The notes under the pieces: generated by a model
What the model was told of the DNA's origin: nothing
The model's database searches: none
Seen by the model: the letters and a program-made list of their open reading frames with translations, nothing else
Translations under genes and position numbers: made by a program
Shown here: piece after piece, positions 1 through 64,000 of the stretch
Position numbering within the stretch: position 1 is the first letter of the stretch
Layout: each line of letters opens with the position of its first letter
Source: Polaromonas sp.
GTDB lineage: Bacteria > Pseudomonadota > Gammaproteobacteria > Burkholderiales > Burkholderiaceae_C
DNA: 64,000 nt
NCBI GenBank assembly: GCA_013823635.1
Contig: PNML01000006.1
Location: forward strand, 1-64,000
Direction: 5' to 3'

Positions 1-110
1 ACGAACTCCTTCAAGGCGTGTATGGCAGGTAAGACCACGCGGTTTGAAGAAGCGCCAGCCTGCCGACGAACCCAACCGAGTGTTGGGAGCAATTGTTCGG
101 CGCACACCAA

Positions 111-139
111 AAAACAAAGCCCCGAAGAACGGGGCTTTT
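111..139 (-). terminator. Rho-independent terminator after fliD
   Basis: A perfect 8-bp stem (AAGCCCCG/CGGGGCTT, 117-124 with 130-137) has a 5-nt loop. Read on the minus strand it is followed by a T-rich run. It lies about 30 bases past the fliD stop. Bases 1-110 show no gene that I can support. Confidence 0.8.
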
Positions 140-167
140 GCGGCTCATATCCGGGGGGTATTCGCGG

Positions 168-1598
168 CTATTTGTTCCATTGCGCAATTTGTTGGGTAAT
201 GAAGCTGCTCATGGAACTGAGGGTGCCCATCTTGGTGTCCAGTGCGTTGTACTGTGCATAGAGCGCTGCCTGCCGCTGGGACAAGCGCGTGCTCAGGGCA
301 TCCTGGTTTTTGCTGTTGCGTGAGATGGCCGCTTGCAGGGCAGTGCTGCGTCCGCTCACGCTGCCATCCGCGCCATTGGCTTGCAGGATGAACGAGTTGA
401 GGCGGCGGGCGAGGCCGTCAGAGCCCGAACTGGCTGCAGACGCGGTGAAGAACGTGTTGAGGTCGGTGAGGTTGGTCAGTGCGGCGTCCAGCTTGCTGCT
501 GTTGACCGACAGCGTGCCATCGCGCTGCAACTCCAATCCCACGTCGCTCAACCGCCCGTAGGAGGTTCCTGTTGGGCCGACCGCGCCCAGCATGCTGCGG
601 AGCACACTTTGCAGGCCCACAGCGGTGGAGTCGCCTTGCAGTGCGCCGGCTTTTTTGGACGCAGGGTCGTACTTCGTCAAATCCGCCAGGGTGGTCGCCA
701 CCTTGTTGTACGCGGTCTGAAACGCTTCCAGTTTGGATTTGATGGCCGCCGTATCGTCACCGATGGTGACCGTGACCGGGGATGTGGTCTTGGTCAACAG
801 ATTCAAGGTGACGCCGGGGACCGCATTGGTGACGGTGTTGGAGGCAGATGTGACCACAATGCCGTCGATTTCGATGCTGGCATCCTGCGCCGCCTGCGTG
901 GAGCTCATTCCGTAAAAAGCCGAATTGGTGCTGGAGTAGGCATAGGCCAGCTTGCCCACGCCGGTGGTTCCATCGGTGATGGCGGCGCCAGACCCGTCAA
1001 AGGTGGTCACTTCGAAGCCGAACTCCTTGCCCGTGCTGTTGCCGCGCAGCAGCAACTGGTCGTTGGTGCCTGTCTTGACCACCACGGCCGTGACGCCCGC
1101 TCCTGCGCTGTTGATTTTGGTGGCGATGTCGGTGAGTGTGTCGGTGGCCGTCACCGCGACACTCACTGAGCCGCTGGCACCTGCGGCAAAGTTGTTGCCA
1201 CTCCACTCGCCCAGTTGAATGTCGAGCCGACCGTCGGCGCCAATGCCCGTGCCCGTGGGCACAGGGCCCGAGCGGGTCGATTGAACCTGAGCGAGGTCGT
1301 TGACCACCAGTCCGAAGGAGGTGGCCAGCGCGCCTGTGGTGGCCGATCCGGTGACTGCCGCGGTGTTGGCGGATGTGAACGTCTTGCCCCTCCACGCGGA
1401 CGTGTCCAGCAGTTTGGCGGCCGCGTCCTGCAAAGCAGACAGCGCGGACTTCACCGTGCCATAAGACGACAGCTTGGTTTGAAGTCCGGATGCGGTGGTC
1501 TGCAACTGGGTCAGCGGCTGCCGCTCAATGTTCATCAGTTGCGTGACGATGGAGCTGACGTCCAAGCCGCTGCCAATGCCTGCCGATGAAATTGCCAT
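168..1598 (-). CDS. fliD: Flagellar hook-associated protein 2 (filament cap) FliD
   Basis: FliD forms the cap at the distal end of the flagellum and guides flagellin folding outside the cell. The 476-residue product begins MAISSAGIGSGLDV, the typical FliD N-terminus. It has the N-terminal FliD domain over about residues 1-100 and the C-terminal FliD domain over roughly the second half, ending in a Gln/Ser-rich helical tail (SSFITQQIAQWNK). The ATG at 1598 was chosen over an upstream in-frame ATG because a GGAGAA ribosome site precedes it and homology starts there. The gene follows fliC on the same strand, with a terminator between them, so it probably has its own promoter. The next flagellar gene expected (fliS) would lie beyond the left edge. 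Confidence 0.95.
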   Translation of the reverse strand: MAISSAGIGSGLDVSSIVTQLMNIERQPLTQLQTTASGLQTKLSSYGTVKSALSALQDAAAKLLDTSAWRGKTFTSANTAAVTGSATTGALATSFGLVVNDLAQVQSTRSGPVPTGTGIGADGRLDIQLGEWSGNNFAAGASGSVSVAVTATDTLTDIATKINSAGAGVTAVVVKTGTNDQLLLRGNSTGKEFGFEVTTFDGSGAAITDGTTGVGKLAYAYSSTNSAFYGMSSTQAAQDASIEIDGIVVTSASNTVTNAVPGVTLNLLTKTTSPVTVTIGDDTAAIKSKLEAFQTAYNKVATTLADLTKYDPASKKAGALQGDSTAVGLQSVLRSMLGAVGPTGTSYGRLSDVGLELQRDGTLSVNSSKLDAALTNLTDLNTFFTASAASSGSDGLARRLNSFILQANGADGSVSGRSTALQAAISRNSKNQDALSTRLSQRQAALYAQYNALDTKMGTLSSMSSFITQQIAQWNK

Positions 1599-1721
1599 GG
1601 TGTTCTCCTGGTTGGTCCTGTGCCTGCGTGTGCCGGACTCAGTGCAGCGTATCAGTGTTCTGTGTCGTTGATGGACCGTGAAGCGGGTGAAACATTCCGG
1701 AATTTGTGTCTTTGCCAGCAA

Positions 1722-1752
1722 AAAAGGGGCTGACACCCTGCGTCAGCCCCCT
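1722..1752 (-). terminator. Rho-independent terminator between fliC and fliD
   Basis: The 9-bp stem GGGGCTGAC/GTCAGCCCC (1726-1734 with 1742-1750) has a 7-nt loop. On the minus strand it is followed by a run of six T. It sits just past the fliC stop and should separate fliC from fliD transcription. Confidence 0.85.
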
Positions 1753-1770
1753 TTGGTTTCGCGTTGGTGG

Positions 1771-2631
1771 TCAACGCAGCAGCGCCAGCACACCTTGTGG
1801 CAACTGGTTGGCTTGCGCAACCATGGCGGTGCCAGCCTGTTGCAGGATCTGGGTGCGGCTGAGGTTGGCCGTCTCTGCTGCAAAGTCGGCATCCATGATC
1901 CGTCCTTTTGCTGCCGACTGGTTTTCCACCGCGCTGCGCAGGAAGTTCACCGTGTTCTCGAAGCGGCTCTGGACCGCACCGAGTTTGGCTCGTGAGGTAT
2001 TGACGGCCGAGATGGCGGCGTCAATGGCCGCAATGTTGGCGCTGTTGCCGGCGTTCGAGCCGGTTGACAGGGCAGACGCAGCACCGGCACCGAACACGCC
2101 CGACACAGCGCCACCGGCCAAATTCAGGCTGCCCGACGCGACCGTGATCTGCTGGGTCGAGCCTGTGTTGGCGCCCACCTGGAAGGTGAAATCGCCCGCC
2201 ACGCCCGACAGCAGGCTTTGGCCGTTGAACTGCACCGCAGCCAGGCTGCGCTGAATTTCAGAGCCCAACTGGGTGTATTCATCGTTGAGTTTGTCGATAT
2301 CACCACCGGCACCGGTGGTGTTGGTGCTGTTGGAGGCTTGCACCGACAACTCGCGCATGCGCTGCAGCATTTCCGTGACCGTGTTCATGCCGGCCTCGGC
2401 CGTTTGGGCCAGGGAGATGCCGTCGTTGGCGTTGCGGATGGCGACGTTCATGCCGCGCACCTGGGTGTCCATGCGGGTGGCAATGGCCAAGCCAGCCGCA
2501 TCGTCTTTGGCGCTGTTGATGCGCAGGCCGGAAGACAGCCGCTGAAGGGTGGTCGTCATGGATGATGCGTTCAGCTGGGTGTTGCGCTGTGCATTCATCG
2601 ACATCACGTTGGTATTGATGGACATGCTCAT
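1771..2631 (-). CDS. fliC: Flagellin
   Basis: This is the structural subunit of the flagellar filament, exported by the flagellar type III apparatus. The 286-residue protein shows the conserved N-terminal D0/D1 segment (INTNVMSMNAQRN, then LSSGLRINSAKDDAAGLAIA at about residues 32-51). It also shows the conserved C-terminal segment (SRFENTVNFLRSAVENQ ... QANQLPQGVLALLR). Only a short Gly/Ala/Ser-rich centre separates them, so it is a short flagellin with almost no variable outer D2/D3 domain. The start at 2631 has an AAGGAG site 9 bases upstream. A second ATG two codons later is also possible. The gene is followed by its own terminator. Confidence 0.96.
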   Translation of the reverse strand: MSMSINTNVMSMNAQRNTQLNASSMTTTLQRLSSGLRINSAKDDAAGLAIATRMDTQVRGMNVAIRNANDGISLAQTAEAGMNTVTEMLQRMRELSVQASNSTNTTGAGGDIDKLNDEYTQLGSEIQRSLAAVQFNGQSLLSGVAGDFTFQVGANTGSTQQITVASGSLNLAGGAVSGVFGAGAASALSTGSNAGNSANIAAIDAAISAVNTSRAKLGAVQSRFENTVNFLRSAVENQSAAKGRIMDADFAAETANLSRTQILQQAGTAMVAQANQLPQGVLALLR

Positions 2632-3115
2632 GATGAGGCTCCTTATAACTGTTGACCAAAAAGCAATCAGGCATCACTGCCGATCCAACCGTCCTGCGAA
2701 TGCAGGGCCACTTGGCCGGCTGCAGTCACCCAGAAGGTTCTCTGCTTGCCGGTCAACGAACCCAATTTGTAGCTCGTTGTATGTGTTTTCGGGCATTGCG
2801 CCAGAAACTTGAGTGTGCGGCCTGCGTTATTTTTTGGTCAGTCCCGGTGGGGTGGTGGCGCAAGGTCTGTTGGGCAACTCTCTGTGGTCGGTTGGATTTT
2901 CCCCGAGGCTGTGGCTGCGGCGACAAGGCGCCCGTTTGGCCGACCACCTTGTCAGGTTTTCGCTGACAAGGTGGGTGGATGAGGCTGACGGCACAAACAG
3001 AAGAAGGCTGATTCAAGTTTGATTGGCCTGTTTTCACAATTCACTTCAACGCATCGGCCCCGTTTTGGCGTGTTAGCCAAGGGGCGCTGAACCACACACC
3101 GAAGGAGTGAACACC
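2632..3115. other. Long intergenic region between divergent fliC and flhD
   Basis: No gene is supportable in these 484 bases; the short reading frames lack ribosome sites and recognisable sequence. The region should hold the fliC promoter and the flhD leader. I did not find a convincing sigma-28 site (TAAA-N15-GCCGATAA) for fliC. The clearest structure is the 12-bp inverted repeat at 2944-2974. Confidence 0.6.
2922..2974 (+). promoter_or_regulatory. Strong hairpin with a competing alternative stem upstream of flhD
   Basis: CCACCTTGTCAG (2944-2955) and CTGACAAGGTGG (2963-2974) are perfect 12-bp arms around a 7-nt loop. A further GACAAGG at 2922-2928 can pair with the same CCTTGTC (2947-2953), so two mutually exclusive stems are possible. 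No T run follows, so it is not a standard terminator. It lies about 140 bases before flhD. A role in the flhD leader or as an operator is inference. Confidence 0.5.
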
Positions 3116-3442
3116 ATGGAAAACGAACAACTGCTGGCCGAGATCCGTGAAGCCAACCTCACCTACCTGATGCTGGCGCAGTCACTCATCCGTGCCGACA
3201 AGCCCGCTGCGCTGTTTCGCCTGGGGCTGACCGAGGAGGCCGCCGACCTGCTGGCGGCGCTGTCGCCCGCGCAGGTCATGAAGCTGGCCTCGGGCAACAT
3301 GCTGTTGTGCCGCTTCCGGGTGGACGATGACCTGGTCTGGAACCTGCTGACCAACCACCAGCCCGGCAAGGTCAACAACGACGTCACCTCCCGCCTGCAC
3401 GGCAGCATCCTGATGGCCGGGCGCATTTCCGAAGCGCTGTGA
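3116..3442 (+). CDS. flhD: Flagellar transcriptional regulator FlhD (no adjacent flhC)
   Basis: FlhD with FlhC forms the master activator of flagellar genes in enterics and many Burkholderiales. This 108-residue protein matches FlhD along its length: NLTYLMLAQSLI near the N-terminus, then LFRLG, a central LAALSPAQVMKLA segment and NMLLCRFR, as in the E. coli protein. The ATG at 3116 is preferred over the in-frame GTG at 3107, because the GAAGGAG ribosome site overlaps that GTG and is well spaced for the ATG. FlhC normally follows directly, but here the next gene is dnaX. Either FlhC is encoded elsewhere or this is a second, stand-alone FlhD. Position next to fliC supports a flagellar role. 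Confidence 0.85.
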   Translation: MENEQLLAEIREANLTYLMLAQSLIRADKPAALFRLGLTEEAADLLAALSPAQVMKLASGNMLLCRFRVDDDLVWNLLTNHQPGKVNNDVTSRLHGSILMAGRISEAL

Positions 3443-3646
3443 GCCCGTCGGGCGCGCAGACCAGAGCCGCCTGGGTGCTGGGCAGCACACTCGGGCAGCG
3501 TGGCAAAAGAGGGGGGTTGACGAGCCTTGACCCCGGCACTGGCTCCACAGTTAGGGCTGCTTGGTTCCCCACCTGACCCGGTTGGCCGCTTCACCATGCG
3601 GGAAGGCCCGTCAGTGTTGATTGTAGCTGCCCCTAGAATCCGGTCC

Positions 3647-5506
3647 ATGTCCTATGTTGTCCTGGCCCGCAAATATCGCCCCAAAAATTTCGCCGAAATG
3701 GTGGGTCAGTCGCACGTGGTCACGGCCCTGGGCAACGCGCTGACCACCCAACGCCTGCACCACGCCTACCTGTTCACGGGCACACGGGGGGTGGGCAAAA
3801 CCACGGTGTCGCGCATCCTGGCCAAGTCGCTCAACTGCGTGGGGCCTGACGGGCAAGGCGGCATCACCGCCACGCCGTGTGGCGTGTGCCCGGCGTGTAC
3901 CGACATCGACTCTGGCCGTTTTGTCGATTACACCGAGCTGGATGCGGCCTCCAACCGCGGCGTGGACGAGGTGCAGGCCCTGCTGGAGCAGGCGGTGTAC
4001 AAGCCGGTGCAGGGGCGCTTCAAGGTCTTCATGATCGACGAGGTGCACATGCTCACCAACACCGCGTTCAACGCGATGTTGAAAACCCTGGAAGAGCCGC
4101 CCGAGTATTTGAAATTTGTGTTGGCCACCACCGATCCGCAGAAGGTGCCGGTGACCGTGCTCAGCCGCTGCCTGCAGTTCAACCTGCGGCCCATGCCACC
4201 TGAGACGGTATTTGAGCACCTGGGGCAGGTGCTGGCCTCTGAAGGTGTGGCGGCCGAGCCCCAGGCCCTGCGCCTGTTGGCCAGGGCGGCACGGGGCTCC
4301 ATGCGCGATGCGCTCAGCCTCACCGACCAGGCCATCGCATTTGGCGACGGCCAGCTGCAAGAGGATTCCGTGCGCCAGATGCTGGGCGCCGTGGGCCGCA
4401 GCCATGTGTTTGCCCTGATCGAGGCGCTGGCCCTGTCGGATGGTGCCACCGTGGTGCAGACCATTGACGGGTTGCGCCAGCAAGGGCTGAGCGCCGCCTC
4501 CACGCTGGAGGAAATGACCCATGTGCTGCAGCGCATGGCGGTCGCCCAGCTCGCGTCCCTCGCCCCCGACCCGTCGGACCCCGAGGCCGCCGATGTGACC
4601 CGCTTGGCCCAGCTGCTGCCCGCCGACCAGACGCAACTGCTCTACAGCCTGTGCCTGCACGGCCGCACCGAGCTGGGTTTGGCGCCCGATGAATACGCCG
4701 CCCTGGTCATGGTGCTGTTGCGCTTGCTGGCGTTCCAGCCGCCCGCAGCGCGGGCGCTTGACGCGGAAAAAAAAAGCCCTGAGTTAGGTGCGGTGCCACC
4801 CGCAGTGGCCAGCCCCGCTCCCCCGGCCCCCGCACGCCCCTTGGCCACCATGACCGTGCGGGCACCGCACGCCCCGGTGGCGGCCTTGCCCGTGGTGGAC
4901 ATGGACCAGGCGATGCGGGTTGAAAAAAATGAAGAAAAATCGCCTCCAGCGCTTTATCCAAAAGGAAAGTCAGCTATTTATTTGGATGACTTGCCCGTGC
5001 GCAGCATGCCCGAGACCACGGCCCCTGCGCTGCGGGAAGTGACCCCGGCGCCAGACCCTTCCGACGGGGTGCGCCCCCAGGCCAGCGCCGCCCAGCCGTC
5101 ACCCTCGTTGCAAGGGGACTTCTGGCACGCGTTGGTGGTGGACATGGTCAAGGCCGAAACCGTGGGTGCGCTGGTGCGCGAACTGGCGTTGCAGGCCCAG
5201 CTGCTGGCGCGGGACGACAGTGCGGCGCCTGCGCATTGGCTGCTGCGCATCGAGAACGCCTCCCTCACCCAGGGCACTACCCGTGACCGCCTGCAGGCCG
5301 CCCTGGCCCAGCATGGCCACACGGTCAAGCTCGGCATCGAGGTGGGGGCCGTGGTTGATTCACCGGCCCGCCGCCTGGCGGCTGCAGCCACCCAGCGGTT
5401 GCGCGAGGCCGAGGACACCCTGCGCCAGGACCCGTTTGTGCAGAGCATGCAGCGGGAATTTGGCGGCAAAATGGTGCCCGGTAGCATCCGGCCCCTGCCG
5501 GTTTGA
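3647..5506 (+). CDS. dnaX: DNA polymerase III subunit tau (and probably gamma)
   Basis: The clamp-loader ATPase loads the sliding clamp and, as tau, ties polymerase cores to the helicase. The 619-residue protein starts [12 protein letters not shown]. It has a Walker A motif GTRGVGKTT (residues 45-53), a zinc site (Cys64, 78, 81 and 84), a Walker B IDEVHML near residue 131 and the SRC motif (LSRCLQF). A Pro/Ala-rich linker follows residue 360 and leads to the tau C-terminal domain. At codons 374-376 there is a run of nine A. A -1 shift there reads Lys-Pro-stop and would give a gamma-like product of about 378 residues. An AT-rich repeat is translated within the linker (4925-4983). The ATG at 3647 was chosen from family N-termini. 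Confidence 0.96.
4766..4803 (+). promoter_or_regulatory. Probable programmed slippage site in dnaX (A9 run, -1 stop, hairpin)
   Basis: The frame reads GAA AAA AAA AGC, with nine consecutive A at 4767-4775. Slipping one base back gives AAG CCC TGA, with the stop at 4780-4782. A short stem TGCGG/CCGCA lies just downstream (about 4789-4804). E. coli makes gamma by ribosomal -1 slippage on A AAA AAG, and Thermus thermophilus by transcriptional slippage on nine A. Either mechanism could act here. Confidence 0.7.
4925..4983 (+). repeat. AT-rich interspersed repeat, copy inside dnaX
   Basis: Core CCTCCAGCGCTTTATCCA is followed 10 bases later by TCAGCTATTTATTT. It matches the copies at 12911, 20957, 26207, 28288, 43061 and 58452. 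It is in frame and translated as a Lys/Glu/Tyr-containing stretch of the tau linker. Its base composition differs sharply from the surrounding GC-rich gene. Confidence 0.65.
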
Positions 5507-5606
5507 CGGTGATGCCCAACTTTTTCACGACCCGCTGCGCGCCGCGCCTCCCGGGTTGATTCCCTTTCCATTCCCATTTTTTCAATCCATCCCACAAGGA
5601 ACCCCC

Positions 5607-5939
5607 ATGTTCAACAAAGGACAACTCGCCGGACTCATGAAGCAGGCCCAGGCCATGCAGGACAACCTCAAAAAGGCCCAGGACGAATTGGCTAACGTGG
5701 AGGTCACGGGCGAGTCGGGTGCTGGCTTGGTCAAGGTGGTCATGACCTGCAAGCACGACGTCAAGCGCATCACCATCGACCCCTCGCTGCTGGCCGACGA
5801 CAAAGACATGCTGGAAGACCTGGTGGCTGCCGCCTTCAACGCCGCCGTGCGCAAGGCCGAAGACACCAGCCAGGAAAAAATGGGCAAGCTCACCGCAGGC
5901 ATGCCTGGGCTGCCCGGCGGCATGAAGTTTCCGTTCTGA
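5607..5939 (+). CDS. ybaB: YbaB/EbfC family nucleoid-associated protein
   Basis: This is a small DNA-binding protein of the YbaB/EbfC family (110 residues), a homodimer that binds DNA and is usually encoded between dnaX and recR, as here. It starts [18 protein letters not shown] and contains the family pattern [25 protein letters not shown] near residues 30-55 (given here only as a landmark in short parts: [18 protein letters not shown]). The Met/Gly-rich end ([10 protein letters not shown]) is also typical. The longer frame reaching back into dnaX was rejected because homology begins at 5607 and a CAAGGA site precedes it. It is likely cotranscribed with dnaX and recR. Confidence 0.95.
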
Positions 5940-5990
5940 CACCCGCCATGACCGTGCAGGCCAGGCCCGGTGGGCGATGCCCCGTTGCCC

Positions 5991-6623
5991 ATGGCTGACG
6001 CACATTCACTGGACGCGCTGACCGAGGCGCTGCGCCGCCTGCCCGGTGTGGGCCTGAAGTCGGCCGCGCGCATGGCCTTTCACCTGCTGCAGCACGACCG
6101 GGCCGGTGCCCTGCAACTGTCCACCACGCTGGCACAGGCGGTGGAGCAGGTGCGCTACTGCGGGCTGTGCCACACCTTCACCGAAAGCGAGGTGTGCAGC
6201 ACCTGCCTGGACACGCGGCGTGACCGCACCCAGCTGTGTGTGGTCGAGACACCTGCCGACCAGGCGGCATTGGAGCGCACAGGCGCCTACAAGGGCCTGT
6301 ACTTTGTGCTCATGGGCAAACTCAGCCCCCTGGACGGCATTGGCCCGCACGACATCGGCTTGCAAAAGCTGTTCGACCGCCTGGGCGGTGCCGAGCTGTC
6401 GCTGCAGGGTGAGGTGTTTCCGGCGGTGAAAGAAGTCATTCTGGCCACCAACTTCACCGCCGAAGGCGAAGCCACCGCCCATGTCATTGCCCAGGCCTTG
6501 CGGGCCACCGACATCCGGGTCACCCGCCTGTCGCGTGGTGTGCCGGTGGGCAGTGAGCTGGAGTACGTGGACCTGGGCACCATTGCGCACGCCCTGGTGG
6601 ACCGGCGTTCCGCTGCCGGCTGA
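5991..6623 (+). CDS. recR: Recombination protein RecR
   Basis: RecR works with RecO and RecF to load RecA on gapped DNA. The 210-residue product has the helix-hairpin-helix [16 protein letters not shown] near residue 15, a four-Cys zinc finger (CGLCHTF ... VCSTC) around residue 60, and a Toprim domain (CVVETPADQ ... YFVLMG). It ends with [13 protein letters not shown], typical of RecR. The start at 5991 (MADAHSLD) fits family length. An in-frame GTG at 5970 would add seven residues, and neither start has a strong ribosome site. It lies 51 bases after ybaB in the conserved dnaX-ybaB-recR order. Confidence 0.95.
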
Positions 6624-6691
6624 CCTTAGGTACAAACCCGCTAGGGATTCGTCCCGATGACGGGGCGGCCGTCCGCCGATAGCCTTGCGGC

Positions 6692-7765
6692 ATGAACGAT
6701 GCGGGCCATTCACCACAGGGGCGACGGCGGTTCTTGCACCAGGCTGGCGTGGCCCTGGCGGGTGCAGGGCTGACCGGTGCAGACCTGCGGGCATTGGCCC
6801 AGCGACCCAACCCGCTCGCGGACCACCAGCACCTGACGGTGGCGCTCTGTGCCCGTGCCTCCATGGCACACCTGCCGCTGACTCTGGCGCAAGCCCTGGG
6901 CTATTTTGAAGCCGAAGGTGTGTCCATACGCTGGCTGGACGTGGCCACCGATGACGCCGCGTTGCAGGCGGTCCACCGTGGAGCGGCACATGTGGCAGCC
7001 TGCGCCTATCCGTTGACCATCGCCCAGCACGCCCGTGGGGCGGCCTGGCGCTCACTGGTGTTGCAGACGCGCACGCCGCAGGTGGTGTTGGGCGTGTCAT
7101 CACGCAATGGGCCAGGCTTCAACAGGCCCACCGACTGGCGCGGCAAGCGGGTGGGTTTGCTCTACCCGGGCGTCACCGACATGGTGTTGGACACCGTGCT
7201 GCAGCGGGCCCGTTTGCTCCCGGGGCAATTGACCTGGGTGCACAGCGACGATGCCGTGACGCTGGTGAGCCGCTTTCAGTCGGGCCACCTCGATGCCTTG
7301 TGTGCCGGGGACGTCCGGGTGTGGGCGTTGGAGCAGCAGGGGCAACTGCGCGTGCTGGCCGACACCCGCTCGCAGCGCGGCACCAGCGCGGTGTTTGGGG
7401 GCGTTTTGCCTGGCTCGGCCGTGTGTGCGCCCGAGGCCTGGGCCGTCACCCACCCCGGTCTGGCCCAGAAACTGGCCGACGCGGTGGTACACGCCCTGAA
7501 ATGGCTGCACACCGCAGGTCCGGCCGATTTGCTGCGTGCGGTGCCATCCGAGCACCTGGACGTGGGCCGCGTGCAGTACCTGTCGGCCGTTGAACAGGCC
7601 CGCGATGGGTTTTCACCCGATGGGTTGTTGACGGCAGAAGCGGCCAGCACCGCCTTGAAGGTGCTGGGTCGCATGGACCCTCAGGTGCGCACCGCCTGGA
7701 TCGACCTGGAGCGCACCTACACCAACGAATTCACCCTGCGCGCCAAAACCCGCTTCCGGGTGTGA
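6692..7765 (+). CDS. Tat-exported ABC transporter substrate-binding protein (NMT1/SsuA-like)
   Basis: This is a predicted periplasmic binding protein of the nitrate/sulfonate/pyrimidine-precursor class (357 residues). The N-terminus has a twin-arginine signal (GRRRFLHQAG followed by VALAGAGLTG). The mature part resembles NMT1/SsuA-type binders: LPLTLAQALGYFEAEGV, then GAAHVAACAYPLTIAQ and DWRGKRVGLLYPG. The ligand cannot be read from sequence. No permease or ATPase gene is adjacent, since mltD lies convergently downstream, so the protein is an orphan binder in this window. Confidence 0.8.
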   Translation: MNDAGHSPQGRRRFLHQAGVALAGAGLTGADLRALAQRPNPLADHQHLTVALCARASMAHLPLTLAQALGYFEAEGVSIRWLDVATDDAALQAVHRGAAHVAACAYPLTIAQHARGAAWRSLVLQTRTPQVVLGVSSRNGPGFNRPTDWRGKRVGLLYPGVTDMVLDTVLQRARLLPGQLTWVHSDDAVTLVSRFQSGHLDALCAGDVRVWALEQQGQLRVLADTRSQRGTSAVFGGVLPGSAVCAPEAWAVTHPGLAQKLADAVVHALKWLHTAGPADLLRAVPSEHLDVGRVQYLSAVEQARDGFSPDGLLTAEAASTALKVLGRMDPQVRTAWIDLERTYTNEFTLRAKTRFRV

Positions 7766-7787
7766 GTGGCTGTCAGGGCCGAGGGCG

Positions 7788-9431
7788 TCATTTCTTTTTG
7801 CGGCTGTTTTTTTGGGCCGAGCCCTTGGACGACCTGCTGGGGGTCGCCGCGCCTTTTTGGCGACTGCTTTTGGCCGACGCGCGGGTGCGCTTGGACTCGT
7901 TGGGGCTGGCGCGGTGACCGCGTCCGGCATCGGCCACGCGGACCACGCTGTCGCGGAACACCACCAGTGCCTGCCCTGTTTTCAGGCGGTGGCCCACCTG
8001 CAGCTTGTTCCACTGCGCGACATCGTGGGCATCCAGTCGCAGGCGGGCGGCCAAGGTGGCAACGGTCTCACCCTTGCGGGCCTTGACGGTGGATTTGCGA
8101 CGCACCACCTCAGGCTGTAGCTGCACATGGCCGTTGTCGGCCAGCTGCTCGGGCACCTCGGCCTTGTGGCTGCTGTCGCGGGGCACCAGCAGCGTGGAGC
8201 CCGCACGCACCAGCATGCTGGGGGGGATGTGGTTGAGGCTGCGCAGGTCGCTTTCGGGCATGCCCACACGCCGGGCAATGTCGGCGGTGCGCATGTGCGT
8301 GGGCACGGCCCAGGCAGTCCAGCTGGCCAGGGGGCCGATGTGGTACTGCAGGTTGCGCTTGAACACCCCTGCGTTGGTCCATGGCAGCAGGATTTGGGGC
8401 GAGCCGGCGGCCAGAATGACCGGCCGGTGCATGGACGGGTTGAGTGCGCGGAAATCCGCCTCGTCCACCTGGGCCAGCTTGGCGGCCAGGCTCACGTCGA
8501 TGTCGCGGTCGATGGTGACGGTGTCAAAAAACGGGTGGTTTTCAATCAGGGGCAGGCGGGTGCGGAACTCGTCAGGTCGGGCCACGATGTTTTTCACCGC
8601 CTGCAGCTTGGGCACGTACAGGCGGGTTTCGGCGGGCATGCTCAGGTCTTCGTAGGCCGTGGGCAGGCCCTTGCGCTGGTTGCGCTCCATCGATCGCTTC
8701 ACACTGCCCTGCCCCCAGTTGTAGGCCGCCAGTGCGAGGTGCCAGTCGTTGAACATACCGTGCAGCATTTGCAGGTAGTCCAGCGCCGCCCGGGTGGAGG
8801 CCAGCACGTCGCGCCTATCGTCGCGGAACACGTTTTGCTTGAGGTCAAAGTCCTTGCCGGTGGCGGGCATGAACTGCCACATCCCAGCGGCCTTGGCGCT
8901 GGAGACGGCCTGCGGGTTGAAGGCACTTTCAATGAAGGGCAGCAGCGCGAGTTCGGTGGGCATGTCGCGGCGCTCCAGCTCCTCCACGATGTGGAACAGG
9001 TACTTGCGTGACCGCTCCGTCATGCGCTGGATGTAGTCGGGCCGGGTGGCGTACCACTGCTCCCGGTCGGTGACCAGCTCACCTTCCAGGTCGGGCATGC
9101 GAAACCCGCGGCGAATGCGCTCCCACAGGTCTGCGGGCGCCTCCAGTGGAACCACGGACACGGAGGCCGCATGGCTGGCCTGGATGGGCTGTAGCGACCC
9201 GCCTGGCACCAGCGGTGGGCTGCGGCGCGTCAGCACGGGGCTGGTCGTGGGGCTGGGGGTGTCGGCCTGCCCACGGGTGGCTGGCGCGGTCCCGCCCATG
9301 GGGGCGGTGGCACAGCCGGTCAACACCACACACGCCAGGGCCAGGCCGGGGCGCAGGGTCAGGTCACGCACGGCCTGGTACAGGCGCTGCAGCGGGGCAC
9401 CCAGGCGCAGGGGCAAAGGGAGAAGGTTCAT
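7788..9431 (-). CDS. mltD: Membrane-bound lytic murein transglycosylase D with LysM repeats
   Basis: The enzyme cleaves peptidoglycan glycan strands to form 1,6-anhydro-muropeptides. The 547-residue protein has a lipoprotein signal (LACVVLTGCA). The SLT domain carries the catalytic Glu in FIESAFNPQAVSS, followed by AAGMWQFMPATG and AYNWGQGSV. Two LysM-type segments occupy the C-terminal third. The tail is an unusual Lys/Arg/Ser-rich stretch ending SRKKK. The ATG at 9431 overlaps the gloB stop (ATGA), so the two genes are translationally coupled. A longer in-frame extension upstream runs through gloB and was rejected. Confidence 0.93.
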   Translation of the reverse strand: MNLLPLPLRLGAPLQRLYQAVRDLTLRPGLALACVVLTGCATAPMGGTAPATRGQADTPSPTTSPVLTRRSPPLVPGGSLQPIQASHAASVSVVPLEAPADLWERIRRGFRMPDLEGELVTDREQWYATRPDYIQRMTERSRKYLFHIVEELERRDMPTELALLPFIESAFNPQAVSSAKAAGMWQFMPATGKDFDLKQNVFRDDRRDVLASTRAALDYLQMLHGMFNDWHLALAAYNWGQGSVKRSMERNQRKGLPTAYEDLSMPAETRLYVPKLQAVKNIVARPDEFRTRLPLIENHPFFDTVTIDRDIDVSLAAKLAQVDEADFRALNPSMHRPVILAAGSPQILLPWTNAGVFKRNLQYHIGPLASWTAWAVPTHMRTADIARRVGMPESDLRSLNHIPPSMLVRAGSTLLVPRDSSHKAEVPEQLADNGHVQLQPEVVRRKSTVKARKGETVATLAARLRLDAHDVAQWNKLQVGHRLKTGQALVVFRDSVVRVADAGRGHRASPNESKRTRASAKSSRQKGAATPSRSSKGSAQKNSRKKK

Positions 9432-10222
9432 TTGAATTGGTTTTTCCATTCGCGCAGGGTGGCAAAAGTGGCCACATCGCCTGCCGCGTGGGGGGCATGT
9501 TGTTGGGTGGCGGCACGCACCGTGGGTTCGCGCACACGCAAGAAGGGGTTGATCAGCCGCTCGCGACCGAGTGTGCAGGGCAGGGTGGGGCACTGGCGCT
9601 CACGCAAGCCCTGACAGACGGTTTGCCAGTGCTGAAGTTCCGTGTTGTGTGGTTCGACAGCCAGGGCAAAGCGCAGGTTCGCCAGGGTGTACTCGTGGGT
9701 GCAGCACACCTGGGTGTGGTCGGGCAGGGCGGCCAGGGTGTCGAGTGAGGCCAGCATTTGTGCCGGCGTGCCTTCAAACAGGCGCCCGCATCCGCCGGAA
9801 AACAGGGTGTCGCCGCAAAACAGCACCGGGTGTGGGCCCGCGTCATCCAGCGGCACACTGGCGCACACGTAGGCCACGTGGCCTGCGGTGTGGCCCGGCA
9901 CGTCCATGACCGCCCAGTCCAGACCCAGCAGCGACAGGTGCTGCCCACCCTGCACGCGGTGCTCGTGCTGGTCAGCCAGCCCCGCCCACTCGGCGGCGGG
10001 CGCATACACCGGGGCACCGGTCGCATCGTGCAACGCCTGCACACCGCCCACATGGTCGGCGTGGTGGTGCGTCACTAGAATGCCCCGCAGGTGCAGCGCC
10101 CGCTCGACCAGACAGGCCAGCACCGCATCGGACTCACCGGGGTCCACCACCAGTGCCTCTTGGCCGTTCTGGAGCAGCCAGATGTAGTTGTCGGAAAACG
10201 CGGGAATGGGGTGTAGGAACAT
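9428..10222 (-). CDS. gloB: Hydroxyacylglutathione hydrolase (glyoxalase II)
   Basis: It hydrolyses S-lactoylglutathione to lactate and glutathione, the second step of methylglyoxal detoxification. The 264-residue protein begins MFLHPIPAFSDNYIW, a typical GloB start. It has the metal-binding motif THHHADHVGG near residues 50-60, then the metal-ligand regions PGHTAGHVAY and FCGDTLFSGGCGR, and the substrate-side sequence CCTHEYTLANLRFA. It is the first gene of a two-gene unit with mltD (4-bp overlap). The divergent methyltransferase gene starts 84 bases away, so the shared intergenic region probably holds both promoters. Confidence 0.95.
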   Translation of the reverse strand: MFLHPIPAFSDNYIWLLQNGQEALVVDPGESDAVLACLVERALHLRGILVTHHHADHVGGVQALHDATGAPVYAPAAEWAGLADQHEHRVQGGQHLSLLGLDWAVMDVPGHTAGHVAYVCASVPLDDAGPHPVLFCGDTLFSGGCGRLFEGTPAQMLASLDTLAALPDHTQVCCTHEYTLANLRFALAVEPHNTELQHWQTVCQGLRERQCPTLPCTLGRERLINPFLRVREPTVRAATQQHAPHAAGDVATFATLREWKNQFK

Positions 10223-10306
10223 GTCGGCAGGCCCATGGTGTGGCCGGTGGTTGCTGGAACCTGCGGGCGAACTCAGGCATCTACCCTGCCTGGACACAAG
10301 GATCCC

Positions 10307-11149
10307 ATGGCTGAAGAAATTATAGGTTTGGACGATTGGCTGCAAACGCCCCCGGGCAGGCGGCTGTTGTACTGGGAGCAGGCCCATTTGGCCCAGGCCG
10401 TGACCGACCTGTTTGGCTACAACGCCCTGCAATTGGGCATCCCCGAGCTCGATGCGCTGGAGGCCAACCGCATGCCCCACCGCTGGCTGGCGCTGACGCA
10501 CGCCCTCACCCCCACGGACGACCCGGTGCGCTTTCCGTTCCAGGGCCGTTCCACCGGCCTGGTGTGCGACCCGGCGGCCATGCCATTTCCGGCCGACAGC
10601 CTGGACCTGCTGGTGTTGCCCCACGCCCTGGAGTTGAGTGCGGACCCCCACGCCGCGCTGCGCGAGGCCGAGCGCGTGTTGCGCCCCGAGGGGCGGGTGG
10701 TCATCACTGGCCTGAACCCCCTGAGCCTGTGGGCGCTGCGCCAGCGCCAGGCCCGGGTGTGCGAGCGCCTGGGCCTGCAGCGGCTGGCGGCGTCTGCCCT
10801 GTACCTGCCCCAGGCGGGTGAGTTCATTGGCTACTGGCGCCTGCGCGACTGGTTGCGCTTGCTGGCTTTCGAGCAGGAGTCCGTGCAATTTGGCGTCTAC
10901 CAGCCTGCCGTGCGTACCGAGCGCTGGCTGCAGCGGTTTGACTGGATGGACGGCGTGGGCTCACGCTGGTGGCCCATCCTGGGCGCGGTGTACATGGTGG
11001 TGGCGGTCAAGCGGGTCAAAGGCATGCGTTGGCTCGGGCCGGCCTGGAAGCCGTTTCGCGCCGCCAACCACAGGGCCCCCGCGTCGGCGGTGGGGCGGCA
11101 GATGCGGGCACAGGCACAATCGCCAGCCCCACCACCACCCCACAGCTGA
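10307..11149 (+). CDS. SAM-dependent methyltransferase
   Basis: This is a class I methyltransferase-like protein of 280 residues with unknown substrate. The part visible is the Methyltransf_11-type half: MPFPADSLDLLVLPHALE, followed by HAALREAERVLRPEGRVVITG. The C-terminal half is basic. The glycine-rich SAM motif I is not obvious, which is common in this family found upstream of rnhA in betaproteobacteria. The start at 10307 (MAEEIIGLDDW) was chosen for its distance from gloB and its fit to homologues. rnhA follows after 12 bases, so the two are likely cotranscribed. Confidence 0.8.
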   Translation: MAEEIIGLDDWLQTPPGRRLLYWEQAHLAQAVTDLFGYNALQLGIPELDALEANRMPHRWLALTHALTPTDDPVRFPFQGRSTGLVCDPAAMPFPADSLDLLVLPHALELSADPHAALREAERVLRPEGRVVITGLNPLSLWALRQRQARVCERLGLQRLAASALYLPQAGEFIGYWRLRDWLRLLAFEQESVQFGVYQPAVRTERWLQRFDWMDGVGSRWWPILGAVYMVVAVKRVKGMRWLGPAWKPFRAANHRAPASAVGRQMRAQAQSPAPPPPHS

Positions 11150-11161
11150 GGTCTTCACGTT

Positions 11162-11614
11162 TTGAACAAAGTGGTCATTTACACCGACGGCGCCTGCAAG
11201 GGCAACCCCGGCCCTGGCGGCTGGGGGGTGTTCCTGAAGTCCGGCGCGCACGAAAAAGAGCTGTGGGGCGGTGAAGCCGTGACCACCAACAACCGCATGG
11301 AGCTGATGGCCGTGATCGAGGCCCTTACAGCCCTCAAGCGCCCCTGCGACGTGGTGCTGTTTCTGGACAGCGAATACGTGCGCAAGGGCATCACCGAGTG
11401 GATACACGGCTGGAAGGCCAAGGGCTGGAAGACCGCCGCCAAGCAGCCGGTGAAAAACGCCGATCTGTGGCAGCGCCTGGATGCGCTGGTGGCCAACACC
11501 GGGCACCGCATTGAGTGGCGTTGGGTCAAAGGCCATGCCGGCGATCCTGGCAACGAGCGCGCCGATGCTCTGGCCAACCGGGGTGTACCCGGGGCCGCCA
11601 GCGGGAATCGATAA
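11162..11614 (+). CDS. rnhA: Ribonuclease HI
   Basis: It degrades RNA in RNA-DNA hybrids. All four catalytic acidic residues are visible: Asp in [15 protein letters not shown], Glu in NNRMELMA, Asp in LFLDSEYV and Asp in GNERADALA. The catalytic His is in VKGHAGDPG. Length is 150 residues, as usual. The reading frame must start at the TTG at 11162, because no ATG or GTG lies between it and the first catalytic motif. A TTG start may keep expression low. It is probably cotranscribed with the upstream methyltransferase. Confidence 0.96.
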
Positions 11615-11679
11615 ACCGGCACAATTTGCCGATGTCTGGCCGTCGCTGGCCAACCTTTCACGCGTTCAGTGGGCGTTCA

Positions 11680-13011
11680 ATGGCAAAAAAACACACGGTC
11701 TGGGCAGTGGCTGCCCTGGGTTTGGTGCTGGCATCGGGAGGGGCTTGGTGGGTGCAGCGCCATGGGCTGCCCGGCTTGGGTTCGGGGGCGGTGCCTGCTG
11801 CGGTTGGCCCTGGAGGCCCTGGCGCACCCGGTGCCCAGCCCGGTGCACGTCCGGGCGGCCCGGGCGGCACGCCAGGTGTGGAAGTGGCCAAGGTGGCCGT
11901 GGCCAGTTTGCAGGACGACGCCCAGGCCGTGGGCACGCTGCGCTCACGCCAGAGCGTGATGCTGCGCCCCGAGGTGGCCGGGCGGGTGTCGCGCATTGCC
12001 TTTGCCGACGGTGCCAGGGTCCACAAAGGTCAGTTGCTGGTGCAGCTCGACGATGTGCTGCAGCAGGCCGAACTGAGCCAGGCCCAGGCTCAGGTGTCGA
12101 TTGCCCGCGCCAACCTCACCCGCAACCGCGAACTGGTGGCCGAAAAATTTGTGGCCCCGCGTGTGGTGGAAGAAAGCCAGGCCGCTTTGCAAGTGGCCGA
12201 GGCCCAGCTGGCGCTGGCGCAGGCCCGGGTGGCGCGCATGCGCATCGTGGCCCCGTTTGATGGCACGGTGGGCATCCGCGTCGTCAACCTGGGTGACTAC
12301 GTGAAAGACGGGGCCGATCTGGTCAACCTGGAAGACGCCAGCAGCCTGTACGTGGACTTTCGCCTGCCCGAGCGTTACCAGGGCAAGCTGGCCGCCGGCC
12401 AGCCCGTGAAGGTGGAGCTGGATGCGTTGCCGGGCCGCAGCTTCCAGGCCAAGGTGGTGGCCCTGGACCCGCTGGTGGACGCCAATGGCCGCTCGTTGGC
12501 GGTGAGGGCTTTGTTGCCCGCGCAGCCCGGTTCGCCCTTGCGCCCCGGCATGTTTGCCCGCACCACCACGGTGTTTGCGGTGAATGAGCGTGCGCTGACG
12601 GTGCCTGAAGAGGCCATTGTTCCCCAGGGTGGCAAGCAGTTTGTGTTTGTGCTGACCCCCGAGGGTGAGGGCGAGGCGCGCAAACTGCTGTCGAAAAAAG
12701 TGGAGGTGACGCTGGGCGTGCGCCGCGCCTCCACCGTGCAGGTGGTTCAGGGGCTGAACGAGGGCGACACCGTGGTGGTGGCCGGCCAGCAGCGCCTGCA
12801 AAAAGACGGCACCGCCGTGAGGGTGGTGGACATGTCAGCCCAACGCGGTCCGCGCAAGGGCGGCGGTGGCCCAGGCCCGGGCGGGAAACCAGGAGATGCT
12901 CCTGAAGGAGTAGCTGAAAAGTCAATGAATAAAAGCGCTGAAGGCGGAAATGATGTGAAAAATCAGGCCGCAACAGCCCCTGCACCCCCAGCAGCACCCG
13001 CCAAACCCTGA
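11680..13011 (+). CDS. RND efflux periplasmic adaptor (membrane fusion protein)
   Basis: This is the MdtA/AcrA-type adaptor that links an inner-membrane RND pump to an outer-membrane channel. The 443-residue protein has an N-terminal membrane anchor (VWAVAALGLVLASGGAWWV). A Gly/Pro/Ala-rich stretch follows, then the lipoyl-like half-motif (LRSRQSVMLRPEVAGRVS), a coiled-coil hairpin (AQAQVSIARANLTRNRELV) and the beta-barrel domain (VAPFDGTVGIRVVNLG). The C-terminal 35 residues after GDAPEG are low complexity and partly encoded by an AT-rich repeat (12911-12965), so the tail has probably been altered by insertion. The pump gene begins 11 bases downstream. Confidence 0.92.
   Translation: MAKKHTVWAVAALGLVLASGGAWWVQRHGLPGLGSGAVPAAVGPGGPGAPGAQPGARPGGPGGTPGVEVAKVAVASLQDDAQAVGTLRSRQSVMLRPEVAGRVSRIAFADGARVHKGQLLVQLDDVLQQAELSQAQAQVSIARANLTRNRELVAEKFVAPRVVEESQAALQVAEAQLALAQARVARMRIVAPFDGTVGIRVVNLGDYVKDGADLVNLEDASSLYVDFRLPERYQGKLAAGQPVKVELDALPGRSFQAKVVALDPLVDANGRSLAVRALLPAQPGSPLRPGMFARTTTVFAVNERALTVPEEAIVPQGGKQFVFVLTPEGEGEARKLLSKKVEVTLGVRRASTVQVVQGLNEGDTVVVAGQQRLQKDGTAVRVVDMSAQRGPRKGGGGPGPGGKPGDAPEGVAEKSMNKSAEGGNDVKNQAATAPAPPAAPAKP
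12911..12965 (-). repeat. AT-rich interspersed repeat, copy inside the RND adaptor gene
   Basis: On the minus strand the core reads CGCCTTCAGCGCTTTTATTCA, then TCAGCTA eight to nine bases later, closely matching the dnaX copy. It is translated as the Ser/Lys/Asn-rich end of the adaptor. Together with the dnaX copy it shows that the element can sit in frame in non-essential protein tails and linkers. Confidence 0.65.
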
Positions 13012-13022
13012 CGGAGCCGGCC

Positions 13023-16000
13023 ATGCAATTGCCTGAAATTTCCATCCGCCGCCCGGTGTTTGCCACCGTGCTGTCGCTGTTGGTGTTGCTGGTGGGCTGG
13101 GTGTCGTTCAACGGTCTGCCGGTGCGCGAGTACCCCAAGATCGACGAGCCCGTGGTCACGGTCACCACCCGGCTGGCGGGGGCGTCCAGCGAGGTGATCG
13201 AGTCGCAGCTGACCAAGGTCATCGAGGACTCGGTGGCGGGCATCGAGGGGGTGGACGTCATCACCTCGGTCAGCCGCCAGGAGCAGAGCCAGATCACCGT
13301 CAAGTTCAAGCTGGAGCGCAACCCCGACGCCGCCGCCGCCGATGTGCGCGACAAGGTCAGCCGCGTGCGCCAGAAGCTGCCGCAGGACATCGACGAGCCG
13401 GTCATTGCCAAGGTCGAGGCCGATGCCTTCCCCGTCATCTGGCTGGCGCTGAGCTCGGACACGCACGACGCGCTGCAGTTGTCCGACTTCGCCAATCGCC
13501 TGGCCAAACCCGTGCTGCAAACCGCCCCTGGTGCGGCCGACGTGCGGGTGTACGGCGAGCGCCGCTACAGCATGCGCGTGTGGCTGGACCCCGACCGCCT
13601 GGCCGCTTACCGGCTGACCGTGCAGGACGTGGAAGACGCCCTTCGCCGCAACAACCTGGAAGTGCCCGCGGGGCGCATCGAGAGCGGCCAGCGCGAGTTC
13701 AACGTCACGGCGGCCACCGACTTGCAGCGCGCGGGCGAGTTTTCGCAAATGACCATCAAAACCGTCAACGGCCTGCCCATCCGCTTGCTGGACGTGGCGC
13801 GGGTCAAGGAAGGGCCACAGGACGAGCGCACCTCCGTGCGCCTGAACGGGCGCGACGCCATTTCGCTGGGCGTGATCCGCCAGGCCACGGCCAACCCGCT
13901 GGTGTTGTCGGCGGGCGTGCGCGAGCGCCTGGACAAGGTGCGCGCCGATTTGCCGCCCGGTATCAGCGTGGACGTGGCCAACGACAACTCGGTGTTCATC
14001 GACCGCTCCATCAAGGCCGTGTACCAGACCATCCTTGAGGCCGTGGTGCTGGTGGCGCTGGTCATTTTTGTGTTTTTGCGCACGCTGCGCGCGTCCATCA
14101 TCCCGCTGGTGACCATCCCGGTGAGCCTGATCGGCACCTTCGCGCTGATGGCGCTGTTTGGTTTTTCCATCAACACCCTCACGCTGCTGGCGCTGGTGCT
14201 GGCCATTGGCCTGGTGGTGGACGACGCCATTGTGGTGCTGGAGAACATCTACCGCTACATCGAAGAGGGCCTGGCCCCGGTGGAGGCTGCCATCAAGGGG
14301 GCCAGGGAAATTGGCTTTGCCGTGGTGGCCATGACGCTGACGCTGGCGGCGGTGTATGCGCCGCTGGCCTTCACGCCGGGGCGCACCGGCCGCCTGTTTG
14401 CCGAGTTTGCGCTGGCGCTGGCCGGGGCGGTGGTGGTCTCGGGCTTCGTGGCGCTGACGCTCTCGCCCATGATGTGCAGCAAGCTGCTCAAGCACAACCC
14501 CCAACCCGGCCGCTTTGACCGGGGCATGGAGGCGGTGCTCAACGCCATCACCCGTGGCTACGCGCGCCTGTTGGGCTGGGCACTGGGCGCGCGCTGGCTG
14601 GTGCTGCTGGTCATGCTGGGCAGCGCCGGGGGCACCTGGTGGCTGTTGAAGGACATCAAGCAGGAGCTGGCCCCCATTGAAGACCGGGGCGTCATCCTGA
14701 CCGTCATCAACGGGCCCGATGGCGCCACCATGAACTACACCCGCAAGTACGCCGAGGCCATTGAAAAAATGGGGCAGGAGTACACCGAGTTTGACCGCGT
14801 GTTCAGCATCGTGGGCAACCCCACCGTGGCCCAGGCCAACGTGTTTTTGCGCGCCCGACCTTGGGAAGACCGCGAGAAAAACACCCAGACCCTGGCGCGT
14901 GAACTCACGCCGCGCATTGCCGGGCTGCCCGGGGTGAGCGCATTTCCCATCACGCCACCGTCCCTGGGGCAGGGCTTTCGGGAGCGGCCCATCAACTACG
15001 TCATCGTCACATCGGACAGTTACGAAAACCTGTCCCGTGTGGTGCGCAAGTTCCAGGACGAGCTGGCCAAAAACCCCGGCTTTGTGCAGGTGGACACCGA
15101 CCTGCGCCTGAACAAGCCCGAAATCCGCATGGACGTGGACCGCGAGCGCGCCGCTGACATGGGCGTGAGCGTGGACGTCATTGCCCGAACGGTGCAAACC
15201 ATGCTGGGCGGGCGCATCGTCACGCGCTACAAAAAGGACGGTGAGCAGTACGACGTGGTGGTGCAGACCGAGAGCAGCCAGCGCAACGCGCCCGATGACA
15301 TCGACAAACTCTTTGTGCGGGGCCGCAACGACACCATGATTCCGCTGGCCGCGCTCGTCAAAACCCGCGAGGTGGTGGTGCCCCGCGACCTGAACCACTT
15401 TGGCCAGCGCCGCAGTGCCAGCATCACCGCCAACCTGGCGCCCGACCTGGCCCTGGGCGAAGCACTGACGCAGATGGACGCCATTGCCAAGCAGGTGCTG
15501 CCCGCTGGCTACACCACCGACCTGAACGGCCAGAGCCGCGAGTTCCGCGACTCGTCGGGCTCGCTGGCCATTGTGTTTGTGCTGGCGCTGCTGTTCATTT
15601 ACCTGGTGCTGGCCGCGCAATTCGAGAGCTTTGTGGACCCCTTCATCATCATGCTCAGCGTGCCGCTGTCCATGCTGGGGGCGCTGCTGGCGCTCAAACT
15701 CACGGGCGGCACGCTCAATGTGTTCAGCCAGATCGGCCTCATCACGCTGGTGGGGCTGATCACCAAGCACGGCATTTTGATTGTGGAGTTTGCCAACCAG
15801 CTGCAGGAGCAGGGGCAGAGCAAGCTGGCCGCCGTCAGGGCGTCCGCCGCGCAGCGCCTGCGCCCCATTTTGATGACCACGGGCGCCATGGTGCTGGGCT
15901 CGGTGCCGCTGGCGCTGGCCACGGGCGCCGGGGCCGAAAGCCGCCAGCAAATCGGCTGGGTCATTGTGGGCGGCATGAGCCTGGGCACCCTGCTGACCAT

Positions 16001-16118
16001 TTTTGTGGTGCCCACCATGTACTCGTTGCTGGCGCGCACCCATTCGCACGGTGGGGTGGCCGCTGAGCCAGGGGCGCACACCGTGCCCGCCACGCCGGCA
16101 GTGGGGCAGAAAGCTTGA
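13023..16118 (+). CDS. RND multidrug efflux transporter (HAE1 family)
   Basis: This is the proton-driven inner-membrane pump partner of the adaptor just upstream. The 1031-residue protein has the full AcrB-like layout: first transmembrane helix (SIRRPVFATVLSLLVLLVGW), two large periplasmic loops and two six-helix bundles. The proton-relay acidic pair is present (GLVVDDAIVVLENIYR), as are the C-terminal repeats (SESFVDP-like FESFVDPFIIM and GLITKHGILIVEFAN). No outer-membrane factor gene follows, so it probably uses a TolC/OprM-type channel encoded elsewhere. Substrates cannot be inferred. Confidence 0.95.
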   Translation: MQLPEISIRRPVFATVLSLLVLLVGWVSFNGLPVREYPKIDEPVVTVTTRLAGASSEVIESQLTKVIEDSVAGIEGVDVITSVSRQEQSQITVKFKLERNPDAAAADVRDKVSRVRQKLPQDIDEPVIAKVEADAFPVIWLALSSDTHDALQLSDFANRLAKPVLQTAPGAADVRVYGERRYSMRVWLDPDRLAAYRLTVQDVEDALRRNNLEVPAGRIESGQREFNVTAATDLQRAGEFSQMTIKTVNGLPIRLLDVARVKEGPQDERTSVRLNGRDAISLGVIRQATANPLVLSAGVRERLDKVRADLPPGISVDVANDNSVFIDRSIKAVYQTILEAVVLVALVIFVFLRTLRASIIPLVTIPVSLIGTFALMALFGFSINTLTLLALVLAIGLVVDDAIVVLENIYRYIEEGLAPVEAAIKGAREIGFAVVAMTLTLAAVYAPLAFTPGRTGRLFAEFALALAGAVVVSGFVALTLSPMMCSKLLKHNPQPGRFDRGMEAVLNAITRGYARLLGWALGARWLVLLVMLGSAGGTWWLLKDIKQELAPIEDRGVILTVINGPDGATMNYTRKYAEAIEKMGQEYTEFDRVFSIVGNPTVAQANVFLRARPWEDREKNTQTLARELTPRIAGLPGVSAFPITPPSLGQGFRERPINYVIVTSDSYENLSRVVRKFQDELAKNPGFVQVDTDLRLNKPEIRMDVDRERAADMGVSVDVIARTVQTMLGGRIVTRYKKDGEQYDVVVQTESSQRNAPDDIDKLFVRGRNDTMIPLAALVKTREVVVPRDLNHFGQRRSASITANLAPDLALGEALTQMDAIAKQVLPAGYTTDLNGQSREFRDSSGSLAIVFVLALLFIYLVLAAQFESFVDPFIIMLSVPLSMLGALLALKLTGGTLNVFSQIGLITLVGLITKHGILIVEFANQLQEQGQSKLAAVRASAAQRLRPILMTTGAMVLGSVPLALATGAGAESRQQIGWVIVGGMSLGTLLTIFVVPTMYSLLARTHSHGGVAAEPGAHTVPATPAVGQKA

Positions 16119-16212
16119 TGCGGCGCAAAGCGCCTCGGCCGACCGCTCCGTAACATGGGCTTTGGCCCGCCCCTGCGCTGTGGGGTTGCGGGTCCTTTGC
16201 TGGAGCGCGCCC

Positions 16213-17619
16213 ATGGACACTGTGTTTGATTCCCTGTTGCTGGCGCAGGCCATGGCCGATGTGGGTGCCGCCACGCACGCCAGCCAAGCCGCTTTGAGCG
16301 CCTGGCAGCACCAGCGCCTGGGTGCCGTGCTGGCCCACGCGCGCCGGGCCTCCGCCCTGTACCGCGAACGCCTGCAGGGCGTTGATGCGGCCACCGGTGC
16401 CCCATGCCCGCACTTTGACCTGCTCGCCCGCATGGCCCCTGTCACACGGGGTGAACTCATGGCCCGCTTTGACGAGTGGGTGACAGACCCCGGGCTGACG
16501 CTGGAGGGGCTCACGGCCTTCCTGGCCGACACGGCGCACATTGGGGCGGTCTACCAGAACAAATACCTGGTGTGGGAAAGCTCGGGCACCGGCGGTTCAC
16601 CGGGTGTGTTTGTGCAGGACGCCCGCTGCATGGCGGTGTACGACGCGCTGGAAACCCTGCGCCAGCCACTGGGAACCCCCTGGCAGCGCCTGGTGGATCC
16701 CATGGGCCTGACCCAGCGGCTGGCCCTGGTGGGCGCCACACAGGGGCACTTTGCCAGCCTGGTGTCGTTTGAGCGGCTGCGTGCCGTGCAGCCCTGGCGG
16801 GCGGGCGGTGTGGCCAGTTGCTCCATCCTGCAGCCCACGGCCGCCCTGGTGGCGGAGTTGCACGCGTTTGCGCCCAACGTGCTGGCCACCTACCCGACGG
16901 CGGCCGTCATGCTGGCCGAAGAGGCCCGTCAGGGGCGCTTTCGCCCGCAGCTGCGGGAGGTGTTGACCGGCGGTGAAACCCTCACCCCCGCCATGCGCCT
17001 GCACATCGAAACCCATTTGCACGCCCCGGTGCGGCACAGCTACGGGAGTTCGGAGTTTTTGCCCATGGGCTGGGAGTGCCCACATGGCCACATGCACCTG
17101 AACACCGACTGGCTGCTGCTGGAGCCGGTGGATGAGCACCACCGCCCGGTGCCGCCCGGCCAGGCGTCTGCCTCGGTGCTGCTGACCAGCCTGGTCAACA
17201 CCGTGCAGCCGCTCATCCGCTACGAAATGGGCGACCACGTCACCTTCTCGACCGAAGGCTGCGCCTGCGGCTCACCGTTTCCGGTGGTGAGCGTGCTGGG
17301 CCGTCGCGACGATGTGCTGCGGCTCAGGGGGGGCGACGGCACGGTTCCCCTGCTGCCGCTGGCCGTGTCCACAGTGCTGGAGGAGCAGGCGGGGCTGTTC
17401 GACTTCCAGGTGCGCCAGCGCAACGACCACACCCTGGTGCTGTGTTTGCCCGGGCGGGGTGAGGCCGCCGCGCAGGCCCTGGCCCGCGGTTGCGCCGCAC
17501 TGGCCGCCTTTGCCACGGCGCAGGGTGCCCGGGACACGCAGGTCAAAGGTGAGCTGGGCCACACCACGCCGCGTGGGCACAGCGGCAAGTGCTGCCGCAT
17601 CATGCCCTTGGCGCACTGA
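16213..17619 (+). CDS. Adenylate-forming enzyme, PaaK/CapK (CoF synthetase-like)
   Basis: This is a member of the phenylacetate-CoA ligase-like branch of AMP-binding enzymes (468 residues), which activate a carboxylate with ATP. The P-loop equivalent is WESSGTGGSPG near residue 120. Further motifs are LTGGETL, YGSSEF and RYEMGDHV with a Cys pair (CACGSPF). The last part contains GRRDDVLRLRGGDG, the hinge to the small C-terminal domain. The substrate is unknown, and no dehydrogenase or CoA pathway gene accompanies it. The ATG at 16213 is the family-consistent start; the longer frame overlaps the pump gene. Confidence 0.78.
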   Translation: MDTVFDSLLLAQAMADVGAATHASQAALSAWQHQRLGAVLAHARRASALYRERLQGVDAATGAPCPHFDLLARMAPVTRGELMARFDEWVTDPGLTLEGLTAFLADTAHIGAVYQNKYLVWESSGTGGSPGVFVQDARCMAVYDALETLRQPLGTPWQRLVDPMGLTQRLALVGATQGHFASLVSFERLRAVQPWRAGGVASCSILQPTAALVAELHAFAPNVLATYPTAAVMLAEEARQGRFRPQLREVLTGGETLTPAMRLHIETHLHAPVRHSYGSSEFLPMGWECPHGHMHLNTDWLLLEPVDEHHRPVPPGQASASVLLTSLVNTVQPLIRYEMGDHVTFSTEGCACGSPFPVVSVLGRRDDVLRLRGGDGTVPLLPLAVSTVLEEQAGLFDFQVRQRNDHTLVLCLPGRGEAAAQALARGCAALAAFATAQGARDTQVKGELGHTTPRGHSGKCCRIMPLAH

Positions 17620-17750
17620 CGGTGCGTGGGGGAGTGAATCCCCATCAAATTTCCGAAAAACCAGAATGTTGGTGACATAAATGCTGGTTTATCCGGTGTG
17701 TCATCTGTCACAAGATGCCCCCTCATTGATTGACCGAGAAGGAATATCCC

Positions 17751-18170
17751 ATGTGGCACGCCCTGGTGTGGCTGGTGGTGGTGGCGTTGTTGTTGGCATG
17801 GACCCTGGCGGCCTGGCTGGCCCATGCGGTGGTCGGGTGGGCGGCTGGTGTGTCCCCGGAGCAACTGGCCGAAGCGGGCCAGAACGCCGGGGCCGTGGCG
17901 CAGCAGCTGGGCCAGTTGCCCCTGGTTCAGTGGATGCTGGCGTGGTGGCCGGCAGGTGCCGCAGAGGCCTGGGCCGCCGCGGTGGCACTGGTGTTGCCAT
18001 GGATGCAGGCCCTGGTCACGCACCTGCCGTCTGTGATGGGCTGGTTGTCGCCCGTGGTGTGGGTGCTGTGGGCGCTGGGGGTGCTGGTCTTGCTGCTGTC
18101 GGGCGCAGGGGGCAGCGCGGTCGTGCACCTGCTGCGCCAGCGTGTCCCGCCACGTGCTGTTGGAAATTGA
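17751..18170 (+). CDS. Small hydrophobic membrane protein of unknown function
   Basis: The 139-residue protein is not recognised. It has an N-terminal hydrophobic segment (ALVWLVVVALLLAWTLAAWL), a Gln/Ala-rich middle, a second hydrophobic stretch around AAAVALVLPWMQALV and a third near the C-terminus (VVWVLWALGVLVLLL), so it is probably an inner-membrane protein with three helices. A GAAGGAA ribosome site precedes the ATG at 17751; the in-frame TTG 21 bases upstream was rejected. It is followed after 19 bases by a DUF533/TerB-like gene and may be cotranscribed with it. Confidence 0.7.
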   Translation: MWHALVWLVVVALLLAWTLAAWLAHAVVGWAAGVSPEQLAEAGQNAGAVAQQLGQLPLVQWMLAWWPAGAAEAWAAAVALVLPWMQALVTHLPSVMGWLSPVVWVLWALGVLVLLLSGAGGSAVVHLLRQRVPPRAVGN

Positions 18171-18189
18171 AGCAAACAAAGGACTGAAC

Positions 18190-18987
18190 ATGAGCGCACA
18201 AACCATGCTGGAGCAACTGCTCCGAAGCGGCATCAGCCTGTTCGAGGGCAAACCGGCGCCCTCCACGGGTGTGGCGCGTCCACCCGGCACCGGCGTGCCC
18301 CTGCAGTGGGGTCAACTGGCCGCCGGTGGCGCGGTGGGTGGTGCCTTGGGTTTGCTCATCGGGAGCAAACGCGGGCGCAAGATGGGCGGCAAAGCCCTCC
18401 AGTACGGCGGCCTGGCGGCACTGGGCTTTGCCGCCTACAAGACCTACCAGCACTGGCAAGCCCAGCAGGCCCAGTCCGGTAGCCACCCCTCCCCAGCGGG
18501 TGCGGGGGGGGCGGGGGCTGCCGCCGCCACCGGGTCGTCGGCCATGTGGCGAGGGTCTGGGGCCGCTGCAGGGTCGGCGGCTCCGGCCGACAACCCCTGG
18601 TCGGGCGGGATGCAGCCGGCATTGCCCGCGCCCGAGGTGGAGCTGCACAGTCGTCTCATGCTCAAGGCCATGGTGGCGGCCGCCAAGGCCGATGGCCATG
18701 TGGACGAACAGGAGACCCGCCTGATCGAGGCGGAACTGCAGCGCCAGGCGGCCGACGGCGACGACCGCGACTGGCTGCTGCAGGAGCTGAAGCGCCCGCT
18801 GGACCCTGCGGAGGTGGCCCAGGCGGCAGCAGGGCCTGTGCAGGCCGCCGAGATGTACCTGGCCAGTTTGCTGGTGGCGGACGACACCAGCTTCATGGAG
18901 CGCGCCTACCTCGACGAGCTGGCTCGTCAGCTGGGCTTGCCCGAGGCGCTCAAGCGCGACCTGGAGGCGCAGGCGCACAACGCCTGA
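18190..18987 (+). CDS. DUF533 (YebE-like) membrane-associated TerB-fold protein
   Basis: The 265-residue protein has a glycine-rich hydrophobic segment (LAAGGAVGGALGLLIG) followed by GRKMGGKALQYGGLAALG. The C-terminal helical region (MLKAMVAAAKADGHVDEQET) is the TerB-like motif with acidic residues. This layout is that of DUF533/YebE proteins of the envelope, whose molecular role is unknown. A long Pro/Gly/Ala linker of about 60 residues joins the two parts. The start at 18190 is preferred over an in-frame ATG-like extension overlapping the previous gene. Confidence 0.8.
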   Translation: MSAQTMLEQLLRSGISLFEGKPAPSTGVARPPGTGVPLQWGQLAAGGAVGGALGLLIGSKRGRKMGGKALQYGGLAALGFAAYKTYQHWQAQQAQSGSHPSPAGAGGAGAAAATGSSAMWRGSGAAAGSAAPADNPWSGGMQPALPAPEVELHSRLMLKAMVAAAKADGHVDEQETRLIEAELQRQAADGDDRDWLLQELKRPLDPAEVAQAAAGPVQAAEMYLASLLVADDTSFMERAYLDELARQLGLPEALKRDLEAQAHNA

Positions 18988-19015
18988 GCCTGTGCGCGGC
19001 TGCCGGGGTGTGGCC

Positions 19016-19468
19016 TCAGCGGCCTTTCAGGAACTGCTCGGCCAGACCCGCCAGGCTGCCCAGGTTACCCAGGCCACCCGCTCCGTTGTCGGCGGGCACT
19101 TGGCCTTGCGGGGTGAGCTGGTCGATGAGCATGGGCAGAAATTGCGCCACCAGCTGCGCGATCTGGGGCGAGTTGCCCCCAAATTTGGCCGCCAGCAGTT
19201 GCAAGGTATCGGGTCCAAAGGCCTGGGTGACCTGGTTGGCCGACAGGGGCATGTTGGCCCCGGTGCCCACCCATGACTGGGCTGCTTCACCCATGCCCTG
19301 GCCCTGAAATTTTTCCAATATGCCCGACAAGCCACCCGACTGCTGCAGCAGCTCACCCACCATGCCCATGGCGTCCATGCCCTGGCCGCCTGCCATCCCG
19401 CTGGTGTTCTGCATGCCACCCGATGCCGCCTGTGCCGCTGCGCCCAACAATGAATCCATCAATCCCAT
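19016..19468 (-). CDS. YidB family (DUF937) protein
   Basis: This is a 150-residue protein of the YidB/DUF937 family, whose function is not established. The Gly/Met/Gln-rich N-terminus (MGLMDSLLGAAAQA) is followed by the conserved core ILEKFQGQGMGEAAQSWVG, then NMPLSANQVTQAFG and a helical C-terminus (LVAQFLPMLIDQLTPQG) that ends GLAEQFLKGR. A good GGAGAA ribosome site lies upstream of the ATG at 19468. It is convergent with the DUF533 gene and lies downstream of moeA on the same strand, separated by a probable terminator. Confidence 0.88.
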   Translation of the reverse strand: MGLMDSLLGAAAQAASGGMQNTSGMAGGQGMDAMGMVGELLQQSGGLSGILEKFQGQGMGEAAQSWVGTGANMPLSANQVTQAFGPDTLQLLAAKFGGNSPQIAQLVAQFLPMLIDQLTPQGQVPADNGAGGLGNLGSLAGLAEQFLKGR

Positions 19469-19489
19469 GCTTTTTCTCCTGGCTGGTTA

Positions 19490-19556
19490 CGAAAAAGGAC
19501 CACCTGTTGAATGTTCGACAGGGGTGCTGGTTGCATTTTGACGGCAGAAGGTGGTC
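19490..19556 (-). terminator. Probable long-stem terminator after moeA
   Basis: GACCACCT (19498-19505) and AGGTGGTC (19549-19556) pair perfectly over 8 bp, with an inner CTGT/ACAG stem. On the minus strand the outer arm is followed by CTTTTTC. It stands between the moeA stop and the YidB-like gene, so it should end the molybdenum-cofactor transcript. The large loop makes this less certain than the flagellar terminators. Confidence 0.4.
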
Positions 19557-19623
19557 ATTTTTCTGAAAATGGCCTGAAAAAACAGCAGAAGCAGGCAAAA
19601 GCCACGTTTTTGGGTGATGGGAG

Positions 19624-20955
19624 TCAGATGACGCCGTCAAACACCATCACGTCCACTTCATCACCCACGGCCACGTTGCCCTGGCCGTGGTGCAGCACGA
19701 TGAGGCCGTTGGCCGCCACCATGGAGCTGAGCACGCCAGACCCCTGGTTGCCGGTGGTGCGCACCTGCAGGCTGCCGTCGGGCGCGGTGCTGACGGTGCC
19801 GCGCTGGTACTCGGTGCGGCCCGGTTTTTTGCGCAGGGCCTCGGTGCTGCGGGCCTTGAGCAGCACGGGTGCACAGCCCTGGCAGCCCATCATGCGCAGC
19901 AGGGCCGGGCGCACAAAGGCCAAAAACGTCACCATGACCGCCACGGGGTTGCCCGGCAGGCCAAACAGCACGGTGTGACCGCTGGCCCCCGGCCTGGGGA
20001 TGCGGCCCACGGCCATGGGCCTGCCCGGGCGCATGGCAATGCGCCAGAACACCACGCCGCTGTGGCCGCTGGGGTCGTCGGCGGCGAGTTGCTTCATCAT
20101 GGCCTTGGTGTGGTCGGCCTCGCCCACGCTCACGCCACCGCTGGTGATGACGGCATCGGCCTGCGCGGCGGCATGGCGAAACGCCGCTTCCAGCAGGGTG
20201 GGGTCGTCCTTGACCACACCCATGTCGATCACCTCGCAGCCCAGGCGCTGCAGCAGGCCGAACACGGTGTAACGGTTGCTGTCGTACACGGCACCTTCGC
20301 GCGGGGCATCGCCCAGGCTGAGGATTTCGTCCCCGGTGGAGAAGTACGCCACCTTCAGGCGCCGGTACACCGTCACGGTGGGCAGGCCCAGGCTGGCGGC
20401 CAGGCCCAGTGCGGCGGGCGTGAGGCGCTGGCCGGCGCGCAGCGCGGGTTGGCCTTGCATCAGGTCTTCGCCCATCAGGCGGCGGTTGTCGCCGCGTTGC
20501 AGCACCCCGGCGGGGAGGGTGATGCTGCCGTCTGCGTTGGCCTGGGTGAGTTCTTGCGGCACCACGGTGTCCAGTCCGGTGGGCATGATGGCGCCGGTCA
20601 TGATCTTCACGCACTGACCGGGCACCACACTGCCCTGCCAGGCCTTGCCCGCAAAGGCGGTGGCGCCCACGGGCTGCAGCGTCAGCGCCTGACCGGGCTG
20701 CAGCTGTGCGCCGTCGAACGCATAGCCGTCCATGGCGGAGTTGTCGTGCGGCGGCACGCTGACGGGCGAGACGATGTCGGCCGCCAGCACGCGGTGGTGG
20801 GCTTGCAGCAGGGGCAGGGCTTCGGTGTCGCCCGGTGCATGGCCCAGGGGTTGCACCAGTTGGGCCAGGAAGTCGTTCACCGCGTCGGCGCGCAGGGCCT
20901 GCGGGTCGTAACCTTGCAGCTCGGCAATGATTTTTTCGACGTTTTTCATGCCCAT
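19624..20955 (-). CDS. moeA: Molybdopterin molybdenumtransferase
   Basis: MoeA inserts molybdate into adenylylated molybdopterin. The 443-residue protein has the typical start (VEKIIAELQGYDP), then VSVPPHDNSAMDGYAF near residue 65 and the central GDEILSLG and YDSNRYTVFGLL elements. It also has VITSGGVSVGEADHTK and the late FGLPGNPVAVMVTF motif. It is the last gene of the moaA-mobA-moeA unit, 58 bases after mobA. Two ATGs (20955 and 20949) are possible and neither has a strong ribosome site. The spacer upstream carries a piece of the AT-rich repeat. Confidence 0.95.
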   Translation of the reverse strand: MGMKNVEKIIAELQGYDPQALRADAVNDFLAQLVQPLGHAPGDTEALPLLQAHHRVLAADIVSPVSVPPHDNSAMDGYAFDGAQLQPGQALTLQPVGATAFAGKAWQGSVVPGQCVKIMTGAIMPTGLDTVVPQELTQANADGSITLPAGVLQRGDNRRLMGEDLMQGQPALRAGQRLTPAALGLAASLGLPTVTVYRRLKVAYFSTGDEILSLGDAPREGAVYDSNRYTVFGLLQRLGCEVIDMGVVKDDPTLLEAAFRHAAAQADAVITSGGVSVGEADHTKAMMKQLAADDPSGHSGVVFWRIAMRPGRPMAVGRIPRPGASGHTVLFGLPGNPVAVMVTFLAFVRPALLRMMGCQGCAPVLLKARSTEALRKKPGRTEYQRGTVSTAPDGSLQVRTTGNQGSGVLSSMVAANGLIVLHHGQGNVAVGDEVDVMVFDGVI

Positions 20956-20956
20956 C

Positions 20957-20993
20957 GCTTGATGTGATTGGAGTTTCAGCTATTGAATGTGTA
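20957..20993 (+). repeat. AT-rich interspersed repeat, partial copy upstream of moeA
   Basis: Only the 3' half is recognisable: GAGTTTCAGCTATTGAATGTG, matching the TCAGCTATT end of the other copies. It lies between mobA and moeA. Confidence 0.4.
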
Positions 20994-21013
20994 AGGGTGC
21001 GCCGCCCAGGTGC

Positions 21014-21673
21014 TCAAGGTGCTTCCAGCGCTTGCAGGTCGGCCAGGGTGTTGGCGTTGAAGAAGGCGCGGGGGTCGTCGCCGGGTTGGTCAAACGGCAC
21101 CAGCACGGTGCGGTGCTGGGCGGTCCAGCGGTCAATCTTGCGGCCACCGGCCTGGGTGAAGGCCACCAGGCTGGCCAGCAGGTCGGTGCTGAGCAGGCAG
21201 AACACCGGCTGGCTGCGCACGTTGCCGTCTTCTTCGGGTGCGGCGGCCATGGCAATTTCGGCGCCTTCGCGCACCAGTGCCTGGGCCATGCGTTCGGCCA
21301 GGTCCAGCGGGAAGCGGGGGGTGTCGCAGGGCACGGTCAGCAGCCAGGGGGTTTCGCAGTGCTCCAGCCCGGTCATGAAGCCGGCCAGTGGGCCGGCGTA
21401 GTCGGCCAGGGTGTCGGGCCACACGGGCGCACCAAAGGCTTCATAGGCGGCCAGGTGTCGGTTGGCGTTGACCAGCGTGGCACCCACCCAGCCGCCTTGC
21501 TGCAATTGCAGGCGCAGCAGGGTGTGCAGGGCCATGGGGGTGCCGTGGAAGTTTTGCAGGCCTTTGTCGGTGCCGCCCATGCGGGTGCCCCGACCACCGG
21601 CCAGCACCAGGCCGGTGATGTCGCCAGGGGCAATGGTGGGCGTGTGCGGGTGGGCGGGTGTGGGTGTGTGCAT
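21014..21673 (-). CDS. mobA: Molybdenum cofactor guanylyltransferase
   Basis: MobA attaches GMP to the molybdenum cofactor to form the bis-MGD cofactor. The 219-residue protein has the nucleotide-binding start [20 protein letters not shown] near residues 20-38, then VPCDTPRFP (metal-binding Asp) and QPVFCLLS. The first 15 residues are a His/Thr/Pro-rich stretch ([12 protein letters not shown]) not typical of MobA. A later start is possible, but no better one is visible before the motif. It is in an operon with moaA (46-base gap) and moeA. Confidence 0.93.
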
Positions 21674-21719
21674 GCGGTGGGGTGGTGGTGTGGGGGCGGG
21701 CGGGGGGCCGGGGTTGGCC

Positions 21720-22913
21720 TCAGCCGCCGATGTAACTCATTTCAATGCGCTTGCCCGTGCCCACGGTGGCGTCGGGCGGCAGGCTGGCGCGCAGTTGCGA
21801 ATAGCGGTCGGTGCGGCCTTGCCAGATGCGCCCGATGGCGCTGGCCAGTTCGGCCTCGGTGGCGGGGGCATGCAGGCTGCCGTCCGGCGCTGGTGTGCCG
21901 CGGATGAGGCTGCGCAGGTCGTGGCCTTCGGTGGCAAACAGGCACATGAACAGCTTGCCCTCGGTGGACAGGCGGGCGCGGTTGCAGTCGCCACAAAACG
22001 CCTGCGTCACGCTGCTGATGACGCCGATTTCGCCCAGCGCAGGGTCGTGCTGGCCATTGGCGCCCACGTAGCCCCAGCGCTCGGCGGTCTCGCCGGGGGC
22101 AGAGGGTTCGAGTTGCACCAGGGGCATCTCGGCGTGGATGTGGCGCACCACCTCGGCGCTGGGCATGACCTCGTCCATGCGCCAGCCGTTGGTGGCGCCC
22201 ACGTCCATGTATTCGATGAAGCGCAGCACCATGCCGCTGCCGCGGAAGTGCCGGGCCATGGGCAAAATTTCGTGGTCGTTGGTGCCGCGCTTGACCACCA
22301 TGTTGATCTTCAGCCCGCTGGGGCCGCCGTTGACCGGGGCGCCCAGGCCCACGTCGCGGGCCGCCTGCAGGCCGTCCAGCACCTCGGCCACCGGAAAGTC
22401 CACGTCGTTCATGCGGCGAAACACGGCGTCGTCCAGCCCGTCCAGGCTCACCGTCACGCGGTGCAGGCCGGCGTCTTTCAGGGCGCGGGCCTTTTTGCGC
22501 AGCAGGCTGCCGTTGGTGGTCAGCGTCAGGTCCAGCGGCAAGCCATCGGGGGTGCGCAGCTCGGCCAGTTGGGCAATCAGCACCTCGATGTGTTTGCGCA
22601 GCAGCGGTTCGCCCCCGGTGAGGCGGATTTTTTGCACCCCGTGCGCCACAAAGCTGCGCGCCACGCGGGTGATTTCCTCGAACGACAGCAGGGCGCTGTG
22701 GGGCAGGTAGGGGTGGTCCTTGTCGAACACCTCTTTGGGCATGCAGTAGCTGCAGCGGAAGTTGCAGCGGTCGGTCACGCTGATGCGCAGGTCACGCAGT
22801 GGCCGCCCCAGACCATCGGCCAACAAGCCATTGGCCTGGATGGGCTGGGTTGGCAGGGCGGCCACCAGGGTGCGCATGCGCTGGTCGATGAGGGGAATGA
22901 CGCGTTCGGACAT
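21720..22913 (-). CDS. moaA: GTP 3',8-cyclase
   Basis: MoaA is the radical SAM enzyme that starts molybdenum cofactor synthesis from GTP. The 397-residue protein has the radical SAM cluster motif [10 protein letters not shown] near residue 55 and the GGEPLLRK substrate region. The C-terminal iron-sulfur motif is [20 protein letters not shown]. It ends with the conserved GG (MSYIGG), needed for activation of the chemistry. It heads the moaA-mobA-moeA unit. moaB, moaC and moaD/E are not in this window, so the pathway is completed elsewhere. Confidence 0.96.
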
Positions 22914-22997
22914 GCGCCGGATTATCGGCCAGCCCCCAGCGTCGGCTTCGACTCAGCCCCACCCCCGGCAAGGTCAGCGGCGCGGCCAGGCGGGAGA

Positions 22998-23375
22998 TCA
23001 GCGCACCCAGATGCCGCCGCGCAGGCTCCAGCGGTTGTCCCGCTGTTCCCAGTGGTGAGGTACGTAGCGGTGGCCGGGCACGGGCTGGACGTAGCGGCCC
23101 GGCACCCAGCGGTGCCTGCCGCCTTCCCAACCCCAGTGGCCCCCAATCCAAACGGCGCCTGCGAATGGCACTGGTGGCGCCACCTCGACCCGCAGGGGCG
23201 GCGGTGCTGCGCCGTAGATGATGGTTTCAGTCTGGGGTTGACCGTAGACCGGGTAGCCAGGGTAGGGGGCTGGCGCGGTTGGGTAGCCCGCCGGGGCCAC
23301 GACGCAGGCCGACAGGCTGGCGGTCAGCAGGCTGGCCAACGTGGTGGTTCGCAGGTGGGCGGCGAAGGTGTTCAT
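22998..23375 (-). CDS. YXWGXW-repeat lipoprotein
   Basis: This is a small envelope lipoprotein of 125 residues. The signal peptide ends in a lipobox (LTASLSACV), so Cys24 or nearby would be lipidated. A Pro/Tyr-rich linker follows. The end has the YXWGXW-type repeats seen in this family: WIGGHWGWEGGRHRWVPGRY and HHWEQRDNRWSLRGGIW. The function is unknown. It is transcribed away from the arsenic cluster, with about 190 bases of shared upstream sequence. Confidence 0.85.
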   Translation of the reverse strand: MNTFAAHLRTTTLASLLTASLSACVVAPAGYPTAPAPYPGYPVYGQPQTETIIYGAAPPPLRVEVAPPVPFAGAVWIGGHWGWEGGRHRWVPGRYVQPVPGHRYVPHHWEQRDNRWSLRGGIWVR

Positions 23376-23524
23376 GGTGTGGTCCTGAAGTAATCGGGGG
23401 TGTTGCCAACGCAGCCGTGCACTGTACGAAAGATGTGGCCCGGCGGGTGCCTGTTGGCGCCGGGTGTTACGAGTTCTTACGTTCGCGCCATGTACTGGGT
23501 GGTCGTGGCTGTGATGTGCTTTAA

Positions 23525-23548
23525 TTCAATGATTGTTGAAACATTGAA
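23525..23548 (+). promoter_or_regulatory. Inverted repeat upstream of arsI, probable ArsR operator
   Basis: TTCAAT (23525-23530) and ATTGAA (23543-23548) form perfect arms 12 bases apart. They lie 20 bases before the arsI start and just downstream of AT-rich sequence suitable for a -10 element. ArsR repressors bind imperfect inverted repeats of about this size, but the assignment is inference. Confidence 0.5.
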
Positions 23549-23567
23549 ATGATCAGGAGCACACCCC

Positions 23568-24185
23568 ATGAAACGCTTTCACGTTCACCTGCATGTGGCC
23601 GATCTGGCCGCCAGCCTGGCCTTTTACAACCGCCTGTTTGCCGCCGAGCCCGCCCGGGTGGAGGCTGACTACGCCAAGTGGATGCTGACCGACCCGCCGC
23701 TGAACTTTGCCATTTCCACCCGGGGCAGCCAGCCGGGGCTGGACCATTTCGGGTTTCAGGTGGACCAGGCCGAGGAGCTGGCCGCCCTCAAGGCCCAGGC
23801 ACAGGCCGCCGACATGGCCCTGCTGGACGAGGGCGAAACCACCTGCTGCTACGCCCGCAGCGACAAATACTGGGTGACCGACCCGCAGGGCGTGGCCTGG
23901 GAGCAGTTCCACACGCTGGACACCATCCCCACCTTCAGCGAAGCAACTTCAACGCCACACATGCCGCCAGCCCAGAGCTGCTGCGCGCCCACTGCACCTG
24001 ATGTGGCAGCCCAGTCAGCGGGCTGCGGCACTGCTGAGCAGCCAGCGGCCTCTGCGGGTGGCTGCTGTCCCCCAGCCAAAACCGCCGCCACGGGAGGCGG
24101 TTGCTGCGCTCCCGTCAAGCCAGCGGCGCCTACTGGTGGCTGCTGCGGCCCCAGCGCATCCAGCACCAAAGCGGGCTGCTGCTGA
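23568..24185 (+). CDS. arsI: ArsI/CadI family C-As lyase with a Cys-rich tail
   Basis: ArsI is an Fe(II)-dependent vicinal-oxygen-chelate dioxygenase that cleaves the carbon-arsenic bond of trivalent organoarsenicals. The 205-residue protein has the VOC domain (about residues 1-120), with likely metal ligands in FHVHLHV, LDHFGFQV and WEQFH. The substrate-binding Cys pair is in TTCCYARSDKY (Cys93-Cys94). An unusual tail of about 75 residues carries 11 Cys, mostly as CC pairs in SCCAP, GGCCPP, GGCCAP, GGCCGP and AGCC. The stop overlaps the arsR start (TGATG). A pure CadI (cadmium) role is less likely given the ars neighbours. Confidence 0.88.
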   Translation: MKRFHVHLHVADLAASLAFYNRLFAAEPARVEADYAKWMLTDPPLNFAISTRGSQPGLDHFGFQVDQAEELAALKAQAQAADMALLDEGETTCCYARSDKYWVTDPQGVAWEQFHTLDTIPTFSEATSTPHMPPAQSCCAPTAPDVAAQSAGCGTAEQPAASAGGCCPPAKTAATGGGCCAPVKPAAPTGGCCGPSASSTKAGCC

Positions 24186-24547
24186 TGGCCGACACCCCCC
24201 TCGCCACCCCTGACAGCATCGCCCACCTGGACGCCGTGCGGGCACTGGCCGCGCTGGCGCACGACGCGCGGCTGGCCGTGTTCAAGCTGCTGGTGCAGGC
24301 CGGGCCTGAGGGCCTGCCCGCCGGTGCGCTGGCCGAGCAGTTGGCCGTGGCCCCGTCGGCCCTGTCGTTTCACCTGAAAGAGCTGACGCATGCGGGGCTG
24401 CTGGCGCAGCGCCCCGATGGCCGCAAAGTCATGTACAGCGCCAACTTCGCCACCATGAACCAGCTCATCGCCCACCTCACCGACAACTGCTGCCAGGGTG
24501 CGCCCTGCGCGGTGGCCGTGCCCGCCACCGTGTGCTGCACCGACTGA
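24185..24547 (+). CDS. arsR: Arsenic-responsive repressor ArsR
   Basis: This is a winged-helix ArsR/SmtB repressor of 120 residues. The recognition helix region is APSALSFHLKELTHAG, with the wing around RPDGRKVMYS. The As(III) site is not in the helix but at the C-terminus: DNCCQGAPC, followed by a final VCCTD. This CC-plus-C arrangement resembles the C-terminal sensors such as the Acidithiobacillus ArsR. The start at 24185 overlaps the arsI stop by one base, so arsI and arsR are coupled. It likely represses the operon through the inverted repeat at 23525-23548. Confidence 0.93.
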   Translation: MADTPLATPDSIAHLDAVRALAALAHDARLAVFKLLVQAGPEGLPAGALAEQLAVAPSALSFHLKELTHAGLLAQRPDGRKVMYSANFATMNQLIAHLTDNCCQGAPCAVAVPATVCCTD

Positions 24548-24589
24548 CCCGTCTTTTCATTTGTTTCCTCCGCTCACCAAGGATTTTTC

Positions 24590-25087
24590 ATGGGCCACCA
24601 GACTTACAACATCCTGTTTCTGTGTACCGGCAACTCCGCCCGCAGCGTGCTGGCCGAGTCGCTGATGAACGCGCTGGGCAACGGCCGGTTCCGGGCGTTT
24701 TCGGCCGGCAGCCACCCGGCGGGGGCCGTCAACCCGTTTGCACTGGCGTTTTTGCAGGCCAACGGCTTGCCCACCGAGGGGCTGAGGAGCAAGTCGTGGG
24801 ACGAATTTGCCGCCCCCGGTGCGCCGGTGATGGACTTCATCATCACCGTGTGCGACCAGGCTGCCGGTGAGGTGTGCCCTTTGTGGCCCGGCCAGCCCGT
24901 GTCTGCCCACTGGGGCGCACCCGACCCGGCTGCCGTGGTGGGCAGCGACGCGGACAAGCACCGGGCCTTCAAGGACACGGCCACCCTCATGCGGCGGCGC
25001 ATCGAGCTGTTTCTGTCGCTGCCGCTGGCCTCGCTGGATGGCCTGGCGTTGACATCCGCGATGAAGTCCATCGGAGCGTCGGCATGA
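24590..25087 (+). CDS. arsC: Arsenate reductase, low-molecular-weight phosphatase type
   Basis: It reduces arsenate to arsenite so that Acr3 can export it. The 165-residue protein has the CX5R loop of the LMW-PTP fold (FLCTGNSARSVLAE, Cys15). It also shows SAGSHPAG, the VITVCDQAA segment with a redox Cys, and CPLWPG. The end of the gene overlaps acr3 (ATGA at 25084). A short upstream gap after arsR holds an AAGGA site. The last 25 residues are less conserved. Confidence 0.93.
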   Translation: MGHQTYNILFLCTGNSARSVLAESLMNALGNGRFRAFSAGSHPAGAVNPFALAFLQANGLPTEGLRSKSWDEFAAPGAPVMDFIITVCDQAAGEVCPLWPGQPVSAHWGAPDPAAVVGSDADKHRAFKDTATLMRRRIELFLSLPLASLDGLALTSAMKSIGASA

Positions 25088-26172
25088 GCGTCCAGTGTGA
25101 AGTGACGGCCAAGCGCGCTGCGGGTTCTGTGGCGGCTGCGCCCATGAGCGTGTTCGAGCGCTACCTGACGGTGTGGGTGTTTCTGTGCATCGTGGCAGGC
25201 ATTGCACTGGGCCAGCTGGCGCCCGGCGTGTTTCAGGCCGTGGGCCGCATGGAGGTGGCACAGGTCAACCTGCCCGTGGGCCTGCTGATCTGGGTCATGG
25301 TCATTCCCATGCTGGTGAAGGTGGACTTTGGCGCCTTGGGCCAGGTGCGCCAGCACCTGCGGGGCATTGGCGTGACGCTGTTCGTCAACTGGCTGGTCAA
25401 GCCGTTTTCCATGGCGTTTCTGGGCTGGCTGTTCATTCGGCACCTGTTTGCCGACTGGCTGCCCGCCGACCAGCTCGACAGCTATGTGGCCGGCCTCATC
25501 CTGCTGGCCGCTGCACCCTGCACGGCCATGGTGTTTGTGTGGAGCCGCCTGACCGGGGGCGACCCGCTGTTCACCCTGAGCCAGGTGGCGCTGAACGACG
25601 CCATCATGGTGGTGGCCTTTGCACCGCTGGTGGGCTTGCTGCTGGGGCTGTCGGCCATTGTGGTGCCATGGGCCACGCTGGTGACGTCGGTGGTGCTGTA
25701 CATCGTCATCCCCGTGGTGCTGGCGCAGTGGCTGCGCAAGGCGCTGCTGCAAAAAGGGCAGGCCGCCTTTGACGCAGCCATGGCCCGGCTGGGTCCCTGG
25801 AGCATGGCGGCGCTGCTGGTGACGCTGGTGCTGCTGTTCGCCTTCCAGGGTGAAGCCATCCTGGCGCAGCCGCTGGTGATTGCGCTGCTGGCCGTGCCCA
25901 TCCTCATCCAGGTGCTGTTCAATTCGGGCTTGGCCTACTGGCTCAACCGCGCCGTGGGCGAAAAGCACAGCGTGGCCTGCCCCTCCGCGCTGATTGGGGC
26001 CAGCAACTTCTTTGAACTGGCCGTGGCCGCCGCCATCAGCCTGTTCGGCTTCAACTCCGGCGCGGCACTGGCCACCGTGGTGGGTGTGCTGATTGAGGTG
26101 CCGGTGATGCTGCTGGTGGTGCGCGTGGTCAACCAGAGCAAGGGCTGGTACGAGCGCGGTGCCCAGGCGTGA
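25084..26172 (+). CDS. acr3: Arsenite exporter Acr3
   Basis: This is an inner-membrane permease of the BASS superfamily that extrudes arsenite. The 362-residue protein has about ten transmembrane helices. Key residues of the family are present: the Cys in AAPCTAMVFVW (fourth helix) and the acidic residue in GVLIEVPVMLLVV (ninth helix). The N-terminal 20 residues before MSVFERYLTVW are extra, and a start at the second Met is possible, although the ATGA overlap with arsC favours 25084. A short AT-rich terminator-like stem follows at 26180-26209. Confidence 0.94.
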   Translation: MSVQCEVTAKRAAGSVAAAPMSVFERYLTVWVFLCIVAGIALGQLAPGVFQAVGRMEVAQVNLPVGLLIWVMVIPMLVKVDFGALGQVRQHLRGIGVTLFVNWLVKPFSMAFLGWLFIRHLFADWLPADQLDSYVAGLILLAAAPCTAMVFVWSRLTGGDPLFTLSQVALNDAIMVVAFAPLVGLLLGLSAIVVPWATLVTSVVLYIVIPVVLAQWLRKALLQKGQAAFDAAMARLGPWSMAALLVTLVLLFAFQGEAILAQPLVIALLAVPILIQVLFNSGLAYWLNRAVGEKHSVACPSALIGASNFFELAVAAAISLFGFNSGAALATVVGVLIEVPVMLLVVRVVNQSKGWYERGAQA

Positions 26173-26179
26173 AGTTTTG

Positions 26180-26209
26180 AAAACTTGAAGGATAAATTCA
26201 AAGTTTTTT
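26180..26209 (+). terminator. AT-rich terminator-like stem after acr3
   Basis: AAACTTGA (26181-26188) can pair with TCAAAGTTT (26198-26206) with one bulge, followed by a T run. It is thermally weak but well placed, right after the acr3 stop, and may partly end transcription before the second arsC. Confidence 0.35.
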
Positions 26210-26275
26210 GGCTGCTAAGCGCTTTATTGTAATAAACAGTGTGCTATGAAAATAGCGCGTTTTTGCTATCAAAAT
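26207..26275 (+). repeat. AT-rich interspersed repeat between acr3 and the second arsC
   Basis: CTGCTAAGCGCTTTATTGTAA is followed by GTGCTATGAAAAT, matching the repeat core. A second partial unit (TAGCGCGTTTTTGCTATCAAAAT) follows. It runs right up to the ATG of the next gene, whose ribosome site is not visible. Confidence 0.55.
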
Positions 26276-26701
26276 ATGACTAAGATCACCATCTACCACA
26301 ACCCCAAATGCGGCACCTCGCGCAACGTGCTGGCCCTCATCCGCAACACCGGCGTCGAGCCCGAGGTGGTGGAATACCTCAAAACCCCGCCCGGCAAACA
26401 GCGCCTGACCGAGCTGGTGGCCGCCACCGGCCAGGGTGCCCGCGCACTGCTGCGCGAGAAGGGCACGCCCTATGCCGAGCTGGGGCTGGACCAGCCCCAC
26501 TGGAGCGACGAGCAGCTGATCGACTTCATGGTCGCACACCCCATCCTCATGAACCGCCCGCTGGTGGTGACCGAGCTGGGCACCCGCCTGTGCCGCCCCT
26601 CAGAAGCCGTGCTCGACATCCTGCCCCTGCCGCAGCTGGGCGCACTGGCCAAGGAAGATGGCGAGCAGGTGGTGGGTGCGGATGGGCAGCGGGTGAGGTG
26701 A
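26276..26701 (+). CDS. arsC: Arsenate reductase, glutaredoxin-coupled ArsC family
   Basis: This is a second arsenate reductase, of the E. coli plasmid R773 type (glutathione/glutaredoxin-dependent). The 141-residue protein has the active-site motif HNPKCGTSRNVLA (Cys12), Arg in LLREKGTPY and the MNRPLVV segment. It is distinct in fold from the LMW-PTP enzyme upstream, so the cluster carries both chemistries. Alternatively it is a YfgD/Spx-like family member, but length and the KCGTSRN motif favour ArsC. No clear ribosome site precedes the ATG, because the repeat element abuts it. Confidence 0.85.
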   Translation: MTKITIYHNPKCGTSRNVLALIRNTGVEPEVVEYLKTPPGKQRLTELVAATGQGARALLREKGTPYAELGLDQPHWSDEQLIDFMVAHPILMNRPLVVTELGTRLCRPSEAVLDILPLPQLGALAKEDGEQVVGADGQRVR

Positions 26702-26798
26702 ACACGCCAACGGCGGATCTGCTGGCCGGTTGTTTTGGATGGGCTGAGCGGCGGCTGGGCTGGGCGCTGACGGCTTCGGCGTTGCGCGCCCGTTTTTT

Positions 26799-27227
26799 TC
26801 AGCGGGTACCGGGTGCCAGCGGGGCTTTGTGCACGCGGGCCCAGTCTTTCAGCGTCTGTTGCAGCCGGTTTCCGGCGTTGGTGTGGGCCTGGCGGAAGGT
26901 GTGGGTCAGTTGTTTTTGCTGTGCCTCGGTGGGTGGCGGCGCGGCGTGGGCTTTGAGTTGGTCGATGACCCGCATCACCGTTTGAAAATCTTTTGAGCGC
27001 AGCGCCAGGGCCAGCATGTCCTGGCCGTCGGCGGTGTGGTCGAGCACGTCGGCCCCGTGCGCCAGCATGTGCTTGACCACACCGGCCTTGCCGGCCAGAC
27101 AGACCCAGTGAAAAGGTACCAGCCCGCCCTCCAGACGGGCATTGAAGTCGGCACCGGGTGCCAGGTCGTCGGGCGACAGCGGCCAGCCCGAAGCCTTGGT
27201 CATTTGTTGGATTTTCCAGTCGGCCAT
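26799..27227 (-). CDS. Ankyrin-like protein, paralogue of the one at 50938
   Basis: The 142-residue protein has one recognisable ankyrin unit (GGLVPFHWVCLAGKAGVVKHMLAHGADVL). It is preceded by a conserved start (MADWKIQQMTKASGWPLSP) and followed by a helical C-terminal half (HTNAGNRLQQTLKDWA). It is clearly homologous along its length to the protein at 50938-51348. The role is unknown and the two-part layout suggests a binding scaffold. The start at 27227 is chosen because similarity to the paralogue begins there. It is divergent from the MBL-fold gene 113 bases away. Confidence 0.8.
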   Translation of the reverse strand: MADWKIQQMTKASGWPLSPDDLAPGADFNARLEGGLVPFHWVCLAGKAGVVKHMLAHGADVLDHTADGQDMLALALRSKDFQTVMRVIDQLKAHAAPPPTEAQQKQLTHTFRQAHTNAGNRLQQTLKDWARVHKAPLAPGTR

Positions 27228-27340
27228 GGCGGGATGGTCGCACACCCGGCGGCTGAAGGGCATTGGGGCGTGCAACTTTGGCCGTGTTGGCGTACCGTAG
27301 GGGGTATCGATGAATTTTCAACCGTATCGGAGACAAACCC

Positions 27341-28285
27341 ATGCACCGCCGCCACCTGTTCCATGCCCTGGCCCGCACCGCTGCCCTGGTGGGCACGCTG
27401 GCTCTGGCCACCGCCGCCCATGCCCTGAACATTTCCTTCCAACCCGTGGCCCCCAACGTATATGCGTACGTGGGCGACACCGAAGGCCGCACTTATGAGA
27501 ACGAAGCGCTCAACGCCAACATTGGCCTGGTGGTCACCCCCGCCGGGGCGGTGCTGATAGACCCCGGTGCCACCTACCGAACCGGCGCGACCATCGCCGC
27601 CGCTGCCCAACAAGTGAGCAACCAGCCCATCAAATGGGTCATCAACACCGGGGGCCAAGACCACCGCTGGCTGGGCAATGGCTACTTCAAGGCGCAGGGC
27701 GCTGACATCATTGCCCACGCCAACGCCCAGGCCGACATGCAAGCCCGCGGCCCCGAGCACCTGCGCGCCAACGCCCCGGTGCTGAAAGACAAACAAGACG
27801 GCACCGTGCCCGTGTACGCCACCCGCTGGCTGCAAGGCCCTGACAACACGCTGGAGCTGGGCGGCGTGAAGCTGCAATTTATCCACCGCAATGGCGGGCA
27901 CACGCCTGGCGACATGCTGGTGTATTTGCCCGCGACGGGCGTGGTGTTCACGGGGGATGTGGTCTACACCGACCGCATTTTGGGCTTGCACCCGGTGAGC
28001 AAAACCAAAACCTGGGTGGCCAGCTTTGAGGCGCTGGAGGCGCTCCAACCCAAGGTGGTGGTGCCCGGCCATGGCCGCGTGACCACCTTGGCCCAAGCCC
28101 AGCGCGACACCGGCAACCTGCTGCGGGCCTTGCGCGCCCACATGGGCAAGGCCGTGGAGGCGGGCACCGACATCGGCACCGCCGTCAAAACCTTTGACGC
28201 CACACCCTTCAAACACCTGCAGCACGTGGACGTGTGGCTGCCCCAACTGGCCAACCTCACCTACCTGGAGATGGAGCAGGAGTGA
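27341..28285 (+). CDS. Exported MBL-fold metallo-hydrolase with a degenerate metal motif
   Basis: The 314-residue secreted protein has a signal peptide (ARTAALVGTLALATAAHA). It has an MBL-type alpha/beta core: LVVTPAGAVLIDPG, then GGHTPGDMLVY, VFTGDVVYTDRILGL and VVVPGHGRV. The first metal motif, normally HxHxDH, is replaced by NTGGQDHRW near residue 102, so two of the usual His ligands are missing while the later His and Asp remain. It resembles SoxH-like proteins; activity is uncertain. A 48-base remnant of a relative lies at 54573-54620. Confidence 0.85.
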   Translation: MHRRHLFHALARTAALVGTLALATAAHALNISFQPVAPNVYAYVGDTEGRTYENEALNANIGLVVTPAGAVLIDPGATYRTGATIAAAAQQVSNQPIKWVINTGGQDHRWLGNGYFKAQGADIIAHANAQADMQARGPEHLRANAPVLKDKQDGTVPVYATRWLQGPDNTLELGGVKLQFIHRNGGHTPGDMLVYLPATGVVFTGDVVYTDRILGLHPVSKTKTWVASFEALEALQPKVVVPGHGRVTTLAQAQRDTGNLLRALRAHMGKAVEAGTDIGTAVKTFDATPFKHLQHVDVWLPQLANLTYLEMEQE

Positions 28286-28287
28286 GA

Positions 28288-28354
28288 CATTAATTTCAAG
28301 CAAAAAGTGCTTCTGGCACTTGATTGGTAAGTGCTAACAGCTATCGATTTATTT
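28288..28354 (+). repeat. AT-rich interspersed repeat after the MBL-fold gene
   Basis: The hairpin AAGTGCTTCTGGCACTT is followed by GATTGGTAAGTGCTAACAGCTATCGATTT, close to the full repeat consensus. It fills the gap before the small thioredoxin-like gene. Confidence 0.6.
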
Positions 28355-28371
28355 GACCAAAGGAACGTGCC

Positions 28372-28551
28372 ATGGACATCAAAGTACTGATTTCTGGCTG
28401 CACCAACTGCAAAAACACCGTCGCCCTCAGAGACCAGGTGGCCAAGGCCCAAGGCGTGGACATCGCCCTGGAGAAGGTGGACGACATGCGCGCCATCATG
28501 GCCCAAGGCGTGATGGGCCGGGACAAGGTTGAGCAGTGGCTTGCCGTTTGA
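28372..28551 (+). CDS. Shortened thioredoxin-like redox-active disulfide protein
   Basis: The 59-residue product starts MDIKVLISGCTNCKNTVA, with the CxxC motif of the redox-active disulfide protein 2 family (usually about 77 residues). It runs to EKVDDMRAIMAQGVM and then jumps to GRDKVEQWLAV, the usual last helix. The stretch that normally lies between, with the cis-Pro and a beta-strand (STPAL...VDG), is absent without a frameshift. The reading frame is intact with an AAAGGAA ribosome site, so it may be translated, but the fold should be incomplete. Too short for automatic ORF calling. Confidence 0.7.
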   Translation: MDIKVLISGCTNCKNTVALRDQVAKAQGVDIALEKVDDMRAIMAQGVMGRDKVEQWLAV

Positions 28552-28767
28552 AGCACCACGAGGAGGGCCGGGGGCGGTTGGCGAGGGGTGAACCGTGGGG
28601 TGTCGTCCATCGGCCGGGTCGGTAACGGCCTGACCCTGCTTCTGCGGCCTGGCGTGAACCGCGTGCACAAGCCGCCCATCTGGGCCGCAGGCGCCGTCCA
28701 CACCACGGTCACCGCACTCTGCATCAGGCCCAACCCGGCTCCCCCCGCCTGTCTATCATTGCGCGCC

Positions 28768-31700
28768 ATGGGAGCCACACAAAAAGCCACCACCACCGCC
28801 GCCCACGCCGCTGGCGTGCCTAACCACCCAACTGCGGGCCACACGGCCCCCCACGCGCCCGGTGACGACGCCATTGCCGCCTTCATTGGCAAGTGGCAGG
28901 GCGTGCAAGCCAGCGAGTTGTCCACCGCGCAAAGCTTCGTCAACGACCTGTGCGACCTGCTGGGTCAACCCCACCCGCACCCCACGCCCGAGCAGGCCTA
29001 CATGTTTGAGCGGCCCATCACCTTCTTGCATGGCGACGGCAGCAGCAGCGCCGGGCGAGTGGACTGCTACAAGCGCGGCCACTTTGTGCTCGAGGCCAAA
29101 AAACTCAAGGCCGCCAGCCATACCAAAGGCTTTGACGACGGTTTGCTGCGCGCCCGCAGCCAGGCGGAGGCCTACGCCCGGGCACTGCCCGCCGCCGAAG
29201 GCCGCCCACCCTTTGTGCTGGTGGTCGATGTGGGCACCGTCATCGAGGTGTATGCCGAGTTCAGCCGCAGCGGCGGCACATACACCCCTTTCCCTGATGC
29301 CCGCAGCCACCGCCTGACTCTGGCCGACCTGCACCGTCCCGAGGTGCGAGAGCGGCTGCACGCCATCTGGGCCGCGCCAGACAGCCTGGACCCCGCCCGC
29401 CGCAGCGCCCAGGTCACCCGCGACGTGGCCGCGCTGCTGGCCAAGCTGGCCAACAGCCTGGAGCGGCGCCACCCGCCCGAGCAGGTGGCTGCCTTTCTCA
29501 CCCGCTGCCTGTTTTCCATGTTTGCCGAAGATGTGGGTCTGCTGCCCGCCATGGGTGATGGCATCGGCCCCTTTGTGGGTTTGCTCAAAAACCACTGCCA
29601 GCGCCCGGAAATACTGCAGAAAATGCTCTCCATTTTGTGGGCCGACATGGACCGTGGCGGCTTTTGCGCGGCGCTGACCGAAGACGTGCTGCGCTTCAAC
29701 GGCAAGCTCTTCAAGGGCCACGGCACCGACGGCTACAGCCTGCGCCTGGAGCCCGCCGAGACCGACTTGCTCATCCAGGCGGCCAAAGCCAACTGGCGCG
29801 AAGTGGAGCCCGCCATTTTTGGCACCCTGCTGGAGCGGGCCCTGCACCCTGCCGAGCGCCACGCCTTGGGCGCGCACTACACCCCCCGGGCCTATGTGGA
29901 GCGGCTGGTGTTGCCGACCGTCATACAGCCGCTGCGCGCCGAGTGGGCCAATGCCCAGGCCGCTGCCTTGGTGCTGGCGCAACAGGCCGCAGAGCTGGAG
30001 GCCCAAGTTCCGGCCATGCCCACGCTGCCCGCCAACGCCGCCAACCTGGGTCAGGCCGAAACGGCGGCGCTCACGGCGGCTAACCGGCGCGCCATGCAGG
30101 CCCGTACCAAGCACCTGGCTGAGGCCGAAGCCCTGCGCAAGCAGGCGCTGGGTCACATCAAGGCTTTTCACCACCGCTTGTGCACGCTGCGCGTGCTGGA
30201 CCCAGCCTGCGGCAGTGCCAATTTTCTGTACGTCACGCTGGAACACCTCAAGCGCCTGGAGGGCGAGGTGCTCACCCAGGCCGAAGACTTGGGCGGTGCC
30301 CAGGGCAAGCTGGCGCTGGAGGCCGAGTCCGTCACTGTCAAGCAGTTGCTGGGCATTGAGTTGAACCCCCGCGCCGCAGCCCTGGCCGAGCTGGTGCTTT
30401 GGATAGGCTGGCTGCAGTGGCACATCCGCACCCGTGGCAACGCTGCCGTGGCCGAGCCCGTGGTGCACGACTACGGCAACATCCAGTGCCGCGACGCCGT
30501 GCTAGCGTGGGAGCGCCAGGAGCTGGCCCTCGATGCACACGGCAAAGCCCTCAGCCGCTGGGACGGCACCACCTTCAAACCCCACCCGGTGACCGGCGAG
30601 CCCGTGCCCGACGAAGCCGCCCAAGTGCCCCAGTGGCGCTATGTGGGGGCCCAAGCCGCCGAGTGGCCGCAGGCCGAATTCATCGTGGGCAACCCGCCGT
30701 TCATTGGTGCCTCAGCCATGCGTGCCGCCTTGGGAGATGGCTATGTGCAAGCCCTGCGCGCGGCCTGGCCCAGCGTGCCCGAGAGTGCCGACTTGGTGAT
30801 GTTCTGGTGGTCAAAAGCCGCTGCCTTGGTCGGGGCGGGGCAGTGCGAGCGCATGGGGCTCATCACCACCAACAGCCTGCGCCAAACGTTCAACCGGCGG
30901 GTGGTGCAGGCGGCGCTTGATGGGTCATTGGCGGGCACCGGGGGCGGCGCCAGCGCGGGCGGCTCGGGCCTCATACCCGCTGCGCGGCCCAAATCGGCCC
31001 AACCCGCCCCCGCTGTCGCCACCCCCGGTTCTGGCGCGGAGGGTGGGCATGCGGTGGGGTCCGAGATCAATTCGCCTGTTTCGCCTGTTTCGCCCGCCGT
31101 GGCTGGCTTGCGCCCGGTGCATTTGGCCTTTGCCGTGCCTGACCACCCGTGGGTGGACGGTGCCAACGGTGCCGCCGTGCGCATTGCCATGACCGTGATG
31201 GCACCCGGTGCCAGCGAAGGGCGGATGTTGAGCGTCACCGCCGAACAGCCCGGTGAACACGGTGAAGTGGCCGTGGCGTTGTCCGAGCGCTCTGGCCTGG
31301 TGCATGCCGACCTGAGCGTGGGGGCCAATGTGGCCGCCGCCCACACCCTGCAAGCCATGGGCGGCGTGTCGTCGCCCGGCGTCAAGCTGCACGGCGCGGG
31401 CTTCATCGTCACGCCCGAGGAAGCTGCCGCGCTGGCCGCCCCCACGCTCATCAAGCCCTACCGCAACGGGCGCGACCTGACCGACAAACCCCGAGGTGTG
31501 AGCGTGATCGATGCGTTTGGTTTGACTGCCGATGAGTTGCGCACCCAGCACCCCGCCGTGTACCAGTGGTTGCTGGAGCGGGTGAAGCCCGAGCGCGACC
31601 AGAACAACCGAGCCACCTACCGCGACAACTGGTGGATATTTGGCGAGCCGCGCCGGGAATTGCGGCCAGCCTTGGCAGGCCTGCCCCGCTACATCGCCAC

Positions 31701-32679
31701 CGTCGAAACCGCCAAGCACCGCACCTTCCAGTTCCTGCACGCCAGCATCCTGCCCGACAACATGCTGATTGCCATTGGCCTGCCAGAGGCCTTTCACCTG
31801 GGCGTGCTCTCCAGCGAACTGCATGGGCAATGGGCGCTGGCAACCGGTGGCACGCTGGAGGATCGGCCGCGTTACAACAAAACCCGCTGCTTCGAAACCT
31901 TCCCCTTCCCCGACGAATTCACGGGCCTCACCCCCACGCTGCGCGAGCGCATCGCCAACCTGGCCCAGCAGATCGACGACCACCGCAAACGCGTGCTGGC
32001 CACACCCGGCGCGCCGCGCGACCTCACGCTCACCAACCTCTACAACGTACGCGAAGCCCTGCGCGCTGCTCGGCCACTGACCGACAAAGAAAAAGCCATC
32101 CACACCACCGGCCTGGTGGGCGTGCTGCACCAACTCCACACCGAGCTGGACGCCGCCGTGCTGGCCGCCTACGGCTGGGCCGACCTCGCCCCCGGCTTGG
32201 CCGCCACCCCCGGCACGCCAGCCCACACCGCCGCCACCGCCGAACTGCTGCAACGCCTGGTGGCCCTGAACGCCCGCCGCGCTGCCGAAGAAGCCCAGGG
32301 CACGGTGCGCTGGCTGCGCCCAGATTTTCAGAATCCGACCCAGAATGCATCAAAAATCGGCCAAAAACAAGAGCAAACAACGACTGAAATTCATGCGGAA
32401 GATGCCCATGAAGCTGATGAAATATCAGCTCAAAACCATAGCGCCACACCCCTGCCCGTGGCGACCCAACCCTGGCCAGCCACCTTGCCCGAACAGGTGC
32501 ACGCCGTGGCCCAGGCGCTGGCGGCCAGCCCCGTGCCGCTGACGCTGGAGGCGTTGGCCGCCCGCTTCAAAGGCAAAGGCCCCTGGAAAAAGGCCTTGCC
32601 CACGCTGCTGCAAACCCTGCACGTGCTGGGGCGTGCCCAGCCGGTGCAAGGGGGGGAGGGTGAGTTGTGGCGGACATAG
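28768..32679 (+). CDS. Single-polypeptide restriction-modification enzyme (type IIL/IIG, MmeI-like)
   Basis: The 1303-residue protein would both cut and N6-adenine methylate DNA. An N-terminal PD-(D/E)XK nuclease is visible as GRVDCYKRG...LEAKK near residues 98-112. A helical linker follows, then the methyltransferase with motif I VLDPACGSANF (about residue 477) and catalytic NPPFIG (about 641), then a target-recognition region and a C-terminal helical tail. A low-complexity insert (residues about 721-781) interrupts the usual core, and 32325-32450 is AT-richer than the rest. The ATG at 28768 fits the family N-terminus; the frame is open back to a GTG at 28588. No separate methylase or specificity gene is next to it. 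Confidence 0.85.
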   Translation: MGATQKATTTAAHAAGVPNHPTAGHTAPHAPGDDAIAAFIGKWQGVQASELSTAQSFVNDLCDLLGQPHPHPTPEQAYMFERPITFLHGDGSSSAGRVDCYKRGHFVLEAKKLKAASHTKGFDDGLLRARSQAEAYARALPAAEGRPPFVLVVDVGTVIEVYAEFSRSGGTYTPFPDARSHRLTLADLHRPEVRERLHAIWAAPDSLDPARRSAQVTRDVAALLAKLANSLERRHPPEQVAAFLTRCLFSMFAEDVGLLPAMGDGIGPFVGLLKNHCQRPEILQKMLSILWADMDRGGFCAALTEDVLRFNGKLFKGHGTDGYSLRLEPAETDLLIQAAKANWREVEPAIFGTLLERALHPAERHALGAHYTPRAYVERLVLPTVIQPLRAEWANAQAAALVLAQQAAELEAQVPAMPTLPANAANLGQAETAALTAANRRAMQARTKHLAEAEALRKQALGHIKAFHHRLCTLRVLDPACGSANFLYVTLEHLKRLEGEVLTQAEDLGGAQGKLALEAESVTVKQLLGIELNPRAAALAELVLWIGWLQWHIRTRGNAAVAEPVVHDYGNIQCRDAVLAWERQELALDAHGKALSRWDGTTFKPHPVTGEPVPDEAAQVPQWRYVGAQAAEWPQAEFIVGNPPFIGASAMRAALGDGYVQALRAAWPSVPESADLVMFWWSKAAALVGAGQCERMGLITTNSLRQTFNRRVVQAALDGSLAGTGGGASAGGSGLIPAARPKSAQPAPAVATPGSGAEGGHAVGSEINSPVSPVSPAVAGLRPVHLAFAVPDHPWVDGANGAAVRIAMTVMAPGASEGRMLSVTAEQPGEHGEVAVALSERSGLVHADLSVGANVAAAHTLQAMGGVSSPGVKLHGAGFIVTPEEAAALAAPTLIKPYRNGRDLTDKPRGVSVIDAFGLTADELRTQHPAVYQWLLERVKPERDQNNRATYRDNWWIFGEPRRELRPALAGLPRYIATVETAKHRTFQFLHASILPDNMLIAIGLPEAFHLGVLSSELHGQWALATGGTLEDRPRYNKTRCFETFPFPDEFTGLTPTLRERIANLAQQIDDHRKRVLATPGAPRDLTLTNLYNVREALRAARPLTDKEKAIHTTGLVGVLHQLHTELDAAVLAAYGWADLAPGLAATPGTPAHTAATAELLQRLVALNARRAAEEAQGTVRWLRPDFQNPTQNASKIGQKQEQTTTEIHAEDAHEADEISAQNHSATPLPVATQPWPATLPEQVHAVAQALAASPVPLTLEALAARFKGKGPWKKALPTLLQTLHVLGRAQPVQGGEGELWRT
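31071..31097 (+). repeat. Three tandem 9-bp units in the RM gene
   Basis: TTCGCCTGT is repeated twice and followed by the variant TTCGCCCGC, encoding a Ser-Pro-Val type repeat within the insert of the RM enzyme. As the unit is a multiple of three, copy-number change would alter length without breaking the frame. Confidence 0.7.
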
Positions 32680-32855
32680 CGCGCACTCCGGTCAAGGAAT
32701 CTGCCACTCACCGACAGCGTGACCACCGCGCATCAATGACCATCACCGGTGCCATGGGCCCACCTGCCCGCACGCACTGTGTGCTGGGGGCGGTGGTTTT
32801 GTGGGGCTGGTGGTTCACAATGGGCCAAAGCGCTGCGTTTGAAAGGATGTGTGTC

Positions 32856-33092
32856 ATGTTGCAAAGCTATTCGGCCCGGTTGGTGGGCAATCAGTTGGTC
32901 TGGTTGGGCGCTGCGCCCGTGCTGGGTTCGGAGCCGCGCCAAGTCATGGTCGTGTTGGATGCAGCGCCCACGCCGCTGCCCCTGACCGACGTTCAGGCCA
33001 AAATGAACAAGGCTTGTGGCAGCCTGGGCAGCCAATCCAGAGAGGGCATCTTGGCCGAGCTGGAGCGCAGTCGCCAAGATTGGGAGCGTTGA
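32856..33092 (+). CDS. Putative antitoxin paired with a PIN toxin
   Basis: The 78-residue protein (MLQSYSARLVGNQLVWLGAAP...) has no domain I can name. Its position 4 bases upstream of a PIN-domain gene, its small size and its charged helical end (ILAELERSRQDWER) suggest a VapB-like antitoxin. The ATG at 32856 has a GAAAGGA site at good spacing; an ATG nine bases earlier is in frame. Bases 32680-32855 upstream show no gene. Confidence 0.55.
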   Translation: MLQSYSARLVGNQLVWLGAAPVLGSEPRQVMVVLDAAPTPLPLTDVQAKMNKACGSLGSQSREGILAELERSRQDWER

Positions 33093-33096
33093 CCCC

Positions 33097-33492
33097 ATGC
33101 CTTCGGCCCAAGCCTCGGCGTGTGCTTTTGACAGCAGCGCACTCATCCTGTTTTTGAACAATGCCTTGCCTGCACCGCATGTGCAGGCGATGCAATCGGC
33201 TTTGAATGCCAGGGCCGCCCACATGTCTGCCATTGTTCGGGCCGAGGTGTTGGCCTGGGGTGGGCATACCCCGGACACATTGGCGGTGGCCACGGATTTC
33301 CTGGATTTGTTTCAGTTGGTGCCTGTGGACCAGGCCGTGGCCAACGAGGCAGCCCGCATTCGCCGGGAACATGGCCTCAAGCTGCCCGATGCCCTGATTG
33401 CTGCCTCCGCGCTGCTGGGGCATACCACCCTGATGACAGCCAACGGCAGGGACTTCAAGCGGGTTCCTTTGCTGGCGTTGACCGAGGTTTGA
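33097..33492 (+). CDS. PIN-domain ribonuclease, VapC-like toxin
   Basis: The 131-residue PIN protein has the acidic residues expected for metal-dependent RNA cleavage: Asp in CAFDSSALILFL, Glu in AIVRAEVLAWG, Asp in KLPDALIAASA and a late Asp in LMTANGRDFKRVP. It follows the putative antitoxin by 4 bases, so they form a toxin-antitoxin pair. The start at 33097 avoids overlap with the antitoxin. Confidence 0.85.
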   Translation: MPSAQASACAFDSSALILFLNNALPAPHVQAMQSALNARAAHMSAIVRAEVLAWGGHTPDTLAVATDFLDLFQLVPVDQAVANEAARIRREHGLKLPDALIAASALLGHTTLMTANGRDFKRVPLLALTEV

Positions 33493-33625
33493 CGCCAACG
33501 CTGCAGGCCCCACAGATGGGCGACACGCGGCAATGCCCCCTGCCTGCGGCTGTTCCTCTGCAAGGCTACGATCGGCCGCTTTTCTGCGTTGAGGTCAGCG
33601 CGGTCAATTCCAAAGGACAGATGCC

Positions 33626-34045
33626 ATGCTCATCCAACTCACCTACGCCAGCCGCGCCTCGTCCATGCTGGGCCCCATGGACGTGAAAGACATTTTGCGC
33701 AGCTCGCAGCGCAACAACTCGGCGCTGGGCGTGACCGGGGCGCTGTGCCTGTCCAACGGCATATTTCTGCAGCAGCTGGAAGGCGATCGCATGGTGGTCA
33801 ATGAGCTGTACCACCGCATCCTCCAAGACCCCCGCCACACCGACCCCGCCGTGCTCGACTTTGCCGAGATCACCTCCCGCCGCTTCGTGTCGTGGTCCAT
33901 GGGGCTGATTGCCGCCACCGAAGAGAACCGCAACATGTTTCTGAAGTATTCCAGCCGCAACAGCTTCGACCCCTACGCCATGTCGCCCTCGACCCTGCGG
34001 GCCTTTTTTGCCGAAGTGTTTGACAACGTGCGCTGGCTCAGCTGA
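33626..34045 (+). CDS. BLUF-domain blue-light sensor
   Basis: This is a short flavin (FAD)-binding photoreceptor of 139 residues made of a single BLUF domain with a short C-terminal helix region and no output domain. The photocycle residues are visible: Tyr7 (QLTYASR), Asn31 (RNNSALGVTGAL), Gln49 (LQQLEGDR) and Trp90/Met92 (VSWSMGLI). Such small BLUF proteins (as in PixD or BlrB) act by binding a partner, which is not encoded next to it. An AAAGGACAG site precedes the ATG. It is a single-gene unit. Confidence 0.95.
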   Translation: MLIQLTYASRASSMLGPMDVKDILRSSQRNNSALGVTGALCLSNGIFLQQLEGDRMVVNELYHRILQDPRHTDPAVLDFAEITSRRFVSWSMGLIAATEENRNMFLKYSSRNSFDPYAMSPSTLRAFFAEVFDNVRWLS

Positions 34046-34120
34046 CGCGCGCCGGTCTGGCACTGAGCTGCACTGTCACTGCAGCAGCAACAGCACAGGC
34101 AGCACCGGCCGGTGGGGCCA

Positions 34121-34576
34121 TCAGTGCCCCAACTCTGCCGTGACGAAGGTGGTGGGCAGCATGGTCCGCGACGCCATATCGGGTGTAGCCAACAGGCGCT
34201 TGTCGCCCGTGACCAGCACCAAGTCGGCCCGGGTGGCCAACAAGTCCCATAAAAACTGGTCGCCAGGGTCGGGGGCCAATGGCGGGGCCGATGGGGCGGC
34301 TCGTTGTTGGGTGGGGTCTGGTGTGGTCAGCACAATGGCGTGCTGCGCCAGCTCTTGCAGCACGGTGTCCACCTCGGCCTCGCTCAAACCATGCAGCTTG
34401 CTCAGGTGAGGCCTCAGCAGCACTGTGCGGTATTCGGCCAGCAGTGGCTCTGACAGCACAAACGAAAACGTCGCCGCCAGCATGCCGTCCAGAATGCGGG
34501 CCACGGGTGAATCGGGGCGGGACGCCAGCAAGCCCGCCACCACCACGTTGGTATCGATGACGAAATACCGACTCAC
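34121..34576 (-). CDS. PIN-domain toxin
   Basis: This is a 151-residue PIN-domain protein (COG1569-like). Acidic residues appear in FVIDTNVVVAGLL, SEPLLAEYRTVLL, PGDQFLWDLLA and LVTGDKRLL. It overlaps the RHH antitoxin stop by four bases (ATGA), so it is translated with it. A central Ala/Pro insert (AAPSAPPLAPD) precedes the third acidic motif. Confidence 0.88.
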   Translation of the reverse strand: MSRYFVIDTNVVVAGLLASRPDSPVARILDGMLAATFSFVLSEPLLAEYRTVLLRPHLSKLHGLSEAEVDTVLQELAQHAIVLTTPDPTQQRAAPSAPPLAPDPGDQFLWDLLATRADLVLVTGDKRLLATPDMASRTMLPTTFVTAELGH

Positions 34577-34812
34577 GGCGCTTGGCGGCTGGCGTGTTGT
34601 TCGGACAGCGCGATGGCCATGGCATCGTCATCGCTCAGGCTGCTGCCTTGGCGGGCGCGGCGCACCAAGTCGGCCGCTTGCTCCCTGGATTTGATGCCAT
34701 AAAAATCCAGGCTTTCGTCAATCAGTTGCCCGATGGTTTTGTTGCGCTGGGCGGCAGCTTCTTTCAGCGCCCGGTAGCGGGTGTCACTGAGGGTGATGGT
34801 CAGGCGGCTCAT
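34573..34812 (-). CDS. Ribbon-helix-helix antitoxin
   Basis: The 79-residue protein begins MSRLTITLSDTRYRALKEAA, the beta-strand and helix of a ribbon-helix-helix DNA-binding fold. It continues with KTIGQLIDESL and a charged C-terminal tail that would cover the toxin. It starts at 34812 rather than at the ATG four codons upstream, based on the fold start. It likely represses its own operon through the inverted repeat at 34825-34844. Confidence 0.85.
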   Translation of the reverse strand: MSRLTITLSDTRYRALKEAAAQRNKTIGQLIDESLDFYGIKSREQAADLVRRARQGSSLSDDDAMAIALSEQHASRQAP

Positions 34813-34824
34813 GTGGTTTCTCAC

Positions 34825-34844
34825 ATTGGTGTTTCAGCACCAAT
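34825..34844 (-). promoter_or_regulatory. Inverted repeat, probable antitoxin operator
   Basis: ATTGGTG (34825-34831) and CACCAAT (34838-34844) are perfect 7-bp arms with a 6-base spacer, 13 bases upstream of the antitoxin start. This is the expected place for an autoregulatory operator. Confidence 0.6.
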
Positions 34845-34967
34845 ATGCTAACTCACGGCGCGCATGCGGTGTGACGTCTGCCTTCACATTCACCTCAGCA
34901 ACCACACCGGCACACCCGTTTGGCTCAGCCGTGCGGTGGTGTGGCTGCGCCTGAACAGGCCGAGGCA

Positions 34968-35741
34968 TCAACCCCGGTAGCTGGGGTCGATGCGGTCCAC
35001 AATGCGTTGCAGGGCGTCAAAGGCGTCTTGCCCACCGCCAAACTTGGGGTTGAAGTTGAGCGAGTCGCGCACACAGCCTTCCAGCACGGGCACGGCAATG
35101 GCGCGGGTTTTGCCCATGCTTTGCGAGGCCAGTTGCACCTCGCAGGCGCGGTTGACCAGCCACATCAGGGCCAGCGCGTTGGCCAGGTTGAAGCCCATGA
35201 CCACAGGCCCGTGGTTGCGCAGCAGCAGCACGGGTTTGCCTTCTGCGCTGGCCAAAATGCGCTGGCCTTCATCCAGGTGGACGGTGATGCCCTCGAAGTC
35301 GTGGTACGCAATCTTTCCGTACAGCTGCGCGGCGTAGAAGTTGGAAAACTCCAGCCCATCTTCCAGGCAGCACACGGCCTGGGTGGCGGTGGTGTGCACA
35401 TGCATCACGCAGTGGGCCTCGGGCACCTGCTCGTGAATGGCCCCGTGGAAGGTGAAGCCTGCGGGGTTGATGGGCCAGTCGGAGTGGCCAATGATGTTGC
35501 CGCGCACATCGACCTTGACCAGGTTGGATGCGCACACCTCGGTGTAGTGCAGGCCAAAGGGGTTGATCAGAAAGTGCTGCTCAGGCCCCGGCACGCGCAG
35601 CGAAATGTGGTTGTAGATCAGCTCCGTCCAGCCCAGGTGGTCGGCAATGCGGTAGGCGGCGGCCAGTTGCACGCGGGCGGCCCATTCTTCGGGGCCGATG
35701 TGTTCAGGGCGGGGGTAGGCGGCGGTGAAGTCGGGGGGCAT
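34968..35741 (-). CDS. Class II aldolase/adducin family protein
   Basis: The 257-residue protein has the zinc-binding class II aldolase fold. His ligands are in MHVHTTATQAV and LRNHGPVVMG. The catalytic-side segments are TELIYNHISLRVP and NPFGLHYTEV. It is the last gene of the hpa transcript, 30 bases after hpaI. Its substrate is unclear: it is not needed for homoprotocatechuate breakdown and may act on a related hydroxy-acid, or may simply be carried along. Confidence 0.88.
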   Translation of the reverse strand: MPPDFTAAYPRPEHIGPEEWAARVQLAAAYRIADHLGWTELIYNHISLRVPGPEQHFLINPFGLHYTEVCASNLVKVDVRGNIIGHSDWPINPAGFTFHGAIHEQVPEAHCVMHVHTTATQAVCCLEDGLEFSNFYAAQLYGKIAYHDFEGITVHLDEGQRILASAEGKPVLLLRNHGPVVMGFNLANALALMWLVNRACEVQLASQSMGKTRAIAVPVLEGCVRDSLNFNPKFGGGQDAFDALQRIVDRIDPSYRG

Positions 35742-35771
35742 GTTGTCTCCTTTTTTGTGGGGGCGTGCGGG

Positions 35772-36602
35772 TCAGTACGGGGAGCTGACGGCGGCAGGCG
35801 CAGCGTTCGCTGGTGTGCCGCCGGGCCTCGGGGCCTTGAAGTGCGCGGCCAGGTCGGAGGCGGCCTTGACCAGCAGTGTGGTGTCCACACCCACGGCCAC
35901 AAACTGCGCACCCGCGTCCAGGTACATCTGGGCCATGGCCTTGTCGGCCATCAGGATGCCAGCGGCTTTGCCTGCTGCACGCACGGTGGCGATGCCGTTG
36001 AGAATGGCTTTTTGCACCTCGGGGTGGTTGGCCTGGCCCCGGTAGCCCATGGAGGCCGACAGGTCGGCGGGGCCAAAAAACACGCCATCCACACCGTCCA
36101 CCGCCGCGATGGAGCCCAGGTTTTGCAGGGCCAGCGTGGTTTCGGCCTGAACCAGCAGGCACATCTGCTCGTTGGCGTGGTGCACGTAGTCGGGCACCTG
36201 GTTCCAGCGCGAGGCCCGTGCCAGCGCCGCGCCCATGCCACGGATGCCGTCGGGCGCGTACCGGGTGGCGCTGACCATGAGCGAGGCGTGCTCGGGCGTA
36301 TCGACCATGGGAATGAGCAGCGTCTGCGCGCCCACATCTAGGTACTGCTTGACCAGGGCCACGTCGCCCACCACGGGGCGAACCACGGCCTGCACGGGGT
36401 AGGGGGCCACGGCCCGCAGTTGGTCGAGCACGGTGCGGTGGTCGTTGGGCGCGTGTTCGCCGTCCAGCAGCAGCCAGTCGAAGCCGCAAGCGGCCAGTGC
36501 TTCGGCCACGTTGGCATCGGCAAAGCCGACCCAGCAGCCTATGGGTTGCTGGCCCGCTTGCAGGGCCTGTTTGAAGGTGTTGACCGGGTGGGGGATGGGC
36601 AT
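35772..36602 (-). CDS. hpaI: 4-hydroxy-2-oxoheptanedioate aldolase
   Basis: HpaI splits 4-hydroxy-2-oxoheptane-1,7-dioate into pyruvate and succinic semialdehyde, the last step of the pathway. The 276-residue class II HpcH/HpaI protein has the base in [14 protein letters not shown], metal ligands in [12 protein letters not shown] and [15 protein letters not shown]. The C-terminus has a Pro/Ala tail of about 25 residues. The start at 36602 ([14 protein letters not shown]) matches E. coli HpaI. It is downstream of the reductase-like gene in the same strand block. Confidence 0.92.
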
Positions 36603-36730
36603 GGGGGTTCCTTGGCAGAAAGCAAAATAGGGTCGGGGCCAGCGGGGTTCGGTGTGTGGCGTGAGGTGTGGGTGGCTTGCAAAATGGCCGCAGCTTGGTC
36701 TCAACTTGCCTGCAACGTGATCGCAGTTGA

Positions 36731-37762
36731 TCAGGCCGGCGGGTACAGCCCACGGGTGCGGGCCATCAGGCGGGTCAGGCCCAGCAGCGCGTCCATGTGG
36801 GGGGTGGGCAGGCTCAGGTGCTGGCCAATTTCGCGCACCACGCCCAGGATGGCATCCAGCTCAATGGGGCGGCCCGCTTCCACGTCTTGCAGCATGGAGG
36901 TCTTGAACGAGCCCAGGCTGCGGGTGATGGCGTGGCGGTCTTCGGGTTGCTGGTCAATGCCGCAGCCGATGCGTTGGCCAATGGCCTGGGCTTCCCGCAT
37001 CACGGCGCTGCAATGGGCGCGCACCAGCGGGTCGTCCAGAATCTGGTCGCACGGCGCGCCAGTGAGGGCAGACACCGGGTTCATGGTCATGTTGCCCCAC
37101 AGCTTGAACCAGATGTCGTGCTGGATGCGCTCGGCCTGCTTAACCCCAAAACCGGCCTGCTCCAGCAGGGTGGCGATGGCCTGCACTCTGGGGGTGATAC
37201 TCCCTGACGGCTCGCCAATGATGAGCTGGTTGTTTTTGATGCGCACCACCTGCCCCGGCTGAGGCGACACCGCGCTGACGTGCACCACGCAGCCCAGCAC
37301 ATGGGCCGTGGGCAGGGCAGCGGCGGTGAGGCCACCGGGGTCCACCGCCTGCAGTTGCAAGCCTGCGCATTCACCGCCCAGGCCGTCAAAAAACCACCAG
37401 GGCACGCCGTTCATGGCCACCAGCACCACCGTGTGGGCGGCCAGCAGGGGCTTGATCTGCTGCGCCACGCTGGGCATGGCGGGGCCTTTGACCGAAACGA
37501 TCACCAGGTCTTGCGGGCCCAGTGCGGCGGCATTGTCGCTGGCGCGCAGTGGCACTGCGTGGGTGGTGCCTTCGCCGTCGGTCCATTGCAGACCGTTGCG
37601 TTGCAGGGTCGCCAGGGTCTGGCCCCGGGCCAGTGCGCTGAGGGTGATGAGCCCTGCGGGCAAGCGCGAGCCCAGCCAGGCCGCAAACACGCCCCCAATG
37701 GCCCCCACGCCGACGATGGCGACTCGGCGAATGGGTGGGAAATGGGGGGCGACTGGGGTCAT
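36731..37762 (-). CDS. 2-dehydropantoate 2-reductase family protein
   Basis: The 343-residue NADPH-dependent reductase has the Rossmann motif [15 protein letters not shown] at the N-terminus. The catalytic Lys region is in [20 protein letters not shown]. It is PanE-like, but its place between hpaH and hpaI suggests it serves a hydroxy/oxo-acid side reaction rather than pantothenate synthesis. I cannot decide the substrate from sequence, so no gene symbol is given. Confidence 0.85.
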
Positions 37763-37831
37763 GCGGGTGCTCCTGTTGGGTCAAGGCCGGGGGTGGCGTG
37801 GGGTCGCTTGGGGGGCGTGGGAGATGAACCC

Positions 37832-38659
37832 TCAGACGAAGCGAAACGCCAGTGTGCCCAATGGGCCAGCCGGGCTGGCGTATTCGGCCTCGAACAGGTC
37901 GCCCGCCTTGGCCGCCACGGGCCGGGTGAACGAACCCGCCAGCACCACATGGCCGGGTTGCAGGGTCTCGCCCCAGGGGGCCAGCTTGTTGGCCAGCCAG
38001 GCAATGCCCACGGCGGGGTCGCCCTGCACACCAGCCGCCAGGCCAGTTTCTTCCACCACGCCGTTCTGGCGCAGGATGGCACCGCACCAGGCGCGGTCCA
38101 TGTCGCGGGGCTTGACGCGCTGTCCGCCCAGCACGATGCCTGCGTTGGCCGCGTTGTCGCTGATGGTGTCGAACACCTTGCGGGGGGCCTTGGTGTGGCG
38201 GTCGAACTGCTCGATGCGCGCGTCGATGATTTCGATGGCCGGGGTGATGTAGTCGGTGGCGTCCAGCACCTGCTCCACCGTCACGTTCGGGCCGGTCAGC
38301 GGCGCCTTGAGGATGAAGGCCAGCTCCACCTCCACGCGCGGGGCAATGAACTGACCCATGGGAATGTCCAGCACCTGGCCGGGCGTGCAGTCAAAGCGCA
38401 TGAAGTCGAGCAGGGTGCCGTAGTCGGGCTCGTCGATCTGGCTGCTGATTTGCATGGCGCGGCTGGTCAGGCCAATTTTGTGGCCTATCACCTGGGCACC
38501 CGTCTCCATCTGCTGGGCCACCCAGGCGCGGCTGACGCGGTAGCCGTCCTGGAGTGTCATGCCGGGAAAGCGCTTGGAGAAGTGCTCCACCGGCACGCGG
38601 GTGGTTTGCGACCGCTGCAGTTCAGCGGCCAGCTGGGCAATGTGGGTGTCGTCAAGCAT
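37832..38659 (-). CDS. hpaH: 2-oxo-hept-4-ene-1,7-dioate hydratase
   Basis: HpaH adds water to the heptenedioate to form 4-hydroxy-2-oxoheptanedioate. The 275-residue protein is of the MhpD/HpaH fold, with [23 protein letters not shown] and the metal-side residues in [11 protein letters not shown]. It ends in [15 protein letters not shown]. The start at 38659 ([15 protein letters not shown]) is typical of the family, and 19 bases separate it from hpaF. Confidence 0.94.
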
Positions 38660-38678
38660 GGGTGTGTGTTGGAAGGTG

Positions 38679-39125
38679 TCAGGGTTTTTTGAACAGGGGG
38701 TGCAGCGAGCTGGTTTTGGCGTCGAACACTTCGGGGCCTTCGTCAATTTGCAGCGTCACGCCAATGTGTTGGTGGGCCAGTTGGGGCTCGAAATGGGATC
38801 TGGCGCATGCCAGCAAAGCGTTTCCAGCTACAGAATGTGTGCTGGGTGAGCGACCCCGGCCCATGCGCAGGTTGAGGTACACAAAGCCGTAGTCGCCACT
38901 GCCCCCCGCCGCCCGACCGGCCGCGCCACCATCGGCCACGGCAAAGTGCGGGGCAGGGTAGGCCAGCACGCGCACGCCCCCAGGGGGGAACACGGGCTGG
39001 CCTGCCTCGTCGCGCACAGCCAGCATGGTGTCAGCCAGGCTGCGACACAGGGCGGTCATGTCGGTGCCGCCCTCGGCCACCGGTCGGTCAAGGTTGGCCG
39101 TGTACAGAATGACGAGGTGGGGCAT
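38679..39125 (-). CDS. hpaF: 5-carboxymethyl-2-hydroxymuconate delta-isomerase
   Basis: This is a tautomerase-superfamily enzyme that isomerises 5-carboxymethyl-2-hydroxymuconate. Pro immediately after the initiator Met ([13 protein letters not shown]) is the catalytic base. Other landmarks are [18 protein letters not shown] and [15 protein letters not shown]. At 148 residues it is longer than E. coli HpaF, the excess being C-terminal. The longer upstream frame was rejected because the Pro must be residue 2. Confidence 0.92.
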
Positions 39126-39144
39126 GGTGTGGCGCCTCGCGCAC

Positions 39145-40071
39145 TCAGAGCCGGGTGGCCACCGATGTGTAGCCGTCGGCGGCCGAAGCCACGGCCTGGG
39201 GGATGTCGCGGCCCGTGACCGGTGTGACCGGGAAGATGGCGTTGATTTGCCCCGTGCCCGATGCCCCAAAGTACGGCGTCACCACCTCGGCCCGGCCGTC
39301 GTATTCGCTCCAGCCCAGGGCACCCACCATCATGGCGGTGTCGTGCATGAAGCCTTCGCCGTGGCCTTTGCTGGCGTACTCGGGCAGCATGCCGCAGAAG
39401 TCTTTCCACTGGCCGGTTTTCCACATCTCGACCACGCGGCCATCCAACTGCTCCAGGAACGGACTCCAGATTTTGAAGGCGTATTCGGGGGCCAAACCGT
39501 TTTGGGCAAACCGGTGGCTCAAACTGCCGCTGGCCAGAAAGGCCACGGTGCCGTCGTAATGCTGTTCAATGGCCTGGCGCATGGCCCAACCCAATCGGAC
39601 GCTATCGTTCAAATAGTGCACGGTGCACATGGCAGACACGGAAATGACCTTGAAGTGCTGGTCGGCGTTCATGTAGCGCAGCGGCACCAGGGTGCCGTAC
39701 TCGGGGTCCAGGCTGGTGGCGTGGTGGGCCAGGGTTTCCACACCATGCTCCACACACACCTTGGCCAGCAGTTGGCCCAGCTCGGGGTTGCCCGGGCACT
39801 CAAACGGCATGTTCGCAATGAAGTGGGGCAGCTCGTTGCTGGTGTAGTTGCCCTTGAAGTGCGGCGCGCAGTTGATGTGGTAGTTGGCGTTCACCAGCCA
39901 GTGGGTGTCGAACACCACCAGGGTGTCCACGCCCAATTCGCGGCAGCGGCGGCTGATTTCGTGGTGACCGTCAATCGCGTCCTGGCGCGTGCCCTTGCGC
40001 GGGCCGTCCAGCTCGCTGAGGTACATGCTGGGCACGTGGGTGATTTTGGCAACGAGGGCGAGTTTTCCCAT
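39145..40071 (-). CDS. hpaD: 3,4-dihydroxyphenylacetate 2,3-dioxygenase
   Basis: HpaD is the ring-opening extradiol dioxygenase of homoprotocatechuate, Fe(II)- or Mn(II)-dependent, of the LigB-like class III family. The 308-residue protein has ligand regions in DTHWLVNANYHINC and PHFKGNYTSNELPHF, ISVSAMC and FLASGSLSHRF. The C-terminal segment contains PYFGASGTGQINAIFP. The start at 40071 has a GGGGAGAC-like context and matches family N-termini (GKLALVAKITHVPSMYLSE). Upstream in the same strand lies the inserted HNH gene rather than hpaE. Confidence 0.94.
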   Translation of the reverse strand: MGKLALVAKITHVPSMYLSELDGPRKGTRQDAIDGHHEISRRCRELGVDTLVVFDTHWLVNANYHINCAPHFKGNYTSNELPHFIANMPFECPGNPELGQLLAKVCVEHGVETLAHHATSLDPEYGTLVPLRYMNADQHFKVISVSAMCTVHYLNDSVRLGWAMRQAIEQHYDGTVAFLASGSLSHRFAQNGLAPEYAFKIWSPFLEQLDGRVVEMWKTGQWKDFCGMLPEYASKGHGEGFMHDTAMMVGALGWSEYDGRAEVVTPYFGASGTGQINAIFPVTPVTGRDIPQAVASAADGYTSVATRL

Positions 40072-40082
40072 GGGGTGTCTCC

Positions 40083-40817
40083 TTATTTTGGGTGTGCTTT
40101 TTTCAACAGATCGGACACTTGTTGAGGTGTGCGGAGTTGGCCGTGTGCATGTATGACGGAGTGGCAGTTTGGGCAAACCGGGACAAGGTCTTTTATGGGG
40201 TCTACCGTGTGCGGACCATCTGTCTGAGATAGGGGATTCAGGTGGTGAACGTGGACGCAGTTACTGAACTCTGGCCCGTAGATTTGTCCCATGTCCAAGC
40301 CGCATGCCACACATGCTTTTCCATGGGCACTCAGACACTCTGCGCGTGCCAAGGCGTTGCGATCGCGAACGATGTTCAACGCGTGCGATGTGGAGCCCTC
40401 CGAAAGAGGAGGCATGTCGCATGGTTCGTCGGACGTGAGGAAGTTGTTTTCAAGCAGGCTCGGTTTTTGAAGAAATTCGACGACTTCCGGGCGCAGTTCC
40501 CATGGGAAGCCTTTCACGAGTCCGCTAGAACCCTGCCGCGCCAATACTTGCCAAGGTTTTGCGAAATCTGTGGTGACTGGGTGAGGCGATGCGCGGACGA
40601 TTGCTTTCAGAACACGTTCGCCAACATTGGCGAAAAGTGCGTTGACTGTCAGGTGATGAATTCCCATCTGCTTTGCAATTGCACCTGCGTTGATCGTGTG
40701 GTTCGGTGCGTGTACGAGAACTTGCAAAATTTCAAGCTGCTGGATTGAAAGTTCTGGCAGCACTGTCGCCAGCGCAGCGTGGAATTGCTCGATGGTCAAT
40801 TGTTGTGGCGTGTTCAT
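40083..40817 (-). CDS. HNH nuclease-domain protein inserted in the hpa operon
   Basis: The 244-residue protein ends in an HNH nuclease domain: two CxxC zinc pairs (CVACG and VCPNCH), with the HNH-type core HVHHLNPLS between them. The N-terminal part (TIEQFHAALATVLPELS ... IHHLTVNALFANVG) looks like a helix-turn-helix. Base composition is lower in G+C than its neighbours. It sits 11 bases before hpaD and is preceded by a PIN toxin pair, so the three genes look like an acquired islet. No function beyond a likely nuclease can be stated. Confidence 0.75.
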   Translation of the reverse strand: MNTPQQLTIEQFHAALATVLPELSIQQLEILQVLVHAPNHTINAGAIAKQMGIHHLTVNALFANVGERVLKAIVRASPHPVTTDFAKPWQVLARQGSSGLVKGFPWELRPEVVEFLQKPSLLENNFLTSDEPCDMPPLSEGSTSHALNIVRDRNALARAECLSAHGKACVACGLDMGQIYGPEFSNCVHVHHLNPLSQTDGPHTVDPIKDLVPVCPNCHSVIHAHGQLRTPQQVSDLLKKAHPK

Positions 40818-40834
40818 GGGTCTGTCCCCGTCGT

Positions 40835-41233
40835 TCAAGGGCAAATCAGTTGGATGCCGGGGAAATACGCGCGGTAGCGCGCAGCGTCTCGTGTCAGGAG
40901 CGGCCAGCCCTCGACTTGGGCCTGGGCACCGATGAAAAAATCGGGCAGCACGCCGGTGCGGGTGCCGCCGCGTTGGCGGTAGGTGCGAAATGCCAGACCC
41001 GCCAGGTGTGCACCTGCACGTGAAATGTCTTGCGTGCGAATGCCCAGTGCATCCAAAAAACCATCCAGGTTGCTGGGTTCACCGGGGTGTCCGGCCAGCT
41101 CGGCATAGACCACCATGTTGGTCATCAGGCCAGTGCTTTTCTTCCCCGCGTGCAGTTGCCGAAGCGACCAGGGCATCCACTGCGCATCGGCCTTGTAGAT
41201 GTCCAGCAAGACATTGGTATCGACCAAGATCAT
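40835..41233 (-). CDS. PIN-domain toxin (VapC-like)
   Basis: The 132-residue PIN-domain protein has acidic motifs in ILVDTNVLLDIYK, NMVVYAELAG, VLPDFFIGA and LTRDAARYRAYFP. The gene overlaps the antitoxin stop by 4 bases (ATGA), as in most PIN toxin operons. It lies directly upstream of the HNH gene within the hpa cluster. It should be co-regulated with its antitoxin, with read-through into hpaD possible. Confidence 0.9.
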   Translation of the reverse strand: MILVDTNVLLDIYKADAQWMPWSLRQLHAGKKSTGLMTNMVVYAELAGHPGEPSNLDGFLDALGIRTQDISRAGAHLAGLAFRTYRQRGGTRTGVLPDFFIGAQAQVEGWPLLTRDAARYRAYFPGIQLICP

Positions 41234-41508
41234 GGCTTGTTCCAATCGTCGCCACGGGTGATGGCCATCCACTCGTCGGTACTGGGCCCACCCTTGGCAA
41301 TGCCAATGAACGCCCGAATCGGGTCGTCGGGCGCGAGAAAGGACAGGTCGGGTTCTGCGGGCGGCGGCGCTGGCGCGGCCTGGGCCTCGGCGGCGACCAG
41401 GTATTCAGCCAATGCTTCTTGAACCACTGCCGATTTGCTCAGCTGGTGGGCGTTGCAGTAGCGGATCAGGTCGCGCTCAATCTGGGCGGGCAATCGAACA
41501 GACAGCAT
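41230..41508 (-). CDS. Ribbon-helix-helix antitoxin
   Basis: The 92-residue antitoxin starts MLSVRLPAQIERDLIRYCNA, a ribbon-helix-helix DNA-binding fold. It continues with QLSKSAVVQEALAEYLV and ends in an acidic, disordered tail (PDLSFLAPDDPIRAFI...EWMAITRGDDW) suited to bind the toxin. An AAGGAGAA ribosome site precedes 41508. Three TGTATGACA-type sites lie just upstream (41519-41571), almost certainly its operator. Confidence 0.9.
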   Translation of the reverse strand: MLSVRLPAQIERDLIRYCNAHQLSKSAVVQEALAEYLVAAEAQAAPAPPPAEPDLSFLAPDDPIRAFIGIAKGGPSTDEWMAITRGDDWNKP

Positions 41509-41518
41509 GGGGTTCTCC

Positions 41519-41571
41519 TTGTCATACAAATGGAATTTCAGTGTATGACAAACTTTGTTTTTGTCATACAA
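41519..41571 (-). promoter_or_regulatory. Triple TTGTCATACA operator upstream of the antitoxin
   Basis: TTGTCATACA at 41519-41528 and TGTATGACAA at 41542-41551 are perfect inverted 10-bp arms. A third copy TTGTCATACA is at 41561-41570. On the minus strand TTGTCA-N17-TGTATG within the array has promoter spacing, so repressor binding would cover both promoter boxes. This is typical autoregulation for a ribbon-helix-helix antitoxin. Confidence 0.8.
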
Positions 41572-41586
41572 GAAACCCGACTTGTG

Positions 41587-43056
41587 TCACACACCCCAAT
41601 GGGGAATGTGGTGGTGGCCCAGGCTCACGGCCACGTTTTTGGGTTCGCAAAACACCTCGTAGCTCCAGGTGCCGCCTTCGCGCCCGGTGCCGCTGGCCTT
41701 GGTGCCGCCAAAGGGCTGGCGCAGGTCGCGCACGTTCTGGCTGTTGACAAAGCACATACCCGCCTCGACGGCGGCGGCCACGCGGTGGGCTTTGCCGAGG
41801 TTCTCGGTCCACACGTAGCTGGACAGGCCGTAGGCAATGTCGTTGGCCAGTTCAATGGCGTGGGCTTCGTCCTTGAATGGAATCAGGCAGGCCACGGGGC
41901 CAAAAATTTCTTCCTGGGCAATGCGCATGCGGTTGTCCACGTCGGCAAACACGGTGGGCCAGACAAAGTTGCCTTTTTGCAGGTCGCCTGCCAGTTCGGG
42001 GGCGTAGCTGGGCCGGTCAATGCCGCCGCACAGCAGCGTGGCGCCTTCTTTCGGGCCCAGCGCTATGTAGCTGCGCACCTTGGCCAGGTGGGCCTGGCTG
42101 ATCATGGGGCCGACGATAGTTTGTTCAGCCAGCGGGTCGCCCACGGTGATGCGTTTGGCGCGTTCGGCAAATTTGGCCGCGAAGTCGGCGTAAATGCTTT
42201 GCTGCACCAGGATGCGGCTGCCGGCGGTGCAACGCTCGCCGTTGTTGGAAAAGATCATGAAGATGGCCGCGTCCAGCGCGCGGTCGAGTTCGGCGTCTTC
42301 AAAAATGACGAAGGGGCTTTTGCCGCCCAGCTCCATGCTGAATTTTTTGAGACCCGCCGCCTTCACGATGCGGTTGCCCGTGGCGGTGGAGCCGGTGAAG
42401 CTGATGGCCCGCACATCGGGGTGGGCGCACAGCGGTTCGCCCGCTGGTTGGCCAAAGCCGTGCACCACGTTCAACACGCCTGCGGGCACACCGGCTTCCA
42501 GGGCCAGGCTTCCTAAGCGCGCGGCGGTCATGGGCGACAGCTCGCTCATTTTCAGGACCGCCGTGTTGCCAAAGGCCAGGCAGGGTGCCACTTTCCAAGT
42601 GGCCGTCATGAAGGGCACGTTCCACGGGCTGATGAGCGCGCACACGCCCACGGGGTGGAACAAGGTGTAGTTCAGGTGCGTGGGTGTGGGGTAGGTGTGG
42701 CCGTCCACGCGGGTGCACATTTCGGCAAAGTAGCTGAAGTTGTCAGCCGCACGGGGAATGAGCTGCTTGCCCGTTTGGCTGATGCTTTGGCCGGTGTCTT
42801 TGGTTTCGGTTTGGGCAATCTCGGGCACGTGCTGGGCAATCAGCTCGCCCAGCTTGCGCATGATCTTGGCGCGCTCGGTGGCGGGGCGGCCTGCCCAGGC
42901 CGGAAAGGCGTCTTTGGCGGCCTGCACGGCGGCGTTCACTTCCGCCTCGGTGCCGCTGGCCACTTCGGCCAGCACGTCTTGCGTGGCGGGGTTGACGGTT
43001 TCGAAACAGTCGTTGGACGCAACGTGTTGGCCGTTGATCAGGTGGTTGATGCGCAT
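41587..43056 (-). CDS. hpaE: 5-carboxymethyl-2-hydroxymuconate semialdehyde dehydrogenase
   Basis: HpaE oxidises the ring-opening semialdehyde to the dicarboxylate. The 489-residue NAD-dependent aldehyde dehydrogenase has the catalytic Cys in GERCTAGSRIL and the general-base Glu in MELGGKSPFVIF. It also has the nucleotide-binding WNVPFMTATWK and the ISFTGSTATG motif. It ends WSYEVFCEPKNVAVSLG...HIPHWGV. It lies between hpaG upstream and the inserted TA/HNH genes downstream. Confidence 0.94.
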   Translation of the reverse strand: MRINHLINGQHVASNDCFETVNPATQDVLAEVASGTEAEVNAAVQAAKDAFPAWAGRPATERAKIMRKLGELIAQHVPEIAQTETKDTGQSISQTGKQLIPRAADNFSYFAEMCTRVDGHTYPTPTHLNYTLFHPVGVCALISPWNVPFMTATWKVAPCLAFGNTAVLKMSELSPMTAARLGSLALEAGVPAGVLNVVHGFGQPAGEPLCAHPDVRAISFTGSTATGNRIVKAAGLKKFSMELGGKSPFVIFEDAELDRALDAAIFMIFSNNGERCTAGSRILVQQSIYADFAAKFAERAKRITVGDPLAEQTIVGPMISQAHLAKVRSYIALGPKEGATLLCGGIDRPSYAPELAGDLQKGNFVWPTVFADVDNRMRIAQEEIFGPVACLIPFKDEAHAIELANDIAYGLSSYVWTENLGKAHRVAAAVEAGMCFVNSQNVRDLRQPFGGTKASGTGREGGTWSYEVFCEPKNVAVSLGHHHIPHWGV

Positions 43057-43060
43057 GGTT

Positions 43061-43125
43061 TTATCAATTCAATAGCTGGAAAATGTTGATGGACAAGCGC
43101 TGTAGCACTTAAACACTAAAAATTG
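43061..43125 (-). repeat. AT-rich interspersed repeat between hpaG and hpaE
   Basis: On the minus strand: AGTGCTACAGCGCTTGTCCA followed by TTTTCCAGCTATTGAATTGAT, close to the full repeat consensus. It covers the hpaG stop codon (43109-43111) and the whole hpaG-hpaE spacer. Confidence 0.6.
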
Positions 43126-44581
43126 AGTCGCTGACGAGGGTATTGACCAGTCGGCCAATGCCGTCGATCTCGGTCACCACTTCGTCGCCCGCGTTCACGT
43201 TCACCACGCCGTCGGGCGTGCCGGTCAGGATCACGTCGCCGGGTTGCAGCGTCATGAAGCCGCTGAGGTAGGCGATGAGGGCGGGGATGTCCGAAATCAG
43301 GTCAGCCGTGTTGCCTTGCTGGGTCACCACACCGTTGACCTGGGTGCGCAGCGCTAGGTGGTGCGGGTTGGGCACGGCCGAGGCAGGCACAAACCAGGGG
43401 CCGAGCACGGTGCAGCCGTCGCGGTTTTTGACGCGCAGGTTGGGGCGGTAGTAGTTTTCCAGGTAGTCGCGGATGGCGTAGTCGTTGGCCACGGTGTAGC
43501 CCGCCACGTACTGCATGGCCTCTTCGGGCCGCACGCTTTTGGCGGTGCGCCCAATGACCACGGCCAGCTCGCACTCGTAGTGCATGAAGGCCACGCCGTC
43601 GGGGCGGCGGGTCTGGCCCCGGTGGCCGATGACGGCGCTGGCGCTTTTCAAAAAAGCCAGGGGCTCGTCTTGCGTGGTGACGGTCAGTTCTTTGGACAAC
43701 TCTTTGACATGGTCGGCGTAGTTCAGGCCCAGCGCAATGACGGTGCCCACCTCGAACGGGGGCAGCCACACCACCTCCGCCTCGGCCAGCACACGGCCAT
43801 CGGCCAGTTGCACGCCGTGGGGGTGTTCGGTGGCGGTGTGGATGGCACCGCCGTAGGCCACCCGGGCTGTCTTGGCCACGCTGGCCGCATGGATGGGTTG
43901 GGCGCGGTTGCTTTCAGCGGCGGGCGCAGCTTCGGCCACCAGCGTGTGTTCCAACTGGCCTATGCCTTCAATGGTGATGCGCACCCGCTGCCCGGCGCGG
44001 GCACGCGGCGCACCGGCGGCCACGCCCACAGCCAGCACATCGCCGGGGTGCAGGGTCATGAACTCGGTCACGTCCGCCAGCAGTTGCGCCACGGGGCGGA
44101 TGAGCCCTGCCGTGCTGCTGCGGTGGACCACCTCACCATCCAACGCCACGGTGATGGCCAGGTTGTCCGGGTCAATGGTGTCATTCGCCACCACCTCGCC
44201 CATCGGACAAAACCCGTCGCGGCACTTGAAGCGCATGGATGGCCGGTACACGGCGGTGTGCGGCACGCTGATGTCGTTCATCACCACATAGCCCGCCACA
44301 AAGCTCAGGGCATTGGCCGCGCTGACGCGGCAGGCGGTGCGGCCAATGACCAGGCCCAGCGTGGCCCCCATTTCCAGCTCGGGCGCATCGGCTGGCACCA
44401 CCACGGCGTCCCCAGTTTGGGCCCAGGTGTTGCGGGGCTTGATGTACAGGATGGGCGCTTTGGGCGGGGCCTTGTAGGGCGCGGCGTGCACCTGTTCGCC
44501 CAAGGCGGCCAGGGCGTCGCGGTGGTTGAGCAGGGTGCCGTACACCGTGCCACGTGGCGGAGTGTGGGGGAGGGTATGCAT
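43109..44581 (-). CDS. hpaG: Bifunctional OPET decarboxylase / HHDD isomerase
   Basis: HpaG joins the two FAH-fold domains that decarboxylate 5-oxopent-3-ene-1,2,5-tricarboxylate and isomerise the product. The 490-residue protein has the duplicated structure. The first half has GFCPMGEVVAND, and the second has LGLNYADHVKELSKEL with CTVLGPWFVPAS, each with metal-binding acidic residues (for example HYECELAVVIGR). The start at 44581 lies behind a strong promoter with the 14-bp palindrome in its spacer. The last codons lie in the repeat at 43061-43125. Confidence 0.94.
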   Translation of the reverse strand: MHTLPHTPPRGTVYGTLLNHRDALAALGEQVHAAPYKAPPKAPILYIKPRNTWAQTGDAVVVPADAPELEMGATLGLVIGRTACRVSAANALSFVAGYVVMNDISVPHTAVYRPSMRFKCRDGFCPMGEVVANDTIDPDNLAITVALDGEVVHRSSTAGLIRPVAQLLADVTEFMTLHPGDVLAVGVAAGAPRARAGQRVRITIEGIGQLEHTLVAEAAPAAESNRAQPIHAASVAKTARVAYGGAIHTATEHPHGVQLADGRVLAEAEVVWLPPFEVGTVIALGLNYADHVKELSKELTVTTQDEPLAFLKSASAVIGHRGQTRRPDGVAFMHYECELAVVIGRTAKSVRPEEAMQYVAGYTVANDYAIRDYLENYYRPNLRVKNRDGCTVLGPWFVPASAVPNPHHLALRTQVNGVVTQQGNTADLISDIPALIAYLSGFMTLQPGDVILTGTPDGVVNVNAGDEVVTEIDGIGRLVNTLVSDSIFSV

Positions 44582-44615
44582 GCCGGGTGGGGGGATAATT
44601 GCTAATATGTGTGTA

Positions 44616-44644
44616 ATTTAATCACTCACATGTGAGTATGTCAA
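44616..44644 (-). promoter_or_regulatory. hpaG promoter with palindromic operator in its spacer
   Basis: On the minus strand TTGACA (44644-44639), 17 bases and TTAAAT (44621-44616) form a near-consensus sigma-70 promoter. The spacer contains a perfect 14-bp palindrome ACTCACATGTGAGT (44624-44637). A MarR-type dimer such as HpaR bound there would block RNA polymerase. The same site may control the divergent hpaR. Confidence 0.85.
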
Positions 44645-44703
44645 CGCATTGCGCATCAGGGTATTCCCGCTACAGTCCGTTCGAACTTTTACCGCCACAC
44701 GCC

Positions 44704-45207
44704 ATGACCAGCCCACTTCGGCACCGCAACCTGCCCCAGCTCATGCTCCAGTCGCGCGAGGCGCTGATGCAGCGTTTCCGCCCCATGCTCAACGACCACG
44801 GGGTGACCGAGCAGCAGTGGCGCATCCTGCGGGCGTTGTTGCAGGAAGACGGCCTGGAGCCGCGCCAGTTGTGCGAGCGCTGCCTGATCTCCAGCCCCAG
44901 CATTGCCGGTGTGCTGGCGCGCATGGAGGAGGCCGGCTTCATCCGGCGCGAGCGCATGGCGCATGACCAGCGCCGCGTCAGGGTCACGCTCACGCCCCAG
45001 GCACAGGCCATGGGCGACGCCATGGCGCCGCTGGTGGAGCAGCAATACGCCGAATTGGAAGCCCTGGTGGGCGTGGCCGCTTTGCAGCAGGTGTACGACG
45101 CGCTGGACACCTTGCTGCACAAGCTGGATGCGTCCGGCGGCACGGCGGCCGATGCCCTGCGGGAGGTTGACGACGCAGTGCTTGCCCCAACCCCATCCAG
45201 GCGTTGA
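44704..45207 (+). CDS. hpaR: Homoprotocatechuate degradation operon regulator
   Basis: This is a MarR-family repressor of 167 residues, expected to release DNA in the presence of pathway ligands. The winged helix-turn-helix covers about residues 33-95: TEQQWRILRALLQEDGLEP, then LISSPSIAGVLARMEEAGF and the wing DQRRVRVTLT. It is divergent from hpaG with 122 bases between, containing the operator. The ATG at 44704 is chosen by homology; earlier starts add 20 or so non-conserved residues. Confidence 0.92.
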   Translation: MTSPLRHRNLPQLMLQSREALMQRFRPMLNDHGVTEQQWRILRALLQEDGLEPRQLCERCLISSPSIAGVLARMEEAGFIRRERMAHDQRRVRVTLTPQAQAMGDAMAPLVEQQYAELEALVGVAALQQVYDALDTLLHKLDASGGTAADALREVDDAVLAPTPSRR

Positions 45208-45363
45208 ACCGACCTCACCCCATGAAGCGGTGGGTTCCTGGGCAAGTCGTGCCAGCGGCCATCGCTGGCTTGGCCCAGCGTTGACATCGGTGTAGCTGGC
45301 GTTGTCAGTCCACTGGGCACAACTGCGCCTGTATTTGTCTGACAATAAATAATATTTCAATTA

Positions 45364-45378
45364 ACTTGTAAACCAAGT
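45364..45378 (+). promoter_or_regulatory. ACTTG-N5-CAAGT operator-like site upstream of the first TctC-like gene
   Basis: ACTTGTAAACCAAGT has perfect 5-bp arms. It closely matches the site at 46478-46492, and the similarity continues 9 bases downstream (ACACTTTG versus AAACCTTTG). The GntR regulator at 48588 is the nearest candidate to bind it. Confidence 0.7.
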
Positions 45379-45479
45379 ACACTTTGTTTCGAACACTTGA
45401 TGGGTTGTAAGAGATGTGCTCACCGCACAAACAACTGCACGAGCATGTTCGACAGCAGCACACACAACGGAGACATTTC

Positions 45480-46445
45480 ATGCAACGCAGACACCTCATT
45501 GCCGCCTGCTTGGCGGTGGCCGTACCGCTGGGCGCATCCGCCCAAGCGGCCTTTCCCAGCAAGCCCATCAGCATCGTGGTGCCCGCCACGCCGGGTGGGG
45601 CCATCGACCTGACCGCGCGGCTGATTGGGGCCAAGGTGGGTGCCGCGTTCAACCAGGCGGTGTCCGTCGAAAACCTGGGCGGTGCCGGTGGCACCCTGGG
45701 CACCGACAAGGTGGCCAAGGCCGCGCCCGATGGTCACGCCATGGTGTTGGTGGCCAGCAGCCACGCCATCAACCCCAGTCTGTACAAAAAGCTGCCGTTT
45801 GACACGATCAAGAGCTTTGAGCCCGTGATGCACACGCACACCGTGCCACTCGTTTTGGTGGTCAGCAACGGCGTGCCCGCACGCACCCTGCCAGAGTTGA
45901 TTGCCTACCTCAAAGCCAACCCAGGCAAGCACAGCTTTGCTTCCAGTGGCAAGGGCGGCGCACCGCACATGTCGGGCGAACTGTTCAAGGCCATGGCTGG
46001 TGTGGACCTGATCCATGTGCCCTACAAGGGCAGCACCGCCGCGCACACCGACCTGATTGCAGGCCGCGTTGACTTGATGTTTGACACCGTGGCTGCCATT
46101 TCAGGGCAAGTCAAAGGTGGCAATGTGCGCGCTTTGGCCGTGACCACGGCAACGCGCTCAGGCGTTTTTCCCGATTTGCCCACCATGGCAGAGGCGGGCT
46201 TGAAAGGTTACGAAACCAGCACCTGGGGTGGCTTGTTGGCCCCAGCGGGCACGCCGAAAGAAGTGGTGGCCAAGCTCAACGCCGAAGCCAACAAGGCGCT
46301 GGCCGCCGCAGACACGCGCGAAAAATTGGCCGCAGCAGGCATAGAGCCCGCTGGTGGCACGCCCGCGCAATTTGCCGCTTTTATCCAGAGCGAAATGGCA
46401 CGCTGGGCCAAGGTCGCCAAAGCCGCGGGTCTTGAGCCCGAGTAA
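45480..46445 (+). CDS. TctC/Bug-type periplasmic binding protein (first)
   Basis: This is a secreted solute-binding protein of the Bug/TctC family (321 residues) that captures organic acids. The signal peptide is MQRRHLIAACLAVAVPLGASA. Motifs include VPATPGGAIDLTARLIG, NLGGAGGTLGTDKVA, PYKGSTAAHTDLIAG and LLAPAGTPKEVVAKL. No TctA/TctB membrane genes are nearby, as is usual for the numerous Bug proteins of Burkholderiales. It heads a cluster with a DapA-family enzyme. Confidence 0.92.
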   Translation: MQRRHLIAACLAVAVPLGASAQAAFPSKPISIVVPATPGGAIDLTARLIGAKVGAAFNQAVSVENLGGAGGTLGTDKVAKAAPDGHAMVLVASSHAINPSLYKKLPFDTIKSFEPVMHTHTVPLVLVVSNGVPARTLPELIAYLKANPGKHSFASSGKGGAPHMSGELFKAMAGVDLIHVPYKGSTAAHTDLIAGRVDLMFDTVAAISGQVKGGNVRALAVTTATRSGVFPDLPTMAEAGLKGYETSTWGGLLAPAGTPKEVVAKLNAEANKALAAADTREKLAAAGIEPAGGTPAQFAAFIQSEMARWAKVAKAAGLEPE

Positions 46446-46477
46446 GCCCCCCACCCTTAGGCTCCTTTTTTGTAACC

Positions 46478-46492
46478 ACTTGTCAGCCAAGT
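46478..46492 (+). promoter_or_regulatory. ACTTG-N5-CAAGT operator-like site upstream of the DapA-family gene
   Basis: ACTTGTCAGCCAAGT repeats the arms and most of the spacer of the site at 45364-45378. It lies 68 bases before the start of the DapA-family gene and 33 bases after the previous stop. Together with the other site it suggests a common regulator. Confidence 0.7.
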
Positions 46493-46559
46493 AAACCTTT
46501 GCAGTCTGTTCCAACGCGCGAAAGCCGTTGGGCGGCTGCCCACCACCCAAGGCCCCACG

Positions 46560-47495
46560 ATGAAAACCACCCCCGTCACGCCCGCAGACTTGGCCCGTTC
46601 GGTCATCGCCGTGCCCCCACTGGCGCGCCACGCCGATTACTCGCTCAACACCGATGCCAACCAAGCCCTGATTGCCAGCATGGAGGCGGGTGGCATTCGC
46701 AGCCTGATGTACGGCGGCAACGCCAACTTTTACCACCTGCCATTGGCCGACTACGCCTCGACGGTGGACTTTTTGGCCGATGCCGCAGGCGCCGACACCT
46801 GGCTGCTGCCTTCCGTCGGCCCCGACTACGGAAAAATGATGGACCAGGCCGCCGTTCTGAAAACCCGAGCCTTCCCCACGGCCATGCTGTTGCCCATGGC
46901 CTTTCCCTACACCGACGAGGGCCTGGGCATAGGCGTGCGCCGCTTCACCGATGCCCTGGGCAAGCCCGCGGTGCTTTACCTCAAGACCAACAACTACATC
47001 GCCCCCGCCACCTTGGCTTCGCTGATTGAGGAGGGTCGCATTGCCGCTGTGAAGTACGCCGTGGTGTTGGATGACCCCTTGAACGACCCCTACCTGCGTG
47101 CGTTGCTGGCAGCAGTGGACAGCCAGTACATCGTCAGCGGCATTGGCGAGCGCCCGGCCATCATCCACATGCGCGACTTTGGGCTGCGCAGTTTCACCAC
47201 CGGCTCTGGTGTGGTGGGGCCACGCGGTTCCATGGCGCTGCTGGCCCTGCTTAAAGCAGGCGACTACGCAGCCGCCGCCGAGATGCGCGAGCGCTACATC
47301 CCCTTGGAAGACCAGCGCGATGGCATCAGCCCCATCCGCGTGCTGCACGAGGCTGTGACCCTGTCTGGCATTGCCGACATGGGGCCGTTGCTGCCGCTGT
47401 TGACCGGGTTGACCGAGTCGCAACGGCAAACGCTGGCGCCCATCGCCCAGCACCTGCTGGCGCTGGATCAGGCACTGGCCACCGCCCAGGCCTGA
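46560..47495 (+). CDS. DapA-family aldolase/dehydratase
   Basis: The 311-residue TIM-barrel enzyme is of the N-acetylneuraminate lyase/DapA family. The Schiff-base Lys is in IAAVKYAVVLDD and the upstream Tyr region in AVLYLKTNNYIA. Next to a semialdehyde dehydrogenase of the alpha-ketoglutaric semialdehyde type, a likely role is a dehydratase acting on a keto-deoxy sugar acid, which gives alpha-ketoglutaric semialdehyde. The precise substrate is inference. Confidence 0.8.
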   Translation: MKTTPVTPADLARSVIAVPPLARHADYSLNTDANQALIASMEAGGIRSLMYGGNANFYHLPLADYASTVDFLADAAGADTWLLPSVGPDYGKMMDQAAVLKTRAFPTAMLLPMAFPYTDEGLGIGVRRFTDALGKPAVLYLKTNNYIAPATLASLIEEGRIAAVKYAVVLDDPLNDPYLRALLAAVDSQYIVSGIGERPAIIHMRDFGLRSFTTGSGVVGPRGSMALLALLKAGDYAAAAEMRERYIPLEDQRDGISPIRVLHEAVTLSGIADMGPLLPLLTGLTESQRQTLAPIAQHLLALDQALATAQA

Positions 47496-47544
47496 AGCCA
47501 CGCTTGCCCTTCACCACCCACAACAAACAGAGACAAACACCACC

Positions 47545-48522
47545 ATGACACTGCCGAACCTTTTTTTGCGCGCCCTGGGCGTGACCGCATTGACCTTGGC
47601 CGCGTGCAGCGCACTGGCCCAAACTTACCCCACCCGCACGGTCACCGTTGTGGTGCCGTTTTCGCCCGGCGGCGGCAGCGACACCGGTGCGCGCATGTTG
47701 GCGCAGAAGTTGTCTGAGAAGTGGGGGCAGTCCGTCATTGTGGAAAACAAGGCGGGTGCCGCTGGCATGGTGGGGGCCGACCACGTGTCCAAGGCCAAGC
47801 CAGATGGCTACACGCTGCTGGTGGGCAACATTGGCACCCAGGCCATCAACGGTTCGCTGTACAAAAAAATGGCTTACGACCCAGTGAATGGCTTTGCCCC
47901 CATCAGCCTGATTGCCGAGCTGCCGCTGGTCATGCTGGTGCACCCTTCTGTGCCCGCCAAAAACCCGCAGGAGCTGATTGCCCACGTCAAGGCCAACCCC
48001 GGCAAGGTGTCTTACAGCAGCTCGGGCGCGGGCAGCTCGCTGCACCTGGCGGCCGAGCTGTTTCAGGCGCAAAGCGGCACCCAGTTGCTGCACGTGCCCT
48101 ACAAGGGCAGTGGCGCGGCCATGGCCGATTTGTTGGCCGGGCACGTGAACATGTCGGTGACCACCGTGCTGGAGAGCTCTGCCCAGGTCAAATCGGGCAA
48201 GGTGCGGGCCATTGCACTCACGGGCGCCAGCCGCTCCAATGCTTTGCCCGATGTGCCTACGCTGGCCGAGTCTGGCTTGCCGGGCTTCAACTCCATCTCC
48301 TGGATAGGCCTGCTGGCTCCAGCGGGCACGCCCGATGCCCTGGTCGAAAAAATATCGGCCGACGTGCGCGAGGTCATGGCCAGCGACGAACTCAAGCGTC
48401 GCTTCGTCGAACAAGGCGCGGTGCCCGCTCCCAACACCCCCGCGCAATTCCGTGCGCTGATTGACAGCGACCGCAAACGCTACGCCCAAATCATTCACGA
48501 CAAGGGCATCACCAGCGAGTGA
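47545..48522 (+). CDS. TctC/Bug-type periplasmic binding protein (second)
   Basis: This is a second solute-binding protein of the Bug/TctC family (325 residues). The signal ends near AACSALA. Motifs are VVVPFSPGGGSDTGARMLA, AAGMVGADHVSKAKPDGYT and PYKGSGAAMADLLAGHV. It is homologous to, but clearly divergent from, the one at 45480. Having two binders in one cluster suggests that two related acids are taken up, or that one is a sensor for a membrane partner. No operator-like site was found immediately upstream. Confidence 0.92.
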   Translation: MTLPNLFLRALGVTALTLAACSALAQTYPTRTVTVVVPFSPGGGSDTGARMLAQKLSEKWGQSVIVENKAGAAGMVGADHVSKAKPDGYTLLVGNIGTQAINGSLYKKMAYDPVNGFAPISLIAELPLVMLVHPSVPAKNPQELIAHVKANPGKVSYSSSGAGSSLHLAAELFQAQSGTQLLHVPYKGSGAAMADLLAGHVNMSVTTVLESSAQVKSGKVRAIALTGASRSNALPDVPTLAESGLPGFNSISWIGLLAPAGTPDALVEKISADVREVMASDELKRRFVEQGAVPAPNTPAQFRALIDSDRKRYAQIIHDKGITSE

Positions 48523-48540
48523 ACGGAGCGTGAGGTGCGA

Positions 48541-48568
48541 GGCAAGGGTGTCATAGTTGTGCCTTGCC
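48541..48568 (+). promoter_or_regulatory. 7-bp inverted repeat before the GntR gene
   Basis: GGCAAGG (48541-48547) and CCTTGCC (48562-48568) are perfect arms separated by 14 bases. There is no T run, so it may be an operator for the GntR gene or a weak hairpin after the second TctC-like gene. Confidence 0.4.
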
Positions 48569-48587
48569 CACTCTCCCCACCGAAGCC

Positions 48588-49391
48588 ATGGCCCGCCGCG
48601 CAATGACCCAAACCCCGCCTGCAAGCACCCCTGTTACCGAGGCCGCTGGCGCCCCCCTTCAACCCGTTGACGACGGCCTGGCGCTGGTGCTGGAGCCCAG
48701 TCAGCGAGGCCGCTTGTCGGACCAGCTGTATGGCCAGGTGTTTGACCAAATCACCTCCGGCAAGCTCAAAGTGGGGGCACAGCTGCCTTCTGAAATGGAG
48801 ATATCGGAACGCTTTGGCGTGTCGCGCCCCGTGGTGCGCGAAGCCCTGATGCGCTTGCGCGCCGATGGGCTGATCACCTCGCACCAAGGTCTGGGCACCT
48901 TTGTCAGCCACCAGCCGCCCACCCGCGTCAAAACCTTGGCCAAGGCGCAAGACATTGCGTCTTACCTGCGGTGCCAGGAGGTGCGCATTGCCTTGGAGGG
49001 CGATGCCGCCCGCCTGGCTGCCGAACGCCACACCGCCGACCAATTCGCCGCTGTGTTGGCCGCCCATGAGGCCTTTGCCGAAGGGGTGCACAGCGGCAAG
49101 TTGTCGCCCGAGGCCGACTTGGCCTTTCACGCCTGCATTGCCGAAGCCAGCGGCAACGACTTTCACGCCAGCTTGCTGCAAAGCATTCACGAAGCCATGA
49201 CTGGCCTGATGCGCCTGACCCTGGGCCTGACCGGCACGGCCTCGCGCAAGCGGGCCTTGGCGGTGTTGGAAGAACACGTGGCCATTGTGGAGGCCATCCG
49301 TGCGCGCGATACCGACGGCGCACGCACCGCCATGCAGTTTCATTTGAGCCAGGCGCGCCGCCGCCTGGTGGACGGACGCAGGCAACGTTAG
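48588..49391 (+). CDS. GntR-family (FCD) transcriptional regulator
   Basis: This is a regulator of the FadR/FCD branch of GntR (267 residues). The N-terminal winged helix has LKVGAQLPSEMEISERFGVS and RPVVREALMRLRADGLI. The C-terminal helical FCD domain carries the effector pocket, with LEGDAARLAAERH and DLAFHACIAEASGN. Several starts are possible; 48588 was chosen as the first ATG after the inverted repeat. It probably controls the surrounding catabolic genes through the two matching ACTTG-N5-CAAGT sites. Confidence 0.92.
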   Translation: MARRAMTQTPPASTPVTEAAGAPLQPVDDGLALVLEPSQRGRLSDQLYGQVFDQITSGKLKVGAQLPSEMEISERFGVSRPVVREALMRLRADGLITSHQGLGTFVSHQPPTRVKTLAKAQDIASYLRCQEVRIALEGDAARLAAERHTADQFAAVLAAHEAFAEGVHSGKLSPEADLAFHACIAEASGNDFHASLLQSIHEAMTGLMRLTLGLTGTASRKRALAVLEEHVAIVEAIRARDTDGARTAMQFHLSQARRRLVDGRRQR

Positions 49392-49420
49392 CCAACCCCC
49401 ATTTTTTGAGAACCACACCC

Positions 49421-50845
49421 ATGCACCCACACCACAGCACGCCCGACAACATTCGCACCGCCTGCGCCGCCGCCCAGGCCGCTGCAGCCGACTTTGCCGC
49501 GCAGCCGCTGGCCAGCCGTGCAGCCCTGCTGCGTGCCTTGGCCAACGCGCTGGAGGCCCACCGCCAGCCGCTGGTGGCCCTGGCCGACCGTGAAACCGCG
49601 TTGGGCCCCGTGCGCTTGAACGGCGAACTGGATCGCACCTGCTTTCAACTGCGCGGCTTTGCCGAGCAGGTGGAGGCGGGTGCGGCCCAGCCTGTGCAAG
49701 ACGACCCGGCTGTCGCAGGTGCGCCCCCTGCTGGCCGCCCCCACCTGACCCGCGTGCACATGGCCCTGGGGCCGGTGGCCATGTTCGCGGCCAGCAACTT
49801 CCCCTTTGCCTTCAGCGTGCTGGGTGGCGACACCGCCGCAGCGCTGGCCGCCGGTTGCCCGGTGGTGGTCAAGGCCCACCCTGGCCACCCCCAGTTATCG
49901 CGCGATGTGTTCGCGTTGGCCGCTGACTGCCTGAACACGCTGGGGTTGAACCCCGGCGTGCTGCAACTGGTGCAAGGCGCAGGCATTGAGGTGGGCGTGG
50001 CGCTGGTGCGCGACCCCACCATTGAGGCCGTGGCCTTCACCGGCAGCCAGCGCGGTGGTGTGGCGCTGTGGCAAGAGGCCAATGCCCGCCCGCGCCCCAT
50101 TCCGTTTTATGGCGAGTTGGGTTCCATCAACCCCGTGGTGGCCTTGCCGTCGGCGTTGGCCACGCAAAGCCAGGCGTTGGCCACGGCGCTGGCCGCCAGC
50201 ATCACACTGGGTTGCGGGCAGTTTTGCACCAGCCCAGGCGTGCTGGTGGTGCACCACGACGACGCTGGCCAAGCCTTTGTGCGCCAGTTGGCCGAAGCGC
50301 TGACCCTGAGCCGGCCCCACGCCATGCTGCACAGCGGCATTCGGGCTGGGTTTGACGCTGGCGTGGCGCGGCTGCAAAGCCGGGGTGGCGTGACCACGGT
50401 GCTGGCCGCCCCGGCCCGTGAGCCGTCACCCGGTGCCCATTTGTTTGCCACCGAAGCAGCCACCTTTGTGGCCGATGCCGTGCTGCAAGAGGAGGTGTTT
50501 GGCCCCGCCTGCTTGGTGGTTTGGGTGCGCGACCTGGACGAAACCTTGCAAGTGCTTCAAGCCGTGCGGGGCAGCCTGACGGCCACGCTGTGGGGTGCCG
50601 ATGCCGACACCGCCGACAACCGCCGTTTGGTGCGTGCGGCGCAGGCCATGGCTGGCCGGGTGCTGTTTGCAGGCTTGCCCACCGGCGTGGCCGTGACGGC
50701 GGCACAGCAACATGGCGGGCCGTGGCCCTCGTCCACCCACGCCTTCAGCACCAGCGTGGGCTACGCGGCACTGGCGCGCTTTCTGCGCCCCGTGGCATTG
50801 CAAGACGCACCCGAATGGTTGCTGCAAGCCAAGGGCCAAGCCTGA
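49421..50845 (+). CDS. Aldehyde dehydrogenase, alpha-ketoglutaric semialdehyde dehydrogenase type
   Basis: The 474-residue NAD(P)-dependent aldehyde dehydrogenase has the nucleotide/substrate motif ASNFPFAFSVLGGDTA, then VVKAHPGHP and FTGSQRGGVAL. The general base region is FYGELGSINPVVALP and the catalytic Cys is in LGCGQFCTSPGVL. It best resembles the 2,5-dioxovalerate dehydrogenase group. With the DapA-family enzyme it can complete a route from sugar acids to alpha-ketoglutarate. Confidence 0.88.
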   Translation: MHPHHSTPDNIRTACAAAQAAAADFAAQPLASRAALLRALANALEAHRQPLVALADRETALGPVRLNGELDRTCFQLRGFAEQVEAGAAQPVQDDPAVAGAPPAGRPHLTRVHMALGPVAMFAASNFPFAFSVLGGDTAAALAAGCPVVVKAHPGHPQLSRDVFALAADCLNTLGLNPGVLQLVQGAGIEVGVALVRDPTIEAVAFTGSQRGGVALWQEANARPRPIPFYGELGSINPVVALPSALATQSQALATALAASITLGCGQFCTSPGVLVVHHDDAGQAFVRQLAEALTLSRPHAMLHSGIRAGFDAGVARLQSRGGVTTVLAAPAREPSPGAHLFATEAATFVADAVLQEEVFGPACLVVWVRDLDETLQVLQAVRGSLTATLWGADADTADNRRLVRAAQAMAGRVLFAGLPTGVAVTAAQQHGGPWPSSTHAFSTSVGYAALARFLRPVALQDAPEWLLQAKGQA

Positions 50846-50937
50846 GCCAGGGCCCGTGCCTGGTGCGTGATCCGGTGTCTGACGCAGGCGCGTTGAGCGC
50901 AGCCTGGGCACCACTGTGGGGCTGATCGGCCAGTGGT

Positions 50938-51348
50938 TCAGGTCTTCTTTTTCAGCTTGTCCCAGTCGCGCAGGGTTTGTTGCAAGCGGTTTTTGGCGTT
51001 GGTGTGGGCGGTGCTGAAAACTTGGGTCATCCGCACCCGCAAGTCGGCAGCGGGGGCAGGCGCCCCGGCGGCCTTCAGGTGGTCAATCACCAGCATCACG
51101 GTTTGGAAGCTCCCGGATTCGGCCGCGACCTTCAGCATGCCCTGGCCACCGGCGGTGGTGTCCAGCACGTTGGCGCCGTGGTCCAGCAGGTACTGAACCA
51201 GCCCCTGCTTGCCTTGCGCGCAGGCCCAGTGCAGCGGGACCAGTCCATCGGCCAGGCGGGCGTTGAAGTCGGCACCGGGGGCCAGGTCTTCGGGGGCCAG
51301 TGGCCAGCCCGAAGCCTTGATCATTTGCTGTGTTTTCCAGTCGGTCAT
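50938..51348 (-). CDS. Ankyrin-like protein, paralogue of the one at 26799
   Basis: The 136-residue protein is closely similar to the ankyrin-like protein at 26799-27227. It has the same start (TDWKTQQMIKASGWPLAPED), the same ankyrin unit (DGLVPLHWACAQGKQGLVQYLLDHGANVL) and the same end (HTNAKNRLQQTLRDWDKLKKK). It borders the chr cluster, while the other copy borders the ars cluster. The function is unknown. Part of a proposed duplicated unit. Confidence 0.8.
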   Translation of the reverse strand: MTDWKTQQMIKASGWPLAPEDLAPGADFNARLADGLVPLHWACAQGKQGLVQYLLDHGANVLDTTAGGQGMLKVAAESGSFQTVMLVIDHLKAAGAPAPAADLRVRMTQVFSTAHTNAKNRLQQTLRDWDKLKKKT

Positions 51349-51367
51349 GGGCTGTGGTGTGTGGGGG

Positions 51368-51399
51368 AGGGCGCATGGTACCTGCCTGGCGTGCGCCCT
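51368..51399 (-). other. 8-bp hairpin between the chr operon and the ankyrin gene
   Basis: AGGGCGCA (51368-51375) and TGCGCCCT (51392-51399) are perfect arms with a 16-base loop. On the minus strand it lies 23 bases past the end of the chr operon. There is no T run, so it may be a structure that slows polymerase or protects the mRNA end. Confidence 0.35.
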
Positions 51400-51421
51400 C
51401 ATGGTGGGCCCGCCGGTGGGA

Positions 51422-52108
51422 TCAGCCCTGACCGACGGCCTTGGCCTCCAGCGGCAACCCGGCGGCTTGCCAGCCGTCGAGGCCACCGTGCAGGTAGCGC
51501 GCGTTCAGGCCTGCCGCGCGCAGGCGCGTCGCGGTGGCGCGGCTCACCTCGTGCCCATGGACGCAATACACCACGATGTCTCGGTCGGTGGGCAATTCGT
51601 TGGCCCACTGCGCCACCGTCGCCGGGTTGCGCCAGTGCGCGCCCACCAGCCGGTTGGGGGCGGCGTGGAACACGGCGTCCCGCCGCACATCGATCAGCAA
51701 GGCATCGCCACCGCTGGCCAACTCTGCGGGGGTGGCACCGAAGGCTTCGCTGCAGTCGTGCACGGCCTGCTGGTAGCGCTCGTACACCTCAGGCCAGCGG
51801 ATGCCGCCCAAAAATGCCTCCACATACCGGTCCGCTGCCACGTCAACGTCCTGATGGGGCGGATGGGGGTGCCAATCCAGCGCCAGCAGCGGCAGGCCAC
51901 CTGCCAGGGCTTGGTCAGCTGCCCACTGGTTGACCAGCGCGCCGGTGTGCGGCTGGAACACCAGCAGCAGCTGGCCTGAACCACCGGCCCGGGCTTTGCC
52001 CATGGCCACGAAGTCGTCGCGCCAGCGCTCGGCGCTGCCAAAGTTGGCCATCAGTGCCAGTGCCATGGCGGGGGGCATGGGCTGGCCGTTGCTGTTGCAG
52101 GGGTTCAT
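51422..52108 (-). CDS. Fused SOD-like/rhodanese protein of the chromate cluster
   Basis: The 228-residue protein has two parts. Residues about 15-118 match only the C-terminal half of Fe/Mn superoxide dismutase (NFGSAERWRDDFV, then GGSGQLLLVF and the D-x3-H segment of LALDWHPH, then YVEAFLGGIRWPEVYERYQ). The N-terminal helices with two of the metal His are missing. Residues about 130-220 form a rhodanese domain with Cys182 in VYCVHGHEVSR. In other chr operons the SOD (ChrC or ChrF) and rhodanese (ChrE) are separate genes. The ATG at 52108 has a GGAG site, and the gene follows chrA by one base. Confidence 0.85.
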   Translation of the reverse strand: MNPCNSNGQPMPPAMALALMANFGSAERWRDDFVAMGKARAGGSGQLLLVFQPHTGALVNQWAADQALAGGLPLLALDWHPHPPHQDVDVAADRYVEAFLGGIRWPEVYERYQQAVHDCSEAFGATPAELASGGDALLIDVRRDAVFHAAPNRLVGAHWRNPATVAQWANELPTDRDIVVYCVHGHEVSRATATRLRAAGLNARYLHGGLDGWQAAGLPLEAKAVGQG

Positions 52109-52109
52109 G

Positions 52110-53521
<1,412 letters not shown>

Positions 53522-53525
<4 letters not shown>

Positions 53526-54466
53526 GGGTGGGCCTTCAGCGCGGCGTACAGCGCGTCGAACAAGGGGCAGCAGGCGACCAGCAGCGTGTCGTCGGTGGGG
53601 TGCTGGGTTTGCAGGCCACGCACCAGCGTTTCCACGCCGGGGGCCTCGTCGACCGGGGTGCCACCCACGTCGATGCAGTGCACCAGTGCGCCCAGGCGCT
53701 GCAGGCCAGGGTCGGTGTCCAGCCCGAAGCTGTGGGTCAGCACCTCAAACGTCACCCGGTTGCCCACGTGGCTGAAGCGGGCGTGGTCAAAGTCGTAGCC
53801 CAGTGCGGTGGGCGGGCACTGCGCGGGGTCGTCCAGCCAAACAAAAGTGGGTGACGCGTCGATGAAGCGCTGAATCAGCCAGGCACTGGCCAGCCGGTCC
53901 ACCCACGGCCTGCGCCGCGTGGCCCAGGTCTGGCCCTGAAAGTCGCCCAGGGGCAGGCGTTCAATGGACACGGTGCTGGCCTGTGGCTCGCCGGGGGACA
54001 GGTGGCGCAGCACCTTGTCTTGCAGGTCGCGCAGCGCATAGGCGGCCTGTTCGCCCGCCGCGCCGGGGAAAAAATCGGTGGCCTGGAGGGCGTGCAACTG
54101 GTGTTCCAGGCTGCGCAGGGTTTTTTTCAGCTCGGCTTCGCTGGCCGTGGGCAGGGCTTGGTGCGCCTCGGCCACGGACTGGCGCAGCTCGGCGTACAGG
54201 TCGGCCCGGTCGAACAGGGCCTGAAAGGCTTGTTCCTGCGCGGCGTCCCTGGCCTGCACCTCCAGCAGGTGGGCCTCGGCGCCGCTGGCCCGGATCAGGC
54301 CCTCCACCTCCCACAGCGCGGGCGCGGTGGGGGCGAACGCGGGCAGCAGGTGCACGCCCTCGCGCAAGGGGCCAGCGCCCGTGGCCTTGAGGGCACGCCA
54401 CACCCGCACGCGCAAGGCGCTGGGGTGGCTGGGCAGGGTGGCGGTGAGGAGGAGCCAAGGTGTCAT
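53522..54466 (-). CDS. chrB: Chromate resistance regulator ChrB
   Basis: ChrB is the chromate-responsive regulator of chr operons. The 314-residue protein has the N-terminal ChrB part with basic and Leu-rich helices (LRVRVWRALKATGAGPL, then LLEVQARDAAQEQAF). The C-terminal domain is typical of ChrB: TWATRRRPWVDRLASAWLIQ, FIDASPTFVWL, and FDHARFSHVGNRVTFEVL. The start at 54466 fits the family; no strong ribosome site is visible. It heads the chrB-chrA-fusion operon. Confidence 0.92.
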
Positions 54467-54475
54467 GTAACGATT

Positions 54476-54490
54476 ATCACGCTGTGTGAT
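54476..54490 (-). promoter_or_regulatory. ATCAC-N5-GTGAT inverted repeat upstream of chrB
   Basis: ATCAC (54476-54480) and GTGAT (54486-54490) lie 10 bases before the chrB start, overlapping a possible -10 element (GATAAT on the minus strand). A ChrB-binding site is plausible. Confidence 0.45.
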
Positions 54491-54572
54491 GAATACAACA
54501 GAATATGTTTTGCCGACCGACGGATCGTCCAACGGGTGCGCCAACCGGTGCACCGGCCACACCCAACACCGG

Positions 54573-54620
54573 TTGCCCTAACTGGTCAACTTCATTGACC
54601 TGGAGATGGAGCGCGAGTGA
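54573..54620 (+). pseudogene. 3' remnant of an MBL-fold hydrolase gene
   Basis: Forty-eight bases align with the last 48 bases of the MBL-fold gene (28238-28285), about 81% identical by eye, including the same stop codon. In the matching frame it reads LP-stop-LVNFIDLEMERE against LPQLANLTYLEMEQE. One CAA codon has become TAA. The rest of the gene is absent; the chr operon lies where it would be. Confidence 0.65.
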
Positions 54621-54684
54621 AGCGTGCGACGTGCTTGTGCGTCATGATGTGCACACCCCTTGCCGAAGCTCGAAGGAAACACCC

Positions 54685-54933
54685 ATGGACACCCTGAACC
54701 ACCGCTTTCACGACCTGTTTGCCCAGCTGGGCCTGCCCTGCAGCGACGCGGACATTCAGCGCTTCATCGAAACCCATGCGCCATTGGCCGGTGAGGTGCG
54801 CCTGCACGAGGCCCCGTTCTGGTCGGTGGCCCAGGCCGCCTTTTTGCGCGACGCCGTGCAGCAAGATTCCGACTGGGCCGAGCTGGCCGACCAGTTGAGC
54901 CAGTCGCTGCGAGCGCCGGAGCCCCAGGCATGA
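54685..54933 (+). CDS. DUF2789 family protein
   Basis: The 82-residue protein is of the DUF2789 family, whose role is unknown. Landmarks are MDTLNHRFHDLFAQLGLPCS, then RLHEAPFWSVAQAAFLRDAV and a charged end (DWAELADQLSQSLR). The ATG at 54685 has a GAAGGAAA site. It overlaps the start of the CDF gene by 4 bases (ATGA), so the two are translationally coupled. Confidence 0.88.
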   Translation: MDTLNHRFHDLFAQLGLPCSDADIQRFIETHAPLAGEVRLHEAPFWSVAQAAFLRDAVQQDSDWAELADQLSQSLRAPEPQA

Positions 54934-55895
54934 GTGCTGCGCACGGCCATGACCATGGGCACGACCACGACCACGACCACGGCCACGATCATTCAGGCCA
55001 CCACCACCCCGCGCCCGCCAACTTCAACCGGGCGTTTGCCATTGGCATTGCGCTGAACCTGGGGTTTGTGGGCATTGAGGGGTTTTACGGTTGGCGCATC
55101 AATTCGCTGGCGCTGCTGGCCGATGCCGGGCACAACCTCAGCGACGTGGCTGGGCTGGTGCTGGCCTGGGGCGGCGCGCTGGCCGGTCGCTTGCGGCCCG
55201 ACCTGCGCCACACCTATGGCTGGAAGCGCGCCAGCATCCTGGCCGCGTTGGCCAACGCCCTGTTGTTGTTGGTGGCCATGGGCTCGCTGGCCTGGGAGGC
55301 GCTGGACCGCCTGGGTTCTCCCGAGGCCACCCAGGGCTGGACCATCATCGCTGTGGCCGGGGTGGGCATCGTGGTCAACACGGCCACGGCTCTGCTGTTC
55401 ATGGGCGGTGGCAAGGGCGACCTCAACATCCGCGGGGCGTTTTTGCACATGGCCGCCGACGCCCTGGTGTCGCTGGGTGTGGTGCTGGGCGGGGCGCTGT
55501 ACCTGTGGCAAGGCTGGGGCTGGATAGACCCGGTCATGAGCCTGCTCATTGCCGCCGTCATCGTGGTGGGCACCTGGGGGTTGTTCCGGCAGTCCTTGCA
55601 CCTGATGTTCGACGGCGTGCCCGAGCGCATTCCCTTGGCCACCGTGCAGCAGGCGCTGGTCAATGTGCCCGGTGTGACCGGTGTGCACGACCTGCACGTG
55701 TGGGCCATGGGCACCAGCGACGTGGCCCTGACCGCCCACCTGGAGCTGGCCGACACCCTGCCGGATGCCAGCGCGGTGCTGCGCGCCGCCGAGCACACCT
55801 TGCGCACCCGCTTTGACATCCGGCACACCACCTTGCAACTCGAAACCCCACCCCATGCCCAGGCCTGCCCACAGCGCGGCTGCGGTGTGGCCTGA
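54930..55895 (+). CDS. Cation diffusion facilitator metal exporter (CzcD/ZitB type)
   Basis: This is an inner-membrane Zn/Cd/Co-type exporter of 321 residues. A His/Asp-rich N-terminus of about 25 residues (HGHDHGHDHDHDHGHDHSGH) is followed by six transmembrane helices. The metal-site residues are in HNLSDVAGLVLAW (second helix) and HMAADALVSLGVVLG (fifth helix), the HxxxD pattern of zinc-type CDFs. A cytosolic metal-binding domain (GVTGVHDLHVWAMG) follows. It lies just after the DUF2789 gene. Confidence 0.93.
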   Translation: MSAAHGHDHGHDHDHDHGHDHSGHHHPAPANFNRAFAIGIALNLGFVGIEGFYGWRINSLALLADAGHNLSDVAGLVLAWGGALAGRLRPDLRHTYGWKRASILAALANALLLLVAMGSLAWEALDRLGSPEATQGWTIIAVAGVGIVVNTATALLFMGGGKGDLNIRGAFLHMAADALVSLGVVLGGALYLWQGWGWIDPVMSLLIAAVIVVGTWGLFRQSLHLMFDGVPERIPLATVQQALVNVPGVTGVHDLHVWAMGTSDVALTAHLELADTLPDASAVLRAAEHTLRTRFDIRHTTLQLETPPHAQACPQRGCGVA

Positions 55896-55904
55896 AAGAA
55901 CACC

Positions 55905-56213
55905 ATGCCATTCAACCGCTGGACTTGGCTGGCGCTGTGCCTGGCGCTGGCCCCCGCCGCCCACGCCAGCAGCCAGTTGGCGCTGGACAAAGGCTGCATG
56001 GGCTGCCACGGCAACCCGCCGCAGAAAAAAGCCCCCACGTTTGCGCAACTGGCTGTCGACTACGCCCGCCACGCCAACGACCCGGGCGCCGATGTGCGCC
56101 TGGCCGAGCAGTTGCGGGCGCGGCATGTTTTTGGCAGCATCCGTGCCCACGAAACCCTGACGCCCGACAGTGCCCTGACCCTGGTGCGTTGGATCATCCA
56201 CGGCGCGCCGTGA
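55905..56213 (+). CDS. Small exported c-type cytochrome with an unusual heme ligand
   Basis: The 102-residue protein has a signal peptide (LALCLALAPAAHA) and one heme motif CMGCH (residues 31-35). The mature part is short, as in cytochrome c553-like proteins. No Met occurs after residue 32, so the usual distal Met ligand is lacking; a His in RAHETLTP (residue 82) lies at about the expected place. It begins nine bases after the CDF gene and before the thiolase, so it may be cotranscribed with both. The electron partner is unknown. Confidence 0.85.
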   Translation: MPFNRWTWLALCLALAPAAHASSQLALDKGCMGCHGNPPQKKAPTFAQLAVDYARHANDPGADVRLAEQLRARHVFGSIRAHETLTPDSALTLVRWIIHGAP

Positions 56214-56230
56214 ACACCCTGGAACCCCCC

Positions 56231-57415
56231 ATGTCTCCTGTATCCGTTGCCGGTGTCGGCATGACCGCGTTTGCCAAACCCGGCGCCCACGCGCCTTACC
56301 CCGACATGGCCGCCGCCGCCGTGAGGGCCGCCCTGGCCGATGCCGGGCTGACCTACTCCGACATGCAGCAGGCCTACGTGGGCTATGTGTATGGCGACTC
56401 CACCGCCGGCCAGCGCGCGCTATATGGCGTGGGCATGAGCGGCATCCCCGTGTTCAACGTCAACAACAACTGCGCCACCGGCTCCACCGCGCTGTTCCTG
56501 GCCCGCCAGGCGGTGGCCAGTGGCGCGGCCGACTGCGTGCTGGTGTTGGGCTTCGAGCACATGAACCCCGGTGCGCTGGACAATGTGTTCACTGACCGGC
56601 CCTCGCCATTTGACCCTTTTGATGCGGCCACCGCCGAGCTGGTGGGCCGCGACGACATCCCCCTGGCGCTGCGCTACTTTGGCGGGGCCGGGCTGGCCCA
56701 CATGCAGCAGTACGGCACGCGGCTGGAGACCTTTGCCGCCATCCGCGCCAAGGCCAGCCGCCATGCCGCACACAACCCCCTGGCGCTGCTGCGCAAAGAG
56801 CTGAACACCGACGATGTGATGGCCGCCCCCATGCTGTGGGCGGGTGTGATGACCCGCCTCATGGCCTGCCCGCCCACCTGTGGCGCGGCGGCGGCGGTGC
56901 TCTGCTCCGAACGCTTTGCCCGCCAGCACGGCCTGAACGCCACCGTGCGCATCCGCGCCCAGGCCATGACCACCGACACCGCCACCACCTTTGAAGCGCG
57001 CGACATGCGCGAGGTGGTGGGTTTTTCCATGGCCCGCCGCGCGGCCCAGCAGGTGTACGAGCAAGCCGGTGTGGGGCCGCAGGACCTGGACGTGGTGGAG
57101 CTGCACGACTGCTTTGCCCACAACGAACTGCTGAGCTACGAGGCCCTGGGCCTGTGTGGCCTGGGCGAGGCCGAGCGCTTTGTTTCTGATGGCGACAACA
57201 CCCACGGCGGTGCGGTGGTCACCAACCCTTCTGGCGGCCTGCTCAGCAAGGGGCACCCGCTGGGCGCCACGGGGCTGGCGCAGTGCACCGAGCTGGTGCA
57301 ACAATTGCGCGGCCAGGCCGGGGCCCGGCAAGTGCCCGGCGCCCGGCTGGCCCTGCAGCACAACCTGGGTCTGGGTGGTGCCTGCGTGGTCACCCTGTAC
57401 GAACAGGCCCCTTGA
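56231..57415 (+). CDS. Thiolase-like lipid-transfer protein (SCP-x type)
   Basis: The 394-residue protein is of the SCP-x/non-specific lipid-transfer thiolase family, acting on acyl-CoA. The nucleophile Cys region is NVNNNCATGSTALFLARQ, and the catalytic His regions are VVELHDCFAHNELL and GLLSKGHPLGATG. It lacks the C-terminal Cys-Gly-x-Gly of classical thiolases, having LGLGGACVVTLY instead. The start at 56231 is preferred over the overlapping frame. The PaaI-type thioesterase follows after 32 bases. Confidence 0.9.
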   Translation: MSPVSVAGVGMTAFAKPGAHAPYPDMAAAAVRAALADAGLTYSDMQQAYVGYVYGDSTAGQRALYGVGMSGIPVFNVNNNCATGSTALFLARQAVASGAADCVLVLGFEHMNPGALDNVFTDRPSPFDPFDAATAELVGRDDIPLALRYFGGAGLAHMQQYGTRLETFAAIRAKASRHAAHNPLALLRKELNTDDVMAAPMLWAGVMTRLMACPPTCGAAAAVLCSERFARQHGLNATVRIRAQAMTTDTATTFEARDMREVVGFSMARRAAQQVYEQAGVGPQDLDVVELHDCFAHNELLSYEALGLCGLGEAERFVSDGDNTHGGAVVTNPSGGLLSKGHPLGATGLAQCTELVQQLRGQAGARQVPGARLALQHNLGLGGACVVTLYEQAP

Positions 57416-57447
57416 CTGGTGATCGACACCCGGACACCCCCGCACCC

Positions 57448-57882
57448 ATGACCGCACCAACCGATTTCCCACCCCTGGCCGACGTGGCCACCCTCAACCG
57501 CCTGCTGGCCGACTGGTTTGCCCCCTGGGTGCAAGACCTGGGCTTGCACGCCGAGTTCTGTGGCCACGGCCACGCGACGCTGCGCCTGCCCGCCAACCCC
57601 AGGCTCAGCCGCATCGGTGGCATGGTGTGCGGCCAGGCCCTGATGTCGGCCGCCGACACCGCCATGGTCATGGCCATCGTCACCCAGCTGGGCGACCAGC
57701 GGCCCATGACCACGGTGCAGCTCAACACCAGCTTCCTCAAGCCCTTGTCCAATCAGGACGCGCTGGTCACCGCCCGGGTGCTGCGGGCGGGCAAGAGCCT
57801 GGTGTTTGGCGAAATTGACATCATCGGAGCGGACAGCGGCCAGAGCGTGTGCCGCGCCAGCACCACCTACGCCCTGTTGTGA
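57448..57882 (+). CDS. PaaI-family thioesterase
   Basis: The 144-residue hotdog-fold acyl-CoA thioesterase has RIGGMVCGQALMSAADTAM in the helix-sheet part and TTVQLNTSFLKPL in the core strand. It ends in GQSVCRASTTYALL. It is 32 bases after the SCP-x thiolase, which suggests a short acyl-CoA side-chain pathway. The substrate is unknown. The next gene overlaps neither in frame nor in function (a TlpA-like protein). Confidence 0.88.
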   Translation: MTAPTDFPPLADVATLNRLLADWFAPWVQDLGLHAEFCGHGHATLRLPANPRLSRIGGMVCGQALMSAADTAMVMAIVTQLGDQRPMTTVQLNTSFLKPLSNQDALVTARVLRAGKSLVFGEIDIIGADSGQSVCRASTTYALL

Positions 57883-57898
57883 ACCCTGGAGTGAGTCC

Positions 57899-58438
57899 AT
57901 GCAACGCAGACGTTTTTTGCAGCACACCGGCGTCAGCGGCGCCGTCACCGCCCTGGCCTGGCCCCTGACTGGCTGGGCACAGAGCGGTCCGCCACCGTCC
58001 GAGGCCAAGGCACCCCCTTTGCCCGAGCTGGGCACGGTGTGGAAACTGCCGCCACTGACGCTGCTGGATGGCAGCCAGTTTTCTCCCGACCGGGTGCGCG
58101 GGCAGGTGGTGGTGTTGTACTGGTGGGCCAGCACCTGCCCGTTTTGTGCCCTGCAAAGCCCGGAGATGCAGAAGCTGTGGACCGAGCACCAGGCCAAGGG
58201 GTTGAACCTGCTGGCCCTGTCGGTGGACCGCAAAAAGGAGGACGCCTTGCCCTATCTGCACAAGCGGGGCTACACCTTTCCGGCGGCTTGGGTCACCCCC
58301 GAATTCCAGGCGGCACTGCCCAAGCCCAAGGGCCTGCCCATCACCGTGGTGCTGGGCCGCCAAGGCCAGGTGCTGCAGGCGGAGCGGGGGCAACTGTTCC
58401 CCGAAGACGTGGCGCAGCTGGCGCGGTGGTGGGGCTGA
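57899..58438 (+). CDS. TlpA-like thioredoxin, exported
   Basis: The 179-residue protein has a signal of twin-arginine type (QRRRFLQHTG ... LAWPLTGWAQ). The thioredoxin domain of TlpA/ResA kind has the active-site motif STCPFCALQSPEM, with NLLALSVDRKKEDA and GLPITVVLGRQG. It probably reduces periplasmic disulfides. The ATG at 57899 has a GGAG site 6 bases upstream. It is the last plus-strand gene before the repeat at 58452. Confidence 0.92.
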   Translation: MQRRRFLQHTGVSGAVTALAWPLTGWAQSGPPPSEAKAPPLPELGTVWKLPPLTLLDGSQFSPDRVRGQVVVLYWWASTCPFCALQSPEMQKLWTEHQAKGLNLLALSVDRKKEDALPYLHKRGYTFPAAWVTPEFQAALPKPKGLPITVVLGRQGQVLQAERGQLFPEDVAQLARWWG

Positions 58439-58451
58439 GACCTGTCAGCGG

Positions 58452-58517
58452 TGAAATTTGATGAAAATAAGTGCCATGGCGCTTATATTCATTGAATAGT
58501 TCACTATTATTTTATGT
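58452..58517 (+). repeat. AT-rich interspersed repeat between convergent genes
   Basis: AAATAAGTGCCATGGCGCTTATATTCATTGAATAG contains the AAGTGC/GCGCTT hairpin and the ATTCATTGAATAG segment of the family. It fills the gap between the TlpA-like gene and the transglutaminase stop, and supplies that stop codon. Confidence 0.55.
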
Positions 58518-59447
58518 TTTTTGGCCGTGGGTGCCCGGGGGCAAAGCGACCTGCAGCGCGGCCAGCTCGTCGGGGGGCGCCACGGTGACCGACACCTTCA
58601 GCACCGGGTTGCCCCCGCCCTGTATGACGCCGCGCAGCGGTGACACGTCGCCAAAGTCGCGCCCCAGGGCCAGGGTCACGTATTCCTCGCTGGGGCGGTC
58701 CCGGCCGCAGTGGTTGTTGGTGGGGTCAAAGTCCACCCAACCCACGCCGGGGGCGTGCACCTGCACCCAGGCGTGCGAGGCATCGGCCCCGATCAGGCGG
58801 GGTTGCCCTTCGGGCGGGTGCGTCAGCAGGTAACCACTGACGTAGCGTGCGGGCAGACCCAGGCTGCGCAGGCAGCCGATCATGATGTGCGCAAAATCCT
58901 GGCACACCCCCTTGCGCTGGGCCAGCGCCTCCAGCGCGGGGGTGTTGACGGCGGTGCTGCCCCCTTCGTAGGTCAGGTCGGTGTGGATGCGGTTCATCAG
59001 CGCCTGGGCACAGGCCAGCACCGGTGCGTCGGGCGCGAACAGGTCGCGCGCAAAGTCGGCAAATCCGCTGTGGCGAGGCACAAAGGGCGAGGCAAAGGTG
59101 AACTCGGCGGCCGGGTCGTAGGTGGTGCCGGCGCGGTAGGTCAGGTTCTCGCGCACCTCTTCCCAACTGGGGGAGTCCGGCAGCGGACGGGGCGCTGCGG
59201 TGCTGACCAGGCTGTCGGCCGTGACGCTGAGTTCGGCGTGCGGGGCCTGCAGCATGAAAAAGCACCGCTGGTTGCCAAACGCATCCACGCTGAAGCTGGG
59301 TTCGGTGCCTTCTGGTGTGATGGTGATGGTGTGCGTCAGCACGTCCTGCCCCGGCAGGCTGGGCGGTGTGAGGTGGGCCAGGTGCTGTGCCATGACCACG
59401 GGCGGGTCATAGTGGTAGCGGGTTTGGTGAACGATGCGCAACTGCAT
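58512..59447 (-). CDS. Transglutaminase-like cysteine peptidase-fold protein
   Basis: The 311-residue transglutaminase-like protein has an N-terminal beta domain (LRIVHQTRYHYDPPV) and the catalytic core with Cys in RKGVCQDFAHIM. His is in ASHAWVQVHAPG and Asp in WVDFDPTNNH. It is the third gene of the DUF2126-ATP-grasp/alpha-E-transglutaminase set. It likely acts on peptides in the cytoplasm; no signal peptide is seen. Confidence 0.9.
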   Translation of the reverse strand: MQLRIVHQTRYHYDPPVVMAQHLAHLTPPSLPGQDVLTHTITITPEGTEPSFSVDAFGNQRCFFMLQAPHAELSVTADSLVSTAAPRPLPDSPSWEEVRENLTYRAGTTYDPAAEFTFASPFVPRHSGFADFARDLFAPDAPVLACAQALMNRIHTDLTYEGGSTAVNTPALEALAQRKGVCQDFAHIMIGCLRSLGLPARYVSGYLLTHPPEGQPRLIGADASHAWVQVHAPGVGWVDFDPTNNHCGRDRPSEEYVTLALGRDFGDVSPLRGVIQGGGNPVLKVSVTVAPPDELAALQVALPPGTHGQKT

Positions 59448-59477
59448 GAGCGGGACCGTGGGCAGGGGAGGGGTGCG

Positions 59478-62051
59478 TCAGGCCAGCAGGCTGCGGTTGT
59501 CGCGGTCGGCGTGGCTGAAGTGGCGCTGGCTCAGTGCGTCCGACAGGGCCATGGCCGAGGTTTCGCACAGCGTGAGCAGTTCGCGCAGGGGGGTGTGCTG
59601 GCCGTCTGTACCCGCCTGGCTCAGGCTGGCCAGGTCCCAGCCGCTGGGGTCGGGCAGGCTGGCAAACAGGGTGGCGGCAAATTCGGGATCACCTTGCTCC
59701 AGTTTGCGCAGGCGCGAGCGCAGGGTGTCCAGCACCCAGGCCAGGGAGCGCGGGTTGTCGCGGTTGAGCAGCAGCAGGTCCAGCAGGGCCACCACGTCGC
59801 GGCGCTGCTGGTACTGCGCGTGGAAGGTGATGGTGCTGTCAAACAGCGCCAGCAAGGCCTCGAAACCGTTGGCATCGAGCACGCTGCCCGCCTCGAAGGC
59901 CTGACGCATGGCCGCCGACAGGGTGGTCAGCCGCTCAATGTGCCGCCCCAGGCTGAGCAGGCGCCAGCCGTTGTCGCGCACCATGCGGTCGGTTTGTGCG
60001 CCGGTGATGCCCGCCAGCGATTCGCTGGCGGCTTCCAGGGCGTTCAGCGCCTCCTGCGCGGCCGATTCGGTGTGCGCGCCCAGCGAGGCGCACTGCTCCA
60101 GAAACTCGTTTTCGGCCCGCTCGATCAGGTTGCGCTGCTCCTGCGACAGGCGTTCGCGCACGTTGGCCGAGGCCAGGCGCAGGGCGCGCAGGTTGAAGCC
60201 CACACTGAACGCCCCTTCGGCATCGCCCAGTGCGGCCACCAGCGCCCGCTCGAACACCCGTTGCGCCTGGGGGGTGGCGCCGCTGGGCACTTCGCCCAGC
60301 ACCAGGGAGTGGGCGTGGGCGAGGCGCACCATCCAGTCCTGCAGGGCGCGACCGGTTTGTTCTTCGCTGTGCAGGTTGCGCAACACGATCTGGGCCAGCC
60401 GGACGGTGTTTTCCGCGCGCTCGGTGTAGCGGCCCAGCCAGAACAGGTTTTCGGCGGCGCGGCTGGTCACGGGGCGCTTGTTCAGGGCCAGGCTGAGCGT
60501 GCTGGGGGCGCTGCGCAGCAAGCTGGTCGTGTCCACCTGGCCATGGGTCAGCACCCAGCAGTCGGCGCTGCTGCCGCCGGTTTGCATGGACGCCATCAGT
60601 TCACCCCGTGGGGCCAGGCGCACCAGGCCACCCGGCAGTACCCGCCACGACTGGGGGCCATCGGCCAGCACATAGACCCGCAGCATGGCCGAGCGGGGGG
60701 CGATGTGGTCCCCCGCCCAGGTGGGTGTTTGTGCCAGGGGCAGGTAGGCCTGCATGGTGTAGTCCTCGGGGCGCTGCACCACCCGGCCCATCAGGCGCTC
60801 CAGCGCCTCGGGCGACAGGCGTTGCCCCATTTGGGTGAACACCTCCGAGCCGGGGTAGGTGGGCTTGACCACGCTGTGCTTGAGCTGGGGCAACACCCGC
60901 TGCATGGCCGCCTGTTCGCCGCACCACCAGGTGGCCAGCGCGGGCAGCAGCAGTTCCTCGCCCAGCAGGTCGCGGGCAATGGCGGGCAAAAAGCCCAGCA
61001 GCGCACTGGACTCCAGCGGGGCCGAACCAGGGGCGTTGGCCAGCAGCACATTGCCCGCCCGCATGACCTGCAACAGCCCGGGAATGCCCAGGGCCGAGTC
61101 GCTGCGCAGTTCCAGGGGGTCCAGCCACTCATCGTCCAGGCGTTTGATGAGGGCGTCCACCGGCTCCAGTCCGGTCAGCGTTTTGAGGTACAGGCGCTGG
61201 TCGCGCACGGTCAGGTCGTTGCCTTCGACCAGCGTCAGGCCCAGGTAGCGGGCCAGGTAGGCGTGCTCAAAATAGGTTTCGTTGTACGGACCGGGGGTGA
61301 GCAGGGCGATGCGGGCCTCGGGTCCGTTGGGTGCCATGCTGCGGATGCCGTTGACCAGGGCCATGTAGCTGGCCGCCAGCCGCTGCACCTTCAGCCCGGC
61401 AAACGCCTTGGGAAACTGACGGGCGATGGCGATGCGGTTTTCCAGCAGGTAGCCCAGTCCGGAGGGCGCCTGGGTGCGTTGTGACACCACGCGCCAGGTG
61501 CCATCCGGGCCCCGGGCCAGGTCAAATGCGGCGATGTTGAGCCAGGTGTTGCCCAGTGGCTGCACACCGTGCATGGCGCGCAGGTAGCCGGGGTGACCCT
61601 GCACCAGGGCCGCGGGCAGCAGGGCGCGCTTGAGCAGGTCGCGCGGGCCATAGATGTCGGCCAGGATGAGGTTGAGCAGGCGGGTGCGTTGCAGCACCCC
61701 GGCCTCGATCTCGGCCCAGCACTCGGGGGTGACGATGGTGGGCAACAGGTCCAGCGACCAGGGGCGCTGGGTGCCGTGGGCGGCATCGGCGTAGACGTTG
61801 TAGGTGACGCCGTTGTCGCGGATCTGGCGCGCCAGGCTCTGGGCGCGGCGGTTGAGTTCGCCCATGCCGTCCAGGCCGACGTGCTGGAAGAACTGTGCCC
61901 ACTGTGGGCGCAGCGTGTCGCCGCCGGGCTCGCGCAGCTCGTCGAGGTGGCCGGGCGTGGCCGCTTGTGCCCACTCGCGGGCCAGCGCCACCGGGTCGGG
62001 TGGGCTGGCCGGGGGGTCTCTGGGGGAGGAGGGCAAGGAAAGTTCGCTCAC
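59478..62051 (-). CDS. Circularly permuted ATP-grasp and alpha-E protein
   Basis: The 857-residue protein has an N-terminal circularly permuted ATP-grasp (about residues 60-490; PTIVTPECWAEIEAG, then LLTPGPYNETYFEHAYLA and LVEGNDLTVRDQRLYL). It has a C-terminal alpha-E helical domain (about 520-850; AENLFWLGRYTERAENTVRL and LSLGRHIERLTTL). Comparative work has linked such proteins to amide/peptide-bond chemistry with transglutaminase-like partners. The product is unknown. It overlaps neither neighbour and lies 30 bases before the transglutaminase gene. Confidence 0.92.
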   Translation of the reverse strand: MSELSLPSSPRDPPASPPDPVALAREWAQAATPGHLDELREPGGDTLRPQWAQFFQHVGLDGMGELNRRAQSLARQIRDNGVTYNVYADAAHGTQRPWSLDLLPTIVTPECWAEIEAGVLQRTRLLNLILADIYGPRDLLKRALLPAALVQGHPGYLRAMHGVQPLGNTWLNIAAFDLARGPDGTWRVVSQRTQAPSGLGYLLENRIAIARQFPKAFAGLKVQRLAASYMALVNGIRSMAPNGPEARIALLTPGPYNETYFEHAYLARYLGLTLVEGNDLTVRDQRLYLKTLTGLEPVDALIKRLDDEWLDPLELRSDSALGIPGLLQVMRAGNVLLANAPGSAPLESSALLGFLPAIARDLLGEELLLPALATWWCGEQAAMQRVLPQLKHSVVKPTYPGSEVFTQMGQRLSPEALERLMGRVVQRPEDYTMQAYLPLAQTPTWAGDHIAPRSAMLRVYVLADGPQSWRVLPGGLVRLAPRGELMASMQTGGSSADCWVLTHGQVDTTSLLRSAPSTLSLALNKRPVTSRAAENLFWLGRYTERAENTVRLAQIVLRNLHSEEQTGRALQDWMVRLAHAHSLVLGEVPSGATPQAQRVFERALVAALGDAEGAFSVGFNLRALRLASANVRERLSQEQRNLIERAENEFLEQCASLGAHTESAAQEALNALEAASESLAGITGAQTDRMVRDNGWRLLSLGRHIERLTTLSAAMRQAFEAGSVLDANGFEALLALFDSTITFHAQYQQRRDVVALLDLLLLNRDNPRSLAWVLDTLRSRLRKLEQGDPEFAATLFASLPDPSGWDLASLSQAGTDGQHTPLRELLTLCETSAMALSDALSQRHFSHADRDNRSLLA

Positions 62052-62108
62052 GCTTTTGAGTATGCAGGCAAGTGGCGGGCTCAGGGATAACCCGGGGTCC
62101 GCCTGGTC

Positions 62109-64000
62109 TCAGCGCCGCAAATCCAGCGTGAAGGGGAATTCCGGGTTGACCACCGCGGCGCCCACCGTCATGTGCCCGGGGGTGTGGCCCATCTGGAAGA
62201 AGCGCGACAGGCGGCGGCTCTCGGCCTCGTAGGAGTTGACGGGGAAGGTGTCGTAGTTGCGCCCGCCGGGATGGACCACGTGGTACTGACAGCCTCCCAA
62301 CGACCGGTTGGACCAGGTGTCCACCACGTCAAACGTGAGGGGGCCGTGTGTGCCAATGCTGGGGTGCAGGGCGGAAGGCGGGTTCCACGCCTTGTAGCGC
62401 ACACCGGCCACGTACTGGCCTGCCACACCGGTGGGCTGCAGGGGCAGGGCCAGGCCGTTGCAGGTGATGACGTAGCGGCTGTGGTTGTAGCCGCTGACGT
62501 GCACCTCCATGCGCTCCAGCGACGAGTCGACGTACCGCACCGTGGCCCCGCTGGCCCCTTCCTCGCCCATGACGTGCCAGGGCTCCAGGGCATTGCGCAA
62601 GGTCAGCTCGATGCCGCGTGCGGCCACCTGGCCGACCATGGGGAAGCGGAACTCGAAGTGCGGCTCGAACCAGGCCATGTCGAAGGCAAAGCCGGCCGCG
62701 CGCAAATCGGCCAGCACGTCCTCGAAGTCCATGCGGATGAAGGTGGGCAGCAGGAAGCGGTCGTGCAGTTCGGTGCCCCAGCGGCTGAGCTTGCCGCGCC
62801 AGGGGTTTTCCCAAAACTTGGCCACCAGCGCACGCAGCAGCAGCTGCTGCGCAATGCTCATGCGGGCGTGCGGCGGCATCTCGAAGGCGCGCAGTTCCAG
62901 CAAGCCCAAACGGCCGGTGCTGCTGTCGGGCGAATACAGCTTGTCGATGCAGAACTCGCTGCGGTGGGTATTGCCCGTCACGTCCACCAGGATGTTGCGC
63001 AGCGTGCGGTCCACCAGCCAAGGGGGCATTTCGGCGCCGAAGGTGGCGCGGTTGCGGTCGATCTGGTTGAGGGCAATTTCCAGCTCATACAGCTGGTCGT
63101 TGCGCGCCTCGTCCACGCGGGGCGCCTGGCTGGTGGGACCGATGAAGAGGCCGCTGAACAGGTAGCTGAGTGCCGGGTGGTTGTGCCAGTAGGCCACCAG
63201 GCTGCCCAGCAGCTCGGGGCGGCGCAGGAAGGGGCTGTCGGTGGGCGTGGCGCCGCCCATCACAAAGTGGTTGCCCCCGCCGGTGCCGGTGTGGCGGCCA
63301 TCGGTCATGAACTTCTCGGCACACAGGCGGGTCTGGTGCGCGGCTTCGTACAAAAACTCGGTGTGTGCCACCAGCTCGCCCCAGTTGTGCGCGGGGTGGA
63401 TGTTGACTTCGATGACGCCGGGGTCGGGCGTGACCTGCAGCATTTTCAGGCGTGGGTCGCGCGGTGGGGGGTAGCCCTCCAGCACCACTTTGACGCCCAG
63501 TTTTTCGGCGGTGGCCTCGATGGCGGCCAGCAGGTCCAGGTAGTCCTCCAGGTGCGCCAGTGGCGGCATGAACACGTAAAGGTGGCTGTGTTGGCCGCCG
63601 TGCTCGGTCTCGGCCTTGGGGCCGTTGGCCCGGTGCGGATCGCGCGCTTCCACGCACAGGGCCGTGCGGCTGAGCCACGCGGCCGATTCGCCCCGCTGCG
63701 GGTAGCGGCCGTTGGCCGGTTGCGGTGGCGGTGCCACATTGCCCTGCCCGTTGGGTCCGTAGGCGCTGGCCGGGGGGGCCTGCGTGGGGTCTGCGGGCAC
63801 ATAGGCGCTGCCTTGCAGGGAAACGGTGCCACCCTCGGCAAAGCCCCCACCCACCTGGTGCGGTGCGTACTGGTGTTTCAGCGCCGTGCCCTCGGGCAGG
63901 GCATCGCGCGGGGTGCTGGGGTCTTGCTCGATGTGGTAGGGGTAGTCGGACGTGGACACCCAGGGCAGCGAGTCCAGCGGCAGCCGGTAGCCCATGGGCG
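62109..64000 (-). CDS. DUF2126 protein (N-terminal part outside the window)
   Basis: The 3' end of a large gene; the coding frame runs off the right edge. The visible 628 residues begin at an internal Met (MGYRLPLDSLPWVS) and contain the DUF2126 region: HLYVFMPPLAHLEDYLDL, GGGNHFVMGGATPTDSPFLRRPE and RSEFCIDKLYSPDSSTGRLG. In homologues an N-terminal transglutaminase domain comes first; it cannot be checked here. It is the first gene of the three-gene set on this strand. Confidence 0.88.
   Translation of the reverse strand, partial: PMGYRLPLDSLPWVSTSDYPYHIEQDPSTPRDALPEGTALKHQYAPHQVGGGFAEGGTVSLQGSAYVPADPTQAPPASAYGPNGQGNVAPPPQPANGRYPQRGESAAWLSRTALCVEARDPHRANGPKAETEHGGQHSHLYVFMPPLAHLEDYLDLLAAIEATAEKLGVKVVLEGYPPPRDPRLKMLQVTPDPGVIEVNIHPAHNWGELVAHTEFLYEAAHQTRLCAEKFMTDGRHTGTGGGNHFVMGGATPTDSPFLRRPELLGSLVAYWHNHPALSYLFSGLFIGPTSQAPRVDEARNDQLYELEIALNQIDRNRATFGAEMPPWLVDRTLRNILVDVTGNTHRSEFCIDKLYSPDSSTGRLGLLELRAFEMPPHARMSIAQQLLLRALVAKFWENPWRGKLSRWGTELHDRFLLPTFIRMDFEDVLADLRAAGFAFDMAWFEPHFEFRFPMVGQVAARGIELTLRNALEPWHVMGEEGASGATVRYVDSSLERMEVHVSGYNHSRYVITCNGLALPLQPTGVAGQYVAGVRYKAWNPPSALHPSIGTHGPLTFDVVDTWSNRSLGGCQYHVVHPGGRNYDTFPVNSYEAESRRLSRFFQMGHTPGHMTVGAAVVNPEFPFTLDLRR

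Follow-up and report, generated by a model that had tools for sequence, protein, structure and literature searches.

ArsI enzymes degrade organic arsenicals, both methylated and aromatic, among them residues of herbicides and feed additives. The known enzyme is an O2-dependent Fe(II) enzyme, described as active in monomer form, in which a Cys pair forms the substrate-binding site; MAs(III) and phenylarsenite are bound tightly, As(III) hardly at all (PMC12607644). The ArsI proteins of Bacillus sp. MD1, Thermomonospora curvata and Nostoc sp. PCC 7120 share with the gene described here the VOC domain, the Cys pair, the Fe(II) positions and the ars operon. Moreover, the Nostoc protein, which is experimentally active, ends in KSCCA (translated here from the cloning primer in PMC5258700) and is likewise CC-tailed, whereas the crystallised T. 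curvata constructs carry no tail. The CadI (Rv2641) branch of mycobacteria and their relatives falls under the same NCBIfam model and shows about 29–40% identity to our protein over the match; the actinobacterial relatives examined have tails with one or two CC pairs, and arsI in this branch often lies divergent from arsR, unlike in our locus.

The gene lies in the window, by which we mean the whole 64,000-nucleotide stretch of Polaromonas sp. DNA analysed here. Its catalytic part comprises the following features.

23568..24185, + strand: arsI, open reading frame with stop codon for a 205-aa ArsI/CadI family C-As lyase (NF041414 profile ArsI_CadI_VOC, 133.5 bits against a curated cut-off of 116; T. 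curvata ArsI (TcArsI) structures)
23568..23909, + strand: VOC (glyoxalase/dioxygenase-fold) catalytic domain, residues 1–114, with metal triad H5, H60 and E112 by alignment
23844..23849, + strand: catalytic vicinal pair C93–C94, invariant in relatives; the equivalent pair is the substrate site in known ArsI (PMC12607644)

Judged by its sequence, the gene encodes a genuine ArsI C-As lyase whose VOC domain is complete. Alongside the profile score, the T. curvata structures align to residues 1–114 with an E value of about 5e-22. The Fe(II) ligands of Bacillus ArsI, H5, H62 and E115 (residue roles from PMC12607644), correspond to H5, H60 and E112, and neither these residues nor C93–C94 vary in alignments of 16 and of 50 relatives. 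Within the genus, dN/dS values of 0.04–0.25 indicate purifying selection on the catalytic domain. The sequence-only reading, which had named the gene ArsI and judged that the domain around C93–C94 looked complete, is supported on both counts. Beyond the domain, the protein continues into a Cys-rich tail.

23958..24182, + strand: tail rich in Cys and in Ala, Pro, Gly and Ser, residues 131–205, predicted unstructured
23979..23984, + strand: tail pair 1, C138–C139 (SCCAP), the family-conserved first pair in an alignment of 50 relatives
24024..24026, + strand: C153, lone Cys of a putative decayed sixth unit (codons TGC GGC)
24063..24068, + strand: tail pair 2, C166–C167 (GGCCPP)
24102..24107, + strand: tail pair 3, C179–C180 (GGCCAP), 39 nt past pair 2
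24141..24146, + strand: tail pair 4, C192–C193 (GGCCGP), 39 nt past pair 3
24177..24182, + strand: terminal tail pair 5, C204–C205, at the protein end, the family-conserved last pair (at least 90% in the 50 relatives)

The eleven cysteines counted earlier in the last 75 residues are all present, as these five CC pairs and the single C153. The pairs had been described as GGCCxP repeats, which is literally so for three of them; the first reads SCCAP and the last closes the protein. Among the 50 relatives C139 of the first pair is invariant and C138 is conserved in at least 90%. In three relatives (L134, L136 and L137) a CC pair starts at position 153, where the window reads TGC GGC, so C153 seems to be what remains of a unit after one base change removed its second Cys. 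Cysteine makes up 1.4% of residues in the plausible genes of the window, giving a binomial P of about 7e-9 for 11 in 75 residues, and the second-highest count per 75-residue stretch in the window's genes is 7. Moreover, the Cys codons across the tail units vary silently, with TGC and TGT interchangeable. These statistics, the silent codon variation and the conservation rule out chance or a wrong reading frame.

Pairs 166, 179 and 192 are spaced by 13 residues, and the units at 166 and 179 share 56% of their nucleotides and 62% of their residues. Tandem Repeats Finder detected no tandem repeat in the window and found only a 45-nt tandem in one genus member (L133; 79% matches), where it is still recognisable. 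The window's units therefore appear old and diverged, and a recent DNA minisatellite is ruled out. AlphaFold2 assigned the tail a pLDDT of about 35–44 and no secondary structure. Since the whole model is weak (mean pLDDT 53.5), no fold search was based on it, and it served solely for the lack of predicted structure in the tail. Searched alone, the tail found no relative in Pfam beyond a chance match to DnaT (E 0.096) and none in the PDB, and no solved structure with an ArsI tail was found. A foreign Cys module acquired by or fused to this gene is ruled out, because nearly all relatives carry the tail and it has no matches outside ArsI. A phage origin is likewise ruled out, with no match among phage records.

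The tail is therefore real, but it is not peculiar to this gene: it is family-wide and its length alone is unusual, which the sequence-only reading missed. In a sample of the window's taxonomic family, 122 of 301 genomes hold an ArsI above the NF041414 cut-off. From loci of that family, of the phylum and of named genomes we assembled 204 distinct ArsI in which the catalytic Cys pair is intact, a set strongly biased towards Burkholderiales. At least one tail CC pair is present in 203 of these: 16 have one, 118 two, 54 three, 6 four, 7 five, 1 seven and 1 eight. Within the 204 tails, 97% of the cysteines belong to pairs: there are 488 of these, where shuffled tails give about 80, beside 32 lone Cys, and no run of more than two Cys occurs. 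The residues xP follow the pair in 245 of the 488 cases, in 189 of the 204 proteins the terminal CC is followed by one final residue or none, and the first pair mostly starts 18–25 residues beyond position 114. One or two tail pairs are found in ArsI encoded on plasmids of Priestia, Paenibacillus, Cytobacillus, Streptomyces, Rhodococcus, Mycobacterium, Gordonia and Leptolyngbya, so that the CC tail extends beyond the window's own phylum to Bacillota, Actinomycetota and Cyanobacteriota. Absence of the tail from functional relatives, which had been named as an outcome that would speak against a role for it, was not what we observed, given these 203 proteins and the active Nostoc enzyme.

The sole ArsI of the 204 without a tail pair (L215) looks like a deletion into arsC or an assembly error, because its tail region continues into arsC-like sequence (KAYSAGSSP). 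VOC paralogs from three same-family genomes that carry arsI (L123–L125), two of them at most about 3 kb from arsI, have neither the catalytic pair nor a tail pair. Two ArsI-like frames that have lost active-site features (L159 and L160) also have no tail pairs and look like decayed or divergent arsI copies; in them CCQ or CCH replaces CCY, and residues near the metal-ligand Glu are altered. None of ten other VOC matches in the window's genome contains a CC pair, some of the frames read being simply the longest, with the VOC frame uncertain. The catalytic pair and the tail pairs co-occur, and the CC tail is general in the ArsI family.

Within the genus, ArsI is present in 6 of the 8 genomes examined, with 3, 4, 5, 5, 7 and 8 tail pairs; L136 (three) and L134 (eight) are the natural extremes. 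The catalytic domains of the five other genus members are 86–89% identical to that of the window, and in L134 the 13-residue pair spacing holds for the greater part of the tail. In a domain tree built on few columns, the genus is recovered as a supported group (98). On the same few columns, parsimony gives ten changes for the state of four or more pairs, three of which well-supported branches make unavoidable, and similar expansions appear to have arisen independently elsewhere. What is special in the window's ArsI is pair copy number: it is a quantitative variant of a known enzyme with a family-wide tail. The comparison of ArsI lengths suggested earlier sets it apart as longer, at 205 aa and five pairs, where other ArsI usually have one to three pairs and a length of about 135–180 aa, although the tail itself is common. 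The literature searched, whose reach ended short of the original ArsI papers, held no mention of tail expansion or tail function.

The genes downstream form an ars operon in the order arsI-arsR-arsC-acr3-arsC.

23525..23550, no strand assigned: ArsR-operator-like TTCAA...TTGAA repeat 5′ of arsI (matches at 23525–23540 on the + strand and 23533–23548 on the − strand)
24185..24547, + strand: arsR, overlapping the arsI stop (TGATG), with a C-terminal CCx4C like a type 2 As(III) site
24590..25087, + strand: LMWP/thioredoxin-type arsC, below the NCBIfam cut-off and above the Pfam LMWPc cut-off
25084..26172, + strand: acr3, arsenite efflux permease (TIGR00832, 388.7 bits), start inferred from relatives
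26276..26701, + strand: glutaredoxin-type arsC (TIGR00014, 141.8 bits, over the cut-off), start inferred

The order arsI-arsR-arsC-acr3 is shared by the window and 4 of the 5 other genus members, G211/L015 being the one that differs, and the TGATG overlap of the arsI stop with the arsR start is found in all six. Unlike in the window, arsI lies between arsR and arsC in 155 of the collected loci. The TTCAA...TTGAA pattern, picked after viewing the sequence, occurs 3 times in the window, where 0.16 matches are expected, and 4 of the 5 genus members have a similar element ahead of arsI. The suggestion that the tail is metal-responsive found no support, and the adjacent arsR is a simpler sensor within the operon. 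ArsR of Acidithiobacillus (AfArsR) has a C-terminal type 2 As(III) site (PMC4287715); the end of the window's ArsR (NCCQGAPC...VCCTD) resembles such a site and carries one more CC pair close to its terminus. In another genus member (L273, G304 contig C326, 1204–3294) an ArsP_1-family permease gene and a gene similar to the MBL-fold hydrolase of the window follow the ars genes. The window retains that hydrolase gene (27341–28285), and no ArsP_1 gene was found in its genome, which is 86.6% complete. Further downstream, a 1363-residue frame (28588–32679) with the DNA-methyltransferase-like motifs DPACGSANFL and NPPF may encode a restriction-modification or BREX-type enzyme.

As(III) species with a single substituent take two thiols as ligands, and each CC pair of the tail would offer a two-thiol site fit for monosubstituted trivalent arsenicals, R-As(SR)2. 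We favour, with confidence near the middle of the scale, the reading that a disordered two-thiol arm captures methylarsenite-type substrate and relays it to C93–C94, and that tandem duplication has lengthened this arm, because the CC pairs are two-thiol sites, known ArsI prefers MAs(III) and phenylarsenite, and MerA offers a precedent. In the latter, Hg(II), a thiophilic metal, is handed to the active-site Cys by a Cys pair on a flexible C-terminus (PMC4500099). MerA is a functional analogue only: it differs from ArsI in fold and reaction, has a single pair and delivers across the dimer, whereas ArsI is described as active as a monomer (PMC12607644). The flexible C-terminal arm of the window's protein would be an enlarged form of the arm seen in nearly all ArsI, with the first and last CC pairs as anchors and extra pairs inserted between them by tandem duplication as units of about 13 residues. 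Such an arm would draw methylarsenite or aromatic As(III) species out of the cytosol and pass them by thiol exchange to C93–C94 beside the Fe(II), raising the local substrate concentration and buffering free arsenical; extra pairs would add capacity.

Of this scheme, the analysis shows the identity of the enzyme, the family-wide conservation of the pairs, their co-occurrence with the catalytic pair, the repeat expansion and the disorder prediction; the ligand, the relay to the active site and the benefit of more copies are what we infer. The earlier proposal that the tail might hold arsenicals near the active site seems chemically sensible and fits the joint presence of catalytic and tail pairs. 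It counts against the relay that As(III), Cd or Hg might occupy the CC pairs just as well. The T. curvata ArsI chains that were crystallised comprise 123–126 residues and end before the tail position, being too short to include one, so the tail is dispensable for the fold and possibly also for turnover in vitro.

A metallothionein-like buffer, in which the tail would mainly sequester the arsenite product or soft metals such as Cd and provide capacity until export by ACR3, seems to us somewhat unlikely. The copy number, varying from 1 to 8 like a dosage trait, the position of arsI within an efflux operon with acr3 and arsC, and the link of the mycobacterial CadI branch to cadmium by name all fit such a buffer. 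However, most relatives have just two pairs, which would buffer little on an enzyme made in catalytic quantities, and the strict CC pairing suits two-thiol ligands over arsenite; arsenite prefers three thiols. Bacterial metallothioneins resemble the tail in having many Cys in a low-complexity chain, but the tail matches no metallothionein family, and its cysteines stand in CC pairs and are joined to an enzyme. Disulfides between adjacent cysteines, as in a CC pair, are strained, and the tail has no known redox CxxC motif. Both points weigh against a protective or redox role, which we regard as decidedly unlikely; here the tail would shield the Fe(II) site or C93–C94 from oxidation or off-target arsenic adducts, or act as a mixed-disulfide site for glutathione or glutaredoxin. 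In its favour, tail pairs co-occur with the catalytic pair and ArsI needs O2 and Fe(II) (PMC12607644).

Rapid change in copy number counts against the relay, since the extra copies could then have arisen by slippage in a disordered tail and be close to neutral, function being confined to the first and last pairs. The fast shifts within the genus, the recognisable 45-nt tandem of L133 and the apparent decay of the window's own C153 unit agree with this, but the pairs are kept across units despite DNA divergence (a conservation partly ascertained, because the units were picked by their CC), lone cysteines are few beside the pairs in the family count (32 against 488) and the expansions appear repeated independently. 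We consider near-neutral copies unlikely.

In Acidovorax delafieldii 2AN (L183:3001–4074), arsI with a five-pair tail continues into an LMWP-type arsC as one 358-residue frame. The start codon of this arsC is missing, and in related genomes a few bases separate the two genes. As the record is a draft contig, the joined frame may be a sequencing error. A wider and rather doubtful interpretation is that the ArsI tail is a family-wide arsenical-relay module with a copy number tuned by evolution, that the ArsI of the genus would be an enzyme with a multi-site chaperone, and that the Acidovorax linker suggests arsenic channelling from one detoxification step to another. Moreover, the reverse primer for Nostoc ArsM (PMC5258700) reads ...HYNGGGCC, the same terminal CC motif with a single pair in a different enzyme and in one example, and another arsenic enzyme may therefore share the CC tail.

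In summary, the ArsI enzyme is already known, and its marked tail expansion was not met in the literature searched. The solved ArsI structures that we found lack the tail, though nearly all natural ArsI surveyed carry one. The genus offers a ready natural series (3, 4, 5, 5, 7 and 8 pairs) for measuring the role of the tail and the effect of its dose.
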